Source: Kitasatospora cinereorecta (lineage in GTDB: Bacteria; Actinomycetota; Actinomycetes; Streptomycetales; Streptomycetaceae). From it: a stretch of 64,000 bases of DNA. The translations under genes were made by a program, and so were the position numbers. Below the pieces are notes generated by a model. The model was not told where the DNA came from and did not search any database. It saw only the letters and a list, made by a program, of their open reading frames with translations. Below, piece after piece: positions 1 through 64,000 of this stretch (positions within the stretch are counted from its first letter, which is position 1; the number at the start of each line of letters is the position of its first letter). The stretch lies in the NCBI RefSeq assembly GCF_024172095.1, contig NZ_JAMZDX010000003.1, positions 248,001 to 312,000 on the forward strand. Direction: 5' to 3'.

Positions 1-530
1 ACGCCCGCTTCTCGGCGATCTGGCGCCGGTACGCCTACCGGGTGGCCGACCACCCGGGCGGGGTGGACCCGCTGCTGCGCGGACACGTGCTCTGGCACGA
101 CCGGCCGCTGGACATCGAGCGGATGAACGCCGCCGCGAAGCTGCTGCTGGGCGAGCACGACTTCGCCGCGTACTGCAAGAAGCGCGAGGGCGCGACCACC
201 ATCCGCACCCTGCTGGAGCTGCACTGGGACCGCGTTCCGGTGGACGGCTACGCGACGCAGGAGGGCTCGCTCGCGGTGGCGACCGTCCGGGCCGACGCCT
301 TCTGCCACAACATGGTGCGGGCGCTGGTCGGGGCGATGCTGCTGGTCGGCGACGGGCACCGGCCGGTGGAGTTCCCCGGCGAGGTGCTGGCCGGCGGGGT
401 GCGCAACTCCGCGGTCAACGTGATCCGGCCGTACGGGCTGACCCTGGAGGAGGTCGGCTACCCGGCCGACGAGCTGCTCGCCGAGCGGAACCGGGCCGCC
501 CGCCGGATGCGGACGCTGCCCGGTACATAA
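1..530 (+). CDS. truA: tRNA pseudouridine(38-40) synthase TruA, 3' part
   Basis: The frame is open from the left edge of the window, so this is the C-terminal part of a gene that starts outside it; about 175 residues are visible. The first visible residues read [14 protein letters not shown], matching the conserved DARFSA..RRYRY segment that follows the catalytic Asp in TruA; the Asp itself would lie just before the edge. Later segments ([17 protein letters not shown] and [14 protein letters not shown]) are also typical of the family. TruA isomerises uridines 38-40 in the anticodon arm of many tRNAs. In streptomycetes truA follows rplQ and precedes rplM, which fits the order here. The stop is TAA at 528-530. 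Confidence 0.93.
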
Positions 531-687
531 AACCGGAATTGGACAATCGGGCATTTGCGGACTTCCGCTGTGATGCCCGTCACTCGCCGCTCGGTACCCC
601 TCCGTAAACGGCCCGCACCCCGCTGTGCGACCATCTTCAGGTCGCGGGAAGCGACGCCGTGGAAGCAGTCTTTGGAGTTGTGCCGCT

Positions 688-1959
688 ATGAGTGCCCGCA
701 GGGATGCCGATCTTGTCGTGATCGGCCTGGGTTACGTCGGTCTTCCCTTGGCGCGCGGGGCCGCCCGGGCAGGTTTGCGGGTGATCGGCCTGGACCGGAG
801 CACGAAGGTCGTGGACGGTCTGAACGCGGGCGAATCGCACATCGACGACATTTCCGACGCACAACTCGCGGAAATGCTGGAGAAGGGTTTCTCCGCCACC
901 ACCGACGGGTCGGTCATAGCCTCCGCCAAGGCGGTGGTGATCTGCGTTCCGACGCCGCTGACCGAGCACGGCGCACCCGATCTGACCGCGGTGAACAGCG
1001 CCGTCGCCGTGGTGGCGGAGCACCTGACCCCCGGCACGCTGGTGGTGCTGGAGTCGACGACGTACCCGGGCACCACCGACGACGTGGTCCGCCCCGCGCT
1101 GGAGGCGACCGGCCTGCGCGTCGGCACCGACTTCCACCTCGCCTTCTCGCCCGAGCGGATCGACCCCGGCAACCCCGACTTCGGCCTGGAGAACACGCCC
1201 AAGGTGGTCGGCGGCTGCACCGCGGACTGCACCAAGGCGGCCCGCGGGCTGTACGAGCGCTTCGTGGGCGAGGTGGTCGAGGCCAAGAGCCCGCGCGAGG
1301 CCGAGATGGCCAAGCTGCTGGAGAACACCTACCGGCACGTCAACATCGCCCTGGTCAACGAGATGGCGATGTTCTGCCGCGAGATCGGCGTCGACCTGTG
1401 GGACGCCATCCGCTGCGCCTCGACCAAGCCGTTCGGCTTCGCGCCGTTCTACCCGGGTCCGGGCGTCGGCGGGCACTGCATCCCGATCGACCCGAACTAC
1501 CTCTCCTACAAGGTCAGGTCGCTGGGCATCCCGTTCCGGTTCGTCGAGCTGGCCCAGGAGATCAACCAGCGGATGCCGGTGCACGTGGTCCAGCGCGCCG
1601 TCGACCTGCTCAACACCCGCGGCAAGGCGATGAACGGCTCCCGGGTGCTGCTGCTCGGCGTGACCTACAAGCCGGACATATCCGACCAGCGCGAGACGCC
1701 GGCCACCGCCGTGGCGGTCGAACTGCTGCGCCGCGGCGCGGACGTCCGCTACTACGACCCCAACGTCCCCGCCTGGGACGTGGCCGGCGTTCCGGTGGAG
1801 CGGGTCACCGACTACCTTGCGGAGGCGGCCGGCGCCGACCTCACCGTCCTGCTGCAGCCGCACAGCGAGATCGACCTCACCGAGCTGGCCGACCGCGCGT
1901 CCCTGCTCTTCGACACCCGCGGCAAGACGGTCGGGCATCCGCAGGCGGTGCAACTGTGA
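688..1959 (+). CDS. Nucleotide-sugar (UDP-HexNAc type) 6-dehydrogenase
   Basis: A 423-residue NAD-dependent enzyme that oxidises C6 of a UDP-sugar to the uronate in the cytoplasm. It shows the N-terminal Rossmann motif GLGYVG (residues 13-18), the segment SPERIDPGNPDF, and the catalytic Cys264 in GGHCIPIDPNY. The SPER.DPGN form belongs to the WbpA/TviB/CapL group (UDP-GlcNAc or UDP-ManNAc/GalNAc dehydrogenases), whereas HasB/Ugd-type UDP-glucose dehydrogenases usually carry SPEFL.EG. The product is therefore more likely a UDP-N-acetylhexosaminuronate than UDP-glucuronate, though the substrate cannot be fixed by eye. The ATG at 688 has GGAG about 10 bases upstream; an upstream GTG (625) lacks such support. 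Its stop overlaps the GTG of the glycosyltransferase, so the two are translationally coupled. Confidence 0.85.
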   Translation: MSARRDADLVVIGLGYVGLPLARGAARAGLRVIGLDRSTKVVDGLNAGESHIDDISDAQLAEMLEKGFSATTDGSVIASAKAVVICVPTPLTEHGAPDLTAVNSAVAVVAEHLTPGTLVVLESTTYPGTTDDVVRPALEATGLRVGTDFHLAFSPERIDPGNPDFGLENTPKVVGGCTADCTKAARGLYERFVGEVVEAKSPREAEMAKLLENTYRHVNIALVNEMAMFCREIGVDLWDAIRCASTKPFGFAPFYPGPGVGGHCIPIDPNYLSYKVRSLGIPFRFVELAQEINQRMPVHVVQRAVDLLNTRGKAMNGSRVLLLGVTYKPDISDQRETPATAVAVELLRRGADVRYYDPNVPAWDVAGVPVERVTDYLAEAAGADLTVLLQPHSEIDLTELADRASLLFDTRGKTVGHPQAVQL

Positions 1960-3431
1960 GCAAGTCCCGCGACGACGCCCGGAGAAACCAGCCGGCGCCG
2001 AGCGCGGTGGCCGGCCGGACGCGCGGGGACCGCCAGGGCCACCGCAGGAAGCGGCACCTCAAGGTGTCGTACGTGGTCTTCGCGCTGCTCGCCGCGTTCA
2101 TCGCCACCAAGATGGACAAGTCCTCCATCCACTTCTACTCGCTGGCGGCCGTCGGCCTGCTGACGATCAAGATGTTCCTGGCGCTGTTCTACCGGCCGAA
2201 GCGCGCCGGCACCCAGGACCTCCAGAAGCTGGACGAGATGTGGGTGACCGCGGTCCTCCCCATCTACAACGAGGACCCCTCGATGTTCGAGCAGGGCCTG
2301 CGCAGCCTGCTCGCGCAGAGCCGCCTCCCCAACGAGGTGCACATCATCGACGACGCCAGCGCCGACCCCACGGGTCTGGCGGTGGCCCGGCGGATGGCGC
2401 GGGAGTTCGAGGACGCCGGCGTGGTGTTCAAGGTGAGCCCCCAGCCGGAGAACAAGGGCAAGCGCGAGGCGCTGGCCCGCGGCTTCCTGCACGCCCCGTA
2501 CTCGGACGTCTTCCTCTGCGTCGACTCCGACACGGTGCTGACCCGGGACACCGTCCGCGAGCTGATCGTGCCGCTGGTCGACGACCGGGTGATGGCCTCG
2601 ACCGGCATGGTGCTGGCGCTCAACCACGACGCCAACCTGTTCACCCGGTTGCAGGACCTGCGGTACGGCAACTCGTTCCTGTTCGAGCGGGCCGCGTACT
2701 CCCAGCTCAACTCGGTGCTCTGCTGCTGCGGCGCGCTGTCCGCCTACCGCGGCGACCTGGTCCGCAAGTACCTGCCGGACTTCCTGAACCAGCAGTTCCT
2801 CGGCAAGCCGGCGGTCTTCGGCGACGACCGCCGGATGACCAACTACTGCCTCACCGAGGGCCAGGTGGTCTTCCAGGAGTCCGCGGTCGGCTACACCGCC
2901 GTCCCGGAGAAGCTGCCGCACTTCCTGCGCCAGCAGGTCCGCTGGAACAAGTCCTTCTTCCGCGAGTCGCTCTGGGCGCTGCGCAACCAGCGGATCACCC
3001 GGCCCGCGTTCTGGCTGACCGTGATGGAGATGGGCCTGTGGCTCGTCTTCGGCTCGGCGATGGTCTACTCGCTGGTGGTCAGCCCCATCCTGAACCCGTA
3101 CGCCTTCCTGCGGCACGCGAGCGACTACCTGATGTTCATGGTCCTCATGGGCTACCTGCGCAACGTGCGCTACCTGGACTTCCCCCGCCGGAACATGGGC
3201 CTGATCAAGCGCTTCGGGATGTTCATGCTCGCGCCGGTCTACGGTGTGATCCAGCTGACCCTGCTCACCCCGCTGCGCTTCTACGCCCTGCTCACCCTCA
3301 ACAAGGGCAAGTGGGGCACCCGCGAGGCCGGTGTGGAGGTCACCGTGGACTCCGGCAGCGGCGGCGACTACTCGGCGATGTGGAACGAGGACGAGCCCGG
3401 CTTCCCGGGCGCCGCCCTCAGCGGGGTCTGA
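1956..3431 (+). CDS. Hyaluronan-synthase-like processive family 2 glycosyltransferase
   Basis: A 491-residue membrane glycosyltransferase, started at the GTG that overlaps the stop of the dehydrogenase by four bases. After a basic N-terminus come two membrane segments (about 37-53 and 58-73) and the GT2 domain from residue 95 (VLPIYNEDPS). It has the nucleotide/metal motif D190-S-D192, the acceptor-site motif G289-D-D291 and the processivity motif Q326-Q-V-R-W330, followed by NKSFFRES. C-terminal membrane segments follow. GDDR.LTNY, QQ.RWNKSFFRES, RNV.Y and a C-terminal WGTR are all features of streptococcal HasA (class I hyaluronan synthase). The enzyme should polymerise and export a uronate- or hexosamine-containing chain. 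Whether the product is hyaluronan is unknown, because the coupled dehydrogenase is not of the HasB type. Confidence 0.85.
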   Translation: MSKSRDDARRNQPAPSAVAGRTRGDRQGHRRKRHLKVSYVVFALLAAFIATKMDKSSIHFYSLAAVGLLTIKMFLALFYRPKRAGTQDLQKLDEMWVTAVLPIYNEDPSMFEQGLRSLLAQSRLPNEVHIIDDASADPTGLAVARRMAREFEDAGVVFKVSPQPENKGKREALARGFLHAPYSDVFLCVDSDTVLTRDTVRELIVPLVDDRVMASTGMVLALNHDANLFTRLQDLRYGNSFLFERAAYSQLNSVLCCCGALSAYRGDLVRKYLPDFLNQQFLGKPAVFGDDRRMTNYCLTEGQVVFQESAVGYTAVPEKLPHFLRQQVRWNKSFFRESLWALRNQRITRPAFWLTVMEMGLWLVFGSAMVYSLVVSPILNPYAFLRHASDYLMFMVLMGYLRNVRYLDFPRRNMGLIKRFGMFMLAPVYGVIQLTLLTPLRFYALLTLNKGKWGTREAGVEVTVDSGSGGDYSAMWNEDEPGFPGAALSGV

Positions 3432-3450
3432 TCCGGCCCACCGAACGAGG

Positions 3451-3484
3451 ACGGTCCCCCGCGCCCGGTGGCGCGGGGGACCGT
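3451..3484. terminator. Bidirectional terminator between convergent polysaccharide genes
   Basis: A perfect 15-bp inverted repeat (3451-3465 with 3470-3484) with a four-base loop, followed by TTT. It lies between the glycosyltransferase stop (3431) and the stop of the convergent deacetylase (3504), so it can serve both strands. Confidence 0.85.
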
Positions 3485-3503
3485 TTCGCGTTTCGGCCGT
3501 CCC

Positions 3504-4994
3504 TCAGGACCAGTGCTTCATCGCCTCGGAGACCGTGATGACCGGCATGCCGCGGGCCGCGATCGCCTCCATGACCGTGGCGAAGCCGGTCTGGGTGATC
3601 TGGGTGCTCGCGGTCGGGTTGTCCGGGACCAGCTCGTGGAAGCAGAGGATGAGCCAATCGCCGCTCTTGGCGCAGCGGTCGAGCTTGCCGCCCTGGCCGA
3701 TCACCTCGGCCAGCGTCGAACCGCCGGTGTTGGTGCCGTCATTGAGACCGGTCAGCGCCTTCAGCCGGTAGGGCATGGCGGGCGTGAACGACTCGATGGT
3801 CTCGTAGATGATCGAGCGGGCGGTGGCGAAGTGCCGGGCGGCGATCCGGTCCACCCCGACGCCGTCCGAGGTGGTCTGGAAGGAGCCGTGCGGGTAGGCG
3901 AAGTTGTCCTTGCTGAAGTGGTTGGACTCCAGCCAGTCCCGCAGCCGTCCCATGTCCTCGTCCACCTGCTGCGCGCTCAGCTGGTTGTAGCCCGAGTTGT
4001 GGGCGTCGGTGGAGAACGAGTGCCCGGCCATCTCCCAGCCGGAGGAGTCCTGCATGCCGCGCATCTGGTCGACGGTGAGGAAGCCGTTGGTGCCGGCCGC
4101 CTGCGCGATGTTGTACATGGTGCCGGCGAAGCGGTGCTCGTTCATCGCGGGCAGCGCCAGGTCGTGGACCGAGGAGCGCGAGTCGTCGAAGGTGATCGAG
4201 ACCGCGCCGCGCGGGAAGGTGGTGCGGGTGTCCGGCAGCACCTCGATCGCCTGGAGGTGGTACGTCACCGGGCCGCCCGCGTCGTCGTACGCGACGAAGG
4301 ACATGTCGGTGAAGCCGGTGGTGGTGGAGGGGACACCGGTCTGGGAGAGGCTGTACGACCCGGAGGTGTTGGTGACGTCGGCCCACTGGATGTGCACGAC
4401 GACCCACTCGCCGGACTGCACGTAGTTGGCGGCCTTGGTGGAGTGGGTGTGGAACTGCCACTGGAAGCAGTTGGCCAGCGAGCTCGTGCCCAGGTAGAAG
4501 GCCAGCTTGTGCAGGTGGGTGACGTCGTCCACGCGCAGGGTGAACCTGATCATCTTGTTGGTCAGGTCCATCTTCGGCATGCCCGTCCTGCGGACGTAGC
4601 TCTGCCGGCCCGAACCGTCGGTGGTGACCCGGACGGCCTGGCTGCCCTGCATGAACAGCGCGGTGTCGTTCAGCTCGTACGACTTGGTGCCGGCGCCGCC
4701 CGCGGACCAGCCGTGGCCGTTCTGGAACTGCTGGGTCCAGGTGGCCCGCCGGCTGCTCGGGGTGTAGCCGCCCGGGGTGAGGATCGGCAGGTCCGAGCCG
4801 GGGGTGTTGAACGGCGAGGGCACCGCACCGGGCGCCTTGGACGGGCCGGAGGCGGAGGAGGTGGGCTTCGTGCCCCCGCCGCCGTCGCCGCACCCGGCGA
4901 GCAGCGCCCCCGACGCGGTCAGGAGGCCGCCGGTACCGGCCAGGCGGAGGGCGGAGCGCCGGCTGATGGCGCGCGATGTCGGCAGGAAGCTCAT
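3504..4994 (-). CDS. Tat/lipoprotein polysaccharide deacetylase with N-terminal binding-like domain
   Basis: 496 residues. The N-terminus has a twin-arginine pair (R12-R13), a hydrophobic stretch and a lipobox ending at Cys35 (LLAGC), so the protein is predicted to be exported folded and lipid-anchored outside the membrane. A Thr/Ser/Pro linker (about 41-80) leads to a beta-rich region (about 85-255, unassigned, possibly carbohydrate binding). A NodB/CE4-type domain follows, with TFDDS (D270, D271), a histidine motif HSFSTDAH (H325, H332), AYPHG (367-370) and FHEL (H453). The canonical motif is H-S/T-x-x-H; here position 329 is Thr and the next His is three residues later, so metal binding may differ. 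It probably removes N-acetyl groups from an extracellular amino-sugar polymer. Its start is six bases after the stop of the CBM3-GH16 gene, indicating one transcript. Confidence 0.82.
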   Translation of the reverse strand: MSFLPTSRAISRRSALRLAGTGGLLTASGALLAGCGDGGGGTKPTSSASGPSKAPGAVPSPFNTPGSDLPILTPGGYTPSSRRATWTQQFQNGHGWSAGGAGTKSYELNDTALFMQGSQAVRVTTDGSGRQSYVRRTGMPKMDLTNKMIRFTLRVDDVTHLHKLAFYLGTSSLANCFQWQFHTHSTKAANYVQSGEWVVVHIQWADVTNTSGSYSLSQTGVPSTTTGFTDMSFVAYDDAGGPVTYHLQAIEVLPDTRTTFPRGAVSITFDDSRSSVHDLALPAMNEHRFAGTMYNIAQAAGTNGFLTVDQMRGMQDSSGWEMAGHSFSTDAHNSGYNQLSAQQVDEDMGRLRDWLESNHFSKDNFAYPHGSFQTTSDGVGVDRIAARHFATARSIIYETIESFTPAMPYRLKALTGLNDGTNTGGSTLAEVIGQGGKLDRCAKSGDWLILCFHELVPDNPTASTQITQTGFATVMEAIAARGMPVITVSEAMKHWS

Positions 4995-5000
4995 GGTGGC

Positions 5001-6425
5001 TCAGTTCTTGGGGACGGTGTTCACGTAGTTGGTGCCGCCGGTGTAGAAGTCGGCCACCGCCTTGTCCACGTCGGCCTGGGACATCGCCTGGTTGGCGTTG
5101 TAGTAGAACCAGTTGACCTTCATGTCCCAGCTGCGCTGGGCGCTCTTGAAGGGGAGGTCGATGAACCAGGCGTTGAAGTTGACGCCCATGGTCTGCCGGG
5201 GGAAGTACTTGCCCGAGCTGCTGAACAGCTGCTTGCCGTCCAGGGAGTAGGTGGCGACGCCCTTGGCTGCGGTGATCACCAGGGTGTGCCAGCCCTGGAG
5301 GCTGGTGTTCTGCCGCTTGGTGGCACGGTCGTTGTTCTTGGCGCTGTACCAGCTGGTGGTGTCCAGGACCGGGCCGGGGGAGCCCCAACCGCCGTTCGGC
5401 ATGTACTCGTTGTCGAGCTCGCTGTAGAGCGCGTCGTCCGGCGAGATGGTGTAGAAGGACTGGTTGATGTGGTCGCCGGCCTGGCCCGAGCTGGGCTGGT
5501 CGTTGAAGTAGATCCGGGCCGCGAAGGTGCCGGTCAGGAAGTCGGTGTCGGCGTTCTCCAGCTGGGACTGGCTGGTGTTCTCCTTGGTGCCGTCGGTGCT
5601 GGCCCGCAGGTTCAGGGCCTGCCCGCCCTGCGCGCTCGGGTCACCGGGGAAGCTGACGCCCGCGGCGGACCAGGTGTCGGCGATGCCCGGGCCGCCCTTG
5701 CTGGTGCGCACGCGCCAGCCGTGCTTGTTCAGCGCCGGGTCGGTCGGGCCGGTGTAGTGGAAGTTGTCGAACAGCACGCCGGCCGGCACGGCCGGCTTCG
5801 CGGCGTCGGCGGACGGCTGCGCGGAGGACTTGGGCTGGCCGCTCGGCTCGTTGCCCCAGTCCAGCTGGCCGCGGACGTACGCGGTCACCAGCTTGGACGG
5901 CTTGAAGGTGGTGGACTTGGCGTTGAACGACAGGTCGTTCGACTGGTCCAGGTCCTGGTGGTCCTGGCGGAACAGCTGGAGCTGCAGGCCCTTGCTGTTC
6001 TGGGCCGGGGCCAGCGTGCCGGCGGCCGGGGTGAAGCTGAGCTCGAGGTAGTGGTCGGCGCCGGTGGCGGCGTTGGCCAGGGCGACGATGGTGCCGTTGA
6101 TGTTGGAGCAGCCGACGCCGGCGGCCTCGATGCAGTTGAACGCGTAGGGGTGGTCCCCGTCGGCGGTGAAGTAGTACCGGACCGTCACGTCGGCGAGCGC
6201 CACCGGCTTCTTGGAGGAGTTGATGACCTCCAGCCAGGGCTTGGCGACCGGCGCGGCGGCCGGGGTGTCGGTGCGGTACCGGACGGTCAGGTCGGTGGGC
6301 TCCGGGTTGGCGGCCCGCCACACCGGGTAGAGGGCGTTGCCGGCGGCGCCCAGCGCGAGCACCAGGAGCAGTACCTTCAGCGTGTTCCACACGCGACGAC
6401 GCGACGCGCTGCGGCCAGATCCCAC
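5001..6425 (-). CDS. Membrane-anchored CBM3 plus GH16-like carbohydrate-active protein
   Basis: 474 residues, started at a GTG preceded by a good ribosome site (TAGGAG). An N-terminal signal anchor (about 17-37) follows a basic cap. Residues about 45-170 match a family 3 cellulose-binding module: LTVRY, PWLEVINSS, VTVRYYFTADGD, a Cys pair (98, 106), a YLELSF strand and QSND.SFN. A Pro/Ala/Ser linker (191-216) leads to a concanavalin-A-like beta-sandwich (217-450) resembling GH16, with E336-L-D338-N-E340, the ExDxE form of the GH16 catalytic motif. It could cut or remodel a beta-glycan, or be a lectin-like anchor. It is transcribed with the deacetylase. Possible promoters on the minus strand are a TTGACG box at 6487-6482 and a TAGGAT box at 6513-6508, both tentative. 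Confidence 0.75.
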   Translation of the reverse strand: MGSGRSASRRRVWNTLKVLLLVLALGAAGNALYPVWRAANPEPTDLTVRYRTDTPAAAPVAKPWLEVINSSKKPVALADVTVRYYFTADGDHPYAFNCIEAAGVGCSNINGTIVALANAATGADHYLELSFTPAAGTLAPAQNSKGLQLQLFRQDHQDLDQSNDLSFNAKSTTFKPSKLVTAYVRGQLDWGNEPSGQPKSSAQPSADAAKPAVPAGVLFDNFHYTGPTDPALNKHGWRVRTSKGGPGIADTWSAAGVSFPGDPSAQGGQALNLRASTDGTKENTSQSQLENADTDFLTGTFAARIYFNDQPSSGQAGDHINQSFYTISPDDALYSELDNEYMPNGGWGSPGPVLDTTSWYSAKNNDRATKRQNTSLQGWHTLVITAAKGVATYSLDGKQLFSSSGKYFPRQTMGVNFNAWFIDLPFKSAQRSWDMKVNWFYYNANQAMSQADVDKAVADFYTGGTNYVNTVPKN

Positions 6426-6538
6426 GAAAAAGCTCCTAGCACGGATGCGAGCGCGTTACTGATCGCGCGCGTTCAGACGATCGTCAAAACCGACCACAAC
6501 CCGGGTCATCCTAGCTTCACCCGAACGGCACCCCTCAG

Positions 6539-6566
6539 GGCCCCCGGGCCGCTGGGCCGGGGGGCC
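6539..6566 (-). terminator. GC-rich hairpin downstream of the LamG gene
   Basis: An inverted repeat (6539-6550 with 6555-6566, one mismatch, four-base loop) lies just after the LamG stop codon on the minus strand. It suggests that the LamG gene is a separate transcript from the CBM3-GH16/deacetylase pair. Confidence 0.55.
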
Positions 6567-6585
6567 GTGAGGAGTGCTCAGGTGG

Positions 6586-7617
6586 TCAGAAGCGGAACCA
6601 GGTGGCCCGGGCGGCGGTGTCGCCGGCCGAGCGGGTCTTGGCGAGCTGGGCGACCGACTCGGGGGCCAGCGCCTGGTCCCACACCTGGACGTCGGCGATC
6701 GAGCCGCCCCAGGCGTCGACCCAGTGGGACTTGAACCGGGCCCGACCGATCTCGATCGGTCCGTTGGTCGACAGGATCCCGGTCACCGGGGTGGTCTTGG
6801 CGAGCACGCCGTCGACGTACAGGGAGATGGCCTTCTCCTTGACGTCGTACACGCCGGTCAGCGTGGTCCACTGGCTGGCCGGGTCCACGCCGCCGGTGGC
6901 GGCGGGGTCGGTGGGGGCGGACAGCGCCTCGATGGCCTTGCCGCTCTCGGCCGCGGTCTGCACCTTGAACACCCACTGGTTCTTGGCGCCGCGACCCAGG
7001 TAGAAGGAGAAGAAGCCGTCGCTGCCCTGCGAGACGGCGGCCCGGGGCTCCTGCGGCGCGGTGTTGCGCACCACGGTGGAGATGGTGAAGCTCGCGCAGG
7101 TGTTGACCACCACGGAGTTGACCTCGGCGTAGCCGTCGGTGGTGCCCTTCAGGGTCAGGGCCAGGCCGCTGTGGCCCTCGACGGTGCCGACCTGGGTGGA
7201 CGAGCCGAGCCGCAGGTCGTTGCTGGCCTTGGACGGCGCGGCGGTCGGGGCGACGCAGTTGGCCGCCTGGTCCGCCGAGGTGGAGGCCTTGTCGGTCGGC
7301 GAGTCGCCGCCGGGCTTGTACAGCACCACCGCGGCCGCCACGATGCCGGCCACCACCAGGGTGCTCACCGCGCCGATCGCGACGCGCACCAGGCGCTTGC
7401 GCTTGTTGGCCCGCTCGTTGTGCTCCGCCAGGGCGTACCAGTCCGGCTCGGCGGGGCTCGCCAGCGGCGGGTAGCCGTAGCCGCCCTGCATCTGCGGCGG
7501 GTAGCCGTAGCCGGACGCCGGCGGGAAGCCGTACGCCGGGTTCACGGGCGGCTGCTGCCCCGGAGTCTGCGAGTCCTGCCCGCCCGGTTCCGGTGCGGTC
7601 CCCATCCCATCGCTCAT
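6586..7617 (-). CDS. LamG-like jelly-roll membrane protein
   Basis: 343 residues. A low-complexity Gly/Tyr/Pro-rich cytoplasmic segment (20-52, repeats of the GYGYPP type) precedes a basic stretch and one membrane span (about 78-100). A Ser/Thr/Ala linker then leads to an extracellular beta-sandwich (about 135-325) of the Laminin_G_3 (concanavalin-A-like) type. Recognisable features are SGLALTLKG, ASFTISTVVRN, WTTLTGVYDVKEKAISLYVDG and ADVQVWDQALAPESVAQL. Such domains usually bind glycans or proteins; no catalytic motif is evident. The ATG at 7617 begins MSDGMGT; a longer frame exists but would overlap the divergent promoter region. The gene diverges from the ABC-F gene, and a role in holding the locus polysaccharide is inferred from position only. 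Confidence 0.75.
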   Translation of the reverse strand: MSDGMGTAPEPGGQDSQTPGQQPPVNPAYGFPPASGYGYPPQMQGGYGYPPLASPAEPDWYALAEHNERANKRKRLVRVAIGAVSTLVVAGIVAAAVVLYKPGGDSPTDKASTSADQAANCVAPTAAPSKASNDLRLGSSTQVGTVEGHSGLALTLKGTTDGYAEVNSVVVNTCASFTISTVVRNTAPQEPRAAVSQGSDGFFSFYLGRGAKNQWVFKVQTAAESGKAIEALSAPTDPAATGGVDPASQWTTLTGVYDVKEKAISLYVDGVLAKTTPVTGILSTNGPIEIGRARFKSHWVDAWGGSIADVQVWDQALAPESVAQLAKTRSAGDTAARATWFRF

Positions 7618-7722
7618 AAGCGCGAATCCTAAGGCACCGGGCCCGCGCGCCCGTGGGAAGGTGCCCGAATCGGTACCAAAACCGTTTGGGGTCGCTGTGT
7701 GGGCCTTGGCAGAATCCGGGGC

Positions 7723-9381
7723 ATGGGACACGTCGAGATTTCACATCTGGAGTACTACCTGCCGGACGGGCGGGTGCTGTTCGACGACGCGTCCTTCCGG
7801 GTCGGCGAGGGCGCGGCGGTGGCGCTGGTCGGCGCCAACGGCGCGGGCAAGACCACTCTGCTGCGCATGATCGCCGGCGACGTGCAGCCGCACGGCGGTT
7901 CGGTGACGGTCAGCGGCGGGCTCGGCGTGATGCGCCAGTTCGTCGGCACCACCGGCCGGGAGGACGCCCGGGAGACGCCCGGCGCGCTGCCGGCCGACGC
8001 CTCGGTCCGCGACCTGCTGGTCTCGGTCGCCCCGGCCAGGATCGCCGTCGCCGCCCGCGCGGTGGACGCCGCCGAGCTGGCGATGATGGCGCAGGACGAC
8101 GAGAAGACGCAGATGGCGTACGCCCAGGCGCTCTCCGACTGGGCCGACGCCGGCGGCTACGAGTACGAGGCCGACTGGGACGTGTGCACCGTGGCGGCGC
8201 TCGGCATCCCCTTCGACAAGGCGCAGTGGCGCGGGCTGAACACCCTCTCCGGCGGCGAGCAGAAGCGCCTGGTGCTGGAGGCGCTGCTGCGCGGTCCGGA
8301 CGAGGTGCTGCTGCTCGACGAGCCGGACAACTACCTGGACGTGCCGGGCAAGCGCTGGCTGGAGGAGGCGATCAGGGCCACCTCGAAGACCGTGCTGTTC
8401 ATCTCGCACGACCGCGAGCTGCTCTCCCGCGCCGCCGACAAGATCATCGCGGTGGAGTCCGGCGCGGCCGGCTCCAGCGTCTGGGTGCACGGCGGCGGCT
8501 TCGAGTCGTTCCACCAGGCCCGCCAGGACCGCTTCGCGCGCTTCGAGGAGCTCGGGCGGCGCTGGGACGAGGAGCACGCCAAGCTGAAGAAGCTGGTGGT
8601 CAACCTGCGCCAGGCCGCCGCGGTCAGCCACGCGCTGGCCACCCGCTACGCGGCCGCGCAGACCCGGCTGAAGAAGTTCGAGGAGGCCGGCCGGCCGGAG
8701 GAGCCGCCGCGCGAGCAGTCGATCACCATGCGCCTGAAGGGCGGCCGCACCGGCGTGCGCGCCTTCACCATGGAGGGCCTGGAGCTCACCGGCCTGATGA
8801 AGCCGTTCGACCTGGAGGTCTTCTACGGCGAGCGGGTCGCGGTGCTGGGCTCCAACGGCTCCGGCAAGTCGCACTTCCTGCGGATGCTGGCCGGCGACGC
8901 CTCGGTGAAGCACGGCGGCAGCTGGAAGCTCGGCGCCCGGGTGGTCCCCGGCCACTTCCGGCAGACCCACGCCCACCCCGAGCTGTTCGGCCGCACGGTG
9001 CGCTCGATCATCGAGGAGGAGCACGCGCTCAGCCGCGGCGCCGCGATGTCGGCGCTGCGCCGCTACGAGCTGGACCGGCAGGAGGAGCAGAAGTTCGAGT
9101 CGCTCTCCGGCGGCCAGCAGGCCCGGCTGATGATCCTCAAGCTGGAGCTGTCCGGCGTGACCGCGCTGCTGCTGGACGAGCCGACCGACAACCTGGACCT
9201 GGAGAGCGCCGAGGCGCTGCAGCAGGGCCTGGAGGCGTTCGACGGCACCGTGCTCTGCGTGACCCACGACCGCTGGTTCGCCCGCAGCTTCGACCGCTTC
9301 CTGGTCTTCGGCTCGGACGGCCGGGTGTACGAGTCGCCGGAACCGGTCTGGGACGAGACGCGAGTGGTCCGCGACCGCTGA
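7723..9381 (+). CDS. ABC-F family ATP-binding protein
   Basis: 552 residues with two ABC ATPase domains and no membrane segments, which is the ABC-F layout (ribosome-associated translation factors and antibiotic-resistance proteins). Domain 1 has Walker A GANGAGKTT, signature LSGGEQKR and Walker B LLLDEPDNYLD. Domain 2 has Walker A GSNGSGKSH, signature LSGGQQAR and Walker B LLLDEPTDNLD. A charged linker rich in KLKK and RLKKFEEAG joins them. The Thr that normally follows the Walker A Lys-Ser is His in domain 2. The start ATG has no strong ribosome site, but an AGAATC box sits about seven bases upstream, so a leaderless transcript is possible. Its position just before rplM may be incidental; a resistance role is not shown. 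Confidence 0.85.
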   Translation: MGHVEISHLEYYLPDGRVLFDDASFRVGEGAAVALVGANGAGKTTLLRMIAGDVQPHGGSVTVSGGLGVMRQFVGTTGREDARETPGALPADASVRDLLVSVAPARIAVAARAVDAAELAMMAQDDEKTQMAYAQALSDWADAGGYEYEADWDVCTVAALGIPFDKAQWRGLNTLSGGEQKRLVLEALLRGPDEVLLLDEPDNYLDVPGKRWLEEAIRATSKTVLFISHDRELLSRAADKIIAVESGAAGSSVWVHGGGFESFHQARQDRFARFEELGRRWDEEHAKLKKLVVNLRQAAAVSHALATRYAAAQTRLKKFEEAGRPEEPPREQSITMRLKGGRTGVRAFTMEGLELTGLMKPFDLEVFYGERVAVLGSNGSGKSHFLRMLAGDASVKHGGSWKLGARVVPGHFRQTHAHPELFGRTVRSIIEEEHALSRGAAMSALRRYELDRQEEQKFESLSGGQQARLMILKLELSGVTALLLDEPTDNLDLESAEALQQGLEAFDGTVLCVTHDRWFARSFDRFLVFGSDGRVYESPEPVWDETRVVRDR

Positions 9382-9383
9382 GT

Positions 9384-9592
9384 TTGGATCCGGCCGCCCC
9401 CTGGCGGTATCGTTGACCCTTGTTGTGCGTATTGGCTCGCTCCATCTCACGTGAGAGGTCGGTACGCCGGAGTCACCGAGGCCGTCGATCAGCGGCCGCC
9501 GTCCTGATTGCGTCCAGGACCAGGCAAGGCTGATCTCCTCGTCCCGCGTGCTCCCGTCAGGACCCACTCACTGAAAAGCGAAGGCTACGACC
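9384..9592 (+). promoter_or_regulatory. rplM promoter and long leader
   Basis: A vegetative-type promoter can be proposed: TTGGAT (9384-9389), an 18-base spacer and TATCGT (9408-9413). Transcription would start near 9420 and give a leader of about 170 bases before the rplM GTG. Ribosomal-protein leaders of this size often carry autoregulatory structure, but I could not recognise a known one here. Confidence 0.35.
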
Positions 9593-10036
9593 GTGCGTAC
9601 GTACAGCCCCAAGCCCGGCGACGTCCAGCGTCAGTGGCACGTGATCGACGCGACCGACGTCGTGCTCGGCCGCCTGGCCTCCCAGGCCGCCAGCCTCCTG
9701 CGGGGCAAGCACAAGGCGATCTACGCGCCGCACGTTGACACCGGCGACTTCGTCGTCATCATCAACGCTGACAAGGTGCACCTCTCGGGCAACAAGAAGA
9801 CCCAGAAGATGGCGTACCGCCACAGCGGCTTCCCGGGCGGTCTCCGCTCGGTCCGCTACGACGACCTCCTCGACAAGAACCCCGAGAAGGCTGTCGAGAA
9901 GGCCATCAAGGGCATGCTCCCCAAGAACACCCTGGGCCGTCAGATGCTCTCGAAGCTGAAGGTCTACTCGGGCGACCAGCACCCGCACGCTGCGCAGCAG
10001 CCGGTGCCGTTCGAGATCACCCAGGTCGCGCAGTAA
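9593..10036 (+). CDS. rplM: 50S ribosomal protein L13
   Basis: 147 residues, GTG start. The sequence [29 protein letters not shown] and the later [14 protein letters not shown] are typical of bacterial L13, an early-assembly protein of the large subunit that contacts 23S rRNA. Length is normal for the family. It is followed 48 bases later by rpsI, the usual rplM-rpsI operon. A GAAGG element upstream of the GTG serves as the ribosome site. Confidence 0.98.
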
Positions 10037-10084
10037 TTCCGGCCACCCGACCCCATCACTGAATCGCAGGAGCTGAGGAACACC

Positions 10085-10588
10085 GTGGCCGAGACTGCCA
10101 TCGAGAGCACCCTCGAGGTCGACTTCGACGAGAACGTCGAGGAGTACACCTCCGAGTCCGAGTACACCACCGAGTCGCTGGCCGGCCGCTTCGGCGAGGC
10201 CGTCCCCGGCGCCGGCCTCGGCCGCCGCAAGGAGGCGATCGCCCGCGTGCGCATCGTCCCCGGCACCGGCCAGTGGAAGATCAACGGTCGCACCCTGGAG
10301 AACTACTTCCCCAACAAGGTGCACCAGCAGACCGTGAACGAGCCCTTCAAGCTCCTCGAGCTGGACGGCCGTTACGACGTCATCGCCCGCATCGCGGGTG
10401 GCGGCGTCTCCGGTCAGGCCTACGCGCTGCGCCTCGGCGTGGCCCGCGCCCTGAACGAGGCGGACGTGGACAACAACCGCGGCCCGCTCAAGAAGGCCGG
10501 CTTCCTGACCCGTGACGCCCGCGCCGTCGAGCGCAAGAAGGCCGGTCTGAAGAAGGCCCGCAAGGCGCCGCAGTACAGCAAGCGCTAA
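10085..10588 (+). CDS. rpsI: 30S ribosomal protein S9
   Basis: 167 residues, GTG start with GGAGCTGAGGA upstream. An acidic N-terminal extension of about 45 residues (rich in Glu, Ser and Thr), as in other actinomycete S9 proteins, precedes the conserved core with [17 protein letters not shown] and [14 protein letters not shown]. The C-terminus is basic and ends KAPQYSKR, the tail that reaches the P-site tRNA in the small subunit. It is the second gene of the rplM-rpsI operon. Confidence 0.98.
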
Positions 10589-10612
10589 TCGCATCCCGCG
10601 AGTGCGACCCGT

Positions 10613-10646
10613 ACGCCCCGGAGTACTTTCGAGTACTCCGGGGCGT
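10613..10646 (+). terminator. rpsI hairpin terminator with TTCG loop
   Basis: A perfect 15-bp stem (10613-10627 with 10632-10646) closes a TTCG tetraloop, 24 bases after the rpsI stop. There is no T-tract, which is common for streptomycete terminators. Confidence 0.85.
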
Positions 10647-10735
10647 CGTGCTCCCGGCCTCGTGCGGAGGTCGTGGGGTGATTCGATGGACAGCCGGTCG
10701 GGGACGGCGTGAACGCTGAGAGCAGGGACGGAAGC

Positions 10736-12100
10736 ATGGGACGACTCTTCGGTACCGACGGAGTGCGCGGTGTGGCCAACGTGGGCCTGACCGCCGAACT
10801 CGCCCTCGGCCTGTCGGTCGCGGCGGCACACGTGCTGGGTGACGCGGGGGCCTTCGAGGGCCACCGCCCGGTCGCCGTGGTCGGCCGCGACCCGCGCGCC
10901 TCCGGCGAGTTCCTGGAGGCCGCCGTCATCGCCGGCCTGGCCAGCGCCGGCGTGGACGTGCTGCGGGTCGGCGTGCTCCCCACGCCCGCCGTGGCCTATC
11001 TCACCGGCGCCCTCGGCGCCGACTTCGGCGTGATGCTCTCCGCCAGCCACAACGCCATGCCCGACAACGGCATCAAGTTCCTCGCCCGCGGCGGCCACAA
11101 GCTGGACGACGCCATCGAGGACGCCATCGAGGCCCACTACCACCGCTACGGCGTCGGCGACGACGAGTGGAAGCGCCCGACCGGCGCCGACGTCGGCCGG
11201 GTCCGCCAGTACACCGAGGGCTTCGACAAGTACGTCGCCCACCTGGTCGCCGTCCTGCCCAACCGCCTCGACGGCATCAAGGTGGTCATCGACGGCGCCC
11301 ACGGCGCCGCCGCCCGGGTCGCCCCCGAGGCCTTCGCCCGCGCCGGCGCGGAGGTCGTCTTCACCCTCGGCGCCGAGCCCACCGGCCTCAACATCAACGA
11401 CGGTGTCGGCTCCACCCACCTGGACAAGCTCCGGACCGCCATGAAGGAGCACGCCGCCGACCTCGGCATCGCCCTCGACGGCGACGCCGACCGCTGCCTG
11501 GCCGCCGACGCCGACGGCAACGAGGTGGACGGCGACCAGATCATCGCCGTCCTCGCGGTCGCCATGAAGGAGGCCGGGACGCTGCGGCGCAACACCGCCG
11601 TCGCCACCGTGATGTCCAACCTCGGCTTCAAGCTGGCCATGGAGCGCGAGGGCATCGAGCTCGTCCAGACCGCGGTCGGCGACCGGTACGTGCTGGAGGA
11701 GATGAAGCAGCACGGCTTCGCCCTCGGCGGCGAGCAGTCCGGCCACGTCATCCTGCTCGACCACGCCACCACCGGCGACGGCACCCTGACCGGCCTGATG
11801 CTCGGCGCCCGCCTGGCCGCCACCAAGCAGCCCCTGGCCGACCTCGCCTCGGTGATGACCCGTCTGCCGCAGGTGCTCATCAACGTCAAGGGCGTGGACA
11901 AGAACCGGGTCGAGACCTGCGAGGAGCTGCAGGCCGCCGTCCGCGAGGCGGAGGCCGAGCTGGGGTCGACCGGGCGGGTGCTGCTGCGCAAGTCCGGGAC
12001 CGAGCCGCTGGTGCGGGTCATGGTCGAGGCGGCGGACGAGGAGCAGGCCAACGCCGTCTGCGAGCGGCTGGCCGCGGCCGTCCGTACCCACCTCGGGTAA
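10736..12100 (+). CDS. glmM: Phosphoglucosamine mutase
   Basis: 454 residues, close to the family norm. GlmM converts glucosamine-6-phosphate to glucosamine-1-phosphate on the way to UDP-GlcNAc. The N-terminus is [14 protein letters not shown]; the catalytic phosphoserine loop is [16 protein letters not shown], and the metal loop is DGDADRC. The C-terminal phosphate-binding loop is [17 protein letters not shown]. The ATG at 10736 has GGGACGGAAG upstream. Together with glmS about 1.3 kb downstream it supplies amino sugar for peptidoglycan, and would also feed the amino-sugar polymer proposed for 688-7617. Confidence 0.97.
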
Positions 12101-12112
12101 CCAGGCAACACC

Positions 12113-12249
12113 CAGGGGCGCGAGGAACTGCGCGAGAAACACACCACCCGGGGAGGTTCGGCCCGATCGTTCGGCGCCCACCTCCCCGGGTGGTCGGTCG
12201 CGCAGTTCTCCCCCAGCCTTCGGCCGGGAGGTACCCCCACGCGCCCCTG
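12113..12249. repeat. Composite nested inverted repeat between convergent glmM and coaA
   Basis: Three perfectly paired blocks are nested. The outer 10 bp are 12113-12122 with 12240-12249; the middle 10 bp are 12126-12135 with 12198-12207; the inner 15 bp are 12143-12157 with 12180-12194, around a 22-base loop. The right arm is longer because about 30 bases (around 12208-12239) are interposed; that segment has its own small hairpin. The left-arm text GGGGCGCGAGGAACTGCGCGA recurs at 29085-29105. As RNA it could terminate both genes. Confidence 0.8.
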
Positions 12250-12266
12250 TTGGCGTTCCCGTGTGC

Positions 12267-13256
12267 CTACAGCTTGCGCAGCAGGGCTCGGCGGACCTTG
12301 TGGTCGGCGCCCTTCTGCAGGATGAGGGTGGCCCGGCCGCGGGTGGGCAGGACGTTCTCCAGCAGGTTGGGCCGGTTGATGGTGCGCCAGACCTGGCGGC
12401 CGTAGTCCATCGCCTCCTCTTCCGGCACCTCGGTGAAGCGGCGGAAGTAGGAGTTCGGGTCCTGGAAGGCGGTCTGACGGAGCTTCCGGAACCGGTCCAG
12501 GTACCAGCGTTCGATGTCGTCGGTGCGCGCGTCGACGTAGATGGAGAAGTCGAAGTAGTCGGCGACCGCCATCCGGGTCCGGCCGTCGGTGCCGGGCAGG
12601 GCGGGCTGAAGGACGTTCAGGCCCTCGACGATCAGGATGTCCGGGCGCTCCACGGTCAGCTTCTCGTCCTGGACGATGTCGTACACCAGGTGCGAGTAGA
12701 CGGGCGCGGAGACGCTCTCCTTGCCGGCCTTCACGTCCGCGACGAACCGCATCAGGGCCCGCCGGTCGTACGACTCCGGGAAGCCCTTGCGGGCCATCAG
12801 GCCGCGGCGCCGCAGCTCGGCGTTGGGGAGCAGGAAGCCGTCGGTGGTGACCAACGCCACCCGCGGGTGCTCGGGCCAGCGGGCCAGCAGCGCCTGCAGC
12901 AGGCGGGCGGTGGTGGACTTGCCGACCGCGACGGAGCCGGCCACGCCGATGATGAACGGGGTGCGGGTGCGCTCGGTGTCCGGGGTGTCCAGGAAGGTGC
13001 CGAGGGCGCCGCGCAGCTCGTGGGTGGCGTGGATGTACAGGTTGAGCAGCCGGGACAGCGGCAGGTAGACGTCGCGGACCTCGTCCAGGTCCAGTGCGGT
13101 GCCCAGGCCGCGCAGCCGCTCCACCTCTTCGGCGGTCAGCGGCAGCGGGGTGCGCTCGCGGAGCGCGCTCCACTCGGCGCGGGACAGATCCACGTACGGT
13201 GAGGGGGTGGGCGTGGGGGCGCCCCTCGTACAGAGTTCGGTCAGCACGTCCTCCAT
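12267..13256 (-). CDS. coaA: Type I pantothenate kinase
   Basis: 329 residues, normal for CoaA. It phosphorylates pantothenate, the first and usually rate-limiting step of coenzyme A synthesis. The P-loop is [17 protein letters not shown] (about residue 100); other family segments are [30 protein letters not shown] and [12 protein letters not shown]. The ATG at 13256 faces away from glmS, with 99 bases between the two starts, so the promoters are divergent. It converges on glmM across the inverted repeat. Confidence 0.96.
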
Positions 13257-13342
13257 TGTGGGCCGTCTCGCCGAGGACGGGTGGTGTGGTGTCGGTCACC
13301 AGCCGTCGCCGCGGTCGTGACCTGGGAGTGTTCTTCGCCGCA

Positions 13343-13348
13343 TATGCT
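13343..13348 (+). promoter_or_regulatory. glmS -10 box, probably leaderless
   Basis: TATGCT ends seven bases before the glmS ATG and no ribosome-binding sequence lies between, so transcription probably begins at or next to the start codon. Confidence 0.45.
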
Positions 13349-13355
13349 GACGCAC

Positions 13356-15212
13356 ATGTGCGGAATTGTTGGATATGTAGGGCCTCAGACGGCTCTGGAC
13401 GTGGTGATCGCAGGCCTGCGCCGGCTGGAGTACCGGGGCTACGACTCGGCCGGTGTCGCGGTGCAGACGCAGGCGGGCGACGGGCAGTGGTCGCTGGCCA
13501 CGGACAAGCGGGCGGGCAAGCTCGCCAACCTCGAGAAGTCGCTGGCCGAGTCCCCCCTCCCGGCCGGCACCACGGGCATCGGCCACACCCGCTGGGCGAC
13601 CCACGGCGGCCCGACGGACGCCAACGCCCACCCCCACCTGGACGACGACCGCAAGGTCGCCGTCGTCCACAACGGCATCATCGAGAACTTCGCCGCCCTG
13701 CGCGCCGAGATCGCCGAGCGCGGCCACACCCTCCGTTCGGAGACCGACACCGAGGTGGTCGCCCACCTGCTCGCCGAGGCGTACGACGGCGACCTGGCCG
13801 AGGCCATGCGCGTGGTCTGCCGCCAGCTGGACGGCGCCTTCACCCTGGTCGCCGTGCACGCGGACGCCCCGGACGTGGTGGTCGGCGCCCGCCGCAACTC
13901 CCCGCTGGTGGTCGGCGTCGGCGAGGGCGAGAACTTCCTCGCCTCCGACGTCGCCGCGTTCATCGCGCACACCCGCGAGGCGATCGAGCTCGGCCAGGAC
14001 CAGGTCGTCGAGCTGCGCACCTCCGGCGTGACGGTGACCAACTTCGACGGCACCCCCGCCGACGTGCGCGAGTACCACGTCGACTGGGACGCCTCGGCCG
14101 CCGAGAAGGGCGGCTACGACTACTTCATGCTCAAGGAGATCGCCGAGCAGCCGAAGGCCGTCGCCGACACCCTCCTCGGCCGGATCGGCACCGACGGCCG
14201 GCTCACCCTGGACGAGCTGCGCATCCCCGACCAGGTGCTGCGCGAGGTCGACAAGGTCGTCATCGTGGCCTGCGGCACCGCGTTCCACGCCGGCATGATC
14301 GCCAAGTACGCGATCGAGCACTGGACCCGCATCCCCTGCGAGGTCGAGGTCGCCTCGGAGTTCCGCTACCGCGACCCGATCATGGACGACCGCACCCTGG
14401 TCATCGCCATCTCCCAGTCCGGCGAGACCATGGACACCCTGATGGCGCTGCGCCACGCCCGCGAGCAGGGCGCCAAGGTGCTGGCCATCTGCAACACCAA
14501 CGGCTCCACCATCCCGCGCGAGTCCGACGCGGTGCTCTACACCCACGCCGGCCCCGAGGTCGCGGTCGCCTCCACCAAGGCGTTCCTGACCCAGCTGGTC
14601 GCCTGCTACCTGGTCGCGCTGTACCTCGGCCAGGTCCGCGGCACCAAGTGGGGCGACGAGATCTTCACCATCATCCGCGAGCTCGGCGACGCGCCGAAGC
14701 AGGTGGAGCAGGTGCTGGAGACCATGGAGCCCGTCCGCGAGCTGGCCCGTTCGCTGGCCGACGCCAAGTCGGTGCTGTTCCTCGGCCGCCACGTGGGCTT
14801 CCCGGTCGCCCTGGAGGGCGCGCTGAAGCTCAAGGAGCTCGCGTACATGCACGCCGAGGGCTTCGCCGCGGGCGAGCTCAAGCACGGCCCGATCGCCCTG
14901 ATCGAGGAGGGCCTGCCGGTCGTCGTGGTCGTGCCGTCGCCGCGCGGCCGCTCGATCCTGCACGACAAGATCGTCTCCAACATCCAGGAGATCCGCGCCC
15001 GCGGTGCCCGCACCATCGTGATCGCGGAGGAGGGCGACGAGGCGGTCGTGCCGTACGCCGACCACCTGATCCGCATCCCGGCCACCCCGACGCTGCTCCA
15101 GCCGCTGGTGTCCACCGTCCCGCTCCAGGTCTTCGCCTGCGAGCTGGCCACCGCCAAGGGCCACGAGGTCGACCAGCCGCGCAACCTGGCGAAGTCGGTC
15201 ACCGTCGAGTAG
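13356..15212 (+). CDS. glmS: Glucosamine-fructose-6-phosphate aminotransferase (isomerizing)
   Basis: 618 residues, the usual GlmS length. It makes glucosamine-6-phosphate from fructose-6-phosphate and glutamine. The start ATG is set by the requirement that the nucleophile Cys follow Met: MCGIVGYVG. The glutaminase domain has GHTRWATHG and HNGIIENF. Two SIS isomerase domains follow, with CGTAFHAG, SQSGETMDT, STKAF and KELAYMHAEGFAAGELKHGP, and the C-terminus ends AKSVTVE. No glmS ribozyme would be expected in an actinomycete, and none is seen in the short upstream gap. Confidence 0.97.
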   Translation: MCGIVGYVGPQTALDVVIAGLRRLEYRGYDSAGVAVQTQAGDGQWSLATDKRAGKLANLEKSLAESPLPAGTTGIGHTRWATHGGPTDANAHPHLDDDRKVAVVHNGIIENFAALRAEIAERGHTLRSETDTEVVAHLLAEAYDGDLAEAMRVVCRQLDGAFTLVAVHADAPDVVVGARRNSPLVVGVGEGENFLASDVAAFIAHTREAIELGQDQVVELRTSGVTVTNFDGTPADVREYHVDWDASAAEKGGYDYFMLKEIAEQPKAVADTLLGRIGTDGRLTLDELRIPDQVLREVDKVVIVACGTAFHAGMIAKYAIEHWTRIPCEVEVASEFRYRDPIMDDRTLVIAISQSGETMDTLMALRHAREQGAKVLAICNTNGSTIPRESDAVLYTHAGPEVAVASTKAFLTQLVACYLVALYLGQVRGTKWGDEIFTIIRELGDAPKQVEQVLETMEPVRELARSLADAKSVLFLGRHVGFPVALEGALKLKELAYMHAEGFAAGELKHGPIALIEEGLPVVVVVPSPRGRSILHDKIVSNIQEIRARGARTIVIAEEGDEAVVPYADHLIRIPATPTLLQPLVSTVPLQVFACELATAKGHEVDQPRNLAKSVTVE

Positions 15213-15227
15213 TCGGTCACGCCGCTT

Positions 15228-15268
15228 CGGTGCCCCTGCGGTGGCTGCGTCCTACCGCAGGGGTGCCG
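15228..15268. terminator. Bidirectional terminator between glmS and the Uma2 gene
   Basis: A 16-bp stem (15228-15243 with 15253-15268) with three G-T wobbles and a nine-base loop. Its right arm runs into the last codons of the convergent Uma2 gene, so the terminator and coding sequence overlap. Confidence 0.7.
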
Positions 15269-15812
15269 TGTCGAGCGTGAACGAGAACGGCGCGGGCAGC
15301 TCCAACGGCTTGCCGAAGGTGACCTCGCTGTGGGCCTGGTAGTCGCCGTCGGACGGGTCGGTGAACAGCGTGACCGTGCCATGGCCGCGGTCGACCAGCA
15401 GGTAGCAGGGGATCCCGGCGGCCGCGTAGCCGCGCCGCTTCGCCTCGCGGTCCCTGACCGGGTTGGTCGAGGTGATCTCGAAGACCAGCAGCACCCCGCC
15501 CGGCCCTGCCCACGGCTCGGCGTCCTCGAAGTGGCCGACCGGGCTGATCGTGCCGTCCGGGATGAAGTGGCCGCCGGGCACGACCAGACCCTTGTTGCCG
15601 GAGACATCCAGATCGATTGCGGATCTGCGGACGAACTGCTTGTTGATCAACGAGAACGCGGTCTCGTGCGAACCGTCCGGCGGCGGGGTCACGACGATCT
15701 CCCCGTCGATCAGCTCGGCCCGGTAGCCGGGCGGCGTCTCCAGCTCCAGGAACGTTTGGAGGAGGCCGTTCTCCGCAGGCAGCGGCTGCTGGACGGCTGG
15801 CATGGCGACCAT
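15252..15812 (-). CDS. Uma2 family (DUF820) endonuclease-like protein
   Basis: 186 residues. The fold is predicted to be PD-(D/E)XK nuclease-like: GYRAELIDGEIVVTPPP, then FIPDGTISP and VLLVFEITSTNPVRDREAKRRGYAAAGIPCYLLVD. The Asp of PDGT, the Glu of FEITS and the following Lys/Arg correspond to the conserved positions of the family. Function of Uma2 proteins is largely unknown, and they are abundant in streptomycetes and cyanobacteria. The ATG at 15812 has a strong ribosome site (GGAGGGAGAAGG). The gene is not part of the flanking glmS or acpS functions. Confidence 0.82.
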   Translation of the reverse strand: MVAMPAVQQPLPAENGLLQTFLELETPPGYRAELIDGEIVVTPPPDGSHETAFSLINKQFVRRSAIDLDVSGNKGLVVPGGHFIPDGTISPVGHFEDAEPWAGPGGVLLVFEITSTNPVRDREAKRRGYAAAGIPCYLLVDRGHGTVTLFTDPSDGDYQAHSEVTFGKPLELPAPFSFTLDTAPLR

Positions 15813-15946
15813 GGCCCTTCTCCCTCCCGTGGGTCCGGGCCACACGCTAGGCGGACCGGCCGGGGCGGGAAGGGGATCGAAGCGGTTCTCACCCGAAAGT
15901 GTGCCGTAAGGTCCCCGGGCAGGAGCGGATTCCAGGGAGTGGCGGA

Positions 15947-16315
15947 GTGATCATCGGGGTCGGGATCGACGTGGCGGAGATCGAGCGGTTCGGGGCCTCC
16001 CTGGAGCGGACGCCGGAGCTGGCCGCGCGGCTGTTCACGCCGGGGGAGCTGGTGCTGCCGTCCGGGCAGCGGCGCGGGGTCGCGTCGCTGGCGGCCCGGT
16101 TCGCGGCCAAGGAGGCGCTGGCCAAGGCGCTGGGCGCGCCGGTCGGCCTGCACTGGACGGACGCCGAGGTGTGCGTCGAGGACTCCGGCCGGCCGGTCCT
16201 GCGGGTCACCGGGACGGTCGCCGCCCGCGCCGCCGAACTCGGCGTGAAGTCGTGGCACGTGTCGCTGAGCCACGACGCGGGCGTAGCGTCGGCGGTGGTG
16301 ATCGCGGAGGGTTGA
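15947..16315 (+). CDS. acpS: Holo-[acyl-carrier-protein] synthase
   Basis: 122 residues. It transfers 4'-phosphopantetheine from CoA to apo-ACP, activating fatty acid (and possibly polyketide) carriers. The two AcpS signatures are present: [10 protein letters not shown] near the N-terminus, with the metal-binding Asp, and [13 protein letters not shown] in the middle. The GTG at 15947 is preceded by GGGAG and begins VIIGVGID. It is followed closely by nnr, with the nnr start 32 bases after the stop. Confidence 0.95.
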
Positions 16316-16347
16316 TCGCCGGGGCCGAGCCGTCCGGGAGGCAGGAC

Positions 16348-17793
16348 ATGCGCCACGCACACGCCGTCGAGCAGGTACGGGCCGCCGAGGCCGCGCTGAT
16401 GGCGCGGCTCCCCGAGGGCACGCTGATGCAGCGCGCCGCCGCCGGGCTGGCCGCCGTCTGCGTGCGGCTGCTGCCCGGGGTGTACGGCAGCCGGGTGCTG
16501 GTGCTGGCCGGCAGCGGCGACAACGGCGGCGACGCCCTCTACGCGGGCGCCCGCCTCGCCCGGCGCGGCGCCTCGGTGCGGGCGCTGCTGTTCGCCCCCG
16601 ACAAGGCCCACCCGGGCGGTCTGGCCGCCCTGCTGGCGGCCGGCGGACGGCTGACCGCCGACCCGGAGGAGTTCGGCCGCGCGGACCTGGTGCTGGACGG
16701 CATCGTCGGCATCGGCGGCCGCGGCGGACTGCGGCCCGCCGCGCAGCCGTACGCGACCATGCGCCGGCGCGGACCGGTGGTCGCGGTGGACGTCCCCAGC
16801 GGGGTCGACCCCGACACCGGCGAGGTCGACGGCGTCGCGCTGCGCGCCGACGTGACGGTCTGCTTCGGCACCCACAAGCCCGGCCTGCTGGTCGACCCCG
16901 GCGCCTCGTACGCGGGCGTGGTGCACCTGGTGGACATCGGCCTGGACCTGTCCCGGGCGCAGGTGGAGGTGCTGCAGCACGCGGACGTGGCGGCGCTGCT
17001 GCCGGTCCCCGCCGCGGAGAGCGACAAGTACCGGCGCGGCGTGGTCGGCATCGCCGCCGGATCGGCCCGCTACCCGGGCGCAGCGCTGCTCGCCGTCGCG
17101 GGCGCGCTGCGCGGCGGGGCCGGGGCCGTGCGGTACGTCGGCACGGCCGCCGAGGAGGTCGTGCGGCGCTACCCCGAGACGCTGGTCACCGAGGGCGGCC
17201 CCGCCGGCGCCGGGCGGGTGCAGGCCTGGGTGGTCGGCCCCGGCTCCGGCGAGGGCGCCGAACGGGCCCTGACCGAGGCGCTCGCCGGCGGCGTGCCGGT
17301 GCTGGTCGACGCGGACGGCCTGACCGAACTCGCCCGGCTGGGCCCGGACGCCCTGCGGGAGCGGACCGCGCCCACCGTGCTCACCCCGCACACCGGGGAG
17401 GCGGCCCGGCTGCTGGCCGGCGCGGACGGCGGCGCCCCGCCCGCCGCGGACGACCTGGCGGCGCGACGGCTGGACACCGCGCGGCGCCTCGCCGCGGCGT
17501 ACCGGGCAACGGTGCTGCTCAAGGGTTCGACGACGGTGGTGGCCGAGCCGACCGGCGAGGTCCGGGTCAACCCGACCGGCACGTCCTGGCTGGCGACGGC
17601 CGGCAGCGGCGACGTCCTCGCCGGGCTCACCGGCTCCCTCCTCGCCGCCGGCCTGGCCCCCCTGGACGCCGCCTCCGCCGCCGCCTACCTCCACGGCCTG
17701 GCCGGCCGCGCCGCCGCCCACGGCGAGGTGCCCGTCGCCGCCCTGGACATCGCCCGCGCCCTGCGGGCCGCCTGGCGCACCGTCCGCGAGTAG
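16348..17793 (+). CDS. nnr: Bifunctional NAD(P)HX epimerase / ADP-dependent dehydratase
   Basis: 481 residues; repairs hydrated NAD(P)H. The N-terminal epimerase domain (about 1-215) has VLVLAGSGDNGGDALYAGARLA and DLVLDGIVGIGGRGGL, with VAVDVPSGVDPDTGEV. The C-terminal dehydratase (ribokinase-like, about 225-480) has GVVGIAAGSARYPGAALLA, VLTPHTGEAARL and the ATP/ADP loop NPTGTSWLATAGSGDVLAG. The ATG at 16348 has GGGAGGCAGGA upstream. acpS-nnr-alr is a conserved streptomycete order. Confidence 0.93.
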   Translation: MRHAHAVEQVRAAEAALMARLPEGTLMQRAAAGLAAVCVRLLPGVYGSRVLVLAGSGDNGGDALYAGARLARRGASVRALLFAPDKAHPGGLAALLAAGGRLTADPEEFGRADLVLDGIVGIGGRGGLRPAAQPYATMRRRGPVVAVDVPSGVDPDTGEVDGVALRADVTVCFGTHKPGLLVDPGASYAGVVHLVDIGLDLSRAQVEVLQHADVAALLPVPAAESDKYRRGVVGIAAGSARYPGAALLAVAGALRGGAGAVRYVGTAAEEVVRRYPETLVTEGGPAGAGRVQAWVVGPGSGEGAERALTEALAGGVPVLVDADGLTELARLGPDALRERTAPTVLTPHTGEAARLLAGADGGAPPAADDLAARRLDTARRLAAAYRATVLLKGSTTVVAEPTGEVRVNPTGTSWLATAGSGDVLAGLTGSLLAAGLAPLDAASAAAYLHGLAGRAAAHGEVPVAALDIARALRAAWRTVRE

Positions 17794-17995
17794 GCCGCCG
17801 CCCCGGCGACAGGCCGCCTCCGGCGGGGATTTGCGGGGGCGGTGGACGGACGGGACAGCGCGGGCCGCGGTCGGACGTCGGTGCAGGGCTGGCCGCCTGC
17901 CGGGGCGGGTTTCGGGTGGTCGGGCGGGGGCTCGGGGCGGGTGGTCGGTGCGCCCGCAGCGGAGGCACTTCTTCCGTCTGGGAGACTGATACGCG

Positions 17996-19177
17996 ATGAC
18001 GACTGCGAACACCACCGGGACGGCGGGTCTCACCCAGGGGGCCCGCGCCGAGGCGACCATTGATCTGGGCGCGCTGCGCGACAACCTGGCCGCACTGCGG
18101 GACCGCACGGGCGGCCCGGAGCTGATGGCCGTGGTGAAGGCGGACGCGTACGGCCACGGCGCGGTGCGGTGTGCCCGGGAGGCGGTCGCGGCGGGCGCGC
18201 GCTGGCTCGGCACGGCGACCCCCGAGGAGGCGCTGGCGCTGCGCGCGGCCGGGATCGGCCCGGAGCAGGCGCGGGTGCTGTGCTGGCTGTGGACGCCGGG
18301 CGGCCCGTGGCGGGAGGCGGTGCGCGCGGAGGTCGACATCTCGGTGAGCGGCCGCTGGGCGCTGGACGAGCTGCTGGCGGCGGTCCGGGAGACCGGTGTC
18401 CCGGCGCGGGTGCACCTGAAGGCGGACACCGGGCTGGGCCGCAACGGCTGCCAGCCGCACGACTGGCCGGACCTGGTGGCGGCGGCGCTGCGCGCCCAGG
18501 CCGAGGGGCTGCTGCAGGTCGTCGGCATCTGGTCGCACTTCGCCTGCGCCGACGAGCCGGGCCACCCGTCGATCCAGTTGCAGCTGGACTCCTTCGCGGC
18601 GGCGCTGGAGCACGCCGAGCGGGCGGGTGTCCGTCCCGAGGTGCGGCACCTGGCGAACTCGCCGGCCACGCTGACGCTGCCGCAGTCGCACTACGACCTG
18701 GTCCGTCCGGGCCTGGCGATGTACGGGCTGTCCCCGGTGCCGGAGGTCGGTGCGCCGGCGGACTTCGGGCTGCGGCCGGTGATGTCGCTGAGCGCCCGGC
18801 TGGCGCTGGTGAAGACGGTGCCGGGCGGCCACGGGATCAGCTACGGGCACCACTACACGACGTCCGGCCCGACCACGCTGGGCCTGGTCCCGGTCGGCTA
18901 CGCGGACGGGGTGCCGCGGCACGCGAGCAACTCGGGCCCGGTGCAGATCGGCGGTACGTGGTACACGGTCGCCGGGCGGGTGGCGATGGACCAGTTCGTG
19001 GTGGACCTGGGCGGGGACTCTCCGGAGGTCGGCGAGGAGGTCCTGCTGTTCGGCAGCGGGGAGCACGGCGAGCCGACCGCCGAGGACTGGGGCCGGGCGT
19101 GCGGCACCATCTCGTACGAGATCATCACCCGGATCGGGGCGCGGGTGCCCCGGCGCTACGTCGGCGGCCTCGCGTGA
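17996..19177 (+). CDS. alr: Alanine racemase
   Basis: 393 residues. A PLP enzyme that makes D-alanine for peptidoglycan. The PLP lysine lies in LMAVVKADAYGHGA and the catalytic tyrosine of the second domain in GHGISYGHHYTT. Other family segments are VHLKADTGLGRNG, RHLANSPAT and VRPGLAMYGLSP. The ATG has GGGAGACTG upstream. The 202 bases before it hold a GC-rich hairpin just after nnr and presumably the alr promoter (a TGATAC box lies a few bases before the start), so alr may be transcribed on its own. Confidence 0.96.
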   Translation: MTTANTTGTAGLTQGARAEATIDLGALRDNLAALRDRTGGPELMAVVKADAYGHGAVRCAREAVAAGARWLGTATPEEALALRAAGIGPEQARVLCWLWTPGGPWREAVRAEVDISVSGRWALDELLAAVRETGVPARVHLKADTGLGRNGCQPHDWPDLVAAALRAQAEGLLQVVGIWSHFACADEPGHPSIQLQLDSFAAALEHAERAGVRPEVRHLANSPATLTLPQSHYDLVRPGLAMYGLSPVPEVGAPADFGLRPVMSLSARLALVKTVPGGHGISYGHHYTTSGPTTLGLVPVGYADGVPRHASNSGPVQIGGTWYTVAGRVAMDQFVVDLGGDSPEVGEEVLLFGSGEHGEPTAEDWGRACGTISYEIITRIGARVPRRYVGGLA

Positions 19178-19205
19178 GCGCGTCCGGGCGGGCGGACCGC
19201 CGGCC

Positions 19206-20588
19206 ATGACGGAGTCCGTCGAGAGCGGCACGGTCGCCGCGGTGGCGAAGGCGGCGGACGCCGCGAGCGGGGTGAGCCGGGCCGGGCTGATCGGCATCTC
19301 GCTGGGTGTGGTGGCGGCCGGCGCGGCGGCGGGTGTGGCGATAGAGCGGCTGACGGTGGGTCGGGCGATGCGTCGCCGGGCCCGCGAGGAGCTGGACGCC
19401 GCCGCCCCGTTCGGTTCGCTGCGCGGGCGGCCGCGCACGGTGACCGCCCCGGACGGCACCGAGCTGTACGTGGAGCTGGACGGCACCGGCTGGGCCGAGC
19501 CGGTGGAGGTCCACCCGGAGCCGGACGGCGGGCGGCGCGGTTGGTTCCCCCGCCGGCGGGGCGAGAGCGCGCCGGTGGACCGCAGCGGACTGCCCGGCCT
19601 GCTGGGCGGCTCGGGGGCGCTGGCCCGGGCGGCCGGCCGGCGGAGCCTCGGTGGCCCGAAGGCGGCGCCGGAGCCGCTGACCGTGGTCTTCTGCCACGGC
19701 TACTGCCTCAACCAGGACAGCTGGCACTTCCAGCGGGCCGCGCTGCGCGAGGGCATGCGGCTGGTCTTCTGGGACCAGCGCAGCCACGGCCGCTCCGAGC
19801 GTTCCCGCTCCCACCTGGACGGCGAGCCGGCCTCGATCGACCGGCTGGGCGCCGATCTGAAGGCGGTGATCGACGCCGTCGCGCCGCAGGGACCGCTGGT
19901 GCTGGTGGGCCACTCGATGGGCGGCATGACGGTGATGGCGCTGGCCGACCGCCATCCCGAGCTGTTCCGCGACCGGGTGGCCGGGGTCGCGCTGATCGGC
20001 ACCCTGGCCGCCGACTGGGACTCCGTCACCCTCGGCCTGCCCTCGGTCGGCGCCAAGCTGCTCAAGCGGATGGCGCCCGGCGTGGTGCGGCTGCTGGGCC
20101 GCCAGGTCGAGCTGGTGGAGGCGACCCGGCGGCTGGGGGCGGACGTCAGCTCGGTGTTCTACCGGCGGTTCTCCTTCGGGACGAAGGACGTGGACCCGGC
20201 CGTGGTCCGCTTCGCCGAACAGCTGCTGGACGCCACCCCGATCGACGTGGTCGCCGAGTTCTATCCGGCGTTCTCCGCCCACGACAAGCGGGCCGCGCTG
20301 GCCGCGCTGGACGGCATCCCGACCCTGGTCCTGGTCGGCACCAGGGACCTGCTGACCCCGCCCGAGCACAGCGAGGCGATCGCCGCGGCGCTGCCCGGCG
20401 CCGAGCTGGTGCGGGTCCAGGACGCCGGCCACCTGGTGATGCTGGAGCGTCCGGAGACGGTCGACCGCAGGCTCGCCGAGCTGCTCGTCGCGGCCGCCGC
20501 CCACGCGCACGCCGCCCCGCTCCCGCCGTCCGTGCAGGAGCTCGCGGACCGCGAGGCCGCCGACCGGGAGCCCGCCGGCGGCACCTGA
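19206..20588 (+). CDS. Membrane-anchored alpha/beta hydrolase
   Basis: 460 residues. An N-terminal hydrophobic segment (about 28-48, RAGLIGISLGVVAAGAAAGVAI) suggests membrane attachment. After a split N-terminal beta region comes a hydrolase core with TVVFCHGYCLNQDSW, WDQRSHGRS, the nucleophile elbow GHSMGGM, a late acid in LVLVGTRDLLTPPEH and the catalytic His in DAGHLVMLERPE. All three triad positions are present, so it is likely active; substrate unknown. It lies 28 bases after alr and 61 before tsaE, a conserved neighbourhood that suggests one transcription unit. Confidence 0.88.
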   Translation: MTESVESGTVAAVAKAADAASGVSRAGLIGISLGVVAAGAAAGVAIERLTVGRAMRRRAREELDAAAPFGSLRGRPRTVTAPDGTELYVELDGTGWAEPVEVHPEPDGGRRGWFPRRRGESAPVDRSGLPGLLGGSGALARAAGRRSLGGPKAAPEPLTVVFCHGYCLNQDSWHFQRAALREGMRLVFWDQRSHGRSERSRSHLDGEPASIDRLGADLKAVIDAVAPQGPLVLVGHSMGGMTVMALADRHPELFRDRVAGVALIGTLAADWDSVTLGLPSVGAKLLKRMAPGVVRLLGRQVELVEATRRLGADVSSVFYRRFSFGTKDVDPAVVRFAEQLLDATPIDVVAEFYPAFSAHDKRAALAALDGIPTLVLVGTRDLLTPPEHSEAIAAALPGAELVRVQDAGHLVMLERPETVDRRLAELLVAAAAHAHAAPLPPSVQELADREAADREPAGGT

Positions 20589-20649
20589 GACCGGGCCGCG
20601 CGGCACCAGACCACCGTTCCAGACCTTCCGGAAGGACACCGAGGCCCCG

Positions 20650-21153
20650 ATGGGTACGCAGACCACTCTCACCGTCGACTCCGCCGCGCGGATGAACCGG
20701 CTCGGCCACGCCCTCGCCGGGCTGCTGCGCCCCGGCGACCTGGTGCTGCTCTCCGGCGAGCTGGGTGCGGGCAAGACCACGCTGACCCGCGGCCTGGGCG
20801 AGGGGCTGGGCGTCCGCGGCGCCGTCACCTCGCCCACCTTCGTGATCGCCCGGGTGCACCCGTCGCTGAGCGGCGGCCCCGCGCTGGTGCACGTGGACGC
20901 GTACCGGCTGGGCGGCGGCCTGGACGAGATGGAGGACCTCGACCTGGACGTCTCGCTGCCCGAGTCGGTGGTCGTGGTGGAGTGGGGCGAGGGCAAGGTC
21001 GAGCAGCTCTCCGAGGACCGCCTGGAGGTCCGGATCGAGCGGGCGCTCGGCGGTGAGGCGGCCGAGGACGACAGCGATCCCCGCCGGGTCACCGTCACCG
21101 GCCTGGGCGTGCGCTGGGCGGACGCGGATCTCACCGGATTGAGTGAGGGCTGA
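20650..21153 (+). CDS. tsaE: tRNA t6A synthesis ATPase TsaE
   Basis: 167 residues. TsaE is the ATPase that partners TsaB and TsaD in making N6-threonylcarbamoyladenosine at tRNA position 37. The P-loop is GELGAGKTTLTRGL, the following Thr-rich switch is VTSPTFVIARVH, and the strand LVHVDAYRL with the downstream VVVVEWGEG is typical. The other t6A genes tsaB-rimI-tsaD lie just downstream, separated here by an iron-box small ORF and a convergent gene. Confidence 0.94.
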   Translation: MGTQTTLTVDSAARMNRLGHALAGLLRPGDLVLLSGELGAGKTTLTRGLGEGLGVRGAVTSPTFVIARVHPSLSGGPALVHVDAYRLGGGLDEMEDLDLDVSLPESVVVVEWGEGKVEQLSEDRLEVRIERALGGEAAEDDSDPRRVTVTGLGVRWADADLTGLSEG

Positions 21154-21225
21154 GCGGGTTTGCCCGCCACCCTCCCGGCGAGGTGTTGCGGCGGGGTGTT
21201 CGCCCGTGATGGGATGGGCGGCAGC

Positions 21226-21244
21226 AGGTTAGGTATGCCTAACT
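21226..21244. promoter_or_regulatory. Iron box (DtxR/IdeR/DmdR-type operator)
   Basis: AGGTTAGGTATGCCTAACT contains a 16-base dyad GTTAGGTA/TGCCTAAC (21228-21243). Aligned to the actinobacterial iron-box consensus TTAGGTTAGGCTAACCTAA it matches at 13 of 19 positions, all in the AGGTTAGG and CCTAA half-sites. It lies 14 bases upstream of the small ORF start and overlaps the likely promoter or leader. Confidence 0.6.
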
Positions 21245-21257
21245 AGGGAGGCGCCCC

Positions 21258-21479
21258 ATGGCGAGCACCACCCCCGCCGCGACGCCCGCGCCCGACGGCC
21301 GGGCCACCGGACCCGAGCCCGTCCGGTGCGCCGAACCCGCCGAGTCCGCCGAGGCCGCGGAGTCCACCGAGAGCCGTTCCGAGGTGCCGATGAGCGCCCT
21401 GCTGGCGTCCTGCCGGGCCGCCGCCGCGCTGTCCACCCCGCCGGATCCCCAACCCCGCCCGGAGCCGAGAGCCGCCTGA
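21258..21479 (+). CDS. Small protein under a predicted iron box
   Basis: 73 residues, not matched to a known family. The ATG has a strong ribosome site (AGGGAGG). The first 43 residues are low-complexity Ala/Pro/Glu/Thr; the C-terminal part PMSALLASCRAAAALSTPP looks more structured. An internal ATG at 21390 with GAGG upstream would give a 29-residue peptide. The single Cys in that core and the iron-box operator suggest a response to iron status, but no function can be assigned. No gene follows in the same direction before tsaB (22200), so it appears monocistronic. Confidence 0.55.
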   Translation: MASTTPAATPAPDGRATGPEPVRCAEPAESAEAAESTESRSEVPMSALLASCRAAAALSTPPDPQPRPEPRAA

Positions 21480-21507
21480 CGCCCGGACCCGGCCCGGATC
21501 CGCACCG

Positions 21508-22071
21508 CTACGGGATCACGACCACCCGGGTGCCGTTGGGGGCGAAGTCCCAGAGCGACTGGCCGTCCGCGCGGGTCGAGCGGATGCCGCCGGTCTTCAC
21601 CTTGGGGTCGGCCGGGGGCACGGGGGCGTTCTCGTCGACCGCCGCGCTGAAGCCGAACACCGTGCCGGCCTGCTGCGCGAACCGGACCACGTGCTCGATC
21701 TGCCGACCGTCGGTGCCGGTGCCCGCGGCCGTCCGCCCGAACACCGTGTAGCTGCCGGCGGCCGGGTCCACCGAGCCCGGGACGACCTTGAAGGCGCCCA
21801 CCACCTGCGGGTTCTTGCGCGGATCCACCAGCCACACCTGGTGCGCCTTCAGCGCGTACACCACCCGCAGGCCGGCGCCGGAGTCGTTCGGCAGCGCGGG
21901 GGCGGCCGGCTCGGCCGGGGCGGTGGCGGAGGGGGACGGCGCCGCGGTGGCGGCCGGCACGGCTGCCGCGCGCGGGGCGAGGCCGTTCGCCTGGAAGGCC
22001 AGCGCGCCGACCACGGCCATGGCCCCCAGGGTCAGACCGCCGACCACCACACCCGGACCCAGCTTCGCCAC
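21508..22071 (-). CDS. L,D-transpeptidase-like protein lacking the catalytic cysteine
   Basis: 187 residues from the GTG at 22071, chosen because GGGAG lies just upstream; a GTG 12 bases earlier is possible. A membrane anchor (about 6-28) and an Ala/Pro/Ser linker precede a domain with VVYALKAHQVWLVDP, a Pro-Ala-Ala-Gly-Ser-Tyr turn and IEHVVRF, ending in GGIRSTRADGQSLWDFAPNGTRVVV. This is the order of elements in YkuD-type L,D-transpeptidases, but the conserved S-x-G-C-I/V-R is here T-G-G-I-R, so the nucleophile is missing. It is probably a non-catalytic relative, perhaps peptidoglycan binding. The assignment rests on visual motif comparison. Confidence 0.55.
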   Translation of the reverse strand: MAKLGPGVVVGGLTLGAMAVVGALAFQANGLAPRAAAVPAATAAPSPSATAPAEPAAPALPNDSGAGLRVVYALKAHQVWLVDPRKNPQVVGAFKVVPGSVDPAAGSYTVFGRTAAGTGTDGRQIEHVVRFAQQAGTVFGFSAAVDENAPVPPADPKVKTGGIRSTRADGQSLWDFAPNGTRVVVIP

Positions 22072-22199
22072 GTCAGCTCCCACCGTCGGCTCGTGCTCTC
22101 GCCGCCCATCGTGCCAGTTCCGCTCCGCTCGGTCCGACTCATCCGATGGTGTGCCCGCGCGGGTCTCGGGCGCCGCCCGGCACCCTCTAACCTTGACCC

Positions 22200-22847
22200 G
22201 TGCTGCTGCTCGCGTTCGACACCGCTACCCCCGCCGTCACCGCCGCCGTCCACGACGGCGCGGCCGTCCTCGCCGAGGCCTTCCAGGTCGACGCCAGACG
22301 CCACGGCGAACTGCTACTCCCCACCGTGGAGCGGGTGCTGCGCGAGGCGGGCGTGGACAAGCACGACCTGACCGGCATCGCGGTCGGCGTCGGCCCAGGA
22401 CCGTACACCGGCCTGCGGGTCGGCCTGGTCACCGCCGCCGCCCTCGGCGACGCGCTCGGCGTGCCGGTGCACGGCGTCTGCACGCTGGACGCGATCGCGC
22501 ACCAGGCCCGCCGCGAGGGCCTCACCGGCCCGTTCACGGTGGCCACCGACGCGCGGCGCAAGGAGGTCTACTGGGCCGCGTACGACGCGGAGGGCCGGCG
22601 GACCGAGGGCCCGTCGGTGGACCGACCGGCCGAACTGGCCCCGCCGGAGCGCTCGATCGGCGCCGGGGCGCTGCTGTACGATCTGCCCGCCGCGAGCGGT
22701 CCCGAGCACGTCTCGGCCGGGGCGCTGGCCGACTTCGCGGCCACCGAGCTGGCGGCCGGCCGTCAGCTGCTGCCCAACGCGCCGCTGTACCTGCGCCGCC
22801 CGGACGCCCAGGTGCCGGCCGGCTACAAGGCGGTGCTCCCGACGTGA
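22200..22847 (+). CDS. tsaB: t6A synthesis protein TsaB
   Basis: 215 residues, ASKHA fold. The N-terminus LLLAFDTATPAVTAAV, then GIAVGVGPGPYTGLRVGL, is diagnostic for TsaB, the scaffold that binds TsaD. A TAACCT box (22186-22191) ends eight bases before the GTG, and there is no ribosome site, so the tsaB-rimI-tsaD transcript is probably leaderless. Its stop overlaps the rimI GTG by four bases. Confidence 0.94.
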   Translation: MLLLAFDTATPAVTAAVHDGAAVLAEAFQVDARRHGELLLPTVERVLREAGVDKHDLTGIAVGVGPGPYTGLRVGLVTAAALGDALGVPVHGVCTLDAIAHQARREGLTGPFTVATDARRKEVYWAAYDAEGRRTEGPSVDRPAELAPPERSIGAGALLYDLPAASGPEHVSAGALADFAATELAAGRQLLPNAPLYLRRPDAQVPAGYKAVLPT

Positions 22848-23362
22848 CGACCGCGACCCTGCGGCCGATGCGCTGGTGGGACATCGAACCGGTGATGGAG
22901 CTGGAGCTCCGGCTGTTCCCCGAGGACGCCTGGTCGCGCGGCATGTACTGGTCCGAGCTGGCCGAGGCGCACCCCGGCGGCACCCGGCACTACACCGTGG
23001 CCACCGCGCCCGACGGGACCGTCCTCGGCTACGCCGGGCTGATGGCGGTCGGCGTCGAGGGCGACGTCCAGACCATCGCGGTCGACACCGGCCACCAGGG
23101 CGCCGGCCTCGGCGCCGCCCTGCTCACCGACCTGGTCGAGGAGTCCGTCCGGCGCGGCTGCGAGGAGGTGCTGCTGGAGGTGCGGGTGGACAACGTCCGC
23201 GCCCAGCAGCTGTACGAGCGCTTCGGCTTCCGGCCGGTCGGCATCCGCCGCGGCTACTACCAGCCGGCCGACGTGGACGCGCTGGTGATGCGCCTCGACC
23301 ACGAGCCGGCCCACCCGACGCACGACCCGACGCACGAATCGAAGGACCCGAAGAATGGCTGA
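22844..23362 (+). CDS. rimI: Ribosomal-protein-alanine N-acetyltransferase RimI
   Basis: 172 residues; GNAT fold. The core has [18 protein letters not shown] (acetyl-CoA pyrophosphate loop Q/R-x-x-G-x-G/A), [23 protein letters not shown] and [14 protein letters not shown], as in RimI, which acetylates the N-terminus of S18 and sometimes other proteins. The start GTG lies within the tsaB stop, and the end overlaps tsaD by eight bases, so three genes are tightly coupled. The C-terminal tail holds a short repeat (THDPTHES) not expected to matter for catalysis. Confidence 0.93.
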
Positions 23363-24452
23363 CGAACCGCTCGTCCTCGGCATCGAGACCTCCTGCGACG
23401 AGACCGGCGTCGGCATCGTCCGCGGCACCACCCTGCTCGCCGACGCGGTCGCCTCCAGCGTCAACGACCACGCCCGCTACGGCGGCGTGGTGCCGGAGAT
23501 CGCCAGCCGGGCGCACCTGGAGGCGATGATCCCGACCATCCGGCGCGCGCTGGACACCGCCGGGGTCAAGGCCACCGACCTGGACGGCATCGCGGTCACC
23601 GCCGGCCCCGGCCTGGCCGGCGCCCTGCTGGTCGGCGTCAGCGCCGCCAAGGCGTACGCCTGGGCGCTGGACAAGCCGCTGTACGGCGTCAACCACCTCG
23701 CCTCGCACATCTGCGTGGACCAGCTGGAGCACGGCCGGCTGCCCGAGCCGACCATGGCGCTGCTGGTCTCCGGCGGGCACTCCTCGCTGCTGCTGTCCAC
23801 CGACATCACCAGCGACGTCCGGCCGCTCGGCGCGACCATCGACGACGCGGCCGGCGAGGCCTTCGACAAGGTCGCCCGGGTGCTCGGCCTGGGCTTCCCC
23901 GGCGGCCCGGTGGTCGACCGGATGGCCCGCGAGGGCGACGGCTCGGCGATCGCCTTCCCGCGCGGCCTGAGCTCCGCGAGCGACCCCGCGTACGACTTCT
24001 CCTTCTCCGGCCTGAAGACCGCCGTCGCCCGCTGGGTGGAGGCCAGGCGCCGGGCCGGCGAGGAGGTGCCGGTCGCCGACGTGGCGGCGTCCTTCCAGGA
24101 GGCGGTCACCGATGTGCTGACCCGCAAGGCGGTGCGGGCCTGCAAGGACAGCGGCGTCGACCACCTGATGATCGGCGGCGGCGTGGCGGCCAACTCCCGG
24201 CTGCGCGAGATGGCCCAGCAGCGCTGCGACAAGGCCGGCATCCAACTGCGGGTGCCGCGCCCGGGCCTGTGCACCGACAACGGTGCGATGGTCGCCGCCC
24301 TCGGCTCCGAGATGGTTTGGCGCGGCCGCTCGGCCTCCGCCTTCGACCTGTCCGCCGACTCCTCGATGCCGGTCACCGAGGTGCACGTGCCGGGCGCCCC
24401 GGACGGCCACGGCGACGTCCACGCGCACGCCCACGAGGCGCTCAGGTCGTGA
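23355..24452 (+). CDS. tsaD: tRNA N6-adenosine threonylcarbamoyltransferase TsaD
   Basis: 365 residues. TsaD carries out the transfer step of t6A synthesis. The N-terminal [14 protein letters not shown] and the iron-binding histidines in NHLASHICV (H-x3-H) are present, as are [33 protein letters not shown] and the late [12 protein letters not shown] and [10 protein letters not shown] segments. Length is slightly above the family norm because of a His-rich C-terminal tail. The stop overlaps the next GTG. Confidence 0.96.
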
Positions 24453-24709
24453 CCCGGGCTCACATGTGGGAGGCCCGGGCCGCCGAGGGCCGCGGCCCGG
24501 AGCTGGACGCCTGGGTGCGCGGGCACGCCCTGCCCGCGCTGCGCGGCTCGGCCGGGCTGCTGCGCACCGAACTGTTCGCCGCGCCCGGCGACCGCGTCCT
24601 GCTGATCACCTGGTGGGCGGACGAACCGTCACAGGTCGCCGACCCGCCGCCGGAGCTGCTCGCCCGACCCGTCCACCGGTGGAGCTTCACCAGCACCCAC
24701 GTCGAGTAG
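24449..24709 (+). CDS. Small dimeric-barrel-like protein at the end of the tsaD operon
   Basis: 86 residues, GTG start embedded in the tsaD stop (GTGA), which supports both the start and translation. Pattern: [53 protein letters not shown]. This resembles the small alpha/beta barrels of the antibiotic biosynthesis monooxygenase (ABM) group, but no active residue is obvious. It is widely found downstream of streptomycete tsaD in my recollection; function unknown. Confidence 0.7.
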
Positions 24710-24756
24710 CGTTTCCCTCCTGAGAGTTCACTGAGAGATTCCGGGGGAGCCCGACG

Positions 24757-25629
24757 GTGGGGAAGAGGTACGGCGCGTTCGCGCTGACGGTACTGGTGGC
24801 TGTCACGGCGACGGGCTGCGGGGGAGCCACGCCCGCCGCCCCGGCGCGGAACGCGGCGAGCGGCCAGGCCGCCCCCGCCGCCCTGCCCTCCCAGAGCCCG
24901 AGCGGGGGCGCCGACGCCGCGCCGGCGGACGCCGCCGCCTGGTCCAAGTGGGGCCTGGAGCCGCTGGCCGCGGCGCCCGCCGCCCCGGCCGACAAGCCGA
25001 TCAAGCTGACGAAGACGGGCTCCGTGCCGGTCTTCAGCGACGTGCCGACCAAGGACAAGGTCGTCTTCGTCACCATCGACGACGGCGCCGAGAAGGACCC
25101 GAAGTTCGTCGAGATGCTGACCGAACTCAAGGTCCCGATCTCGATGTTCCTGACCCGCGACATCGTCAAGAACGACTACGGCTACTTCAAGCCGCTGCAG
25201 GCGCTCGGCAACCACATCCAGAACCACACGGTCACGCACGCCATCATGAGCAAGTCGTCGCCGGAGAAGCAGCACGCCGAGATCTGCGACGACCAGAGCG
25301 CGCTCACCCAGCAGTACGGCACCGCCCCGATGCTGTTCCGCCCGCCCTACGGCGACGGCGCCAACACCCCGACCCTCAACACCTCGGTGCAGCAGTGCGG
25401 TCCGCGGGCCATCGTGCTGTGGCGCGAGTCGATGCAGATCCACGACATGCAGTACCAGGCCGCCGACAAGAAGCTGAAGCCAGGCGACATCATCCTGGCC
25501 CACTTCCGCGGCCCGAAGGACCTCAAGGGCGAGACGATGACCGAGATGTTCGCCGAGCTGCTGCGCCGGATCCACGAGCAGGGCTTCGCGGTCGCCCGGC
25601 TCGAGGACTACATCCAGCCGCCGGCCTGA
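24757..25629 (+). CDS. Lipoprotein polysaccharide deacetylase (NodB/CE4)
   Basis: 290 residues. A signal peptide with lipobox ending at Cys21 (TATGC) and an Ala/Pro-rich linker lead to a NodB domain from about residue 100. Motif 1 is TIDDGAEK (metal and base Asp), motif 2 is NHTVTH (the canonical H-T-x-x-H), motif 3 is FRPPYGDG, and ILAHFRG is the late motif. All metal ligands are present, unlike the variant histidine motif of the deacetylase at 3504-4994. It probably acts on peptidoglycan or another GlcNAc polymer outside the membrane. The GTG start has GGGGGAG upstream. Confidence 0.88.
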   Translation: MGKRYGAFALTVLVAVTATGCGGATPAAPARNAASGQAAPAALPSQSPSGGADAAPADAAAWSKWGLEPLAAAPAAPADKPIKLTKTGSVPVFSDVPTKDKVVFVTIDDGAEKDPKFVEMLTELKVPISMFLTRDIVKNDYGYFKPLQALGNHIQNHTVTHAIMSKSSPEKQHAEICDDQSALTQQYGTAPMLFRPPYGDGANTPTLNTSVQQCGPRAIVLWRESMQIHDMQYQAADKKLKPGDIILAHFRGPKDLKGETMTEMFAELLRRIHEQGFAVARLEDYIQPPA

Positions 25630-25647
25630 CCCGCCCCCGGGTCAGGC
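25624..25647. terminator. Hairpin spanning both stop codons of convergent genes
   Basis: A perfect 10-bp stem (25624-25633 with 25638-25647) with a CCCC loop. It contains the TGA of the deacetylase (25627-25629) and the TGA of the convergent methyltransferase (25642-25644), so coding ends and terminator coincide in a 12-base gap. Confidence 0.7.
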
Positions 25648-26823
25648 GGGCTGACCCAGCATCATCAGCGGGCCGTGCTCCGTCCGGGAGAGGATCACCG
25701 TCACGGAGTTCGGCCCGGACGGCTTGAGCTGGCGGCGCAGCTCCTCCGGGGTGATCGCCATCCCGCGCTTCTTGATCACCACGGTGCCCACCGCGCGCTC
25801 CCGCAGCAGCGCCTTGAGCTTCTTGACGTTGTACGGCAGCACGTCGGTGAGCTCGTACGCGTGGGCGAAGGGCGTCGGCAGCAGCCGGTCCGCCGTCACG
25901 TAGGCGATCATCGGGTCGACCAGGCGCCCATCCACCTGCTCGGCCACCTCGGCGACCATGTGCGCGCGGATCACCGCGCCGTCCGGCTCGTACAGGTAGC
26001 GGCCGACCTCGCCGGCCGGCGGGTCGGGCAGCCGGCCGCCGGCCAGCGTGCGGTCGCCGGGCAGCAGGGTGGCCCGGTGCGGCCGTTCGGCGCCGGCGCC
26101 GGTGCCGAACCAGATCACCGCCTCCTTGACCTCGCCGTGGTCCGACACCCACTCCGCCTCGGCGCCCTCCGGCACCAGCTCGTGCGGGATGCCCGGCGCC
26201 ACCTTCAGCGCCCCGTACGGCGTGCGCCGGGCGGCCTCGACCGCCCAGGAGAGCGGCGGCGAGTACGCCTCGGGGTCGAACACCCGGCCGCGCGAGGTGC
26301 GCCGCGCCGGGTCTGTGAACACCGCGTCGAAGCCCGCCACGTCCACCTCGGTGACGTCCGCGCAGCGCACCTCGATCAGCTCGGACAGGCCGAGCGCCGC
26401 CGCGTTCGCCTCCGCCACCGCACAGGTCAGCGGGGAACGGTCGACCGCCAGCACCGACACGCCCGACCGCGCCAGCGCGATCGCGTCCCCACCGATCCCG
26501 CAGCACAGGTCGGCCAGCCGCTTGACGCCGAGTCCGGCGAACCGGCGCGCCCGCCAGTCGGCGACGCTGCGCCGGGTCGCCTGCTCGACCCCGTCGGGGG
26601 TGAAGTACATCGCGTCCGCGTCCGCGCCGAACTTCTCCCGGGCCCGCTGACGCAGCCTGGCCTGCTCGAATGCCGCCCGGACCAGCTCGGCCGGGTACTC
26701 GCGGCGCAGCCGGGTGGCCAGCGCCAGCTCCTCGGCGGGGGTGAACTCGCGCAGTTCGGCGAGCAGCTCGCGGCCCTGGTCGGTCAGCAGGGCCCGGAAC
26801 GATTCGATCTCCACGGGCCCCAT
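25642..26823 (-). CDS. Class I SAM methyltransferase with THUMP-like domain
   Basis: 393 residues from the ATG at 26823. Longer starts (26850, 26856) would put two rare AGA codons at the front and run into the groES control region, so the short start is preferred. A helical N-terminal domain (about 1-85) precedes a Rossmann methyltransferase with motif I DLCCGIGGDAIALA, VLAVDRSP and DAVFTDPARR. The C-terminal part (about 330-393; YNVKKLKALLRER..GTVVIKKRG) corresponds to the THUMP-like domain. The target is probably RNA but is unknown. It diverges from groES. Confidence 0.85.
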   Translation of the reverse strand: MGPVEIESFRALLTDQGRELLAELREFTPAEELALATRLRREYPAELVRAAFEQARLRQRAREKFGADADAMYFTPDGVEQATRRSVADWRARRFAGLGVKRLADLCCGIGGDAIALARSGVSVLAVDRSPLTCAVAEANAAALGLSELIEVRCADVTEVDVAGFDAVFTDPARRTSRGRVFDPEAYSPPLSWAVEAARRTPYGALKVAPGIPHELVPEGAEAEWVSDHGEVKEAVIWFGTGAGAERPHRATLLPGDRTLAGGRLPDPPAGEVGRYLYEPDGAVIRAHMVAEVAEQVDGRLVDPMIAYVTADRLLPTPFAHAYELTDVLPYNVKKLKALLRERAVGTVVIKKRGMAITPEELRRQLKPSGPNSVTVILSRTEHGPLMMLGQPA

Positions 26824-26849
26824 TCTTCTACGACCCGCCCGCGACGCCA

Positions 26850-26876
26850 TTGGCACTCTGGTTGACTGAGTGCTAA
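26850..26876. promoter_or_regulatory. CIRCE element 1 (HrcA operator)
   Basis: TTGGCACTC, nine bases, GAGTGCTAA: one change from the consensus TTAGCACTC-N9-GAGTGCTAA. The groES -35 box lies inside its spacer. Confidence 0.92.
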
Positions 26877-26890
26877 CAGAGTCCTATGGT
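26862..26890 (+). promoter_or_regulatory. groES-groEL1 vegetative promoter
   Basis: TTGACT (26862-26867), 17-base spacer, TATGGT (26885-26890). The predicted start near 26897 gives a leader of about 123 bases and places initiation inside the second CIRCE. Confidence 0.8.
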
Positions 26891-26895
26891 CGTTC

Positions 26896-26923
26896 CTGGC
26901 ACTCCCCCCAGGGAGAGTGCTAA
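26896..26923. promoter_or_regulatory. CIRCE element 2, with a ten-base spacer
   Basis: CTGGCACTC, ten bases, GAGTGCTAA. Arms match HrcA half-sites but the spacer is one base longer than the normal nine. It covers the predicted transcription start. Confidence 0.75.
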
Positions 26924-27019
26924 CGCGACGGAGCGTGCCTGACCCCCGCGACGGCAGGCGCGCGAACGTCGCCACCTACCTGTTAGACAACCCCGTAATC
27001 TCCGAAGGGGAGCTCGGAC

Positions 27020-27325
27020 GTGACCACCAGCAGCAAGGTTGCCATCAAGCCGCTCGAGGACCGCATTGTGGTCCAGCCGCTCGACGCCGAGACCACCACG
27101 GCCTCCGGCCTGGTTATCCCGGACACCGCCAAGGAGAAGCCCCAGGAGGGCGTCGTCCTGGCCGTCGGCCCGGGCCGCTTCGAGGACGGCCAGCGCCTGC
27201 CGCTCGACGTCGCCGTCGGTGACATCGTCCTGTACTCGAAGTACGGCGGCACCGAGGTGAAGTACCAGGGCGAGGAGTACCTGGTCCTCTCGGCTCGCGA
27301 CGTCCTCGCGATCATCGAGAAGTAA
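27020..27325 (+). CDS. groES: Co-chaperonin GroES
   Basis: 101 residues, GTG start with GAAGGGGAG upstream. Sequence [44 protein letters not shown] and the late [15 protein letters not shown] are typical GroES, the heptameric lid of the chaperonin. First gene of groES-groEL1; expression should be repressed by HrcA at the two CIRCE elements and released on heat shock. Confidence 0.98.
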
Positions 27326-27366
27326 GTCGTTCCAGCCCGCCCCGGATCCGTGTCGCCGTCGTGTGA

Positions 27367-29061
<1,695 letters not shown>

Positions 29062-29083
29062 GCTGAGGCACAGCGCCAACAGT

Positions 29084-29157
29084 AGGGGCGCGAGGAACTG
29101 CGCGACCGGCCATGCACTCCCGTAGTGCCGGGCCGGAGCGCGGGTCCTCGCGCCCCT
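29084..29157. repeat. Second copy of the GGGGCGCGAGGAACTGCGCGA inverted repeat
   Basis: Perfect 13-bp outer arms (29084-29096 with 29145-29157) and an inner 6-bp pair (29106-29111 with 29131-29136). The left arm is shared with the repeat at 12113-12249. It sits between the groEL1 stop and the LysR start, so it may end the heat-shock transcript. Confidence 0.75.
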
Positions 29158-29180
29158 CGTGGTTTCCGTATCGTTGACGC

Positions 29181-30185
29181 GTGATCGAAGCTCGCCACCT
29201 GCGCGTCCTGCGCGCCGTCGCCCGGACCGGCTCCTACTCGGCGGCCGCCCGCGAGCTGGGCTGCACCCAGCCGGCGGTCAGCCAGCAGATGAAGGCGCTG
29301 GAGAAGGCGGTGGCCACCCCGCTGGTGGTCCGCTCCGGCCGGGAGACCCAGCTGAGCGAGGCGGGCCGGGTGCTGCTGAAGCACGCGACCGGCATCCTGG
29401 CCGGCCTCTCCGCGGCGGAGGAGGAGGTCGCGGCGATCGCCGGACTGCGGGCCGGACGGGTGCGGCTGGTGTCCTTCCCGACCGCGAGTTCCACTCTGGT
29501 GCCGCGTTCGGTCGCCCGGTTGCGCGCCGCCCATCCGGGGGTCCGCGTGTCGCTGGTGGAGGCGGAGCCGCCGGAGTCGCTGGCGATGCTGCGCGGCGGC
29601 GAGTGCGAGGTGGCGCTGGCGTTCCGGTACCCGGACTCGCAGGGCGGCGCGGTGAGCCGGCCCGCCCCGCACGCCACCCTGCGCGAGGCGCGGGCCGAGG
29701 CGACCCTGGAGGCGGCGGCGACGGCGGCGGCCAACGACTGGTCGGACCTGGTGGTGCGCCCGCTGCTGGACGATCCGCTGGTCGGCGTGGTGCCGGCCGG
29801 CCATCCGCTGGCCGAGCGGGGCGAGGCCGATCCAGTGGATCTGGCGGAGCTGTCCGGGGAGCAGTGGATCGCGGGCTGCCCGCAGTGCCGCGGGCACCTG
29901 GTGGAGCTCTGCGAGAACGCGGGCTTCGAACCGCGGATCGACTTCGCCACCGACGACTACCCCGCGGTGGTCGGCCTGGTGGCGGCCGGGCTGGGGGTCG
30001 CGGTGCTGCCGGGGCTGGCCCTGGAGTCGGTGCGGCAGTCGGGGGTGGCGGCGGTACCGGTGCGGGTGGCGTCGGGGGATCCGGCGCGGCGTCAGGTGGT
30101 GGCGCTCACCCTGCCGGACCTGGCGGAGGTTCCGGCGGTGGACCTGATGCTGGATCAGCTCGCCGCGGCGGTCGACGCCGGCTGA
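29181..30185 (+). CDS. LysR-family transcriptional regulator
   Basis: 334 residues, GTG start. The winged helix at the N-terminus (IEARHLRVLRAVARTGSYSAAARELGCTQPAVSQQMKALE) is classic LysR, followed by a linker helix and a periplasmic-binding-like effector domain (about 95-330). The domain contains an unusually Ala-rich segment (EARAEATLEAAATAAAN, about 173-190) and a CPQC pair (about 233-236) that could sense redox or metal. No divergent target gene sits next to it; the upstream neighbour is groEL1, so its regulon is unknown. Confidence 0.9.
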   Translation: MIEARHLRVLRAVARTGSYSAAARELGCTQPAVSQQMKALEKAVATPLVVRSGRETQLSEAGRVLLKHATGILAGLSAAEEEVAAIAGLRAGRVRLVSFPTASSTLVPRSVARLRAAHPGVRVSLVEAEPPESLAMLRGGECEVALAFRYPDSQGGAVSRPAPHATLREARAEATLEAAATAAANDWSDLVVRPLLDDPLVGVVPAGHPLAERGEADPVDLAELSGEQWIAGCPQCRGHLVELCENAGFEPRIDFATDDYPAVVGLVAAGLGVAVLPGLALESVRQSGVAAVPVRVASGDPARRQVVALTLPDLAEVPAVDLMLDQLAAAVDAG

Positions 30186-30297
30186 CCCGCGCTCCGCGTC
30201 CCGCCCCGCGGGCAGCCGAATGCGTATCGCACGCAGGGCCCCACGTGCGAGGAAACGTTTCTTCTGCGGTCGACCGGGGCTCGTGCCCCGCCTGCGT

Positions 30298-30624
30298 TCA
30301 GCGGCGGATGGTACCCGGCATCGCCAGCGGGACCTCGACCATCCGGTTGCGCGCGCGGCCGAGCAGTTCCTCGCGCTCGTCCTCGGTCAGTCCGCCCCAG
30401 ACGCCGTAGGGCTCGCGGACGGCCAGGGCGTGTGCGGCGCACTGCGCGCGTACCGGGCAGCGCATGCACACCTCTTTGGCACTCGCCTCGCGCGAACTCC
30501 GGGCGGCCCCGCGTTCGCCCTCGGGGTGGAAGAAGAGCGAGCTGTCCACGCCGCGGCAGGCTGCGGACAGCTGCCAGTCCCAGAGGTCGGCGTTGGGGCC
30601 GGGGAGGCGGGAGAAATCTGCCAT
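30298..30624 (-). CDS. whiD: WhiB-family sporulation regulator WhiD
   Basis: 108 residues. WhiD is a [4Fe-4S] Wbl protein needed for spore maturation. The four cluster ligands are Cys23, Cys53, Cys56 and Cys62 (AACRG..CMRCPVRAQC), followed by the Wbl turn GVWGG (74-78) and a basic C-terminal segment. The N-terminus MADFSRLPGPNADLWDWQL and its position divergent from bldM match S. coelicolor whiD as I recall it. The ATG at 30624 has GAAGGG upstream. Wbl proteins act by binding a sigma factor region 4. A short hairpin (30275-30290) beyond the stop may end transcription. Confidence 0.93.
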   Translation of the reverse strand: MADFSRLPGPNADLWDWQLSAACRGVDSSLFFHPEGERGAARSSREASAKEVCMRCPVRAQCAAHALAVREPYGVWGGLTEDEREELLGRARNRMVEVPLAMPGTIRR

Positions 30625-30696
30625 GGCTCTTACCCTTCGAGGACTCGGGACCTGGCAGCTCGGCGAGGCTGCACGGGGCCGGTAGGGACACCTGGA

Positions 30697-30725
30697 AATA
30701 TGACTTACGCCAACCAACAGGACAA
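30697..30725 (-). promoter_or_regulatory. Candidate vegetative-type promoter of whiD
   Basis: Read on the minus strand: TTGTCC (30725-30720), 17 bases, CATATT (30702-30697), giving a leader of about 65 bases to the whiD ATG. Confidence 0.4.
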
Positions 30726-30919
30726 GTCACCCACAGAGCGACACAACAGTCAATGACCGGATGGAAGCTATAAAAACGGACAAACGGGGCAAGAGGTTTG
30801 ACGGATTCGCTGCGGCAGACGGGTGGTGCACAGGGCGTGGACGGCTGTTGGAAGGCGCGCGGGGCGCGGGCGGCGCGCGCGAGCAGCACAAAAGTGCGGC
30901 GTGTGCACCGCGAGGTGGC

Positions 30920-30948
30920 TGATCCGTGACGGATCGGCCACGTACAGT
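30920..30948. promoter_or_regulatory. Perfect dyad GATCCGT-G-ACGGATC with overlapping promoter-like boxes
   Basis: A 7-1-7 perfect palindrome (30921-30935) in the whiD-bldM intergenic region. TGATCC (30920-30925), 17 bases and TACAGT (30943-30948) overlap it on the plus strand, so a regulator bound here could block a second bldM promoter. No known operator was matched. Confidence 0.4.
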
Positions 30949-30969
30949 GGTGGAGATGGCCCTGAAGGC

Positions 30970-30997
30970 CGTAACTCATTCGAGTGACGGTCGTTGG
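30970..30997 (+). promoter_or_regulatory. Sigma-BldN-type promoter of bldM
   Basis: CGTAAC (30970-30975), 16-base spacer, CGTTGG (30992-30997): one change from the sigma-BldN consensus CGTAAC-N16-CGTTGA known from bldMp1 in S. coelicolor. The leader would be about 145 bases. The spacer contains a near-palindrome TCATTCGAGTGA (30976-30987). Confidence 0.8.
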
Positions 30998-31148
30998 ATG
31001 TGCGGAGGCGGTTAGCGGGCGCTGGAGCCCGGGAACGATCGCGGTGGCATCGGCGATCAACCGGGGTCCGTCGCCAATCGGCCGTGTCGGAGAGGTTCGT
31101 ACCAGCCAGGAGGCTCAACGTGACGCGGATCAGCTGCGGAGGACGGTC

Positions 31149-31760
31149 ATGACATCCGTACTCGTCTGCGACGATTCCCCGCTCGCCCGGGAGGCGCTTC
31201 GCCGAGCGGTCGCGACCGTGCCCGGCGTCGACCGGGTGACCACTGCGACGAACGGTGAGGAGGTCCTCCGCCGCTGGGTGGCCGACCGCTCCGATCTCGT
31301 TCTGATGGATGTCCGGATGCCCGGCCTCGGCGGGGTGGAGACTGTGCGCCGGCTGCTGTCGGCCGACCCCGGTGCCCGGATCATCATGCTCACCGTCGCC
31401 GAGGACCTGGACGGCGTCGCCCTCGCGGTGGCCGCCGGTGCCCGCGGTTACCTGCACAAGGACGCCTCGCGCGCCGAACTGCGGGCCACCGTGACCCAGG
31501 CGCTCGCCGACCCGACCTGGCGGCTCGCACCGCGCCGGCTGCGCAGCCCCGACATGGGTGCGGCGCCGACGTTGACGGCGCGTGAGATCCAGGTGCTGGA
31601 GGGCATGAGCCACGGCCGGAGCAACGCGGAGATCGGCCGCGAGCTGTTCCTGTCCGAGGACACCGTCAAGACCCACGCCCGGCGCCTGTTCAAGAAGCTC
31701 GGCGCCTCGGACCGCGCGCACGCCGTGGCGCTCGGTTTCCGCTGGGGCCTGGTCCGCTGA
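31149..31760 (+). CDS. bldM: Atypical response regulator BldM
   Basis: 203 residues, the length of S. coelicolor BldM. The receiver domain starts MTSVLVCDDSPLAREALRRA, with Asp54 in LMDVRMPG, then IMLTVAEDLDGVALAVAAGARGYLHKD. The C-terminal LuxR/FixJ helix-turn-helix has LTAREIQVLEGMSHGRSNAEIGRELFLSEDTVKTHARRLFKKLG. BldM needs no cognate kinase; as homodimer and as BldM-WhiI heterodimer it drives aerial growth and sporulation genes. Position between whiD and sigD-guaB and the sigma-BldN promoter confirm the identity. Upstream starts in frame lack support. Confidence 0.97.
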   Translation: MTSVLVCDDSPLAREALRRAVATVPGVDRVTTATNGEEVLRRWVADRSDLVLMDVRMPGLGGVETVRRLLSADPGARIIMLTVAEDLDGVALAVAAGARGYLHKDASRAELRATVTQALADPTWRLAPRRLRSPDMGAAPTLTAREIQVLEGMSHGRSNAEIGRELFLSEDTVKTHARRLFKKLGASDRAHAVALGFRWGLVR

Positions 31761-31955
31761 GCGAACGCCGAACGAACCGGGCCCGCCCGGACGTGTGACG
31801 TTGCGGTCCCGAGGCTGCACCATGGAGAAGTGGAGCACCTCGGGGACCGGCGGACAGGCATGGGAGGCGGCACAGTGCACTCGGCGCATAACGTTCCGAT
31901 GCACAAGTCCGGACGCGGTGCCGCGTTTTCCGCGTCGACCAGGCACCATGGACCG

Positions 31956-32651
31956 ATGCGTGACGACGAGGCCGCCGCCACGGGCGCGGCCGAGCCCGAG
32001 ACGGCGCAGCCCGACCCCGGCGGTCCGGCTGCCGATCCGTCGTACACGCCGGGTGGACGGCCGCCGGTGCTCGGCGCCGCCACCTCGTCCGAGGTGGCCG
32101 ACCTGGTCGCCGCCGCGGTCCGCGGCGACGGGCCCGCGATCGAGGCCCTGCTCGGATACGTGCTTCCGCTCGCCCTGCGCTACTGCCGCGGCCGGCTGGT
32201 CCGGCTGCCCGGCGGGGCGCGGCACCACGTGGACGACGTGGCCCAGGAGGTGTGCGTCGCGGTGCTCTGCGCACTGCCGCGCTACCGGGACACCGGCCGC
32301 CCCTTCGAGGCCTTCGTGTACGGGATCGCCGCGCACAAGATCGCCGATCTGCAGCGGGCCGCGATGCGCGGCCCCGGCTCGACCGTGATCCCCCCGGACG
32401 ATCTGCCGGAGACCCCGGACGACTCGCTCGGCCCGGAGGAGCGGGCACTGCTGAGCAGTGACGCGGCCTGGATCAAGGAACTGCTGTCCAACCTGCCGGC
32501 CCGCCAGCGCGAGCTGGTGCTGCTGCGGGTGGCGGACGGGCTGTCGGCGGAGGAGACCGGCGAGGTGCTCGGGATGTCGCCGGGCGCCGTCCGGGTCGCC
32601 CAGCACCGCGCGCTCAGCCGGCTCCGCGCGCTGGCGGAGGAGTCCTCCTAA
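31956..32651 (+). CDS. sigD: ECF RNA polymerase sigma factor SigD
   Basis: 231 residues. Sigma region 2 runs about 45-125 ([58 protein letters not shown]) and region 4 about 165-228 ([45 protein letters not shown]). The acidic, Pro-rich N-terminus of about 40 residues is poorly conserved. The start at 31956 is the most likely ATG, though its ribosome site is weak. Location between bldM and guaB matches SigD of S. coelicolor and M. tuberculosis. No anti-sigma gene is adjacent. Confidence 0.85.
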
Positions 32652-32958
32652 GTCGGGACAGGTCCGGCGGAAGAGTCCCCGTGGGGTTCGCGTTGTCAAG
32701 AGGGCGCGAGGAGATACCTCAGGACACCAGTACCATGGGGTATCGGCGCCTGGTCGGGTTGCCAAAGTTTCGTGGGTGTGCGCGGGGTTCCGTTGGAGGT
32801 TCCTCCAAGCGCCGAGCGTCTTGGCGGCCGAGTGCCACGCCGGTGCGCGCGGGTGGGACGCCGCGACCGCGGAGGTCCGCCCTGCTGAGTCAGACGCGCT
32901 CGGAAACCCCTCACCGGGCGCGACAGAGATCGACGGCCCGCCACGGAAGGTCCCTTAG
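32652..32958. other. sigD-guaB intergenic region
   Basis: 307 bases with no convincing gene. The only clear structure is a tight dyad TTGGAGG-TT-CCTCCAA (32793-32808), which could be an operator or a hairpin. The guaB promoter and leader must lie here; I recognised neither a purine riboswitch nor a consensus -10/-35 pair. Confidence 0.5.
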
Positions 32959-34464
<1,506 letters not shown>

Positions 34465-34479
34465 CCGCAGTCGGGCCGG

Positions 34480-34511
34480 GGCCCGTCGTCCGCGTTTCGC
34501 GGCGGCGGGCC
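34480..34511 (+). terminator. guaB terminator hairpin
   Basis: Imperfect stem GGCCCGTCGTC-CGCG with CGCGGCGGCGGGCC, two wobbles and one bulge, TTT loop; 15 bases after the guaB stop. Confidence 0.5.
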
Positions 34512-34686
34512 TTCGCCGTTCGCGCGGCCGGTCCCGGCCCGGGGTGATCCCGTGGACGGGCCGGTCCGGTGGGGGGTGCCGTCCGGCCCTCGGCCGGTCG
34601 CGGCAGGGGACGTGCGGGTGCGGGATACTGGGGGCGGCCGGGGTGACCCGGCCGGGAGATGCACAGCAGCAGCAGAAGGGCTCGAA

Positions 34687-35814
34687 GTGACTGAGATCGA
34701 GATCGGGCGAGGCAAGCGCGGCCGCCGGGCTTACGCCTTCGACGACATCGCCGTCGTCCCCAGCCGCCGTACCCGGGACCCGAAGGAGGTCTCGATCGCC
34801 TGGCAGATCGACGCCTACCGCTTCGAGCTGCCCTTCCTGGCGGCGCCGATGGACAGCGTCGTCTCGCCCGACCAGGCGATCACCATCGGTCGGCTCGGCG
34901 GCCTCGGCGTGCTGAACCTCGAGGGCCTGTGGACCCGGTACGAGGACCCGCAGCCGCTGCTGGACGAGATCGCGGCGATGACCGACGAGGTGGCCGCCAC
35001 CCGCCGGCTGCAGGAGATCTACGCCGAGCCGATCAAGGCCGAGCTGATCAAGGAGCGGATCAAGCAGGTCCGCGAGTCCGGTGTGGTCACCGCCGCCGCG
35101 CTCTCGCCGCAGCGCACCGCCGAGTTCTCCAAGGCCGTGGTCGACGCCGGCGTGGACGTCTTCGTCATCCGCGGCACCACGGTCTCCGCCGAGCACGTCT
35201 CCGGTGCCGCCGAGCCGCTCAACCTCAAGCAGTTCATCTACGAGCTCGACGTCCCGGTGATCGTCGGCGGCTGCGCCACCTACACCGCCGCGCTGCACCT
35301 GATGCGGACCGGCGCGGCCGGCGTGCTGGTCGGCTTCGGCGGCGGCGCCGCCCACACCACCCGGGGCGTCCTGGGCATCCAGGTGCCGATGGCCACCGCG
35401 GTGGCCGACGTGGCCGCGGCCCGCCGCGACTACATGGACGAGTCCGGCGGCCGCTACGTGCACGTGATCGCCGACGGCGGCGTGGGCTTCAGCGGCGACA
35501 TCCCCAAGGCGGTGGCCTGCGGCGCCGACGCGGTGATGATCGGTGCCGCGCTGGCCCGGGCCACCGACGCGCCCGGCCGCGGCCACCACTGGGGCATGGA
35601 GGCGGTCCACGAGGAGCTGCCGCGCGGCAAGCGCGTGCACCTGGGCACCGTGGGCACCACCGAGGAGATCCTGACCGGTCCGTCGCACACCCCGGACGGC
35701 ACCATGAACCTCTTCGGCGCGCTCCGCCGGGCGATGGCGACCACCGGCTACACCGAGCTCAAGGAGTTCCAGCGGGTCGAGGTCACCGTCAACCCCGCGC
35801 TCAACCACCGCTGA
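34687..35814 (+). CDS. guaB3: GuaB3 family IMP dehydrogenase-related protein
   Basis: 375 residues, GTG start with AGAAGGG upstream. TEIEIGRGKRGRRAYAFDDIAVVPSRRTRDPKEVSIAWQIDAYRFELPF is the actinobacterial GuaB3 pattern, a TIM barrel without CBS domains. At the place of the IMPDH catalytic loop (GSICTTR) it reads AAHTTRGVLGIQVPMATA, with His223 where guaB has Cys311. It therefore lacks the usual nucleophile, and IMPDH activity is doubtful; a different purine reaction or a regulatory role is possible. A GATACT box at 34624-34629 may be its -10. Confidence 0.9.
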   Translation: MTEIEIGRGKRGRRAYAFDDIAVVPSRRTRDPKEVSIAWQIDAYRFELPFLAAPMDSVVSPDQAITIGRLGGLGVLNLEGLWTRYEDPQPLLDEIAAMTDEVAATRRLQEIYAEPIKAELIKERIKQVRESGVVTAAALSPQRTAEFSKAVVDAGVDVFVIRGTTVSAEHVSGAAEPLNLKQFIYELDVPVIVGGCATYTAALHLMRTGAAGVLVGFGGGAAHTTRGVLGIQVPMATAVADVAAARRDYMDESGGRYVHVIADGGVGFSGDIPKAVACGADAVMIGAALARATDAPGRGHHWGMEAVHEELPRGKRVHLGTVGTTEEILTGPSHTPDGTMNLFGALRRAMATTGYTELKEFQRVEVTVNPALNHR

Positions 35815-35830
35815 CGGCAAGTCAGTTCAC

Positions 35831-35863
35831 CGAAGGGCCCCTGTCGTTGACAGGGGCCCTTCG
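35831..35863 (+). terminator. guaB3 terminator
   Basis: Perfect 15-bp stem (35831-35845 with 35849-35863) with a GTT loop, 16 bases after the guaB3 stop. Confidence 0.88.
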
Positions 35864-35959
35864 GCGTCCGGCGGAAAACCGAGGGCCGGTTGGCGCCGGG
35901 CCGCCGTGACAGGGGATGATGGAGTCTTGGGCCGGCAACACATGGGGGAGAGCGCACCG

Positions 35960-37915
35960 ATGACGCAGCCGCAGGAGTCCATCGGCCGTCTGCTGGCGGG
36001 GCGTTACCGGCTGAACGACGTGCTCGGCCGGGGCGGCATGGGCACCGTCTGGCGGGCCGAGGACGAGATGCTCGGCCGGATCGTGGCGGTCAAGGAACTA
36101 CGCATGACCGGCGCGGTGGACGAGGACGAGAAGCACCGTCTGATCGTCCGTACGCTCCGCGAGGCCAAGGCGACCGCCCGGATCCGGCACACCGCCGCCG
36201 TCACCGTCTTCGACGTGGTCGAGGAGGACGAGCGGCCGTGGATCGTGATGGAGCTGGTCGAGTCCCGCTCGCTGGCCGAGGTGATCAAGGAGGACGGCAC
36301 CCTCACCCCGGTGCGGGCCGCCGAGATCGCGCTCGACCTGCTCGGCGTGCTCGGCGCCGCGCACAGCCACGGCATCCTGCACCGTGACGTGAAGCCGTCC
36401 AATGTGCTGATCGGCGAGGACGGCCGGGTGGTGCTCACCGACTTCGGCATCGCCAGCGTCGAGGGCGACACCTCGATCACCTCCACCGGCATGCTGGTCG
36501 GCGCGCCCTCGTACATCTCGCCCGAGCGGGCCCGCGGGCAGAAGCCCGGCCCGCCGGCCGACATGTGGTCGCTCGGCGGCACCCTGTACGCGATGGTCGA
36601 GGGCAACCCGCCCTACGACCGCGGCTCGGCGCTGGCCACGCTCACCGCGGTGATGACCGAGGACCTCGCCCCGCCGCTGAACGCCGGCCCGCTGCGGCCG
36701 GTGATCGAGGGCCTGCTGATCAAGGACCCGGCCGAGCGGCTGGACGCGGCCGCCACCCGGGCGATGCTCAAGCGGATCGTCGCCGACGGCGCGGCCCGCG
36801 CCGAGGCCACCACCCAGCAGGCCGTCCCGACCCCGGCCTCGGCCCCGGTCGCGGCTGCGAAGCCGGAGACGAAGGCCGCGACGGCTGCCGGGAAGTCCGC
36901 GGTCGCAGCGGCGGCAGCGGGCGCGCCCTCCGTCAAGGAGCCGGCCGAGGCGGCGCAGGCCGCTGCGGAGAAGCCGCGGCGCGCCGGGGTGGGCACGGTG
37001 CGGGTCGGCAGCCGTTCGGCCGCGCCGTCGGCGCCCATGCCTACGCCCGCGGCCGCCGCCGTCCCGGCCCCGCGGACTCCGGAGGCGTCGGCCCCGGCCG
37101 AGCCGCAGACCTCGATGATGCCGGCGACCGGCACCGCCGACCGGCGGCGGCGCACCGCCGTCCTGGCCGGCGGCGCGGTGGTGCTGGTCCTGGTGCTGGT
37201 CGCCGCCCTGATCGCGCTGCTCCACCACGACAAGAAGACCGGCTCCTCCTCCGCGGACCAGGCCCCGGCCTCCACCGCGCCCGACGCCACGGGTGCCCCG
37301 GCCGCCTCCGGCGCGCCCGCGGGCTCGCCCGCTCCGGGCGGGACCGCGGCCTCGCCGGCGCCCGGCACGGGTACCGGTACTGGTACCGGCACCGGTACGG
37401 GCGCGAGCCCGGCGGCGTCCGCCGGGCAGACCCCGGCCGCCTCCGGTGCCCCGGCCGGTCAGCCGCCCGCCGGGTTCACCCTCTGGAAGGACCCGTCCGG
37501 CTTCTCCCTGGCGATACCCGACTGGCTCACGGACAAGGGCGTGGACTACGACTCCACCAGCCGCAAGTTCGAGGGCCGCGGGATGAAGTTGATGATCGAC
37601 TGGCGCCAGCCGGCCGGTGACAACGCGCTGAAGGACTGGCAGGAGATGGACCAGAGCGGGCCGTCGACCTTCTCCAACTACAAGCGCATCCGCGTCGAGG
37701 GCATGACCTTCCGCAGCTGGACCAACGCCGCCGACTGGGAGTGGACCTACACCCGGTCCGGCAGCACCGCGCACGCGCTCAACCGCGGCTTCGTCACCGG
37801 CGGCGGCAAGTACGGGTACGCGATCTTCTGGACCATCCCCGAGTCGGACTGGAGCGGCCCGGTCGCCTCGCAGGCCCGCCAGGTCTCCTTCGACACCTTC
37901 CAGCCCGCACCGTAG
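35960..37915 (+). CDS. PknB-type Ser/Thr protein kinase with extracellular domain (copy 1)
   Basis: 651 residues from the ATG at 35960, which has GGGGGAG nine bases upstream. Kinase domain about 14-275: Gly loop GRGGMGTVW, Lys45 in VAVKEL, catalytic HRDVKPSN (Asp143), DFG at 161-163 and APSYISPERARG. All catalytic residues are present. An Ala/Pro/Lys linker precedes a membrane span (about 399-422). Outside, a Gly/Thr/Ala/Pro stalk with a GTGTGTGTGTG run leads to a domain beginning GFTLWKDPSGFSLAIPDWL. The same fold appears at the C-terminus of the kinase at 39220, so these are paralogues. It probably senses an envelope signal. Confidence 0.92.
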   Translation: MTQPQESIGRLLAGRYRLNDVLGRGGMGTVWRAEDEMLGRIVAVKELRMTGAVDEDEKHRLIVRTLREAKATARIRHTAAVTVFDVVEEDERPWIVMELVESRSLAEVIKEDGTLTPVRAAEIALDLLGVLGAAHSHGILHRDVKPSNVLIGEDGRVVLTDFGIASVEGDTSITSTGMLVGAPSYISPERARGQKPGPPADMWSLGGTLYAMVEGNPPYDRGSALATLTAVMTEDLAPPLNAGPLRPVIEGLLIKDPAERLDAAATRAMLKRIVADGAARAEATTQQAVPTPASAPVAAAKPETKAATAAGKSAVAAAAAGAPSVKEPAEAAQAAAEKPRRAGVGTVRVGSRSAAPSAPMPTPAAAAVPAPRTPEASAPAEPQTSMMPATGTADRRRRTAVLAGGAVVLVLVLVAALIALLHHDKKTGSSSADQAPASTAPDATGAPAASGAPAGSPAPGGTAASPAPGTGTGTGTGTGTGASPAASAGQTPAASGAPAGQPPAGFTLWKDPSGFSLAIPDWLTDKGVDYDSTSRKFEGRGMKLMIDWRQPAGDNALKDWQEMDQSGPSTFSNYKRIRVEGMTFRSWTNAADWEWTYTRSGSTAHALNRGFVTGGGKYGYAIFWTIPESDWSGPVASQARQVSFDTFQPAP

Positions 37916-37966
37916 TTCGGGCACCTTGCGCCGTACTCTGGCCCGAGGGCGGCAGGGAGGGACGGG

Positions 37967-39064
37967 ATGAGAACGGCACCGGGCCAGGTGGTCGGAGGGT
38001 GGTACCGGGTGACGGACCATCCGGCGGGCGAGGACGTGCCCGCGCAGGACCTGCGGTCCGGGGCGCGGGTGCGGATACGCCCGCTGGAGCTTCCCGAACT
38101 GCTCACCCCCGGCGGGCCGGAGGGACCCGAGTACCCCCGGTACGGCCCGCGGCTGGCCGAACGGGTGGCCGCGGTCGCCGCCGCCGCACCCGACCATGCC
38201 CGGCTGCTGCGCGGCCTGGAGGCGGTGCCCGAGGACGAGCTGCTGTGGGTCGTCGAGGAGCGGACCGCCGGCGAGCCGCTGTCCCGGCTGGCCGGCAACG
38301 GGCCGGTCTCCGCGTACCGGGTGGCGGAGATCGCCGCCGACCTGGCCACCGCCCTGCGGGCCCTGCACCGGGCGGGGCTGACGCACGGCAACCTGACCGC
38401 CGACACGGTGCTGGTCTGCGAGGACGGCGCCGCCCTGCTCGGCGGGCTGCTCGGCGGCGCGGCCGAGGAGGAGCTCTGCGCGGCGGTCGGCGGGCCGGTG
38501 CCGCGCCGGGTGTACGAGACCCGGGCGCTGCTGGTCGGGCCGCGCGCCGAGCGCTGGCCGATCGACGCCGGCGCGCCGGGCGACTGCTGGGCGCTGGGGG
38601 TGCTGCTGTACCGGCTGCTGACCGGGTACGGGCCGTACCCGGAGGACGACCTGCCGACGCTGCTGGCGGCGGTCCGGGACGGGCGGGCGCGGTCGGCGGA
38701 GGGCTGCGGGGTGCTGCGTCCGCTGGTGGAGCGGCTGTTGCAGCCGGATCCGGGGCTGCGGCCGGACGCGGCGGCGATCCAGGGAGAGCTGCGCGCGGTG
38801 CTGGCCGGGGCGCCGGAGCCGTACGGGTCGGGGACCGTCCCGGTGCCGCTGCTGCCGGTGGTGCGGCCGCCGGCCGGGCCGCTGGTCCCCACCGGGCGCA
38901 GGCGCGTCCGGCGGACTGCCCGTCAGCACACGGAGCATCAGTCCGCGCTGCCCGCCCGGCGTGCGCCGGTGGTACCGCCGGCGCTGCTCGGTCCGCTGCT
39001 GGTGGGCGGGGTGGTGCTGGCGCTGGTGGCCGCGTTGGCCGCGGTGGTGCTGGTCGCGGGCTGA
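37967..39064 (+). CDS. Membrane-anchored pseudokinase
   Basis: 365 residues with a PknB-like fold that has lost the catalytic residues. The HRD motif reads H140-G-N142, DFG is replaced by LLGG (about 158-164), no glycine loop is present and the beta3 region reads VRIRPLE without the VAVK lysine. Structural segments survive: VAEIAADLATALRALHRAGLTHGNL, GDCWALGVLLYRLLTGYGPYP and LVERLLQPDPGLRPDAAAI. A C-terminal membrane helix (about 338-364) follows a basic stretch, leaving almost nothing outside. It lies 51 bases after the first kinase and 155 before the second, and may act as a scaffold for them (inference). Confidence 0.85.
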   Translation: MRTAPGQVVGGWYRVTDHPAGEDVPAQDLRSGARVRIRPLELPELLTPGGPEGPEYPRYGPRLAERVAAVAAAAPDHARLLRGLEAVPEDELLWVVEERTAGEPLSRLAGNGPVSAYRVAEIAADLATALRALHRAGLTHGNLTADTVLVCEDGAALLGGLLGGAAEEELCAAVGGPVPRRVYETRALLVGPRAERWPIDAGAPGDCWALGVLLYRLLTGYGPYPEDDLPTLLAAVRDGRARSAEGCGVLRPLVERLLQPDPGLRPDAAAIQGELRAVLAGAPEPYGSGTVPVPLLPVVRPPAGPLVPTGRRRVRRTARQHTEHQSALPARRAPVVPPALLGPLLVGGVVLALVAALAAVVLVAG

Positions 39065-39219
39065 ACCGGGGCGGTCACGCTGCGGTGCGGAGGCAGGGGC
39101 GAGATTCCGGGAGTGCCACCTGCGGCCTAATCTGAGCGTGAAAGAAGACACGCGGTGACTGCGGTGCACCGGGACCCCCGCCGGAACGGCGGTGGGGCAG
39201 TGAGGGGGAGCGGTCGCCC

Positions 39220-40860
39220 ATGGGCGTGCATGACCAGTCGACGGGCCGGGTACTCGCGGGCCGGTACGCGCTCGGGGAGCGCCTGGGCAGGGGTGGCATG
39301 GGCACCGTCTGGCGGGCCCGCGACGAGATGCTCGACCGCGAGGTCGCGGTCAAGGAGCTGACCGTCAGCCACCTGTCCGAGGAGGACCTGGAGATCCTGC
39401 AGTCCCGGATGAAGCGCGAGGCCCGGGCCGCCGCCCGGATCAAGCACCCGGGCGTCATCACCATCCACGACGTGCTGGAGCAGGACGGCCGGCCGTGGAT
39501 CGTCATGGAGCTGGTGGACGGCCGTTCGCTGTCCGCGGTGGTCTCCGAGGACGGCGCGCTGACCCCGCGCGAGGCGGCCGAGGTGGGCGTGCAGGTGCTC
39601 GCCGCGCTCCACCGCGGCCACCAGCTCGGCGTGCTGCACCGGGACGTCAAGCCGGCCAACGTGCTGCTGGAGCACGGCACCGGGCGTGCGGTGCTGCTGG
39701 ACTTCGGCATCGCCAAGTTCGAGGGCGCGGGCATCGAGCTGACCCGCCCCGGCGACCTGGTGGGCTCGCCCGACTACCTGGCGCCCGAGCGGGCCCAGGG
39801 GCAGCGCCCCGGCCCGGCCTCCGACCTGTGGGCGCTCGGGGCGACCCTGTACACGGCGGTGGAGGGCGAGTCCCCGTTCCGCCGGGACACCCCGCTGACC
39901 ACGCTGGCCGCGGTGGTCGACGAGCCGCTGCCGCCGCCGCGCCGGGCCGGCGCACTGGCCCCGGTGCTGGCCGCGCTGATGGTCAAGGACCCGGAGCAGC
40001 GGCCGACCGCCGACCAGGCGATCCGGATGCTGCGCGAGGTGGCGGCCGGGGCGACGCTGGGCATCCGGGTGCCGGACCAGGAGGCGCCCCGGGAGACCAC
40101 GCAGTCCGTACCGGTGGCGGACCGCACCGAGCGGGCCGCCGCGGAGCTCGACGCCGTCGGCGAGGCCCCGTCCGAGCGACCGACCGAGGCCGGAGGGTCG
40201 GCGGAGGCCGCTTCGACCGTGGCGGAGGGCGCGGTCCCGGCGCGCCGCCGCCGGCGCCGCCGCTGGCCGCTGGTGACGGTGGCCGTCCTGGTGGCCGCGC
40301 TGGTGGCCGGCGGAGTCGGCTACCGGATGCTGCACCTGCACAGCGGCGGCCCGGTCTCCCCGAGCGGGCCGAGCCCCGCCCCGACCGAGCCGATCGCCAG
40401 CGACGCCCCCGCGCCGGCCGGCTACGCCTGGCGGGACGACCCGGAGGGCTTCCGCTTCCTGGCGCCCACCGACACGCCCTGGACGCGGACCGACGAGGGC
40501 GGCGGCCAGATCGTCTACAGCCCGGACGCCAAGATCCACTACCTGCAGTTCGCCAAGACGGTCGGCCAGCCGCTCAGCCCCCGGGCGCACTTCCTGCAGA
40601 TGGAGACCGCGGTCAGCAAGAACCTCAAGGACTACCAGCTGACGGACATGTCCGACGTCCGGATCAAGGACCAGGAGGGCGCGGTCTGGGAGTTCAGCTA
40701 CACCGCCAGGGACGGCAGCCGCCGGCACGCCAAGGAGGCGGAGTTCCGCAGCTCCAACGGCACCTCGTACGCGGTCTACATCTCCGGACCGGACAAGGAC
40801 TGGACCGCCAGCCAGCGCCGGTTCACCGTGGTGCTGAACGGCTTCACGCCGACCGGCTGA
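39220..40860 (+). CDS. PknB-type Ser/Thr protein kinase with extracellular domain (copy 2)
   Basis: 546 residues, ATG with GAGGGGGAG upstream. Kinase domain about 14-280: GRGGMGTVW, Lys45, HRDVKPAN (Asp142), DFG (161-163) and SPDYLAPERAQG. A juxtamembrane Arg run (ARRRRRRRW) precedes the span (about 348-368). The extracellular part opens GYAWRDDPEGFRFLAPTDTPW and ends DWTASQRRFTVVLNGF, parallel to copy 1 (DWSGPVASQARQVSFDTF). The shared architecture suggests tandem duplication with the pseudokinase between. It is followed by a promoter-like box for the next gene, so the kinase run ends here. Confidence 0.93.
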   Translation: MGVHDQSTGRVLAGRYALGERLGRGGMGTVWRARDEMLDREVAVKELTVSHLSEEDLEILQSRMKREARAAARIKHPGVITIHDVLEQDGRPWIVMELVDGRSLSAVVSEDGALTPREAAEVGVQVLAALHRGHQLGVLHRDVKPANVLLEHGTGRAVLLDFGIAKFEGAGIELTRPGDLVGSPDYLAPERAQGQRPGPASDLWALGATLYTAVEGESPFRRDTPLTTLAAVVDEPLPPPRRAGALAPVLAALMVKDPEQRPTADQAIRMLREVAAGATLGIRVPDQEAPRETTQSVPVADRTERAAAELDAVGEAPSERPTEAGGSAEAASTVAEGAVPARRRRRRRWPLVTVAVLVAALVAGGVGYRMLHLHSGGPVSPSGPSPAPTEPIASDAPAPAGYAWRDDPEGFRFLAPTDTPWTRTDEGGGQIVYSPDAKIHYLQFAKTVGQPLSPRAHFLQMETAVSKNLKDYQLTDMSDVRIKDQEGAVWEFSYTARDGSRRHAKEAEFRSSNGTSYAVYISGPDKDWTASQRRFTVVLNGFTPTG

Positions 40861-40925
40861 CCGGGAAGCGCCGGACACCGGCCGGTTCCTGTTACCGGTG
40901 GGTACACAACGGCCCGCCGAACGCC

Positions 40926-40931
40926 TATGGT
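40926..40931 (+). promoter_or_regulatory. -10 box of the aldehyde dehydrogenase gene, leaderless
   Basis: TATGGT ends seven bases before the ATG at 40939; no ribosome-binding sequence lies between, as in streptomycete leaderless transcripts. Confidence 0.5.
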
Positions 40932-40938
40932 GTCGGCC

Positions 40939-42570
40939 ATGACGGACATCACGGCAGACGGACAGGCCCGGACCGCAGCGGCCGGGAGCAACCCCGCAGC
41001 CCCGGGCGGCGGCCGTACGGTCGCCTCGGCGGTCACCCCCGCCGTGATCGCCCGGCTCGCCCGCGGCGTCACCGCCGACGGCGAGGGCGGCACCGCCGAC
41101 ACCATCGCCCCGCTCACCGGCGAGACGCTGGCCACCCTGCCGCTCTCCACCCCGGCCGACGTGGAGCGGGCCTTCCAGGTCGCCCGCCGGGCCCAGCCCG
41201 CCTGGGCCGCGCTGCCGGTCCGCCGCCGGGCCGCCGTCCTGCTGCGCTTCCACGACCTGCTGCTGCGGCGGCAGGACGAGGTGCTCGACCTGATCCAGGC
41301 GGAGACCGGCAAGGCCCGGCTGCACGCCTTCGAGGAGGTCATGGCGGTCGCCTCGGCCGCCCGCCACTACGGCCACCGGGCCGCCTCCTACCTGCGCGAC
41401 CGCCGCCGCGGCGGCGCGATCCCCGGCCTGACCAGCGCGGTGGAGGCCCGCCGTCCCAAGGGCGTGATCGGCCAGATCTCGCCGTGGAACTACCCCTTCG
41501 AGCTGTCGGTCGGCGACGCGCTGCCCGCCTTCGTGGCCGGCAACGCGGTGGTCAACAAGCCCGACACCCAGACCGCGCTGACCGCGCTGTGGGCCCGCGA
41601 GCTGTTCATCGAGGCCGGCCTGCCCGCCGAGGTGTGGCAGATCGTCCTCGGCGACGGCCCGGTGGTCGGCCCCGCCGTGGTCGACCGGGCCGACTACGTG
41701 GCCTTCACCGGCTCCACCCGCACCGGCCGCGAGGTCGCCCAGAAGGCCGCCGCCCGGCTGGTCGGCGCCTCCCTGGAGCTCGGCGGCAAGAACGCCATGC
41801 TGGTGCTGGCCGACGCCGACCTGGACCGGGCCGCCGAGGGCGCTGTCCGGGCCTGCTTCTCCTCCGCCGGACAGCTGTGCATCTCCATCGAGCGGCTCTT
41901 CGTGCACCGCTCGGTCGCCGAGGACTTCCTCGCCCGGTTCGCCGAGCGGACCGCGGCGCTGCGCCTCGGCGGCGGCCTCGCGTACGGCGCCGACATGGGC
42001 TCGCTGGTCTCCCCGCGGCAGCTGGAGACCGTCGGCCGGCACGTGGACGAGGCCGTCAAGGCCGGCGCCACCGTGGTCACCGGCGGCCGGGCCCGCCCCG
42101 ACCTCGGCCCGCTCTTCTACGAGCCGACCATCCTCGACGGGGTCACCCCCGAGATGGCCGTCTGCGCCGAGGAGACCTTCGGCCCGGTGGTCTCGATCTA
42201 CCGCTTCGACACCGACGACGAGGCCGTCGCGGCGGCCAACGCCACCCCGTACGGGCTCAACTCCAGCGTCTGGACCCGTAACCTGCGCCGCGGCCGGGCG
42301 GTCGCGGCCCGGCTGCACACCGGCACGGTCAACGTCAACGAGGCGTACGCCGCCGCCTACGGCTCGGTCGCCTCGCCGATGGGCGGCATGGGCGACTCCG
42401 GGCTCGGCCGGCGCCACGGCGCGGAGGGCATCCTGCGCTACACCGAGGCGCAGACCGTCGCGGTGCAGCGGCTGCTGCCGATCGGACCGTCGATGGGGAT
42501 GGACGACGAGAAGTTCGCCCGGCTGTTCACGACCGGGCTCAAGGCGATGAAGGCGTTCCGGCTCAAGTGA
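40939..42570 (+). CDS. Succinate-semialdehyde dehydrogenase family protein
   Basis: 543 residues from the second ATG (40939), which sits seven bases after a TATGGT box. The aldehyde dehydrogenase core has the oxyanion Asn in SPWNYPFE, the general base Glu in LELGGKNAML and the catalytic Cys in SSAGQLCISIERLF, with the late EETFGPVVSIYRF. The GabD2-like pattern points to succinic semialdehyde oxidation in GABA breakdown, but the true substrate could be another aldehyde. Length exceeds typical GabD by an Ala/Gly-rich N-terminus of about 45 residues. The GMC oxidoreductase follows 51 bases on and may be co-transcribed. Confidence 0.88.
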   Translation: MTDITADGQARTAAAGSNPAAPGGGRTVASAVTPAVIARLARGVTADGEGGTADTIAPLTGETLATLPLSTPADVERAFQVARRAQPAWAALPVRRRAAVLLRFHDLLLRRQDEVLDLIQAETGKARLHAFEEVMAVASAARHYGHRAASYLRDRRRGGAIPGLTSAVEARRPKGVIGQISPWNYPFELSVGDALPAFVAGNAVVNKPDTQTALTALWARELFIEAGLPAEVWQIVLGDGPVVGPAVVDRADYVAFTGSTRTGREVAQKAAARLVGASLELGGKNAMLVLADADLDRAAEGAVRACFSSAGQLCISIERLFVHRSVAEDFLARFAERTAALRLGGGLAYGADMGSLVSPRQLETVGRHVDEAVKAGATVVTGGRARPDLGPLFYEPTILDGVTPEMAVCAEETFGPVVSIYRFDTDDEAVAAANATPYGLNSSVWTRNLRRGRAVAARLHTGTVNVNEAYAAAYGSVASPMGGMGDSGLGRRHGAEGILRYTEAQTVAVQRLLPIGPSMGMDDEKFARLFTTGLKAMKAFRLK

Positions 42571-42621
42571 CCGGCCCCCGCAACCGGTGCCCCCGGGCTG
42601 CCCGAACGAGGAGAACTTGGC

Positions 42622-44415
42622 ATGGCTGAAGGTGCGTTCGACTACGACGTGGTCGTGGTCGGCTCGGGGTTCGGCGGCTCGGTGTCCGCGCTGCGGCTCA
42701 CCGAGAAGGGCTACAAGGTGGCCGTCCTGGAGGCGGGCCGGCGGTACGGCCGCGACGGGCTGCCGAAGAACTCCTGGGACACCAGGAACTACCTGTGGGC
42801 CCCGGCCCTCGGCCTCTACGGCATCCAGCGCATCCACCTGCTGCGCAACGTGCTGATCCTGGCCGGCGCGGGCGTCGGCGGCGGCTCGCTGAACTACGCC
42901 AACACCCTGTACGTACCGCCGAAGCCGTTCTTCGAGGACCGGCAGTGGGCGCACATCACCGACTGGCAGGAGGAGCTGGCGCCCTTCTACGACCAGGCGC
43001 AGCGGATGCTCGGGGTGCGGCTCAACCCGACCACCACCCCCTCGGACGTCCACCTCAAGGCGGCCGCCGAGAAGATGGGCTGCGGCGACACCTTCCACAT
43101 GGCCCCGGTCGGCGTCTTCTTCGGCGACGGGCAGGACTCCGACGGCGCGGCGAAGACCACGCCGGGCACCGAGGTCGCCGACCCGTACTTCGGCGGCGAG
43201 GGCCCGAGCCGCAAGGCCTGCGTGGAGTGCGGCGAGTGCATGACCGGCTGCCGGCACGGCGCCAAGAACATGCTCACCGAGAACTACCTGTATCTCGCCG
43301 AGAAGAACGGCGCCGAGATCCACCCGATGACCACCGTGGAGCGGCTGCGGCCGCTCGGCGGTCCCGGCGGCGAGGGCGGCTTCGCGGTGGACGTGCGCCG
43401 CACCGACTCCCGCTCCAAGGACCCGCGCAAGGCCGGCGCCCGGACCATCACCGCGGCCCGGGTGGTGGTCGCGGCCGGCACCTACGGCACCCAGACCCTG
43501 CTGCACCGGATGCGCGACGGCGGCCACCTGCCCGCCGTCTCCGGCCGGCTCGGCGAGCTGACCCGCACCAACTCCGAGGCGCTGGTCGGCGCGCAGACCA
43601 CCGACCGGCGCTACGGCGAGAAGGTGGACTTCACCAAGGGCGTGGCGATCACCTCCTCGATCCACCCGGACGCCAACACCCACATCGAGCCGGTCCGCTA
43701 CGGCAAGGGCTCCAACGCGATGGGCGCGCTGAGCGTCCAGCAGGTCCCCGGCGGCGGGCGCGGCCCGCGCTGGCTGCGCTACCTGGCCACGGTCGGCCGC
43801 CACCCGTGGCTGTTCGTCCAGTCGATGAACCAGCACCGCTGGTCCGAGAAGATCATCATCGGCCTGGTGATGCAGTCGCTGGACAACTCCCTCACCGTCT
43901 CGCTGAAGAAGTCCGGCCCCGGCAAGGGCAAGCTGACCTCCCGGCAGGGCCACGGCGCGCCCAACCCCACCTGGATCCCGGCCGCCGAGGAGGGCGCGAA
44001 GGCGCTCGCCGAGTCGATCAACGGCTTCGCCGGCTCCACCGTCGGCGAGATCTTCGACATCCCGATGACCGCCCACTTCCTGGGCGGCTGCCCGATCGGC
44101 GACAGCCCGGAGACCGGCGTGGTCGACCCGTACCACCGGATCTGGAACTACCCCGGGATCAGCGTGGTGGACGGCGCCGCCGTCTCCGCCAACCTGGGCG
44201 TCAACCCCTCGCTGACCATCACCGCGCAGGCCGAGCGGGCCATGTCGATGTGGCCCAACCGCGGCGAGGCCGACCCGCGGCCCGCGCAGGACCAGGACTA
44301 CCGGCGGGTCACCGCCGTGGCGCCCCGGCAGCCGGCCGTCCCCGAGGACGCGTTCGGCGCACTGCGACTGCCGCTGCTGGCCGTCCCCGAGGTGCCGAAG
44401 AAGACGGCGCCGTAG
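42622..44415 (+). CDS. GMC-family FAD oxidoreductase (cholesterol-oxidase-like) with Cys cluster
   Basis: 597 residues, ATG with GAGGAGAA upstream. FAD motif GSGFGGSVSALRL (14-26), glycine-rich AGAGVGGGSLNYAN, and C-terminal HFLGGCPIGDSPETGVVDPYHRIWNYPGISVVDGAAVSANLGVNPSLTI, as in cholesterol-oxidase-type GMC proteins. Between them is C200-x2-C203-x2-C206-x3-C210 (CVECGECMTGC), a ferredoxin-like spacing that could bind an iron-sulfur cluster. The substrate is unknown; sterols, other alcohols or a glycan end are possible. It may pair with the preceding aldehyde dehydrogenase in an alcohol-aldehyde-acid sequence. Confidence 0.85.
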   Translation: MAEGAFDYDVVVVGSGFGGSVSALRLTEKGYKVAVLEAGRRYGRDGLPKNSWDTRNYLWAPALGLYGIQRIHLLRNVLILAGAGVGGGSLNYANTLYVPPKPFFEDRQWAHITDWQEELAPFYDQAQRMLGVRLNPTTTPSDVHLKAAAEKMGCGDTFHMAPVGVFFGDGQDSDGAAKTTPGTEVADPYFGGEGPSRKACVECGECMTGCRHGAKNMLTENYLYLAEKNGAEIHPMTTVERLRPLGGPGGEGGFAVDVRRTDSRSKDPRKAGARTITAARVVVAAGTYGTQTLLHRMRDGGHLPAVSGRLGELTRTNSEALVGAQTTDRRYGEKVDFTKGVAITSSIHPDANTHIEPVRYGKGSNAMGALSVQQVPGGGRGPRWLRYLATVGRHPWLFVQSMNQHRWSEKIIIGLVMQSLDNSLTVSLKKSGPGKGKLTSRQGHGAPNPTWIPAAEEGAKALAESINGFAGSTVGEIFDIPMTAHFLGGCPIGDSPETGVVDPYHRIWNYPGISVVDGAAVSANLGVNPSLTITAQAERAMSMWPNRGEADPRPAQDQDYRRVTAVAPRQPAVPEDAFGALRLPLLAVPEVPKKTAP

Positions 44416-44438
44416 GACCTGCCCGACAGCGGCGGCCG

Positions 44439-44458
44439 CCGGACCGGCCACGGTCCGG
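44439..44458 (+). terminator. Weak hairpin after the GMC gene
   Basis: 7-bp stem (44439-44445 with 44452-44458), 23 bases after the stop; no T-tract. Confidence 0.35.
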
Positions 44459-44547
44459 TCCGCAGCCGTCCGGCCGCAGGTTTGACAGCCTCCGAAGCCC
44501 GGTGGGATAAACGGCGGGTTCAGGGGACTTCGGGGGCGGGGGACAGC

Positions 44548-46038
44548 GTGGCGATCTGCACGTACTGCGGGGCGGCCTCGGCGCTCGGGGCGGTGCGCTG
44601 TGCCTCCTGCGACCAGCCGTTCGCGTCCGTACCGGCGATCGGCGAGGTGGTCGAGGAGACCGGCCGGGGCGAGCCCGGCCGGTGGGGCCGCGGCGTGGTG
44701 CACGAGCCGCGCACCGGCCGGCTGCGGATCGACCCCGGGTGGCCCGCCGCCCTGCGCGCCCTCCTCGCCCCCACCGTGCTGCTGCTGGTCACCGCCCTGC
44801 TGCTGGCCGACACCGCGGACGGCGCCGGCATCCTCCCCGAGGGCCCCTTCGGCGAGCGGTACGGCCGCTGGCTGGCCGTCACCCTGACCTGCTTCGGCGC
44901 CACCTGGCGCTCCACCACCGAGCTGAGCCACGGCCTCGGCGCGGTCTCCACCGAACTCGAACTGCGTACCGTCCCGCTCGTCCTCACCGTGCTGTGGCTG
45001 CTGCTGCTCCGCCTCGGCCTGCGCCGGGGCCTGCGGGAGCGGCTGCGCCGGCGGCCCGAGCCGCCCACCCCGCGCGAGGCCGCCGGCGAGGCGCTGCGCA
45101 CCGGCCTGGTGGCGGGCCTGACCACCCTGCTGCTCGGCCTGCTCACCGCCACCGAGCTGACCGGCGCCGCGGGTTCGGCCGACCTCAGCGGCCTCGGCAC
45201 CGTCCGGGACAGCTCCGGGATCGTGCTCTGGCAGGCGGTGGCCGGCTCCGCGCTGGCCGCTGCGGCGCTCGCCTTCGCGGTCCACGCGGCCGACGTGCTG
45301 CCGCCGCGGGCCCTGGCCTGGCGGTCCGCCGCCCTGCTCTCGCTGCGGGTGACCGCGACGGCCGCGGCGGTCGCCTCGGTGGTGGCCCTGGTGCTGACCG
45401 CGGCGGCCGGCTGGCCGGTGTGGCTCGACCCGGTGGCGGTGCTCAACGTGGCGATGCTGCTGATCGGCATCGGCAGCGGCGCCCGGGCGGAGGTGCACGC
45501 CTCCGGGCTGGCGCTGCCGACCGGCGCGCAGACACAGTCGCTGTCGCTGTTCGACCTCCAGGGGCACAGCGCGCACTGGTGCTGGACGGTGCTGCTGGCA
45601 CTCGGCACCGCGGTCCTGCTCGGCCGGACCGCGCGCCGGCACGGCCTGGGCCTGCCCGGCCGGCTGCGGCTGGCGGCCGTGCACGCGGGCCTGACGACCG
45701 TGCTGCTGCTGGGCGCGGGGGTGTCGCTCTCCTTCACCACGGCCCGCCACGGCAGCGCGGCCTCGGCGATCTCGACCGCGTCCGGCGGGCTGACCGCGCT
45801 GTCGTCCACCGGCTGGTCGGTGGGCAGCGTGCTGGTCGCGGTGGCGCTGTGGACGGCGCTCGGCGCGCTGGGCGTACCCGCGCTGCTGGACCTGGTGCGC
45901 CCGGTCGCGGCGCCTCCGGCGGCGGATGTGCCGACGGCCGACGGGCCCGAGGCCGGTGGAGTGGTGGAGAGCGCCCCGGTGCCGCACCCGGCCTCGCCCT
46001 ACCGTTCCGAGCTGCTGGAATCGCGCGGCGGGGACTGA
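44548..46038 (+). CDS. Zinc-ribbon multi-pass membrane protein
   Basis: 496 residues from the GTG at 44548, which follows a GGGGGCGGGGG stretch. The N-terminus is a two-Cys-pair zinc ribbon (CTYCGAASALGAVRCASC), then a linker and about ten hydrophobic segments (for example LLAPTVLLLVTALLLAD, VPLVLTVLWLLLLRLGL, LVAGLTTLLLGLLTATEL, VTATAAAVASVVALVL). The layout resembles the hydrophobic proteins named streptophobe in streptomycete annotation, but I cannot confirm that by eye. There is no catalytic motif and no clear partner. The next gene is guaA, beyond a terminator and a long gap. Confidence 0.72.
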   Translation: MAICTYCGAASALGAVRCASCDQPFASVPAIGEVVEETGRGEPGRWGRGVVHEPRTGRLRIDPGWPAALRALLAPTVLLLVTALLLADTADGAGILPEGPFGERYGRWLAVTLTCFGATWRSTTELSHGLGAVSTELELRTVPLVLTVLWLLLLRLGLRRGLRERLRRRPEPPTPREAAGEALRTGLVAGLTTLLLGLLTATELTGAAGSADLSGLGTVRDSSGIVLWQAVAGSALAAAALAFAVHAADVLPPRALAWRSAALLSLRVTATAAAVASVVALVLTAAAGWPVWLDPVAVLNVAMLLIGIGSGARAEVHASGLALPTGAQTQSLSLFDLQGHSAHWCWTVLLALGTAVLLGRTARRHGLGLPGRLRLAAVHAGLTTVLLLGAGVSLSFTTARHGSAASAISTASGGLTALSSTGWSVGSVLVAVALWTALGALGVPALLDLVRPVAAPPAADVPTADGPEAGGVVESAPVPHPASPYRSELLESRGGD

Positions 46039-46074
46039 GCCCGGACGGTCGGGCGCGGTCGGTCCGGACAAGGG

Positions 46075-46106
46075 CAAAGGGCCCCGCGGGGGAACGGGGC
46101 CCTTTG
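46075..46106 (+). terminator. Terminator after the zinc-ribbon gene
   Basis: Perfect 12-bp stem (46075-46086 with 46095-46106), loop of eight, 36 bases after the stop; the right arm ends CCTTTG. Confidence 0.85.
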
Positions 46107-46832
46107 TCGTTCAGCACACGGCGTCAGGGCGGCACCGGTGCTGGAGGTGACGGCGCCGGGGGAGGAGCGCCGTCTCGTCGGATGGCTTCGGGACACGCTC
46201 GCGGGCCGGTGGGCCTCACTGAGCGTGAGGTGATAACCGTTCTCGTCAACGGCCTTCGGGTGGGCCGGGGCGACGGTCCTGTGCGCCCCCGTATCCAGCA
46301 TCGTGCTGGACGGAGGCCTTACTGTGCAACCGATTCGACGCAGTTGGGCACAGTCGATTTCGGGCGCGCCGTCCCGCCTCCACCTGCTCGCCGTGCCGCG
46401 ATGTGGTTACCGTGCGTAGTAGTCGCCAGGTGGGGCGCACAGGGGCGTACGCCGGGAGCGGAGGAGGGAGGTGCGGCGGTCGGCACCGGTACCGGCCGCC
46501 GCACCTCCGGATCCGCCCGGTCGCCGTCGGGGGTCGCTGTCCCCTGCTGACCCGACCGCAACACCGGTGCGCGGTCCCACGGCGGGCCCGCGCCCGCCAC
46601 GCACACCGGTGGACCGGAGTTGATCCACGCGTGGTTCGCCGTACCTCGGCCCGTCGGCCAGGCCGCCCGCACCTGGCGGATGCGCGGCGGTCGTACGGTC
46701 GTCCGGTGCAACGACGGGCCGCCCCCGGCGGTCACGGCACCGGAGGGCGGCAGACGAGTGAAACCGGGCCGTGCGGGGCGCCCGGTAGACTTTGCAGCAG
46801 ACACTCCCCACACCGCTGCCGGAAGGCCGTCC
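46107..46832. other. Long structured gap upstream of guaA
   Basis: 726 bases without a credible gene. Reading frames that cross it continue out of frame into guaA or have poor codon use. Visible elements are a dyad TGATAAC-C-GTTCTCG (46229-46243), a small stem TCCAGCA-TCG-TGCTGGA (46294-46310), the strong hairpin at 46467-46508 and a TAGACT box (46786-46791), which is the likely guaA -10 with a leader of about 35 bases. Confidence 0.55.
46467..46508. terminator. Very stable hairpin in the guaA upstream gap
   Basis: 17-bp stem: 13 perfect pairs (46467-46479 with 46496-46508) extended by a wobble and three pairs, loop of eight. It stands alone, not behind any recognised gene, so it could end a small RNA or attenuate guaA. 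Confidence 0.6.
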
Positions 46833-48419
46833 GTGTCCTCTGCTATTCCCGTCCAGTCCGTGCCGGACAACGACACCGTCCTGGTGGTCGACTTCGGCGC
46901 CCAGTACGCCCAGCTCATCGCCCGTCGGGTGCGTGAGGCGAGGGTCTACAGCGAGATCGTGCCGAGCACCATGCCGGTCGCCGAGATGCTCGCCAAGAAC
47001 CCGAAGGCGATCATCCTGTCCGGTGGCCCGTCCTCGGTGTACGAGGAGGGCGCGCCGCAGCTCGACGGCGCCCTGTTCGAGGCCGGGGTGCCGGTCTTCG
47101 GCATGTGCTACGGCTTCCAGCTGATGGCCAAGACCCTCGGCGGCACCGTCGACAACACCGGCGCCCGCGAGTACGGCCGCACGCCGCTGACGGTCACCCG
47201 CTCCGGCTCCACCCTGTTCGAGGGCGTCCCGGACAAGCACTCGGTGTGGATGTCGCACGGCGACGCCTGCTCCGCCGCGCCCGAGGGCTTCACCGTCACC
47301 GCCTCCACCGACGTGGTGCCGGTCGCGGCCTTCGAGAACGACGAGAAGAAGCTCTACGGCGTCCAGTACCACCCCGAGGTCCTGCACAGCGACCACGGCC
47401 AGCAGATCCTGGAGCACTTCCTCTACCGCGGCGCCGGCATCGCCCCGAACTGGACCACCCACAACGTGGTCGACGAGCAGGTCGCGCTGATCCGCGCGCA
47501 GGTCGGCGACAAGCGCGCCATCTGCGGCCTGTCCGGCGGCGTGGACTCCGCGGTGGCCGCCGCCCTGGTGCAGCGCGCCATCGGCGACCGCCTCACCTGT
47601 GTGTACGTGGACCACGGTCTGATGCGCAAGGGCGAGACCGAGCAGGTCGAGAAGGACTTCGTGGCCGCGACCGGCGTCAAGCTGGTCGTCGTGGACGCCG
47701 AGGAGCGCTTCCTGGCCGCCCTCAAGGGCGTCTCGGACCCCGAGGAGAAGCGCAAGATCATCGGCCGGGAGTTCATCCGGGTCTTCGAGCAGGCCCAGGC
47801 CGAGATCATCGCGGACGAGGGCCCGGCGGTCGAGTTCCTGGTCCAGGGCACCCTGTACCCGGACGTGGTGGAGTCCGGCGGCGGCACCGGTACCGCCAAC
47901 ATCAAGTCCCACCACAACGTCGGCGGCCTGCCCGAGGACCTCGAGTTCCAGCTGGTCGAGCCGCTGCGCAAGCTGTTCAAGGACGAGGTCCGGATGGTCG
48001 GCCAGGAGCTCGGCCTGCCGGAGGAGATCGTCCAGCGCCAGCCGTTCCCCGGCCCGGGCCTCGGCATCCGGATCGTCGGCGAGGTCACCAAGGAGCGCCT
48101 GGACCTGCTCCGCGACGCCGACGCCATCGCCCGCGAGGAGCTGACCGCGGCCGGTCTGGACCGCGAGATCTGGCAGTGCCCGGTCGTGCTGCTCGCCGAC
48201 GTCCGCAGCGTCGGCGTCCAGGGCGACGGCCGCACCTACGGCCACCCGATCGTGCTGCGCCCGGTCTCCTCCGAGGACGCGATGACCGCCGACTGGTCGC
48301 GCCTGCCCTACGACGTGCTGGCCCGGATCTCCACCCGGATCACCAACGAGGTCCGCGACGTGAACCGCGTCGTCGTCGACATCACCAGCAAGCCGCCGGG
48401 CACCATCGAGTGGGAGTGA
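46833..48419 (+). CDS. guaA: GMP synthase (glutamine-hydrolysing)
   Basis: 528 residues, GTG start with GGAAGG upstream. N-terminal class I glutaminase: [14 protein letters not shown], catalytic Cys in [10 protein letters not shown], and [14 protein letters not shown] pyrophosphatase domain: [14 protein letters not shown] and [12 protein letters not shown]-terminal dimerisation domain: [14 protein letters not shown] and ending [10 protein letters not shown]. It aminates XMP made by GuaB. Length and motifs are standard. Confidence 0.97.
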
Positions 48420-48436
48420 TTTCCTCCCGCAGTTGA

Positions 48437-48485
48437 ACGGCCGCGCCGCCGCTCCCGTGTTCCAGGGGAGTGGCGGCGCGGCCGT
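48437..48485 (+). terminator. guaA terminator
   Basis: 20-bp stem with one wobble (48437-48456 with 48466-48485), 17 bases after the stop. Confidence 0.85.
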
Positions 48486-48558
48486 GTGCGCACCGCACCA
48501 GGCAGAATCGGACCGGATCCGACCATCGGTGGTCGGCGGTTGAGCGAGAGGCGATGGC

Positions 48559-49578
48559 ATGACGGGCGGGCATGACCACAATGCGACGGCGGGCAGAGCG
48601 GTACGGAAGGAGACCGCGTCCCGGTATGCCCTGCTTCCGTTGCGGCTGTTCCTCGGGGTCACCTTCATCTACGCCGCCTTCGACAAGCTCTCCGACGCGC
48701 ACTACCTGGCCGGAGCCGGCGACCCGGCCTCGTTCTACGCCCAGACCCAGGCGGTGAAGGGCGGCAGCCCGATCGGCTGGGCCCTCGGCCCGGCGCTCTC
48801 CGCACCGACCTTCTTCGGCCTGCTGATCGCCTTCGGCGAGCTGGCGGTGGGCCTCGGCACCCTGTTCGGCCTGTGGGGCCGGCTGGCCGCCGCGGGCGGC
48901 GCCGCGATCAGCGCGACCCTCTGGCTGACCGTCAGCTGGAACGTCAGCCCGTACTACCTGGGCAACGACCTGGCCTTCCTGTTCGCCTGGACGCCGCTGC
49001 TGCTGGCCGGCACCCCGTACCTGTCGATCGACGGCTACCTGGCCCGCCGGGCCCGCCGCGACCGGGCCCGGGGGCTGGAGGAGGACGGGGTGCGCCGGCG
49101 CGCGCTGCTGGACGGCGGCATCGCGGCCGTCGCGCTCGGTGGCGCCGGACTGCTGGCCGGTTCGCTGACCGCGACCTTCGGCCGCAAGAAGGTCACCACC
49201 CCGGCCGCCGCCACCCCGGGCACCACCGCCCCGGCTCCGGCCGTCTCCGGCGGGACCGGCTCGGGCGCCAAGGTCACCGTGGCCGCCTCCGCCGTCCCGG
49301 TCGGCGGCTCGGCCCAGGTCCAGGAGCCCGGCACCGGCGACGCGGTCTACATCGTGCAGCCGACCGCCGGCCAGTACTGCGGCTTCTCCTCGATCTGCAC
49401 CCACTCCGGCTGCACCGTCAACCCGCCGAAGAACGGCGAGATGTACTGCCCGTGCCACGGCTCCAAGTTCAACGCCGCCACCGGCGCGGTGGTCACCGGC
49501 CCGGCGACCAAGCCGCTGCCCAAGTACACCGTCACCAAGAACGGCGACCAGCTGGAGCTGGGCGGCAAGCAGAGCTGA
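48559..49578 (+). CDS. DoxX-Rieske fusion membrane protein
   Basis: 339 residues. The N-terminal half (about 20-155) is a DoxX/DoxD four-helix membrane domain (LPLRLFLGVTFIYAAFDKLSD, GLLIAFGELAVGLGTLFGLWGR). A charged loop and a Tat-like segment follow (RRRALLDGGIAAVALGGAGLLAG, about 172-195), which could act as a further membrane span. After a Thr/Ala/Pro stalk comes a Rieske domain (about 230-335) with C280-T-H282-S-G-C285 and C297-P-C299-H300, so all four [2Fe-2S] ligands and the disulfide pair are present. It may pass electrons between the quinone pool and an extracytoplasmic substrate. No partner oxidase is adjacent. Confidence 0.85.
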   Translation: MTGGHDHNATAGRAVRKETASRYALLPLRLFLGVTFIYAAFDKLSDAHYLAGAGDPASFYAQTQAVKGGSPIGWALGPALSAPTFFGLLIAFGELAVGLGTLFGLWGRLAAAGGAAISATLWLTVSWNVSPYYLGNDLAFLFAWTPLLLAGTPYLSIDGYLARRARRDRARGLEEDGVRRRALLDGGIAAVALGGAGLLAGSLTATFGRKKVTTPAAATPGTTAPAPAVSGGTGSGAKVTVAASAVPVGGSAQVQEPGTGDAVYIVQPTAGQYCGFSSICTHSGCTVNPPKNGEMYCPCHGSKFNAATGAVVTGPATKPLPKYTVTKNGDQLELGGKQS

Positions 49579-49625
49579 GCCTCTGTCGAGGCAAGGGCGG
49601 GGGCTGATCGCTCGTCGGGAGGGGG

Positions 49626-49656
49626 CCGGTCCGCGCGGAGCGGGTGCGCGGACCGG
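49626..49656. terminator. Bidirectional terminator between the DoxX-Rieske and small membrane genes
   Basis: Perfect 11-bp stem (49626-49636 with 49646-49656), loop of nine, abutting the stop codon of the minus-strand gene at 49657. Confidence 0.7.
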
Positions 49657-49869
49657 TCAGCCGTCGCCGCCCCGCCCGCGCCCCCGGCGGGCCATCGCCA
49701 GCACCGCGCCGCCGAGCGCCCCGCCGCACAGCGTCAGCACCGCCACCGGGACCACCAGATGGCCCGGGACGTGACGGCCGGTCAGCCCGGCCACCAGGTA
49801 CCAACCCGCGATCGCGGTGAACAGCACCCCGGCGACCAGCGAGAACAGGTCGAACGCGTGCTTCCTCAT
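49657..49869 (-). CDS. Small two-span membrane protein coupled to the PspC gene
   Basis: 70 residues. Its ATG overlaps the stop of the upstream PspC gene (ATGA), so it is translated with it. Two membrane helices (about 8-28 and 38-58) are joined by a short GRHVPGH loop; the tail is ARRGRGRGG. No family recognised. It probably assists the PspC/toast-rack protein in the envelope. Confidence 0.7.
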   Translation of the reverse strand: MRKHAFDLFSLVAGVLFTAIAGWYLVAGLTGRHVPGHLVVPVAVLTLCGGALGGAVLAMARRGRGRGGDG

Positions 49870-51395
49870 GCCTGCACCACCTCGGTGTCGCCGAGCCCGA
49901 CCATCAGGGTGAGGTCGAGCGTCCCCGTGGCGGCCCGACCGCCGGTCGGATGGACCTCCAGCATCCGGTCGGTGCCCGCGCCGGAGATCCGCTCGCCGTC
50001 CGGCAGCCGTACCTCGCCGAGCCCGCTGCGCACGGTCAGCCGCACCTCCACGTCCGAGGGCACGGTCACCCGCAGGTCGCCCGCGCCCAGCCGGACCTCG
50101 GTGCCCAGCTCGGCGCCCGCCGGGTCCAGCCCGCTCAGGTCCAGCTTGGCGTCGCCCGCGGCCAGCGAGTACGTCGACTGCAGGTCGGCCGGGGCGGAGA
50201 CGGTCCAGGTCCGGTCGCCGAAGGCGTCGTCGAGCGTGGTCGCGGAGTTCGCCGTACCGGCCAGCGCCAGGGTCACCAGCAGCGCCGGCACCACCAGCCC
50301 GCGGACCCGCCCGTACCGGGAGCCGATCAGCAGCGCCAGGCCGAGCGGCAGCAGCGCCGCCGCCAGCACCAGTGAGAGCCGCAGGTCGCCGTGGCCGTGG
50401 CCGCCGATCACCACCGTGGCGGCGGCCGCGCCGAGCGAGGTCAGCACCGCCAGCGGGCCGAGGAAGGAGTGGTGCCGCCTGACCTTCATCGGGCGGGCCA
50501 CCCCCGCCGTCTCCGCCGCCCCGGCCGTCCCCGCCGGCTGCGGCTGCTGCTTGCGCAGCGGGTCGCCGCTCGGCAGGTCGGTGCGCTGCCACCACGCCTG
50601 GGCGGCCGCGCCGGGCGGCGGGGTCGCCCCCGCGTACGGGTTGCGCTCGGGATGGCGCGGGTCCCACAGGTAGCCGCTTGGGCCGGGCGGCGGGGTGTCC
50701 GCGGGGACGGTGCCGGCCGCCCGCGCCTCGGCGTGCTCCTCGTGCACCGAGCGGATCCGCTCGTGCACCTCGGTCATCCGCGCCTGCCACTCGGCGCGCA
50801 TCTCCTCGCCCATCCGCTGGCCCCAGGCCGTCCAGTCCAGCCGCTCGCCCTCCGGCTCCAGCCGGTCGCGGACCTTCCACGGCGCGGCCGGCCGATGGTG
50901 GTGGCGGTGGTGGCCGTGGGCCCGGCGCCGCCGCTCCGGGTCGTAGCGCACCGCCAGGAAGATCAGCCCGCCGAGCAACAGCAGCGGGAGCAGCTGGTCG
51001 CCGTCGCCCATCGAGGAGAAGAACACCCCGGTGCCGATCACGGTCAGCAGCACCGCGCCGATCGACTGGCCGTCCACCCGCCCGGTCAGCACCCGCTGCA
51101 GCTCGGTGCGGCCGCCCTCGTCGCTCCCGCCGTCCGCGACCTCGCGCGGCACGATCAGCCACGCCAGCCCGTACAGGAACAGGCCCAGGCCGCCGGTCAG
51201 GCAGAGCACCGCGACGACCACCCGGAAGACCACCGGGTCGATGTCCAGGTGGCGGCCGACGCCGCCGCAGACGCCCGCCACCACGCGGTGCCGGGAGGAG
51301 CGGGTCAGCGCCGGCCGGGCGGCCGCGTCGGCCGCGCCGGTCGCATCGCCGGCGGCGTCGTCCGCCGGAGGGTTGGGTGAGGGGGCGTCCGTCAT
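49866..51395 (-). CDS. PspC domain protein with C-terminal toast-rack/LiaF-like domain
   Basis: 509 residues from the ATG at 51395 (GGAGGG upstream). N-terminal PspC domain: RSSRHRVVAGVCGGVGRHLDIDPVVFRVVVAVLCLTGGLGLFLYGLAWLIVPRE. A second hydrophobic stretch (LLPLLLLGGLIFLAVRY), a long charged and Pro-rich cytoplasmic region and further spans (about 330-400) follow. The C-terminal beta-repeat domain TYSLAAGDAKLDLSGLDPAG..LGAGDLRVTVPSDVEVRLTVRSGLGEVRLP resembles the toast-rack/LiaF C-terminal fold. This combination belongs to phage-shock/LiaFSR envelope-stress systems. It diverges from a PspC-type sensor kinase. Confidence 0.85.
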   Translation of the reverse strand: MTDAPSPNPPADDAAGDATGAADAAARPALTRSSRHRVVAGVCGGVGRHLDIDPVVFRVVVAVLCLTGGLGLFLYGLAWLIVPREVADGGSDEGGRTELQRVLTGRVDGQSIGAVLLTVIGTGVFFSSMGDGDQLLPLLLLGGLIFLAVRYDPERRRRAHGHHRHHHRPAAPWKVRDRLEPEGERLDWTAWGQRMGEEMRAEWQARMTEVHERIRSVHEEHAEARAAGTVPADTPPPGPSGYLWDPRHPERNPYAGATPPPGAAAQAWWQRTDLPSGDPLRKQQPQPAGTAGAAETAGVARPMKVRRHHSFLGPLAVLTSLGAAAATVVIGGHGHGDLRLSLVLAAALLPLGLALLIGSRYGRVRGLVVPALLVTLALAGTANSATTLDDAFGDRTWTVSAPADLQSTYSLAAGDAKLDLSGLDPAGAELGTEVRLGAGDLRVTVPSDVEVRLTVRSGLGEVRLPDGERISGAGTDRMLEVHPTGGRAATGTLDLTLMVGLGDTEVVQA

Positions 51396-51530
51396 GCCCT
51401 CCATCCTGGTGGGTCGCGGGCGCCCTCCCAACCGCCCCGGGCCCGGTCACGACCCTGAACTCTCCCTGATACCGGCCTCAGGGCCGTACCCTGATGCGTC
51501 CGGGGGGCCGCACCTGCGACCATCGGACCC

Positions 51531-52985
51531 GTGGCTTCCCCCGAGACCAGGCCGACCGCCTCCGACACCCCGCCCGCCGACCCGCAGAGCCCCGACGCGC
51601 TCCCGTACCGCCGGCTGTACCGCAGCCCGAACGGGCGGATCGTGGGCGGCGTGGCGCAGGGCCTCGCGGTGCACCTCGGACTGCCCGTCACCTGGGTCCG
51701 GATCGCCTTCATCCTGCTCTTCTTCACCCAGGGCATCGGCGTGCTGCTGTACGCCGCGTTCTGGGTGGTGGTGCCGCTCGGCATCGGCGAGCCCGCACCG
51801 GGCGCCGCCGAGCGCTGGGTCTGGACCGAGGCCGGCTTCGTCCGGGCCGGCGTCGCCCGGCCCGCCGAACTGCGCAAGGAACGGCCGGACGGGATGGGCC
51901 GGCTGCGCGAGCTGCTGCAGCGGACCTTCCACGGCGAGTCCGCCGCCCCGGTGGCCGCGGGCCAGGAGGGTGCGGCGGGTGGCTCCGACGCGGCGCAGGC
52001 CGGCCGGACCGGCGGCGGACTGGGGCAGCTGTTCGGTCTGCTCGGCCTGGTCATCGGCATCATGGCGCTGCTCAGCGTGCTCGGCATCCAGACCGCCAAG
52101 CCGTACGTCTGGCCGCTGCTGGCCGTCGGCGTCGGCGTCGCCCTGGTCTGGCGGCAGGCCGACGACTCCCGCTGGCAGCGCTGGTTCGGCCTGGAGGAGG
52201 ACGGACCCCGCCGCAGCCGCGCCCTGGCCCGGGTCGGCGCCGGCGTCCTGCTGGTGCTCGCCGGCATCATCGGCTTCTTCATCCTCCAGGGCGTCGCCTC
52301 CCCGCTGGCCCTGGTGGTCGAGTCGACCGTCGCCGTGCTGGCCGGCTGCCTGGTCCTGGTCGGCCCGTACGCGCTGCGCCTGTGGCAGGACCTCGGGGCC
52401 GAGCGCACCGCCCGCATCCGCGCCCAGGAACGGGCCGAGATCGCCGCCCACGTCCACGACTCGGTGCTGCACACGCTGACCCTGATCCAGCGGCGGGCCG
52501 AGGACCCCAAGGAGGTGCTGCGGCTGGCCCGCGCCCAGGAGCGCGAGCTGCGGCTGTGGCTCTACCGCCCCGACGCGGCCGCCGAGTCCGCACCCGACAC
52601 CATGGCGGAGCGGCTGCGCGAGGTCGTCGCCGAGGTCGAGGACCGGCACGGCGTCCCGGTCGAACTGGTCTGCGTCGGCGACTGCCCGATGGACGAGCGG
52701 ATCGCGGCGCAGATGCAGGCCGCGAGGGAGGCGATGGTCAACGCGGCCAAGTACGGTGGCGGGGGACCGGTTCAGGTGTATGCGGAGGTCGAGGGGAGGA
52801 CGGTGTCGGTGTTCGTGCGCGACCGCGGCCCCGGCTTCGACCCCGACGACCTGCCCGAGGACCGGATGGGCGTACGGGAGTCGATCATCGGCCGGATGAA
52901 GCGCAACGGCGGCACCGCCAAGGTGCGGCCCGCGCCCGACGGCGGTACCGAGGTCGAGCTGGAGATGGAGAGGGCAGATGACTGA
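51531..52985 (+). CDS. PspC-type sensor histidine kinase (LiaS/NarL class)
   Basis: 484 residues, GTG start. A PspC domain (LYRSPNGRIVGGVAQGLAVHLGLPVTWVRIAFILLFFTQGIGVLLYAAFWVVVPLG) is followed by about four further membrane spans. The HisKA_3-type phosphoacceptor is AAHVHDSVLHTLTLIQRRA, and the HATPase domain has AREAMVNAAKYGG, DRGPGFDPDDLP and GVRESIIGRM. The PspC domain replaces a classical sensor, so it should respond to membrane stress together with the divergent PspC protein. The end overlaps the response regulator by eight bases. Confidence 0.92.
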   Translation: MASPETRPTASDTPPADPQSPDALPYRRLYRSPNGRIVGGVAQGLAVHLGLPVTWVRIAFILLFFTQGIGVLLYAAFWVVVPLGIGEPAPGAAERWVWTEAGFVRAGVARPAELRKERPDGMGRLRELLQRTFHGESAAPVAAGQEGAAGGSDAAQAGRTGGGLGQLFGLLGLVIGIMALLSVLGIQTAKPYVWPLLAVGVGVALVWRQADDSRWQRWFGLEEDGPRRSRALARVGAGVLLVLAGIIGFFILQGVASPLALVVESTVAVLAGCLVLVGPYALRLWQDLGAERTARIRAQERAEIAAHVHDSVLHTLTLIQRRAEDPKEVLRLARAQERELRLWLYRPDAAAESAPDTMAERLREVVAEVEDRHGVPVELVCVGDCPMDERIAAQMQAAREAMVNAAKYGGGGPVQVYAEVEGRTVSVFVRDRGPGFDPDDLPEDRMGVRESIIGRMKRNGGTAKVRPAPDGGTEVELEMERADD

Positions 52986-53706
52986 CGCTGGGGCCGGGGA
53001 CATCGGTGGGACGGCGGGCGGAACCGGGGGCGGGGCGGCTGCGCCGGAGCGGGTGGCCCGGGTGGTGCTGGTGGACGACCACCGGATGTTCCGCACCGGC
53101 GTGCGCGCCGAGATCGGCCGCACCGAGGTGACCGGCATCGACGTGGTCGGCGAGGCCGACGACGTGGAATCGGCCGTGCAGGTCGTCGCCGAGACCCGCC
53201 CGGACGTGGTGCTGCTCGACGTCCACCTGCCCGGTGGCGGCGGCGTCGAGGTACTGCGCCGTTCCGCGCCGCTGATGGGCGAGTCCGGCGGGGTGCGCTT
53301 CCTCGCGCTGTCCGTCTCGGACGCCGCCGAGGACGTCATCGGCGTCATCCGCGGCGGCGCCCGCGGCTACGTCACCAAGACCATCACCGGCACCGACCTG
53401 GTCGCCGCGGTCTTCCGGATCGCCGACGGCGACGCGGTCTTCTCGCCCCGGCTGGCCGGCTTCGTGCTCGACGCCTTCGCCGCCACCGACACCCCGCCCG
53501 TCGACGAGGACCTCGACCGGCTGACCCAGCGCGAACGCGAGGTGCTGCGGCTGATCGCGCGCGGCTACGCGTACAAGGAGATCGCCAAGCAGCTCTTCAT
53601 CTCGGTCAAGACCGTGGAGAGCCACGTCTCGGCGGTGCTGCGCAAGCTGCAGCTCAGCAACCGGCACGAGCTGACCCGCTGGGCGACGGCGCGCCGCCTG
53701 GTCTGA
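52978..53706 (+). CDS. NarL/LuxR-family response regulator of the PspC kinase
   Basis: 242 residues. After a Gly/Ala-rich N-terminus of about 22 residues comes a receiver with the acidic pair in VVLVDDHRMF, the phospho-Asp in VVLLDVHLPGG and the Lys in YVTKTITG. The helix-turn-helix is LTQREREVLRLIARGYAYKEIAKQLFISVKTVESHVSAVLRKLQLSNRHEL. The gene overlaps the kinase, so the pair is cognate. Its likely first targets are the kinase operon and the divergent PspC gene. Confidence 0.94.
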   Translation: MTDAGAGDIGGTAGGTGGGAAAPERVARVVLVDDHRMFRTGVRAEIGRTEVTGIDVVGEADDVESAVQVVAETRPDVVLLDVHLPGGGGVEVLRRSAPLMGESGGVRFLALSVSDAAEDVIGVIRGGARGYVTKTITGTDLVAAVFRIADGDAVFSPRLAGFVLDAFAATDTPPVDEDLDRLTQREREVLRLIARGYAYKEIAKQLFISVKTVESHVSAVLRKLQLSNRHELTRWATARRLV

Positions 53707-53785
53707 GCGCCACTGCGGCGGCGGACGGGATGCTCCGCTGACGACCGGTTGGTCGTGGCGGGGCCCGGTGTGGCACGGTGGCGGG

Positions 53786-54958
53786 GTGCGTCTGGAGACC
53801 ACCACCGTCGCGTCCGTCCGCAGCGCCGGGAGTTCGGCCCTGCGGTGGGCCGCACCCGCCCTGCTCGGCTATGCGGCGGTGCGCGCGGTCGGCGTGCTGA
53901 CCCTCGTCCTGTGGAGCCCCGGCCCCCGCCCCGGCCCGGGCGGGGGGACCGGCGGCGGACTGTCCAGGCTCGCCACCTTCTGGGACGCCTTCTGGTACCG
54001 CTCCCTCGCCGTCCACGGCTACGCGGGCACCCCGCCGGTACCCGGCCCGCACGGGCTCTACCAGCCGTACGCCTTCTTCCCCGCCTACCCGCTGCTGGTC
54101 CGGGCCGTGCCCGGACTGCCGGTCGGCGCGGCCGTCCTGCTGGTCACCTGGGCGGCCTCGCTCGCCGCCGCCTGGGGCATCTTCGCGATCGCCGCCCGGC
54201 TGTACGGGCGGCGGGCCGGGGTGATCGCCGCGGTCCTGTGGGGCGTACTGCCGTACGCCGTGGTGGAGAGCGCCGCGTACTCCGAGGCGCTGTTCACCGC
54301 CCTCGCCGCCTGGTCGGTGCACGCGGCGATCCGCCGGTGGTGGGTGTGGTCGGGCGCGCTCAGCCTGCTCGCCGGACTCACCCGGCCCACCGGCGTCGCG
54401 CTGGCCGGCGCGGTCTGCTGCGCCGCGCTCTGGGAGTTCGCGCGGCGCCGCGGCGGCCGGCGCGCGCTGCTCGGCTGCGCGCTGGCCCCGCTCGGATTCC
54501 TCGGCTACGTCGCCTGGGTCGGCCTGCGACTGCACCGCTGGGACGGCTACTTCCGGGTCCAGGACGCCTGGGAGTCGCACGTCGACTTCGGCCGCTCCAC
54601 CTTCTACGCCTTCAAGCGGCTGCTGATGGCCGGCGGCCCGGTCTGGCTCACCGACGCCGTGGTGGCGCTGGTGCTGGTCGCCGCCGTGGTGCTGTTCGCC
54701 CTCTCGCTGCTGCAGCGCCAGCCGCCGGTCCTGCTGCTCTACAGCGCCGCGATGCTCGCCCTCGCCCTCGGCGACGCCGCCTACTTCAACTCCCGCGCCC
54801 GCTTCCTGCTGCCCGCCTTCGGCCTGCTCCTCCCGCTCGCCGCCGGCCTCGCCCGGATCCGCAGCCGGGCCGCCCTGTACCTGCTGCTCGGCTCCGCGGC
54901 GGTGGTGTCGGCGGCGTACGGCGGCTATGTGGTGTTCGTCTACCCGGACGCGCCGTAG
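53786..54958 (+). CDS. PIG-V-like mannosyltransferase family membrane protein
   Basis: 390 residues from the GTG at 53786 (a GTG at 53768 is an alternative). About nine membrane spans. The N-terminal loop FWDAFWYRSLAVHGYAG and LYQPYAFFPAYPLL fit the PIG-V/GPI-mannosyltransferase-2 (GT-C) family, which in actinobacteria uses polyprenyl-phosphate mannose on the outer face of the membrane. Further segments: ALWSVHAAIRRWWVWSGAL and LTRPTGVALA. It might mannosylate a lipoglycan or a protein; no partner gene is adjacent. Confidence 0.8.
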   Translation: MRLETTTVASVRSAGSSALRWAAPALLGYAAVRAVGVLTLVLWSPGPRPGPGGGTGGGLSRLATFWDAFWYRSLAVHGYAGTPPVPGPHGLYQPYAFFPAYPLLVRAVPGLPVGAAVLLVTWAASLAAAWGIFAIAARLYGRRAGVIAAVLWGVLPYAVVESAAYSEALFTALAAWSVHAAIRRWWVWSGALSLLAGLTRPTGVALAGAVCCAALWEFARRRGGRRALLGCALAPLGFLGYVAWVGLRLHRWDGYFRVQDAWESHVDFGRSTFYAFKRLLMAGGPVWLTDAVVALVLVAAVVLFALSLLQRQPPVLLLYSAAMLALALGDAAYFNSRARFLLPAFGLLLPLAAGLARIRSRAALYLLLGSAAVVSAAYGGYVVFVYPDAP

Positions 54959-55113
54959 GAGGCTCGGTCAGATTTCCTCCGGGCGGGCCGAGGTGCGGAG
55001 TGGCCGCAGCGCACTGATCTGACCGTCCACCCGGTCCGCCGGGAAGCCGGCTCCGCGGCCCGCGACTGAACCGCCGTGCCGGCGGGACGCGCCGGGCAGG
55101 GTGATCTCGGGGC

Positions 55114-55158
55114 CGGGCGTTCGCGGGTCGGGCGTTCGCGGGTCGGGCGTGGTCGGGT
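55114..55158 (+). repeat. Tandem 15-bp repeats
   Basis: Two identical units CGGGCGTTCGCGGGT (55114-55128, 55129-55143) and a third variant unit (55144-55158), in the 209-base gap between convergent genes. The same gap holds a separated inverted repeat GGTCAGAT/ATCTGACC (54966-54973, 55017-55024). Confidence 0.8.
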
Positions 55159-55167
55159 CGGGGGTGC

Positions 55168-56193
55168 TCAGGCCGGGCGGACGGCGCCGGCGAAGGGCAT
55201 GGCGTCGATCGACTCGTAGCGGACCGGGGCGCCCGGGTGGGGGGCGTGGATCATCCGGCCGTTGCCCGTGTAGAGGCCGACGTGGGTGACGCCGGAGAAG
55301 AAGAAGACCAGGTCGCCGGGCTGGAGCTGGTCGCGGGTGATCCGCGGCGCGGCGTCGATCTGCTCGTAGGTGGTGCGGGGGAGGGCGACGCCGGCGCTGC
55401 GCCAGGCGGCCTGGACCAGGCCGGAGCAGTCGTAGGAGTCGGGTCCGGTGGCGCCCCAGACGTACGGCTTGCCGAGCTGGGCCCGGGCGAAGGTGATCGC
55501 CGCGAGGGCCCGGCCGGTGGCAGGCACCGGGAGCAGGTCGAGCGGGCTGCGGCCGTCGGAGCGGGAGGCGCGGGCGAGCGCGGCCCGGTCGGCGGGGCCG
55601 AGCCGGTCGAGGAGGGTCTGGGCCTGGGCCAGCTTCTGCTGGACGGCGGCCTTCTCGTCGGCGAGCTGCCGCTGGCGCACGGCGAGTTCGGCGATCCCGG
55701 ACCGGGCCTCGGCGGCCTGGGTGTCCAGGGCGGCGCGCTGCTGCGCGTACTGGCGCAGCGCGCTCTGCTCGACCTGGCCGGCCTGGTCGAGCCGGGCGGA
55801 GTGCTCCAGGAACTGCTGCGGGTCGTCGGAGAGCGCCAGCTGGAGGGAGGGGGAGATGCCGCCGGTGCGGTACTGCTCGGCGGCGACCGCGGCGAGCCGG
55901 GCGCGGACGGCCTCGGCGGCGTCGGTCCGGCGGGCGAGCTCGTCCTGGAGCCGGCCCACCTGGCGCTGGAGCTCGTCGACCTGCTCCCTGGCGCCGTCGT
56001 AGCGCTGGGTGGCCTGCTCGGCCTCGCGGTACAGCGCGTCGATCTGGGCGCGGACCTGGTCGGGGGTGGCGGCCGGCTCCGCCCGGGCGGCCGGAGCGAG
56101 GCCCGAGACCGTGACGGCGGCCGCGCCGGCCGCCGTGGTGAGGACCAGGCGGCGGACCCGGCGGACGGGTCTGGGTTTCCTGTGCGACGCCAT
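55168..56193 (-). CDS. NlpC/P60 peptidoglycan endopeptidase with coiled coil
   Basis: 341 residues from the ATG at 56193, which has GAAAGGAGGG upstream. A signal peptide with basic start (about 1-37, cut after AARA) precedes a long coiled coil (about 45-190) rich in Gln/Glu/Arg. A C-terminal NlpC/P60 domain follows (about 225-341) with the catalytic Cys in SYDCSGLVQAAW, the His in THVGLYTGNGRM and a late His in HAPHPG. It resembles RipA/RipC-type hydrolases that cut the peptide stem in cell separation. It diverges from pcrA with 293 bases between; I looked there for a c-di-AMP riboswitch and saw none. Confidence 0.92.
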   Translation of the reverse strand: MASHRKPRPVRRVRRLVLTTAAGAAAVTVSGLAPAARAEPAATPDQVRAQIDALYREAEQATQRYDGAREQVDELQRQVGRLQDELARRTDAAEAVRARLAAVAAEQYRTGGISPSLQLALSDDPQQFLEHSARLDQAGQVEQSALRQYAQQRAALDTQAAEARSGIAELAVRQRQLADEKAAVQQKLAQAQTLLDRLGPADRAALARASRSDGRSPLDLLPVPATGRALAAITFARAQLGKPYVWGATGPDSYDCSGLVQAAWRSAGVALPRTTYEQIDAAPRITRDQLQPGDLVFFFSGVTHVGLYTGNGRMIHAPHPGAPVRYESIDAMPFAGAVRPA

Positions 56194-56486
56194 GGCGGCG
56201 CCCTCCTTTCGGGCCGGACCGCGATGGTGGTTCCTGTGTTCACCGGGCGCGCACGGGAGTGCGGTGCGCGAGCCCGGGCGGACCGGCTGGTGGGAGGGCG
56301 ACGCTAGCGGGCGGTGCGCCGCGACAGGCCGCGCGTCACGCCGGTGTCCGCAATCCTGCGGAACTGGTCGTTCCGTGCCCGGACCGGGGCGGTTCGCGGC
56401 GCCGACCAGGGCGGGAAATGAGCGCTCCGGCCGATCGCGGCGGTCAGGGTCGGGCTGTCGGCGGCGGGTCATAGACTCGGAGTGCT

Positions 56487-59222
56487 ATGAGTAGCCTCTT
56501 TGACGACCTCCCGCTCCCCGGCTTCGAGGACCCGGCCGTCGGCTCCCGCCGGCCCGCCGCCGCCGACGCACCCCCGCCGTTCGACGCGGAGCCCCCGTAC
56601 GAGGAGGCCCCTCCGTACGGCGGGGCGGTGCCCCACGGGGGCGACCCGGACGAGTTCCCGCCGTACGAGCCCGGCCCGTACGAGCCCTCCCCGTACGAGG
56701 AGGAGATCCCAGGGGACCTCTTCGAGCGGGACTACGCCGCCGAGAGCGAGCGCGACGCCTGGTACCGCAACGGCGCCGCCCGGACGGTCGTCGACCCGGA
56801 GCAGCTGCTGGAGGGCATGAACGACCCCCAGCGCGAGGCGGTCCTGCACCACGGCTCGCCGGTGCTGATCGTGGCCGGCGCGGGCTCCGGCAAGACCCGG
56901 GTGCTGACCCACCGGATCGCGTACCTGCTGGCCGCGCGCGGGGTGCAGCCCGGCGAGATCCTGGCGATCACCTTCACCAACAAGGCCGCCGGCGAGATGC
57001 GCGAGCGGGTCGAGGCGCTGGTCGGGCCGCGTGCCCGGGCGATGTGGGTGTCGACCTTCCACAGCGCCTGCGTACGGATCCTGCGCCGCGAGTCCAAGCT
57101 GCTCGGCTTCACGTCCAGCTTCTCGATCTACGACGCGGCCGACTCGCAGCGGCTGATGGCCCTGGTCTGCCGCGACCTGGACCTGGACCCCAAGCAGTTC
57201 CCGCCGAAGTCCTTCACCGCGAAGATCAGCAACCTGAAGAACGAGCTGATCGACGAGGAGACCTACGCCGACCAGGCCGCCAACCCGATGGAGAAGAAGC
57301 TCGCCGAGGCGTACTTCCTCTACCAGCGGCGCCTGCGCGAGGCCAACGCGCTGGACTTCGACGACATCATCATGACCACCGTCAACCTGCTGCAGGCGTT
57401 CCCGGACGTCGCGGAGCACTACCGGCGCAGGTTCCGGCACATCCTGGTCGACGAGTACCAGGACACCAACCACGCCCAGTACACGCTGGTCCGCGAGCTC
57501 AGCGGCGGCACCGCCGCGCACGCGCCGAAGATGACCGTCGACGGCGACTTCGTGAACCCGGCCGAGGCCCGGCTGGCCCAGATCGCCCCCGCCGAGCTGT
57601 GCGTGGTCGGTGACGCGGACCAGTCGATCTACGCCTTCCGCGGCGCGACCATTCGCAACATCCTCCAGTTCGAGGAGGACTACCCGAACGCCACGACGAT
57701 CCTGCTGGAGCAGAACTACCGCTCCACCCAGACCATCCTCAGCGCCGCCAACGCCGTCATCGAGCGCAACACCAACCGGCGCAAGAAGAACCTGTGGACC
57801 GCCGGCGACCAGGGCGAGCAGGTGGTCGGGTACGTCGCGGACGACGAGCACGGCGAGGCCCAGTTCATCGCCGAGGAGATCGACCGGCTGACCGACGCCG
57901 GGAACGCCCGGCCCGGCGACGTGGCGATCTTCTACCGGACCAACGCCCAGTCGCGCGTCTTCGAGGAGGTGTTCATCCGGGTCGGCCTGCCGTACAAGGT
58001 CGTCGGCGGCGTGCGCTTCTACGAGCGCAAGGAGGTCCGCGACATCCTCGCCTACCTGCGGGTGCTCTCCAACCCCGAGGACGCCGTGCCGCTGCGCCGG
58101 ATCCTCAACGTGCCCAAGCGCGGCATCGGCGACCGCGCCGAGGCGATGATCGACGCGCTGGCGGCCCGCGAGCGGATCAGCTTCCCGCAGGCGCTGCAGC
58201 GGGTCGACGAGGCGTACGGGATGGCCGCGCGCTCCGCCAACGCGGTGAAGAAGTTCAACGCGCTGATGGCCGGGCTGCGCCAGGTGGTGGAGTCCGGTGC
58301 CGGACCGGCCGCGGTGCTGGAGGCCGTCCTGGAGGAGACCGGCTACCTCGCCGAACTCCAGGCCTCCACCGACCCGCAGGACGAGACCCGGGTGGAGAAC
58401 CTCCAGGAACTCGCCTCGGTGGCCCTGGAGTACGAGAAGGACCCGGGCGAGCGCCCCGAGGGCGACGAGGGCCCGCCGGTCGGCACCCTGGCCGACTTCC
58501 TGGAGCGGGTCGCGCTGGTCGCCGACTCCGACCAGATCCCGGACGACGAGGACGGCAGCGGCGTCATCACCATGATGACCCTGCACACCGCCAAGGGACT
58601 GGAGTTCCCGGTGGTCTTCCTCACCGGCATGGAGGACGGGATCTTCCCGCACATGCGCGCCCTCAACCAGGTCAAGGAACTGGAGGAGGAGCGCCGGCTC
58701 GCCTACGTCGGCCTCACCCGGGCCCGCCAGCGGCTCTACCTCACCCGCTCGGTGCTGCGCAGCGCCTGGGGGCAGCCCTCGTACAACCCGGCCTCCCGCT
58801 TCCTCGAGGAGATCCCCGACACGCTGGTGCAGTGGAAGCGCACCGGCGCGGCCGCCGTGCCGGGCTCGCGCTTCGCGGGCTCGTCGTCGGGCGGCTCGTC
58901 ACGCGGCTCCTCCCGGGGCTACGGCAGCGGCTCCTCCGGCGGGTACGGGGGCGGCGGCGGTCAGGGCGGCGGCGGGTCGGCCGGGCGCTCGTCGTCGGTC
59001 GGCGCCACGCCGCGCGCCGGCTGGGGCAAGTCCGCCCGCACCGTGGGCGAACGGGAGATCGTCGCACTCGCGGTCGGCGACCGGGTCACCCACGACACCT
59101 TCGGCCTCGGCACGGTCGTCGCCACCCAGGGCGTCGGCGACAAGGCCCAGGCCACGGTCGACTTCGGATCCTCCGGGCGCAAGCAACTGCTGCTCCGGTA
59201 CGCGCCGGTGGAGAAGCTGTAG
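56487..59222 (+). CDS. pcrA: ATP-dependent DNA helicase PcrA/UvrD
   Basis: 911 residues, ATG; TAGACT (56472-56477) ends nine bases upstream, so the leader is minimal. A disordered Pro/Tyr/Glu-rich N-terminus (about 1-95) precedes the helicase: motif I VAGAGSGKTRVLTHR, Ia ITFTNKAAGEM, II LVDEYQDTN, III CVVGDADQSIYAFRGA, IV EQNYRST, V MTLHTAKGLEFPVVFLTGME, and VI AYVGLTRARQRLY. A Ser/Gly-rich linker and a Tudor-like C-terminal domain (VGDRVTHDTFGLGTVVATQG) end the protein; in PcrA this domain binds RNA polymerase. It acts in repair and conflict clearing. Confidence 0.96.
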   Translation: MSSLFDDLPLPGFEDPAVGSRRPAAADAPPPFDAEPPYEEAPPYGGAVPHGGDPDEFPPYEPGPYEPSPYEEEIPGDLFERDYAAESERDAWYRNGAARTVVDPEQLLEGMNDPQREAVLHHGSPVLIVAGAGSGKTRVLTHRIAYLLAARGVQPGEILAITFTNKAAGEMRERVEALVGPRARAMWVSTFHSACVRILRRESKLLGFTSSFSIYDAADSQRLMALVCRDLDLDPKQFPPKSFTAKISNLKNELIDEETYADQAANPMEKKLAEAYFLYQRRLREANALDFDDIIMTTVNLLQAFPDVAEHYRRRFRHILVDEYQDTNHAQYTLVRELSGGTAAHAPKMTVDGDFVNPAEARLAQIAPAELCVVGDADQSIYAFRGATIRNILQFEEDYPNATTILLEQNYRSTQTILSAANAVIERNTNRRKKNLWTAGDQGEQVVGYVADDEHGEAQFIAEEIDRLTDAGNARPGDVAIFYRTNAQSRVFEEVFIRVGLPYKVVGGVRFYERKEVRDILAYLRVLSNPEDAVPLRRILNVPKRGIGDRAEAMIDALAARERISFPQALQRVDEAYGMAARSANAVKKFNALMAGLRQVVESGAGPAAVLEAVLEETGYLAELQASTDPQDETRVENLQELASVALEYEKDPGERPEGDEGPPVGTLADFLERVALVADSDQIPDDEDGSGVITMMTLHTAKGLEFPVVFLTGMEDGIFPHMRALNQVKELEEERRLAYVGLTRARQRLYLTRSVLRSAWGQPSYNPASRFLEEIPDTLVQWKRTGAAAVPGSRFAGSSSGGSSRGSSRGYGSGSSGGYGGGGGQGGGGSAGRSSSVGATPRAGWGKSARTVGEREIVALAVGDRVTHDTFGLGTVVATQGVGDKAQATVDFGSSGRKQLLLRYAPVEKL

Positions 59223-59267
59223 CGGGTCCAGCGGGTCCAGCGGCGCTCTGAGGGCGGAATTTTTGGG

Positions 59268-60077
59268 TCAGCGAGGGTCGAGGCCGTGGGCGAGCAGCCA
59301 CGGGACCGGGTCGACCGGCTCCCCGCCGTCGGGCCGCACCTCGAAATGGAGGTGCGGCCCGGTGCTGTTCCCGGTGCTCCCCGAGTACGCGATCACATCG
59401 CCGGCCCGGACCGACCCCTTGCGGACCCGGTACGAGCGCAGGTGCCCGTACCAGGTCTGGGTGCCGTCCGGGGCGGTCACCGTCGCCAGATAGCCGTACG
59501 CGCTGCTCCACCGGGTGCCGACGGTGCCGTCGGTGGCTGCGCGGACCGGGGTGCCGCTGTCCACCGGGAAGTCGATGCCGGTGTGCCGGGCCGTCCAGTG
59601 CGCCCCGGCCTGGCCGAAGCCGGCGCTCAGCCCGCGGCGCTCCACCGGCAGCACGTAGCGCGGGTGCGCGGCGTCCTGCTGCGCCGCCAGTTCGGGCCGT
59701 TCGCCGCGTTCCCGGCCGGCGCGCTCCTGTTCCGCCCGTTCGGCGCGCTCGACCGCCTGGCGTTCGGCGGCGGTTCGCTCCACGGAGGCGGTTCGCTCCA
59801 CGGAGGGGAGCCCAGAGGCGTGGCCGGTACCGGTGGTCGCCCGGCCGCTCGCCGGGCCGCTCGCCGGGCCGCCGGCACCGGGGGCGGCCGGGGCCGCCCG
59901 GTGCGGTTCGTCCAGGTGCACCGCGACGGCCGCTGCCGCGAACACCCCGAGCGTGGCCGCCGAGGGCAGTGCCACGGTCAGGACCGCCGTCCGGGTGGCG
60001 CTGCGGGACAGCGCGCGCCGTTGGGCACGGGTGGCACCGCGGCCGGCGGCGCGCGGGGTGGGGATCGGGGCTGCCAT
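59268..60077 (-). CDS. M23 (LytM) peptidase, membrane-anchored
   Basis: 269 residues from the ATG at 60077 (GGAGG upstream). An N-terminal membrane helix (about 30-53), an Ala/Gly/Pro region and a charged helical segment rich in Glu/Arg (about 95-135) precede a LytM domain (about 140-269). The zinc ligands are visible in HTGIDFP (His and Asp) and HLHFE, with YGHLRSY between, so it is catalytically complete. It should cut peptidoglycan cross-bridges or activate other hydrolases. It is convergent with pcrA across only 45 bases, which contain a short direct repeat (GGGTCCAGC) but no strong terminator. Confidence 0.9.
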   Translation of the reverse strand: MAAPIPTPRAAGRGATRAQRRALSRSATRTAVLTVALPSAATLGVFAAAAVAVHLDEPHRAAPAAPGAGGPASGPASGRATTGTGHASGLPSVERTASVERTAAERQAVERAERAEQERAGRERGERPELAAQQDAAHPRYVLPVERRGLSAGFGQAGAHWTARHTGIDFPVDSGTPVRAATDGTVGTRWSSAYGYLATVTAPDGTQTWYGHLRSYRVRKGSVRAGDVIAYSGSTGNSTGPHLHFEVRPDGGEPVDPVPWLLAHGLDPR

Positions 60078-60166
60078 GGTGCCGCCTCCGGGGAATTCTC
60101 GGTCATGGGGGGAGAAAACAGCCGAGACTGTATCCCTCAGGTCGCAGACCGGACAAAGTGTGCATC

Positions 60167-61042
60167 TCAGCAGGCGTGGCGGTCCGTCAGCTCGCCGGTG
60201 GACTCGAGCGCGTGGCGGACGGCGGCGATGGCCGCCGGGTGTACCGGCAGGGCGACATGGCCGACGCCGGTGATCAGCAGATTGTCGGTCCGCAGGTCGG
60301 GGTGGTGCAGTGCGGCGGAGCGGCGCGGGATCACCAGCTCGTCCAACTCCGCGCGCAGCGCGGTGAACCGCGTTTGGCAGCGCGGCGCGGGGAGCCGCAA
60401 CTCCGCCATCAGGTCGCTGCCCGGCCGCAGTTGGCGGGTGATCGGGAACGGTGTCGGCAGCCGGGCCACGTCGGTGCCCTGGTGCGGGGTGGCCAGGGTG
60501 ACCACGTGCGGCACCAAGCCGTCCCCGCCGAGGCGCTGCACGTAGTAGCGGGCGATCAACCCGCCCAGGCTGTGGCCCACCAGCACCACCGGACGCCCCG
60601 GGTGCGCCCGCGCCGCCCACTCGACGTGCCGGGCCAGCAGCGCGGCGGCGGACCGCACGTCGCCGGGCAGCGGGGAGTACGTCAGCGCGTGCAGGTGCGT
60701 CCAGCCGCTCCGGTGCAGCGCGCGCAGGAGAGGGGTGAAGACGGCTCGGTTGTCGGCCAGGCCGTGCAGCAGCAGGACCGGGTCGTGGTGGGGCGGCGCG
60801 GTCACCGGCCGGGGCGGGCAGGTGGGCCGCTCGGCGGCGGTCCCGGTCCCGGCAGCGGTGGTGGCCCCGGGGGCATCGGCCGGGCCACCGATGCCGGTGG
60901 GGTAGCGGATCAGGTGGTGGGCGAGGGCGGCGGCCTCGGTGCCGGCACCGCGCAGGGCGGCCGCGGCCCGGCGGGCGGCGGCGGAGCGGAGGGGAGTGGT
61001 GGAGTGGAGAGGGGTGGTGGGCCCTTCGAAGGGGACGGTCAT
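60167..61042 (-). CDS. Lipase-like alpha/beta hydrolase
   Basis: 291 residues from the ATG at 61042 (GGGGAG upstream). The core has VLLLHGLADN (oxyanion loop), the nucleophile elbow GHSLGGLIARYYVQRLGG, VTLATPHQGT and a late His in GVGHVALP, as in triacylglycerol lipases and related EstA-type enzymes. No signal peptide is evident; the first 90 residues are Ala/Thr/Pro-rich. It lies 89 bases before the M23 gene on the same strand and is divergent from icmB. Substrate unknown. Confidence 0.85.
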   Translation of the reverse strand: MTVPFEGPTTPLHSTTPLRSAAARRAAAALRGAGTEAAALAHHLIRYPTGIGGPADAPGATTAAGTGTAAERPTCPPRPVTAPPHHDPVLLLHGLADNRAVFTPLLRALHRSGWTHLHALTYSPLPGDVRSAAALLARHVEWAARAHPGRPVVLVGHSLGGLIARYYVQRLGGDGLVPHVVTLATPHQGTDVARLPTPFPITRQLRPGSDLMAELRLPAPRCQTRFTALRAELDELVIPRRSAALHHPDLRTDNLLITGVGHVALPVHPAAIAAVRHALESTGELTDRHAC

Positions 61043-61253
61043 CGGCTCTCCCCGGCGAGGTGGCGGGGTGGGGGGGTGACGGGGTGGGGCTGTGATTTTC
61101 CCCTCCTCTCGACCCGCGAAACGGTGAACGCGGCCGGTGGGCGCTACCCTCCCCTCAGATCTGTTAGAAGTCGTTAACCTGAAGAGGTCAACGCCACACC
61201 CGCGCCCGACCCGGGTGAACCGGGTGGTGGACAACGTGGTCCAGGAGGCAGTC

Positions 61254-61661
61254 ATGGGTGTGTCGGGTCCGATCCGTGTGGTGGTCGCCAAGCCGGGTCT
61301 GGACGGTCATGACCGCGGTGCCAAGGTGATCGCGCGTGCCCTGCGCGACGCCGGCATGGAGGTCATCTACACCGGCCTGCACCAGACCCCCGAGCAGATC
61401 GTCGACACCGCGATCCAGGAGGACGCCGACGGCATCGGCCTGTCGATCCTCTCCGGCGCGCACATGACCCTCTGCGCCCGGGTCATCGAGCTGCTGAAGG
61501 AGCGCGACGCCGAGGACATCAAGGTGTTCTGCGGCGGCATCATCCCCGACGAGGACATCACCGAGCTGAAGGCGATGGGCGTCGCCGACATCTTCACCCC
61601 CGGCACCCCGACCCAGGACGTGGTGAGCTGGGTGGCGGCCAACCTGCGCACCGCCAGCTGA
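61254..61661 (+). CDS. icmB: B12-binding small subunit of isobutyryl-CoA mutase
   Basis: 135 residues, ATG with CCAGGAGGCA upstream. It is a stand-alone cobalamin-binding domain: D17-G-H19-D-R-G22 (the DxHxxG base-off motif), [30 protein letters not shown] and [27 protein letters not shown]. Length and sequence closely follow IcmB of Streptomyces, the small subunit that joins the large subunit IcmA to interconvert isobutyryl-CoA and butyryl-CoA. The large subunit is not in this window; streptomycetes encode it elsewhere. A methylmalonyl-CoA mutase-like partner cannot be excluded. Confidence 0.9.
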
Positions 61662-61768
61662 TCCGGGCGGAGCGCACAGGGCACCTGCGACGCGGGGTCG
61701 GGCCGAGTGCCCGGCCCCGCGTTCGCGTCCAGGCCTGCCTGGCGGCGTGTGACACCGGCATCGGTGAT

Positions 61769-63448
61769 TCAGCCGGTGAGCTCCGCGAGCATCGCGGCGC
61801 GGAACCGCAGGGTCTCCGCGAGCCTCCCGAACGTGTCGGCCCACGCGGTGTCGGGTGCGGCGTCGGCGGCCAGGGCCTCCACCGCGGGGGCGGTCTCCGG
61901 GGCGAGGGCGCGCTCGGTCATGCCGAGCACCCCGCTGTGGCTCCACGGGTACGCGCCGGACGCGGCCGCGCGCTCCAGGGCGGCGACGACGGCGGTACTG
62001 AGCGGCGGCGTCCACGGTGTGGCGCAGGCGCCGAGCAGTTGGAAGGCGTCGCCGAGACCGTGTGCCCGGACGAACGCCGCCGTCCACGCGGCCCGCTCGG
62101 CCGGCGGCAGTACGGCCAGCAGCCGGGCCGGCGCACCCGACGTCCGCCCGGGCCGTCCGGGGCGGGGAGCGGGCCCGAGCAGGGCTCTGGCCCAGCCGGC
62201 GTCCTGCTGGCGTACGGCTGCCCGGGCCCAGGCCTCGTGCAGGTCGTCGGTCCAGTCGGCCTCGCCGTCGGCGGCGCGGAGGGTGAGCAGCTGATCCGGG
62301 GTGAGGCCGGTGTCCTGCGCCCACAGCGCGAGGGGTGCGCCCGCCACGATCTCGCCGAACCACCAGGCCCGTTCGCCGCGGCCGGTCGGTGACTTCACGG
62401 GTATGCCGTCGCGCTGCATCGCCGCGTCGCAGGCGGCGGGCGGAGTGACGGCGAGGTGGGCGCCGGGCGCGGATCCGTAGGTGAGGCGGACGGCGGCTCG
62501 GGCGCGCTCGGCCATCCGGGCGGCGAAGGCGGAACCGGGGAGGGTGGACAGCAGCTCGGCGGCGGTCGTCCGGACGTTCTTGGAGCGGTCGGAGAGCGCC
62601 GCCTCGAGGAAGGACTCGTCGGAGGCGGAGAGCCCGTCCTGCAGGGCGTCCAGGAAGAGCACCCGGTCCTCCGCGCGCTCGGTGGACCAGGTCGAGGCGA
62701 GCAGCGCCAGCCCGGCGGCCGGGTTGCTGCGGCGCAGTCGGGTGAGATGGGTGACCCGTTCGGCGAACAGGCCCTCGTGCCAGAGCTGTTCGCCGTCGGG
62801 CGTGGGCCGGTCGAGCGGTGCGGTGGCGGGCGGCCCGGCAGGTTCGGTGCTGGCGGCGGGGATGGCGGGGATGGCGGGGGTGCCCGCGGGGGCGGTGCGG
62901 GTGACGAACCGCCAGTCCGGGTTCTGCCCGGCGAGCCAGCGGCCGAGCGGACCGGCCAGGGCGACCGTGTCGGCCCGGAGTTCGCTGCGGGTGCGGGCGG
63001 TGTCGAGCAGGGACGGGAGGAGGTGGGCGGGCGGGCGGTAGCCGCGCTCGCGGGCGGCGGACAGCCACTGGGGGAGCAGCTCGGCCAGGTTGGCGGTGGT
63101 GGCGGCGGCCGAGCGGCCGCCGAGCAGGACGGCGAGGCGCCGGGCGGCCGCTTCGGACACCTCGGGGCGCGGATCCGGCGCGGCCGGGGCCGGTATCGCG
63201 GGTGGAGCGCCCGCGGTGGCGCCGGCCCGGCGGCGGACGGCGGCCAGGGCCGCCAGCTCCAGCAGGGCGGTGGCCTGGTCGGTGCGGTCGACGGCGTCGG
63301 CCAGTTCGCCGGCCGGGCCGGTGCCACCGGGCGGGGGCAGCGGCCGGCGGTCGGTGCCGAGCAGGGCAGCGGTCTCCAGCTCGGCCCAGTCGTCGTCGAC
63401 GGCGGTGCGGGCGGGCTCGGCGGCGGTGCCGACGGCGGAGGCGGTCAC
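61769..63448 (-). CDS. DUF5691 family protein
   Basis: 559 residues, GTG start inside the stop of the upstream 75-residue ORF (GTGA). Largely alpha-helical with short repeats: FLDALQDGLSASDESFLEAALSDRSKNVRTTAAELLSTLPGSAFAARMAERARA reads like HEAT/ARM repeats. The N-terminus DDDWAELETAALLGTDRRPLPPP is typical of this domain. In streptomycetes the gene lies next to a SWIM zinc-finger gene and, beyond it, MoxR-ATPase and VWA-domain genes; those would be outside the window. Function unknown. Confidence 0.8.
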   Translation of the reverse strand: MTASAVGTAAEPARTAVDDDWAELETAALLGTDRRPLPPPGGTGPAGELADAVDRTDQATALLELAALAAVRRRAGATAGAPPAIPAPAAPDPRPEVSEAAARRLAVLLGGRSAAATTANLAELLPQWLSAARERGYRPPAHLLPSLLDTARTRSELRADTVALAGPLGRWLAGQNPDWRFVTRTAPAGTPAIPAIPAASTEPAGPPATAPLDRPTPDGEQLWHEGLFAERVTHLTRLRRSNPAAGLALLASTWSTERAEDRVLFLDALQDGLSASDESFLEAALSDRSKNVRTTAAELLSTLPGSAFAARMAERARAAVRLTYGSAPGAHLAVTPPAACDAAMQRDGIPVKSPTGRGERAWWFGEIVAGAPLALWAQDTGLTPDQLLTLRAADGEADWTDDLHEAWARAAVRQQDAGWARALLGPAPRPGRPGRTSGAPARLLAVLPPAERAAWTAAFVRAHGLGDAFQLLGACATPWTPPLSTAVVAALERAAASGAYPWSHSGVLGMTERALAPETAPAVEALAADAAPDTAWADTFGRLAETLRFRAAMLAELTG

Positions 63449-63672
63449 GGTCGTCCTCCGGTCGGCTGCGGGCGGGCGGTGGGGAAGCGCTCGCGGCGGC
63501 CGGCGGTGGGCGCCGCGGCGGCAGGCTGCTGCCCGGCGGGCCGCGACGGCGCGCCGGGCACGGTACGGGCGCTGTGCGCGCGCCGGCCGGTGGTGACGGC
63601 GGGAGCGGGACGGGCCGGGGTGGCGCGGTGGCGGCGGCCCCAGCCGCTGGCGATGGCGGGCAGGTGCGTCAT
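63445..63672 (-). CDS. Small basic protein coupled between SWIM and DUF5691 genes
   Basis: 75 residues, Arg/Pro/Ala-rich and probably disordered. The ATG overlaps the stop of the upstream gene (ATGA) and its own stop overlaps the next GTG (GTGA), which is the main support for it being translated. No family recognised. It could be a real linker protein of the operon or only a coupling frame. Confidence 0.45.
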   Translation of the reverse strand: MTHLPAIASGWGRRHRATPARPAPAVTTGRRAHSARTVPGAPSRPAGQQPAAAAPTAGRRERFPTARPQPTGGRP

Positions 63673-64000
63673 TGGGTCACTCCGATCGGTCGGGCGGACT
63701 CGGTCCAGGCGGTGACGGGGGCGAATCCGGCGTGGCCGCACTCGCCGAAGAGGGTGACCGGGTGGCCGGCGGAGGCGGCGGCCAGCCGCCACAGCGCGGC
63801 CTCCGGGACGGACCCGCGGCGGACCCGCAGGGCGCTGCGACCGTCCGTCAGCTGCCACCCCTCGGGCCCGAGAACGGGCACCACGCCGGTGAGCACGGTC
63901 GGCCAGGCGTCCAGCCAGGGGTCGTCGGCCACCGCCTCGCCGTACTCGGCCATCGCCTCCTCGGGCGACAGCCCGGCCGGGGCCTCGGCGGGTGCGGGTT
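63669..64000 (-). CDS. C-terminal part of a SWIM zinc-finger family gene (runs off the window)
   Basis: The frame is open to the right edge; about 109 residues are visible, ending WTESARPIGVTQ. Text such as LSPEEAMAEYGEAVADDPWLDAWPTVLTGVVPVL and WRLAAASAGHPVTLFGECGHAGFAPVTAW is what I expect at the end of the actinobacterial SWIM-domain protein that precedes DUF5691. The SWIM motif itself (CxCx..CxH) is not visible, so the name rests on context. Coupled by ATGA to the small ORF. Confidence 0.6.
   Translation of the reverse strand, partial: PAPAEAPAGLSPEEAMAEYGEAVADDPWLDAWPTVLTGVVPVLGPEGWQLTDGRSALRVRRGSVPEAALWRLAAASAGHPVTLFGECGHAGFAPVTAWTESARPIGVTQ

Follow-up and report, generated by a model that had tools for sequence, protein, structure and literature searches.

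A conserved membrane-anchored pseudokinase beside receptor kinases in Kitasatospora cinereorecta, a candidate non-catalytic partner of its neighbours

Introduction

What might a protein kinase homologue without catalytic residues do between two complete receptor kinases? The question is raised by three tandem open reading frames on the plus strand (35906-40860), encoding PK1, PSK and PK2, in the window analysed here, a stretch of 64,000 nucleotides of Kitasatospora cinereorecta DNA (Table 1). A sequence-only reading of this DNA had taken the three genes for a receptor complex with a built-in allosteric or scaffold subunit, the middle protein PSK.

In Streptomyces coelicolor, guaB is SCO4770, and SCO4771 encodes another IMP dehydrogenase (PMC3293853). 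Five genes annotated as kinases, i.e., pkaH, SCO4776, pkaD, pkaI, and pkaJ, make up SCO4775-4779 (Ladwig et al. 2015, PMC4416010). SCO4776 alone among them lacks a pka name, and it has been published as an active eSTPK (PMC4416010). The cluster controls spore-wall integrity (PMC4416010): spores are aberrant when all five genes are deleted, and also when a single one, SCO4776 being among these, is present in an extra copy. With only SCO4776 duplicated, the spores are both aberrant and sensitive to vancomycin. The authors explain the second-copy phenotypes by overbalanced phosphorylation. PkaI bound PkaD in two-hybrid tests, and SCO4776 is not among the PkaI partners named in the available part of the report, in which the five genes are described as transcribed separately, with different profiles (PMC4416010).

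Table 1. Features of the locus, in window coordinates
Feature	Position	Strand	Basis
guaB, conserved left neighbour, SCO4770 position	32959..34464	+	TIGR01302
guaB3, conserved left neighbour, SCO4771 position	34636..35814	+	TIGR01304
PK1, intact transmembrane Ser/Thr receptor kinase	35960..37915	+	Pkinase 153.8 bits, catalytic motifs
PK1 start candidates	GTG 35906 (ORF open from there), ATG 35942, ATG 35960; stop 37915	+	
PK1 transmembrane helix	37160..37222	+	hydropathy 3.07
PK1 extracellular domain	37466..37912	+	hhalign to PK2 ectodomain, probability 99.4%
PSK, membrane-anchored pseudokinase, short form, 365 aa	37967..39064	+	profile, alignment, model, synteny
PSK codon at beta3 Lys position, Arg (R38)	38078..38080	+	
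PSK HGN replacing HRD	38384..38392	+	alignment; Asn142 invariant in 34 orthologues
PSK GLL replacing DFG	38444..38452	+	alignment to PK1
PSK APEP motif after helix I	38810..38821	+	invariant in 34/34 orthologues
PSK C-terminal transmembrane helix, GPLLVGG motif, no ectodomain	38978..39058	+	AF2, hydropathy
PK2, intact transmembrane Ser/Thr receptor kinase, 546 aa	39220..40860	+	Pkinase 161.9 bits; tree
PK2 transmembrane helix	40270..40332	+	hydropathy
PK2 extracellular domain, PsbP-like (weak)	40420..40857	+	Pfam PsbP 24.2 bits, cut-off 23.5
Succinic semialdehyde dehydrogenase (ssdh), conserved right neighbour	40927..42570	+	NF006916; synteny

Catalytic motifs and predicted fold

The flanking kinases are complete. 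Their Pkinase matches (154 and 162 bits) span the whole domain, and both proteins have what defines an active PknB-type receptor kinase, i.e., all catalytic motifs, a transmembrane helix, and an ectodomain; in PK1, VAVK, HRDVKPSN, and DFG are all present. The two ectodomains are homologous (20% identity; Table 1) and appear weakly PsbP-like, judging from the marginal Pfam match of PK2. Hydropathy predicts one transmembrane helix in each of PK1, PSK, and PK2. The AF2 model of PK2, computed from a single sequence, had a pLDDT of 38. The extracellular linker of PK1 contains a short GGTACC-like (Gly-Thr)n coding repeat (37367-37405).

PSK, by contrast, lacks the VAIK Lys, the HRD Asp, and the DFG Asp of active PknB-type kinases. 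Its Pfam Pkinase match amounts to 32.7 bits and starts only at profile position 56, and its alignment to PK1, the best-scoring paralogue for the PSK profile in its own genome, reveals no glycine loop, VRIR in place of VAVK, HGNLTADT in place of HRDVKPSN, and GLL in place of DFG; the APE motif reads PID in K. cinereorecta. In other orthologues DFG is replaced by TGL or GGL, and whether this counts as deletion or substitution depends on the alignment. The HRD Asp and DFG are absent from all 41 aligned orthologues, and this recurrent loss of the same catalytic residues makes the pattern more than chance. Moreover, Asn142 is invariant (34/34 orthologues), and HRN is found in each of the 71 readable copies from 80 named Streptomyces loci, a set without S. 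coelicolor, the remaining nine lying at contig ends or having a frame broken within an insert. At the position of the beta3 Lys, 78 of 79 Streptomyces-type copies have Arg, compared with only 3 of 13 copies from the genus of K. cinereorecta, within which the residue is R, S, F, H, A, E, or Q. Among the orthologues seen, degeneration has gone furthest in L126:7217-8545 (G074), which lacks even the HxN motif (it reads HLALT) as well as some of the activation segment and has kept its position.

The AF2 model of PSK, built from 34 orthologues, predicts a well-packed, two-lobed kinase fold (pLDDT approx. 90-98 for most of the stretch 1-285, residues 40-60 excepted) that holds all core strands and helices, including those of a short N-lobe. 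Two helices (161-175 and 179-190) take the place of the activation loop, and a disordered linker (287-334) precedes the transmembrane helix (338-364). In a PDB fold search, the nearest solved structures were those of M. tuberculosis PknB. Within the genus, the transmembrane helix of PSK has a mean pairwise identity of 61%, compared with 47% for that of PK1 and 34% for that of PK2. Matches to anti-phage kinase families (mad6, PD-T4-6) and to lanthionine synthetases were rejected as generic kinase similarity, far below the cut-offs where these exist. Thus, the sequence-only reading was right about the lost motifs of the middle protein, its terminal membrane helix, and the complete flanking kinases with a common extracellular domain, and it understated the fold, crediting PSK with the helical lobe where a short N-lobe is also predicted.

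Conservation, gene order, and selection

The same reading had named a PSK that was degraded or missing in close relatives as the result that would count against it. Orthologues are present in 59 of the 61 congeneric genomes, and in the other two (G031 and G039) the contigs end inside the locus. Across the family, PSK occurs in 15 of 17 genera sampled, mostly as direct matches and in two cases at the syntenic place (L125 and L126). The conserved order is guaB-guaB3-PK1-PSK-kinase(s)-ssdh. The proposed conservation of the three-gene order therefore holds for part of the set: PK1 directly precedes PSK in 111 of the 120 loci where PSK was recognised; in 7 others the preceding gene is a kinase that did not score as PK1, and in 2 the contig begins there, whereas the gene on the 3' side varies. 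PK2 is elsewhere or absent in several genera, and in many Streptomyces two to four kinases come after PSK. Given this asymmetry, the constant unit is the PK1-PSK pair, not three genes. Scans for promoters and terminators gave no signal. The synteny with S. coelicolor reaches farther upstream: 5' of guaB, at 27385-31757, are groEL and the gene of a NarL-like response regulator, the latter at a BldM-like position.

The whole-gene NG86 dN/dS of PSK (0.33-0.54) is similar to that of PK1 and PK2, and because NG86 ignores GC bias, only the comparison among the three genes counts. The PSK domain changes faster than the active kinase domains (49-63% vs. 85-90% identity). The frame breaks seen in PSK are at masked bases (L133) or, in three draft genomes of Streptomyces, within the long insert. 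Within the genus, PSK distances covary with those of the PK1 (partial r 0.44) and PK2 (0.45) kinase domains once the distances of three neighbour genes (guaB, guaB3, and ssdh) are removed; when three more distant genera are added, the PSK-PK1 covariation disappears (partial r 0.09, p 0.20) and the PSK-PK2 covariation remains. It should be noted that this signal is exploratory and fragile, as it depends on the genomes included.

Origin of PSK and its long and short forms

All PSK copies form one clade (SH-aLRT 100); the branch is long and its basal forks are not resolved, and the tree does not single out the source active kinase. In the deep-branching genera g2 and g5 (four genomes: L123, L124, L127, and L128), four HRD-intact kinases and no PSK lie between guaB3 and ssdh, which might represent a 'before' state. 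Outside the family, the best matches of PSK in 198 class-level genomes are, among those read, active kinases. From these two observations, the preferred reading is that PSK is specific to the family and descends from a kinase of the same cluster; loss of PSK in g2 and g5, rather than its later origin, is a possible alternative. In another actinobacterial family (L109, L111, and L115), an active kinase without an evident ectodomain lies beside a second kinase, a layout like that of PK1-PSK, with a partner that is not dead.

Streptomyces PSKs are long (open frames of approx. 830-1210 aa) and contain an activation-segment insert of approx. 300 aa (+8 aa in the genus of K. cinereorecta), a beta3-alphaC insert of approx. 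30 aa (+7 aa in that genus), and an ectodomain homologous to those of PK1 (hhalign 96.4%) and PK2 (98.3%). In g1, g3, g4, and g12, and separately in g11 and g15, PSK ends at or soon after the transmembrane helix. The activation-segment insert (L084, L086, and L138-L217) is a low-complexity, Pro/Gly/Asp-rich stretch of approx. 180-560 aa, highly variable in length.

Relation to SCO4776

PK1 is at the position of S. coelicolor SCO4775/pkaH, and in the tree PK2 is related to the third Streptomyces gene (SCO4777/pkaD position). Streptomyces loci of this layout read kinase, PSK, kinase, kinase, kinase; with PSK in second place, SCO4776 is very probably its orthologue, an assignment made by gene order. 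Indeed, the place is the same (guaB (SCO4770), guaB3 (SCO4771), kinase, SCO4776, kinase(s)), although the Streptomyces forms are long, with insert and ectodomain, both of which are missing from the K. cinereorecta protein. If SCO4776 is catalytically dead, as PSK is, its dosage effect must be non-catalytic, i.e., exerted without phosphate transfer. This suggests that one of the five published spore-wall 'kinases' is dead and that the interpretation of extra SCO4776 as extra phosphorylation deserves re-examination.

Possible roles of PSK

The explanation that we favour, giving it about an even chance of being correct, is that PSK, conserved and non-enzymatic, acts from the membrane on the neighbouring kinases, as an allosteric or a scaffold partner. 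The C-terminal helix would anchor PSK in the membrane and leave the pseudokinase domain on the cytoplasmic side. PSK would bind either or both of the kinases beside it, and PK1 is the first to consider because of its constant adjacency. Binding could involve the kinase-fold surface and the membrane helix, the APEP motif and the conserved transmembrane segment being candidate contact sites. Without transferring phosphate itself, PSK might alter the dimerisation, trans-autophosphorylation, or placement of its partners at the spore-wall machinery; contact, direction of effect, and a role in the spore wall of K. cinereorecta are all presumed in this scheme. The conservation, synteny, and covariation within the genus fit a non-catalytic partner, as do the PknB-like predicted fold, the ectodomain that long forms have in common with PK1 and PK2, and the rank of PK1 as best-scoring paralogue, and to that extent the complex proposed by the sequence-only reading is borne out; its 'receptor' part is weaker for the K. 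cinereorecta clade, since PSK has lost there the ectodomain that Streptomyces forms keep. The fast evolution of PSK relative to the active kinase domains argues against a partner, and the separate transcription of the five S. coelicolor genes counts against a complex of fixed stoichiometry. The absence of SCO4776 from the named PkaI partners also speaks against the proposed binding. A bolder version, resembling a HER3-type pair, is speculative and we doubt it: PSK would be an obligate dead subunit that arose from an active receptor kinase of the same cluster. By switching its catalytic neighbours allosterically it would time spore-wall building, and its sensor would have been shed in the lineage of K. 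cinereorecta.

Other roles have to be weighed against a non-catalytic partner. The actinobacterial pseudokinase MviN recruits FhaA through its C-terminal tail once PknB has phosphorylated that tail (PMC12599244). The disordered linker of PSK would fit a similar arrangement, in which the neighbouring kinases phosphorylate the linker and wall synthesis is controlled by a phosphopeptide-binding FHA protein docked at it. However, the linker has no Thr conserved across orthologues (at least one congener, L058, has none there), which makes such docking less likely; it is also the least conserved part of PSK (40% identity), and no FHA gene was identified in the cluster. We therefore consider this scaffold unlikely. 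Ranking next, and likewise improbable, is a decoy or sink whose sole effect would be to dampen the receptor kinases, either by trapping them in unproductive dimers or through competition for their substrates. The retained kinase-shaped predicted surface and the short form without a sensor domain agree with it, as does the resemblance of the second-copy SCO4776 phenotype to that of the five-gene deletion; however, duplicating an active kinase leads to that defect as well (PMC4416010), so the direction of the effect is unreadable, and long forms retain the ectodomain.

An enzyme repurposed to bind ATP through the beta3 Arg, for other chemistry or nucleotide sensing, has a precedent in the AlphaFold3-predicted binding of ATP by two Arg in a representative of the ActPs2 family (PMC12599244), but the beta3 residue is unconstrained in the genus and both the glycine loop and the DFG Asp are missing, which leaves this reading very improbable. 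That PSK is a decaying, functionless pseudogene of a receptor kinase is scarcely credible: it evolves faster than the active kinases and its ectodomain has been lost repeatedly, yet reading frames are intact across 15 genera with position kept, dN/dS is similar to that of its neighbours, and PSK-specific residues are invariant.

Comparison with known systems

Like PSK, EssB/YukC of type VIIb secretion is a membrane-anchored dead kinase, with a structural role, although it belongs to another lineage and another system; we know of no receptor kinases neighbouring it. PknB-type receptor kinases have the same fold as PSK, but they are active and carry PASTA domains, in place of which PK1 and PK2 have the putative PsbP-like ectodomain. 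MviN/MurJ (ActPs3, M. tuberculosis) is likewise an actinobacterial membrane pseudokinase and one that is tied to cell-wall synthesis. It differs in belonging to a large transmembrane peptidoglycan-synthesis protein, in having other residues (LSIDHPSR) where HRD would be, and in its phospho-dependent FhaA docking; the conserved juxtamembrane Thr for FHA docking that marks this group is missing from PSK.

ActPs2 is an actinobacterial family of unknown function, named in 2025 and characterised by Arg in place of the beta3 Lys, Asn in place of the HRD Asp, deletion of DFG, and a transmembrane helix, with a beta3-alphaC insert (approx. 32 aa) and a disordered activation-loop insert (approx. 250 aa) in approx. 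90% of members (O'Boyle et al. 2025, PMC12599244). Streptomyces PSKs match every ActPs2 feature tested. Judged by the published description, the K. cinereorecta protein, which has the beta3 Arg, the Asp to Asn change, the loss of DFG, and the C-terminal helix, appears to be an ActPs2-like, short variant: both inserts, neither of them absolute in the family, are missing, and the beta3 Arg is not conserved in its genus. The available part of that description gives no genomic context, link to SCO4776, or shared ectodomain (PMC12599244). The link between SCO4776 and ActPs2, the shared ectodomain of long forms, its loss in the clade of K. cinereorecta, and the four active kinases of deep-branching genera are thus new here. 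Most bacterial pseudokinases have no known function, and PSK can link ActPs2 to a genetically studied cluster with a phenotype, which would provide a testable setting.
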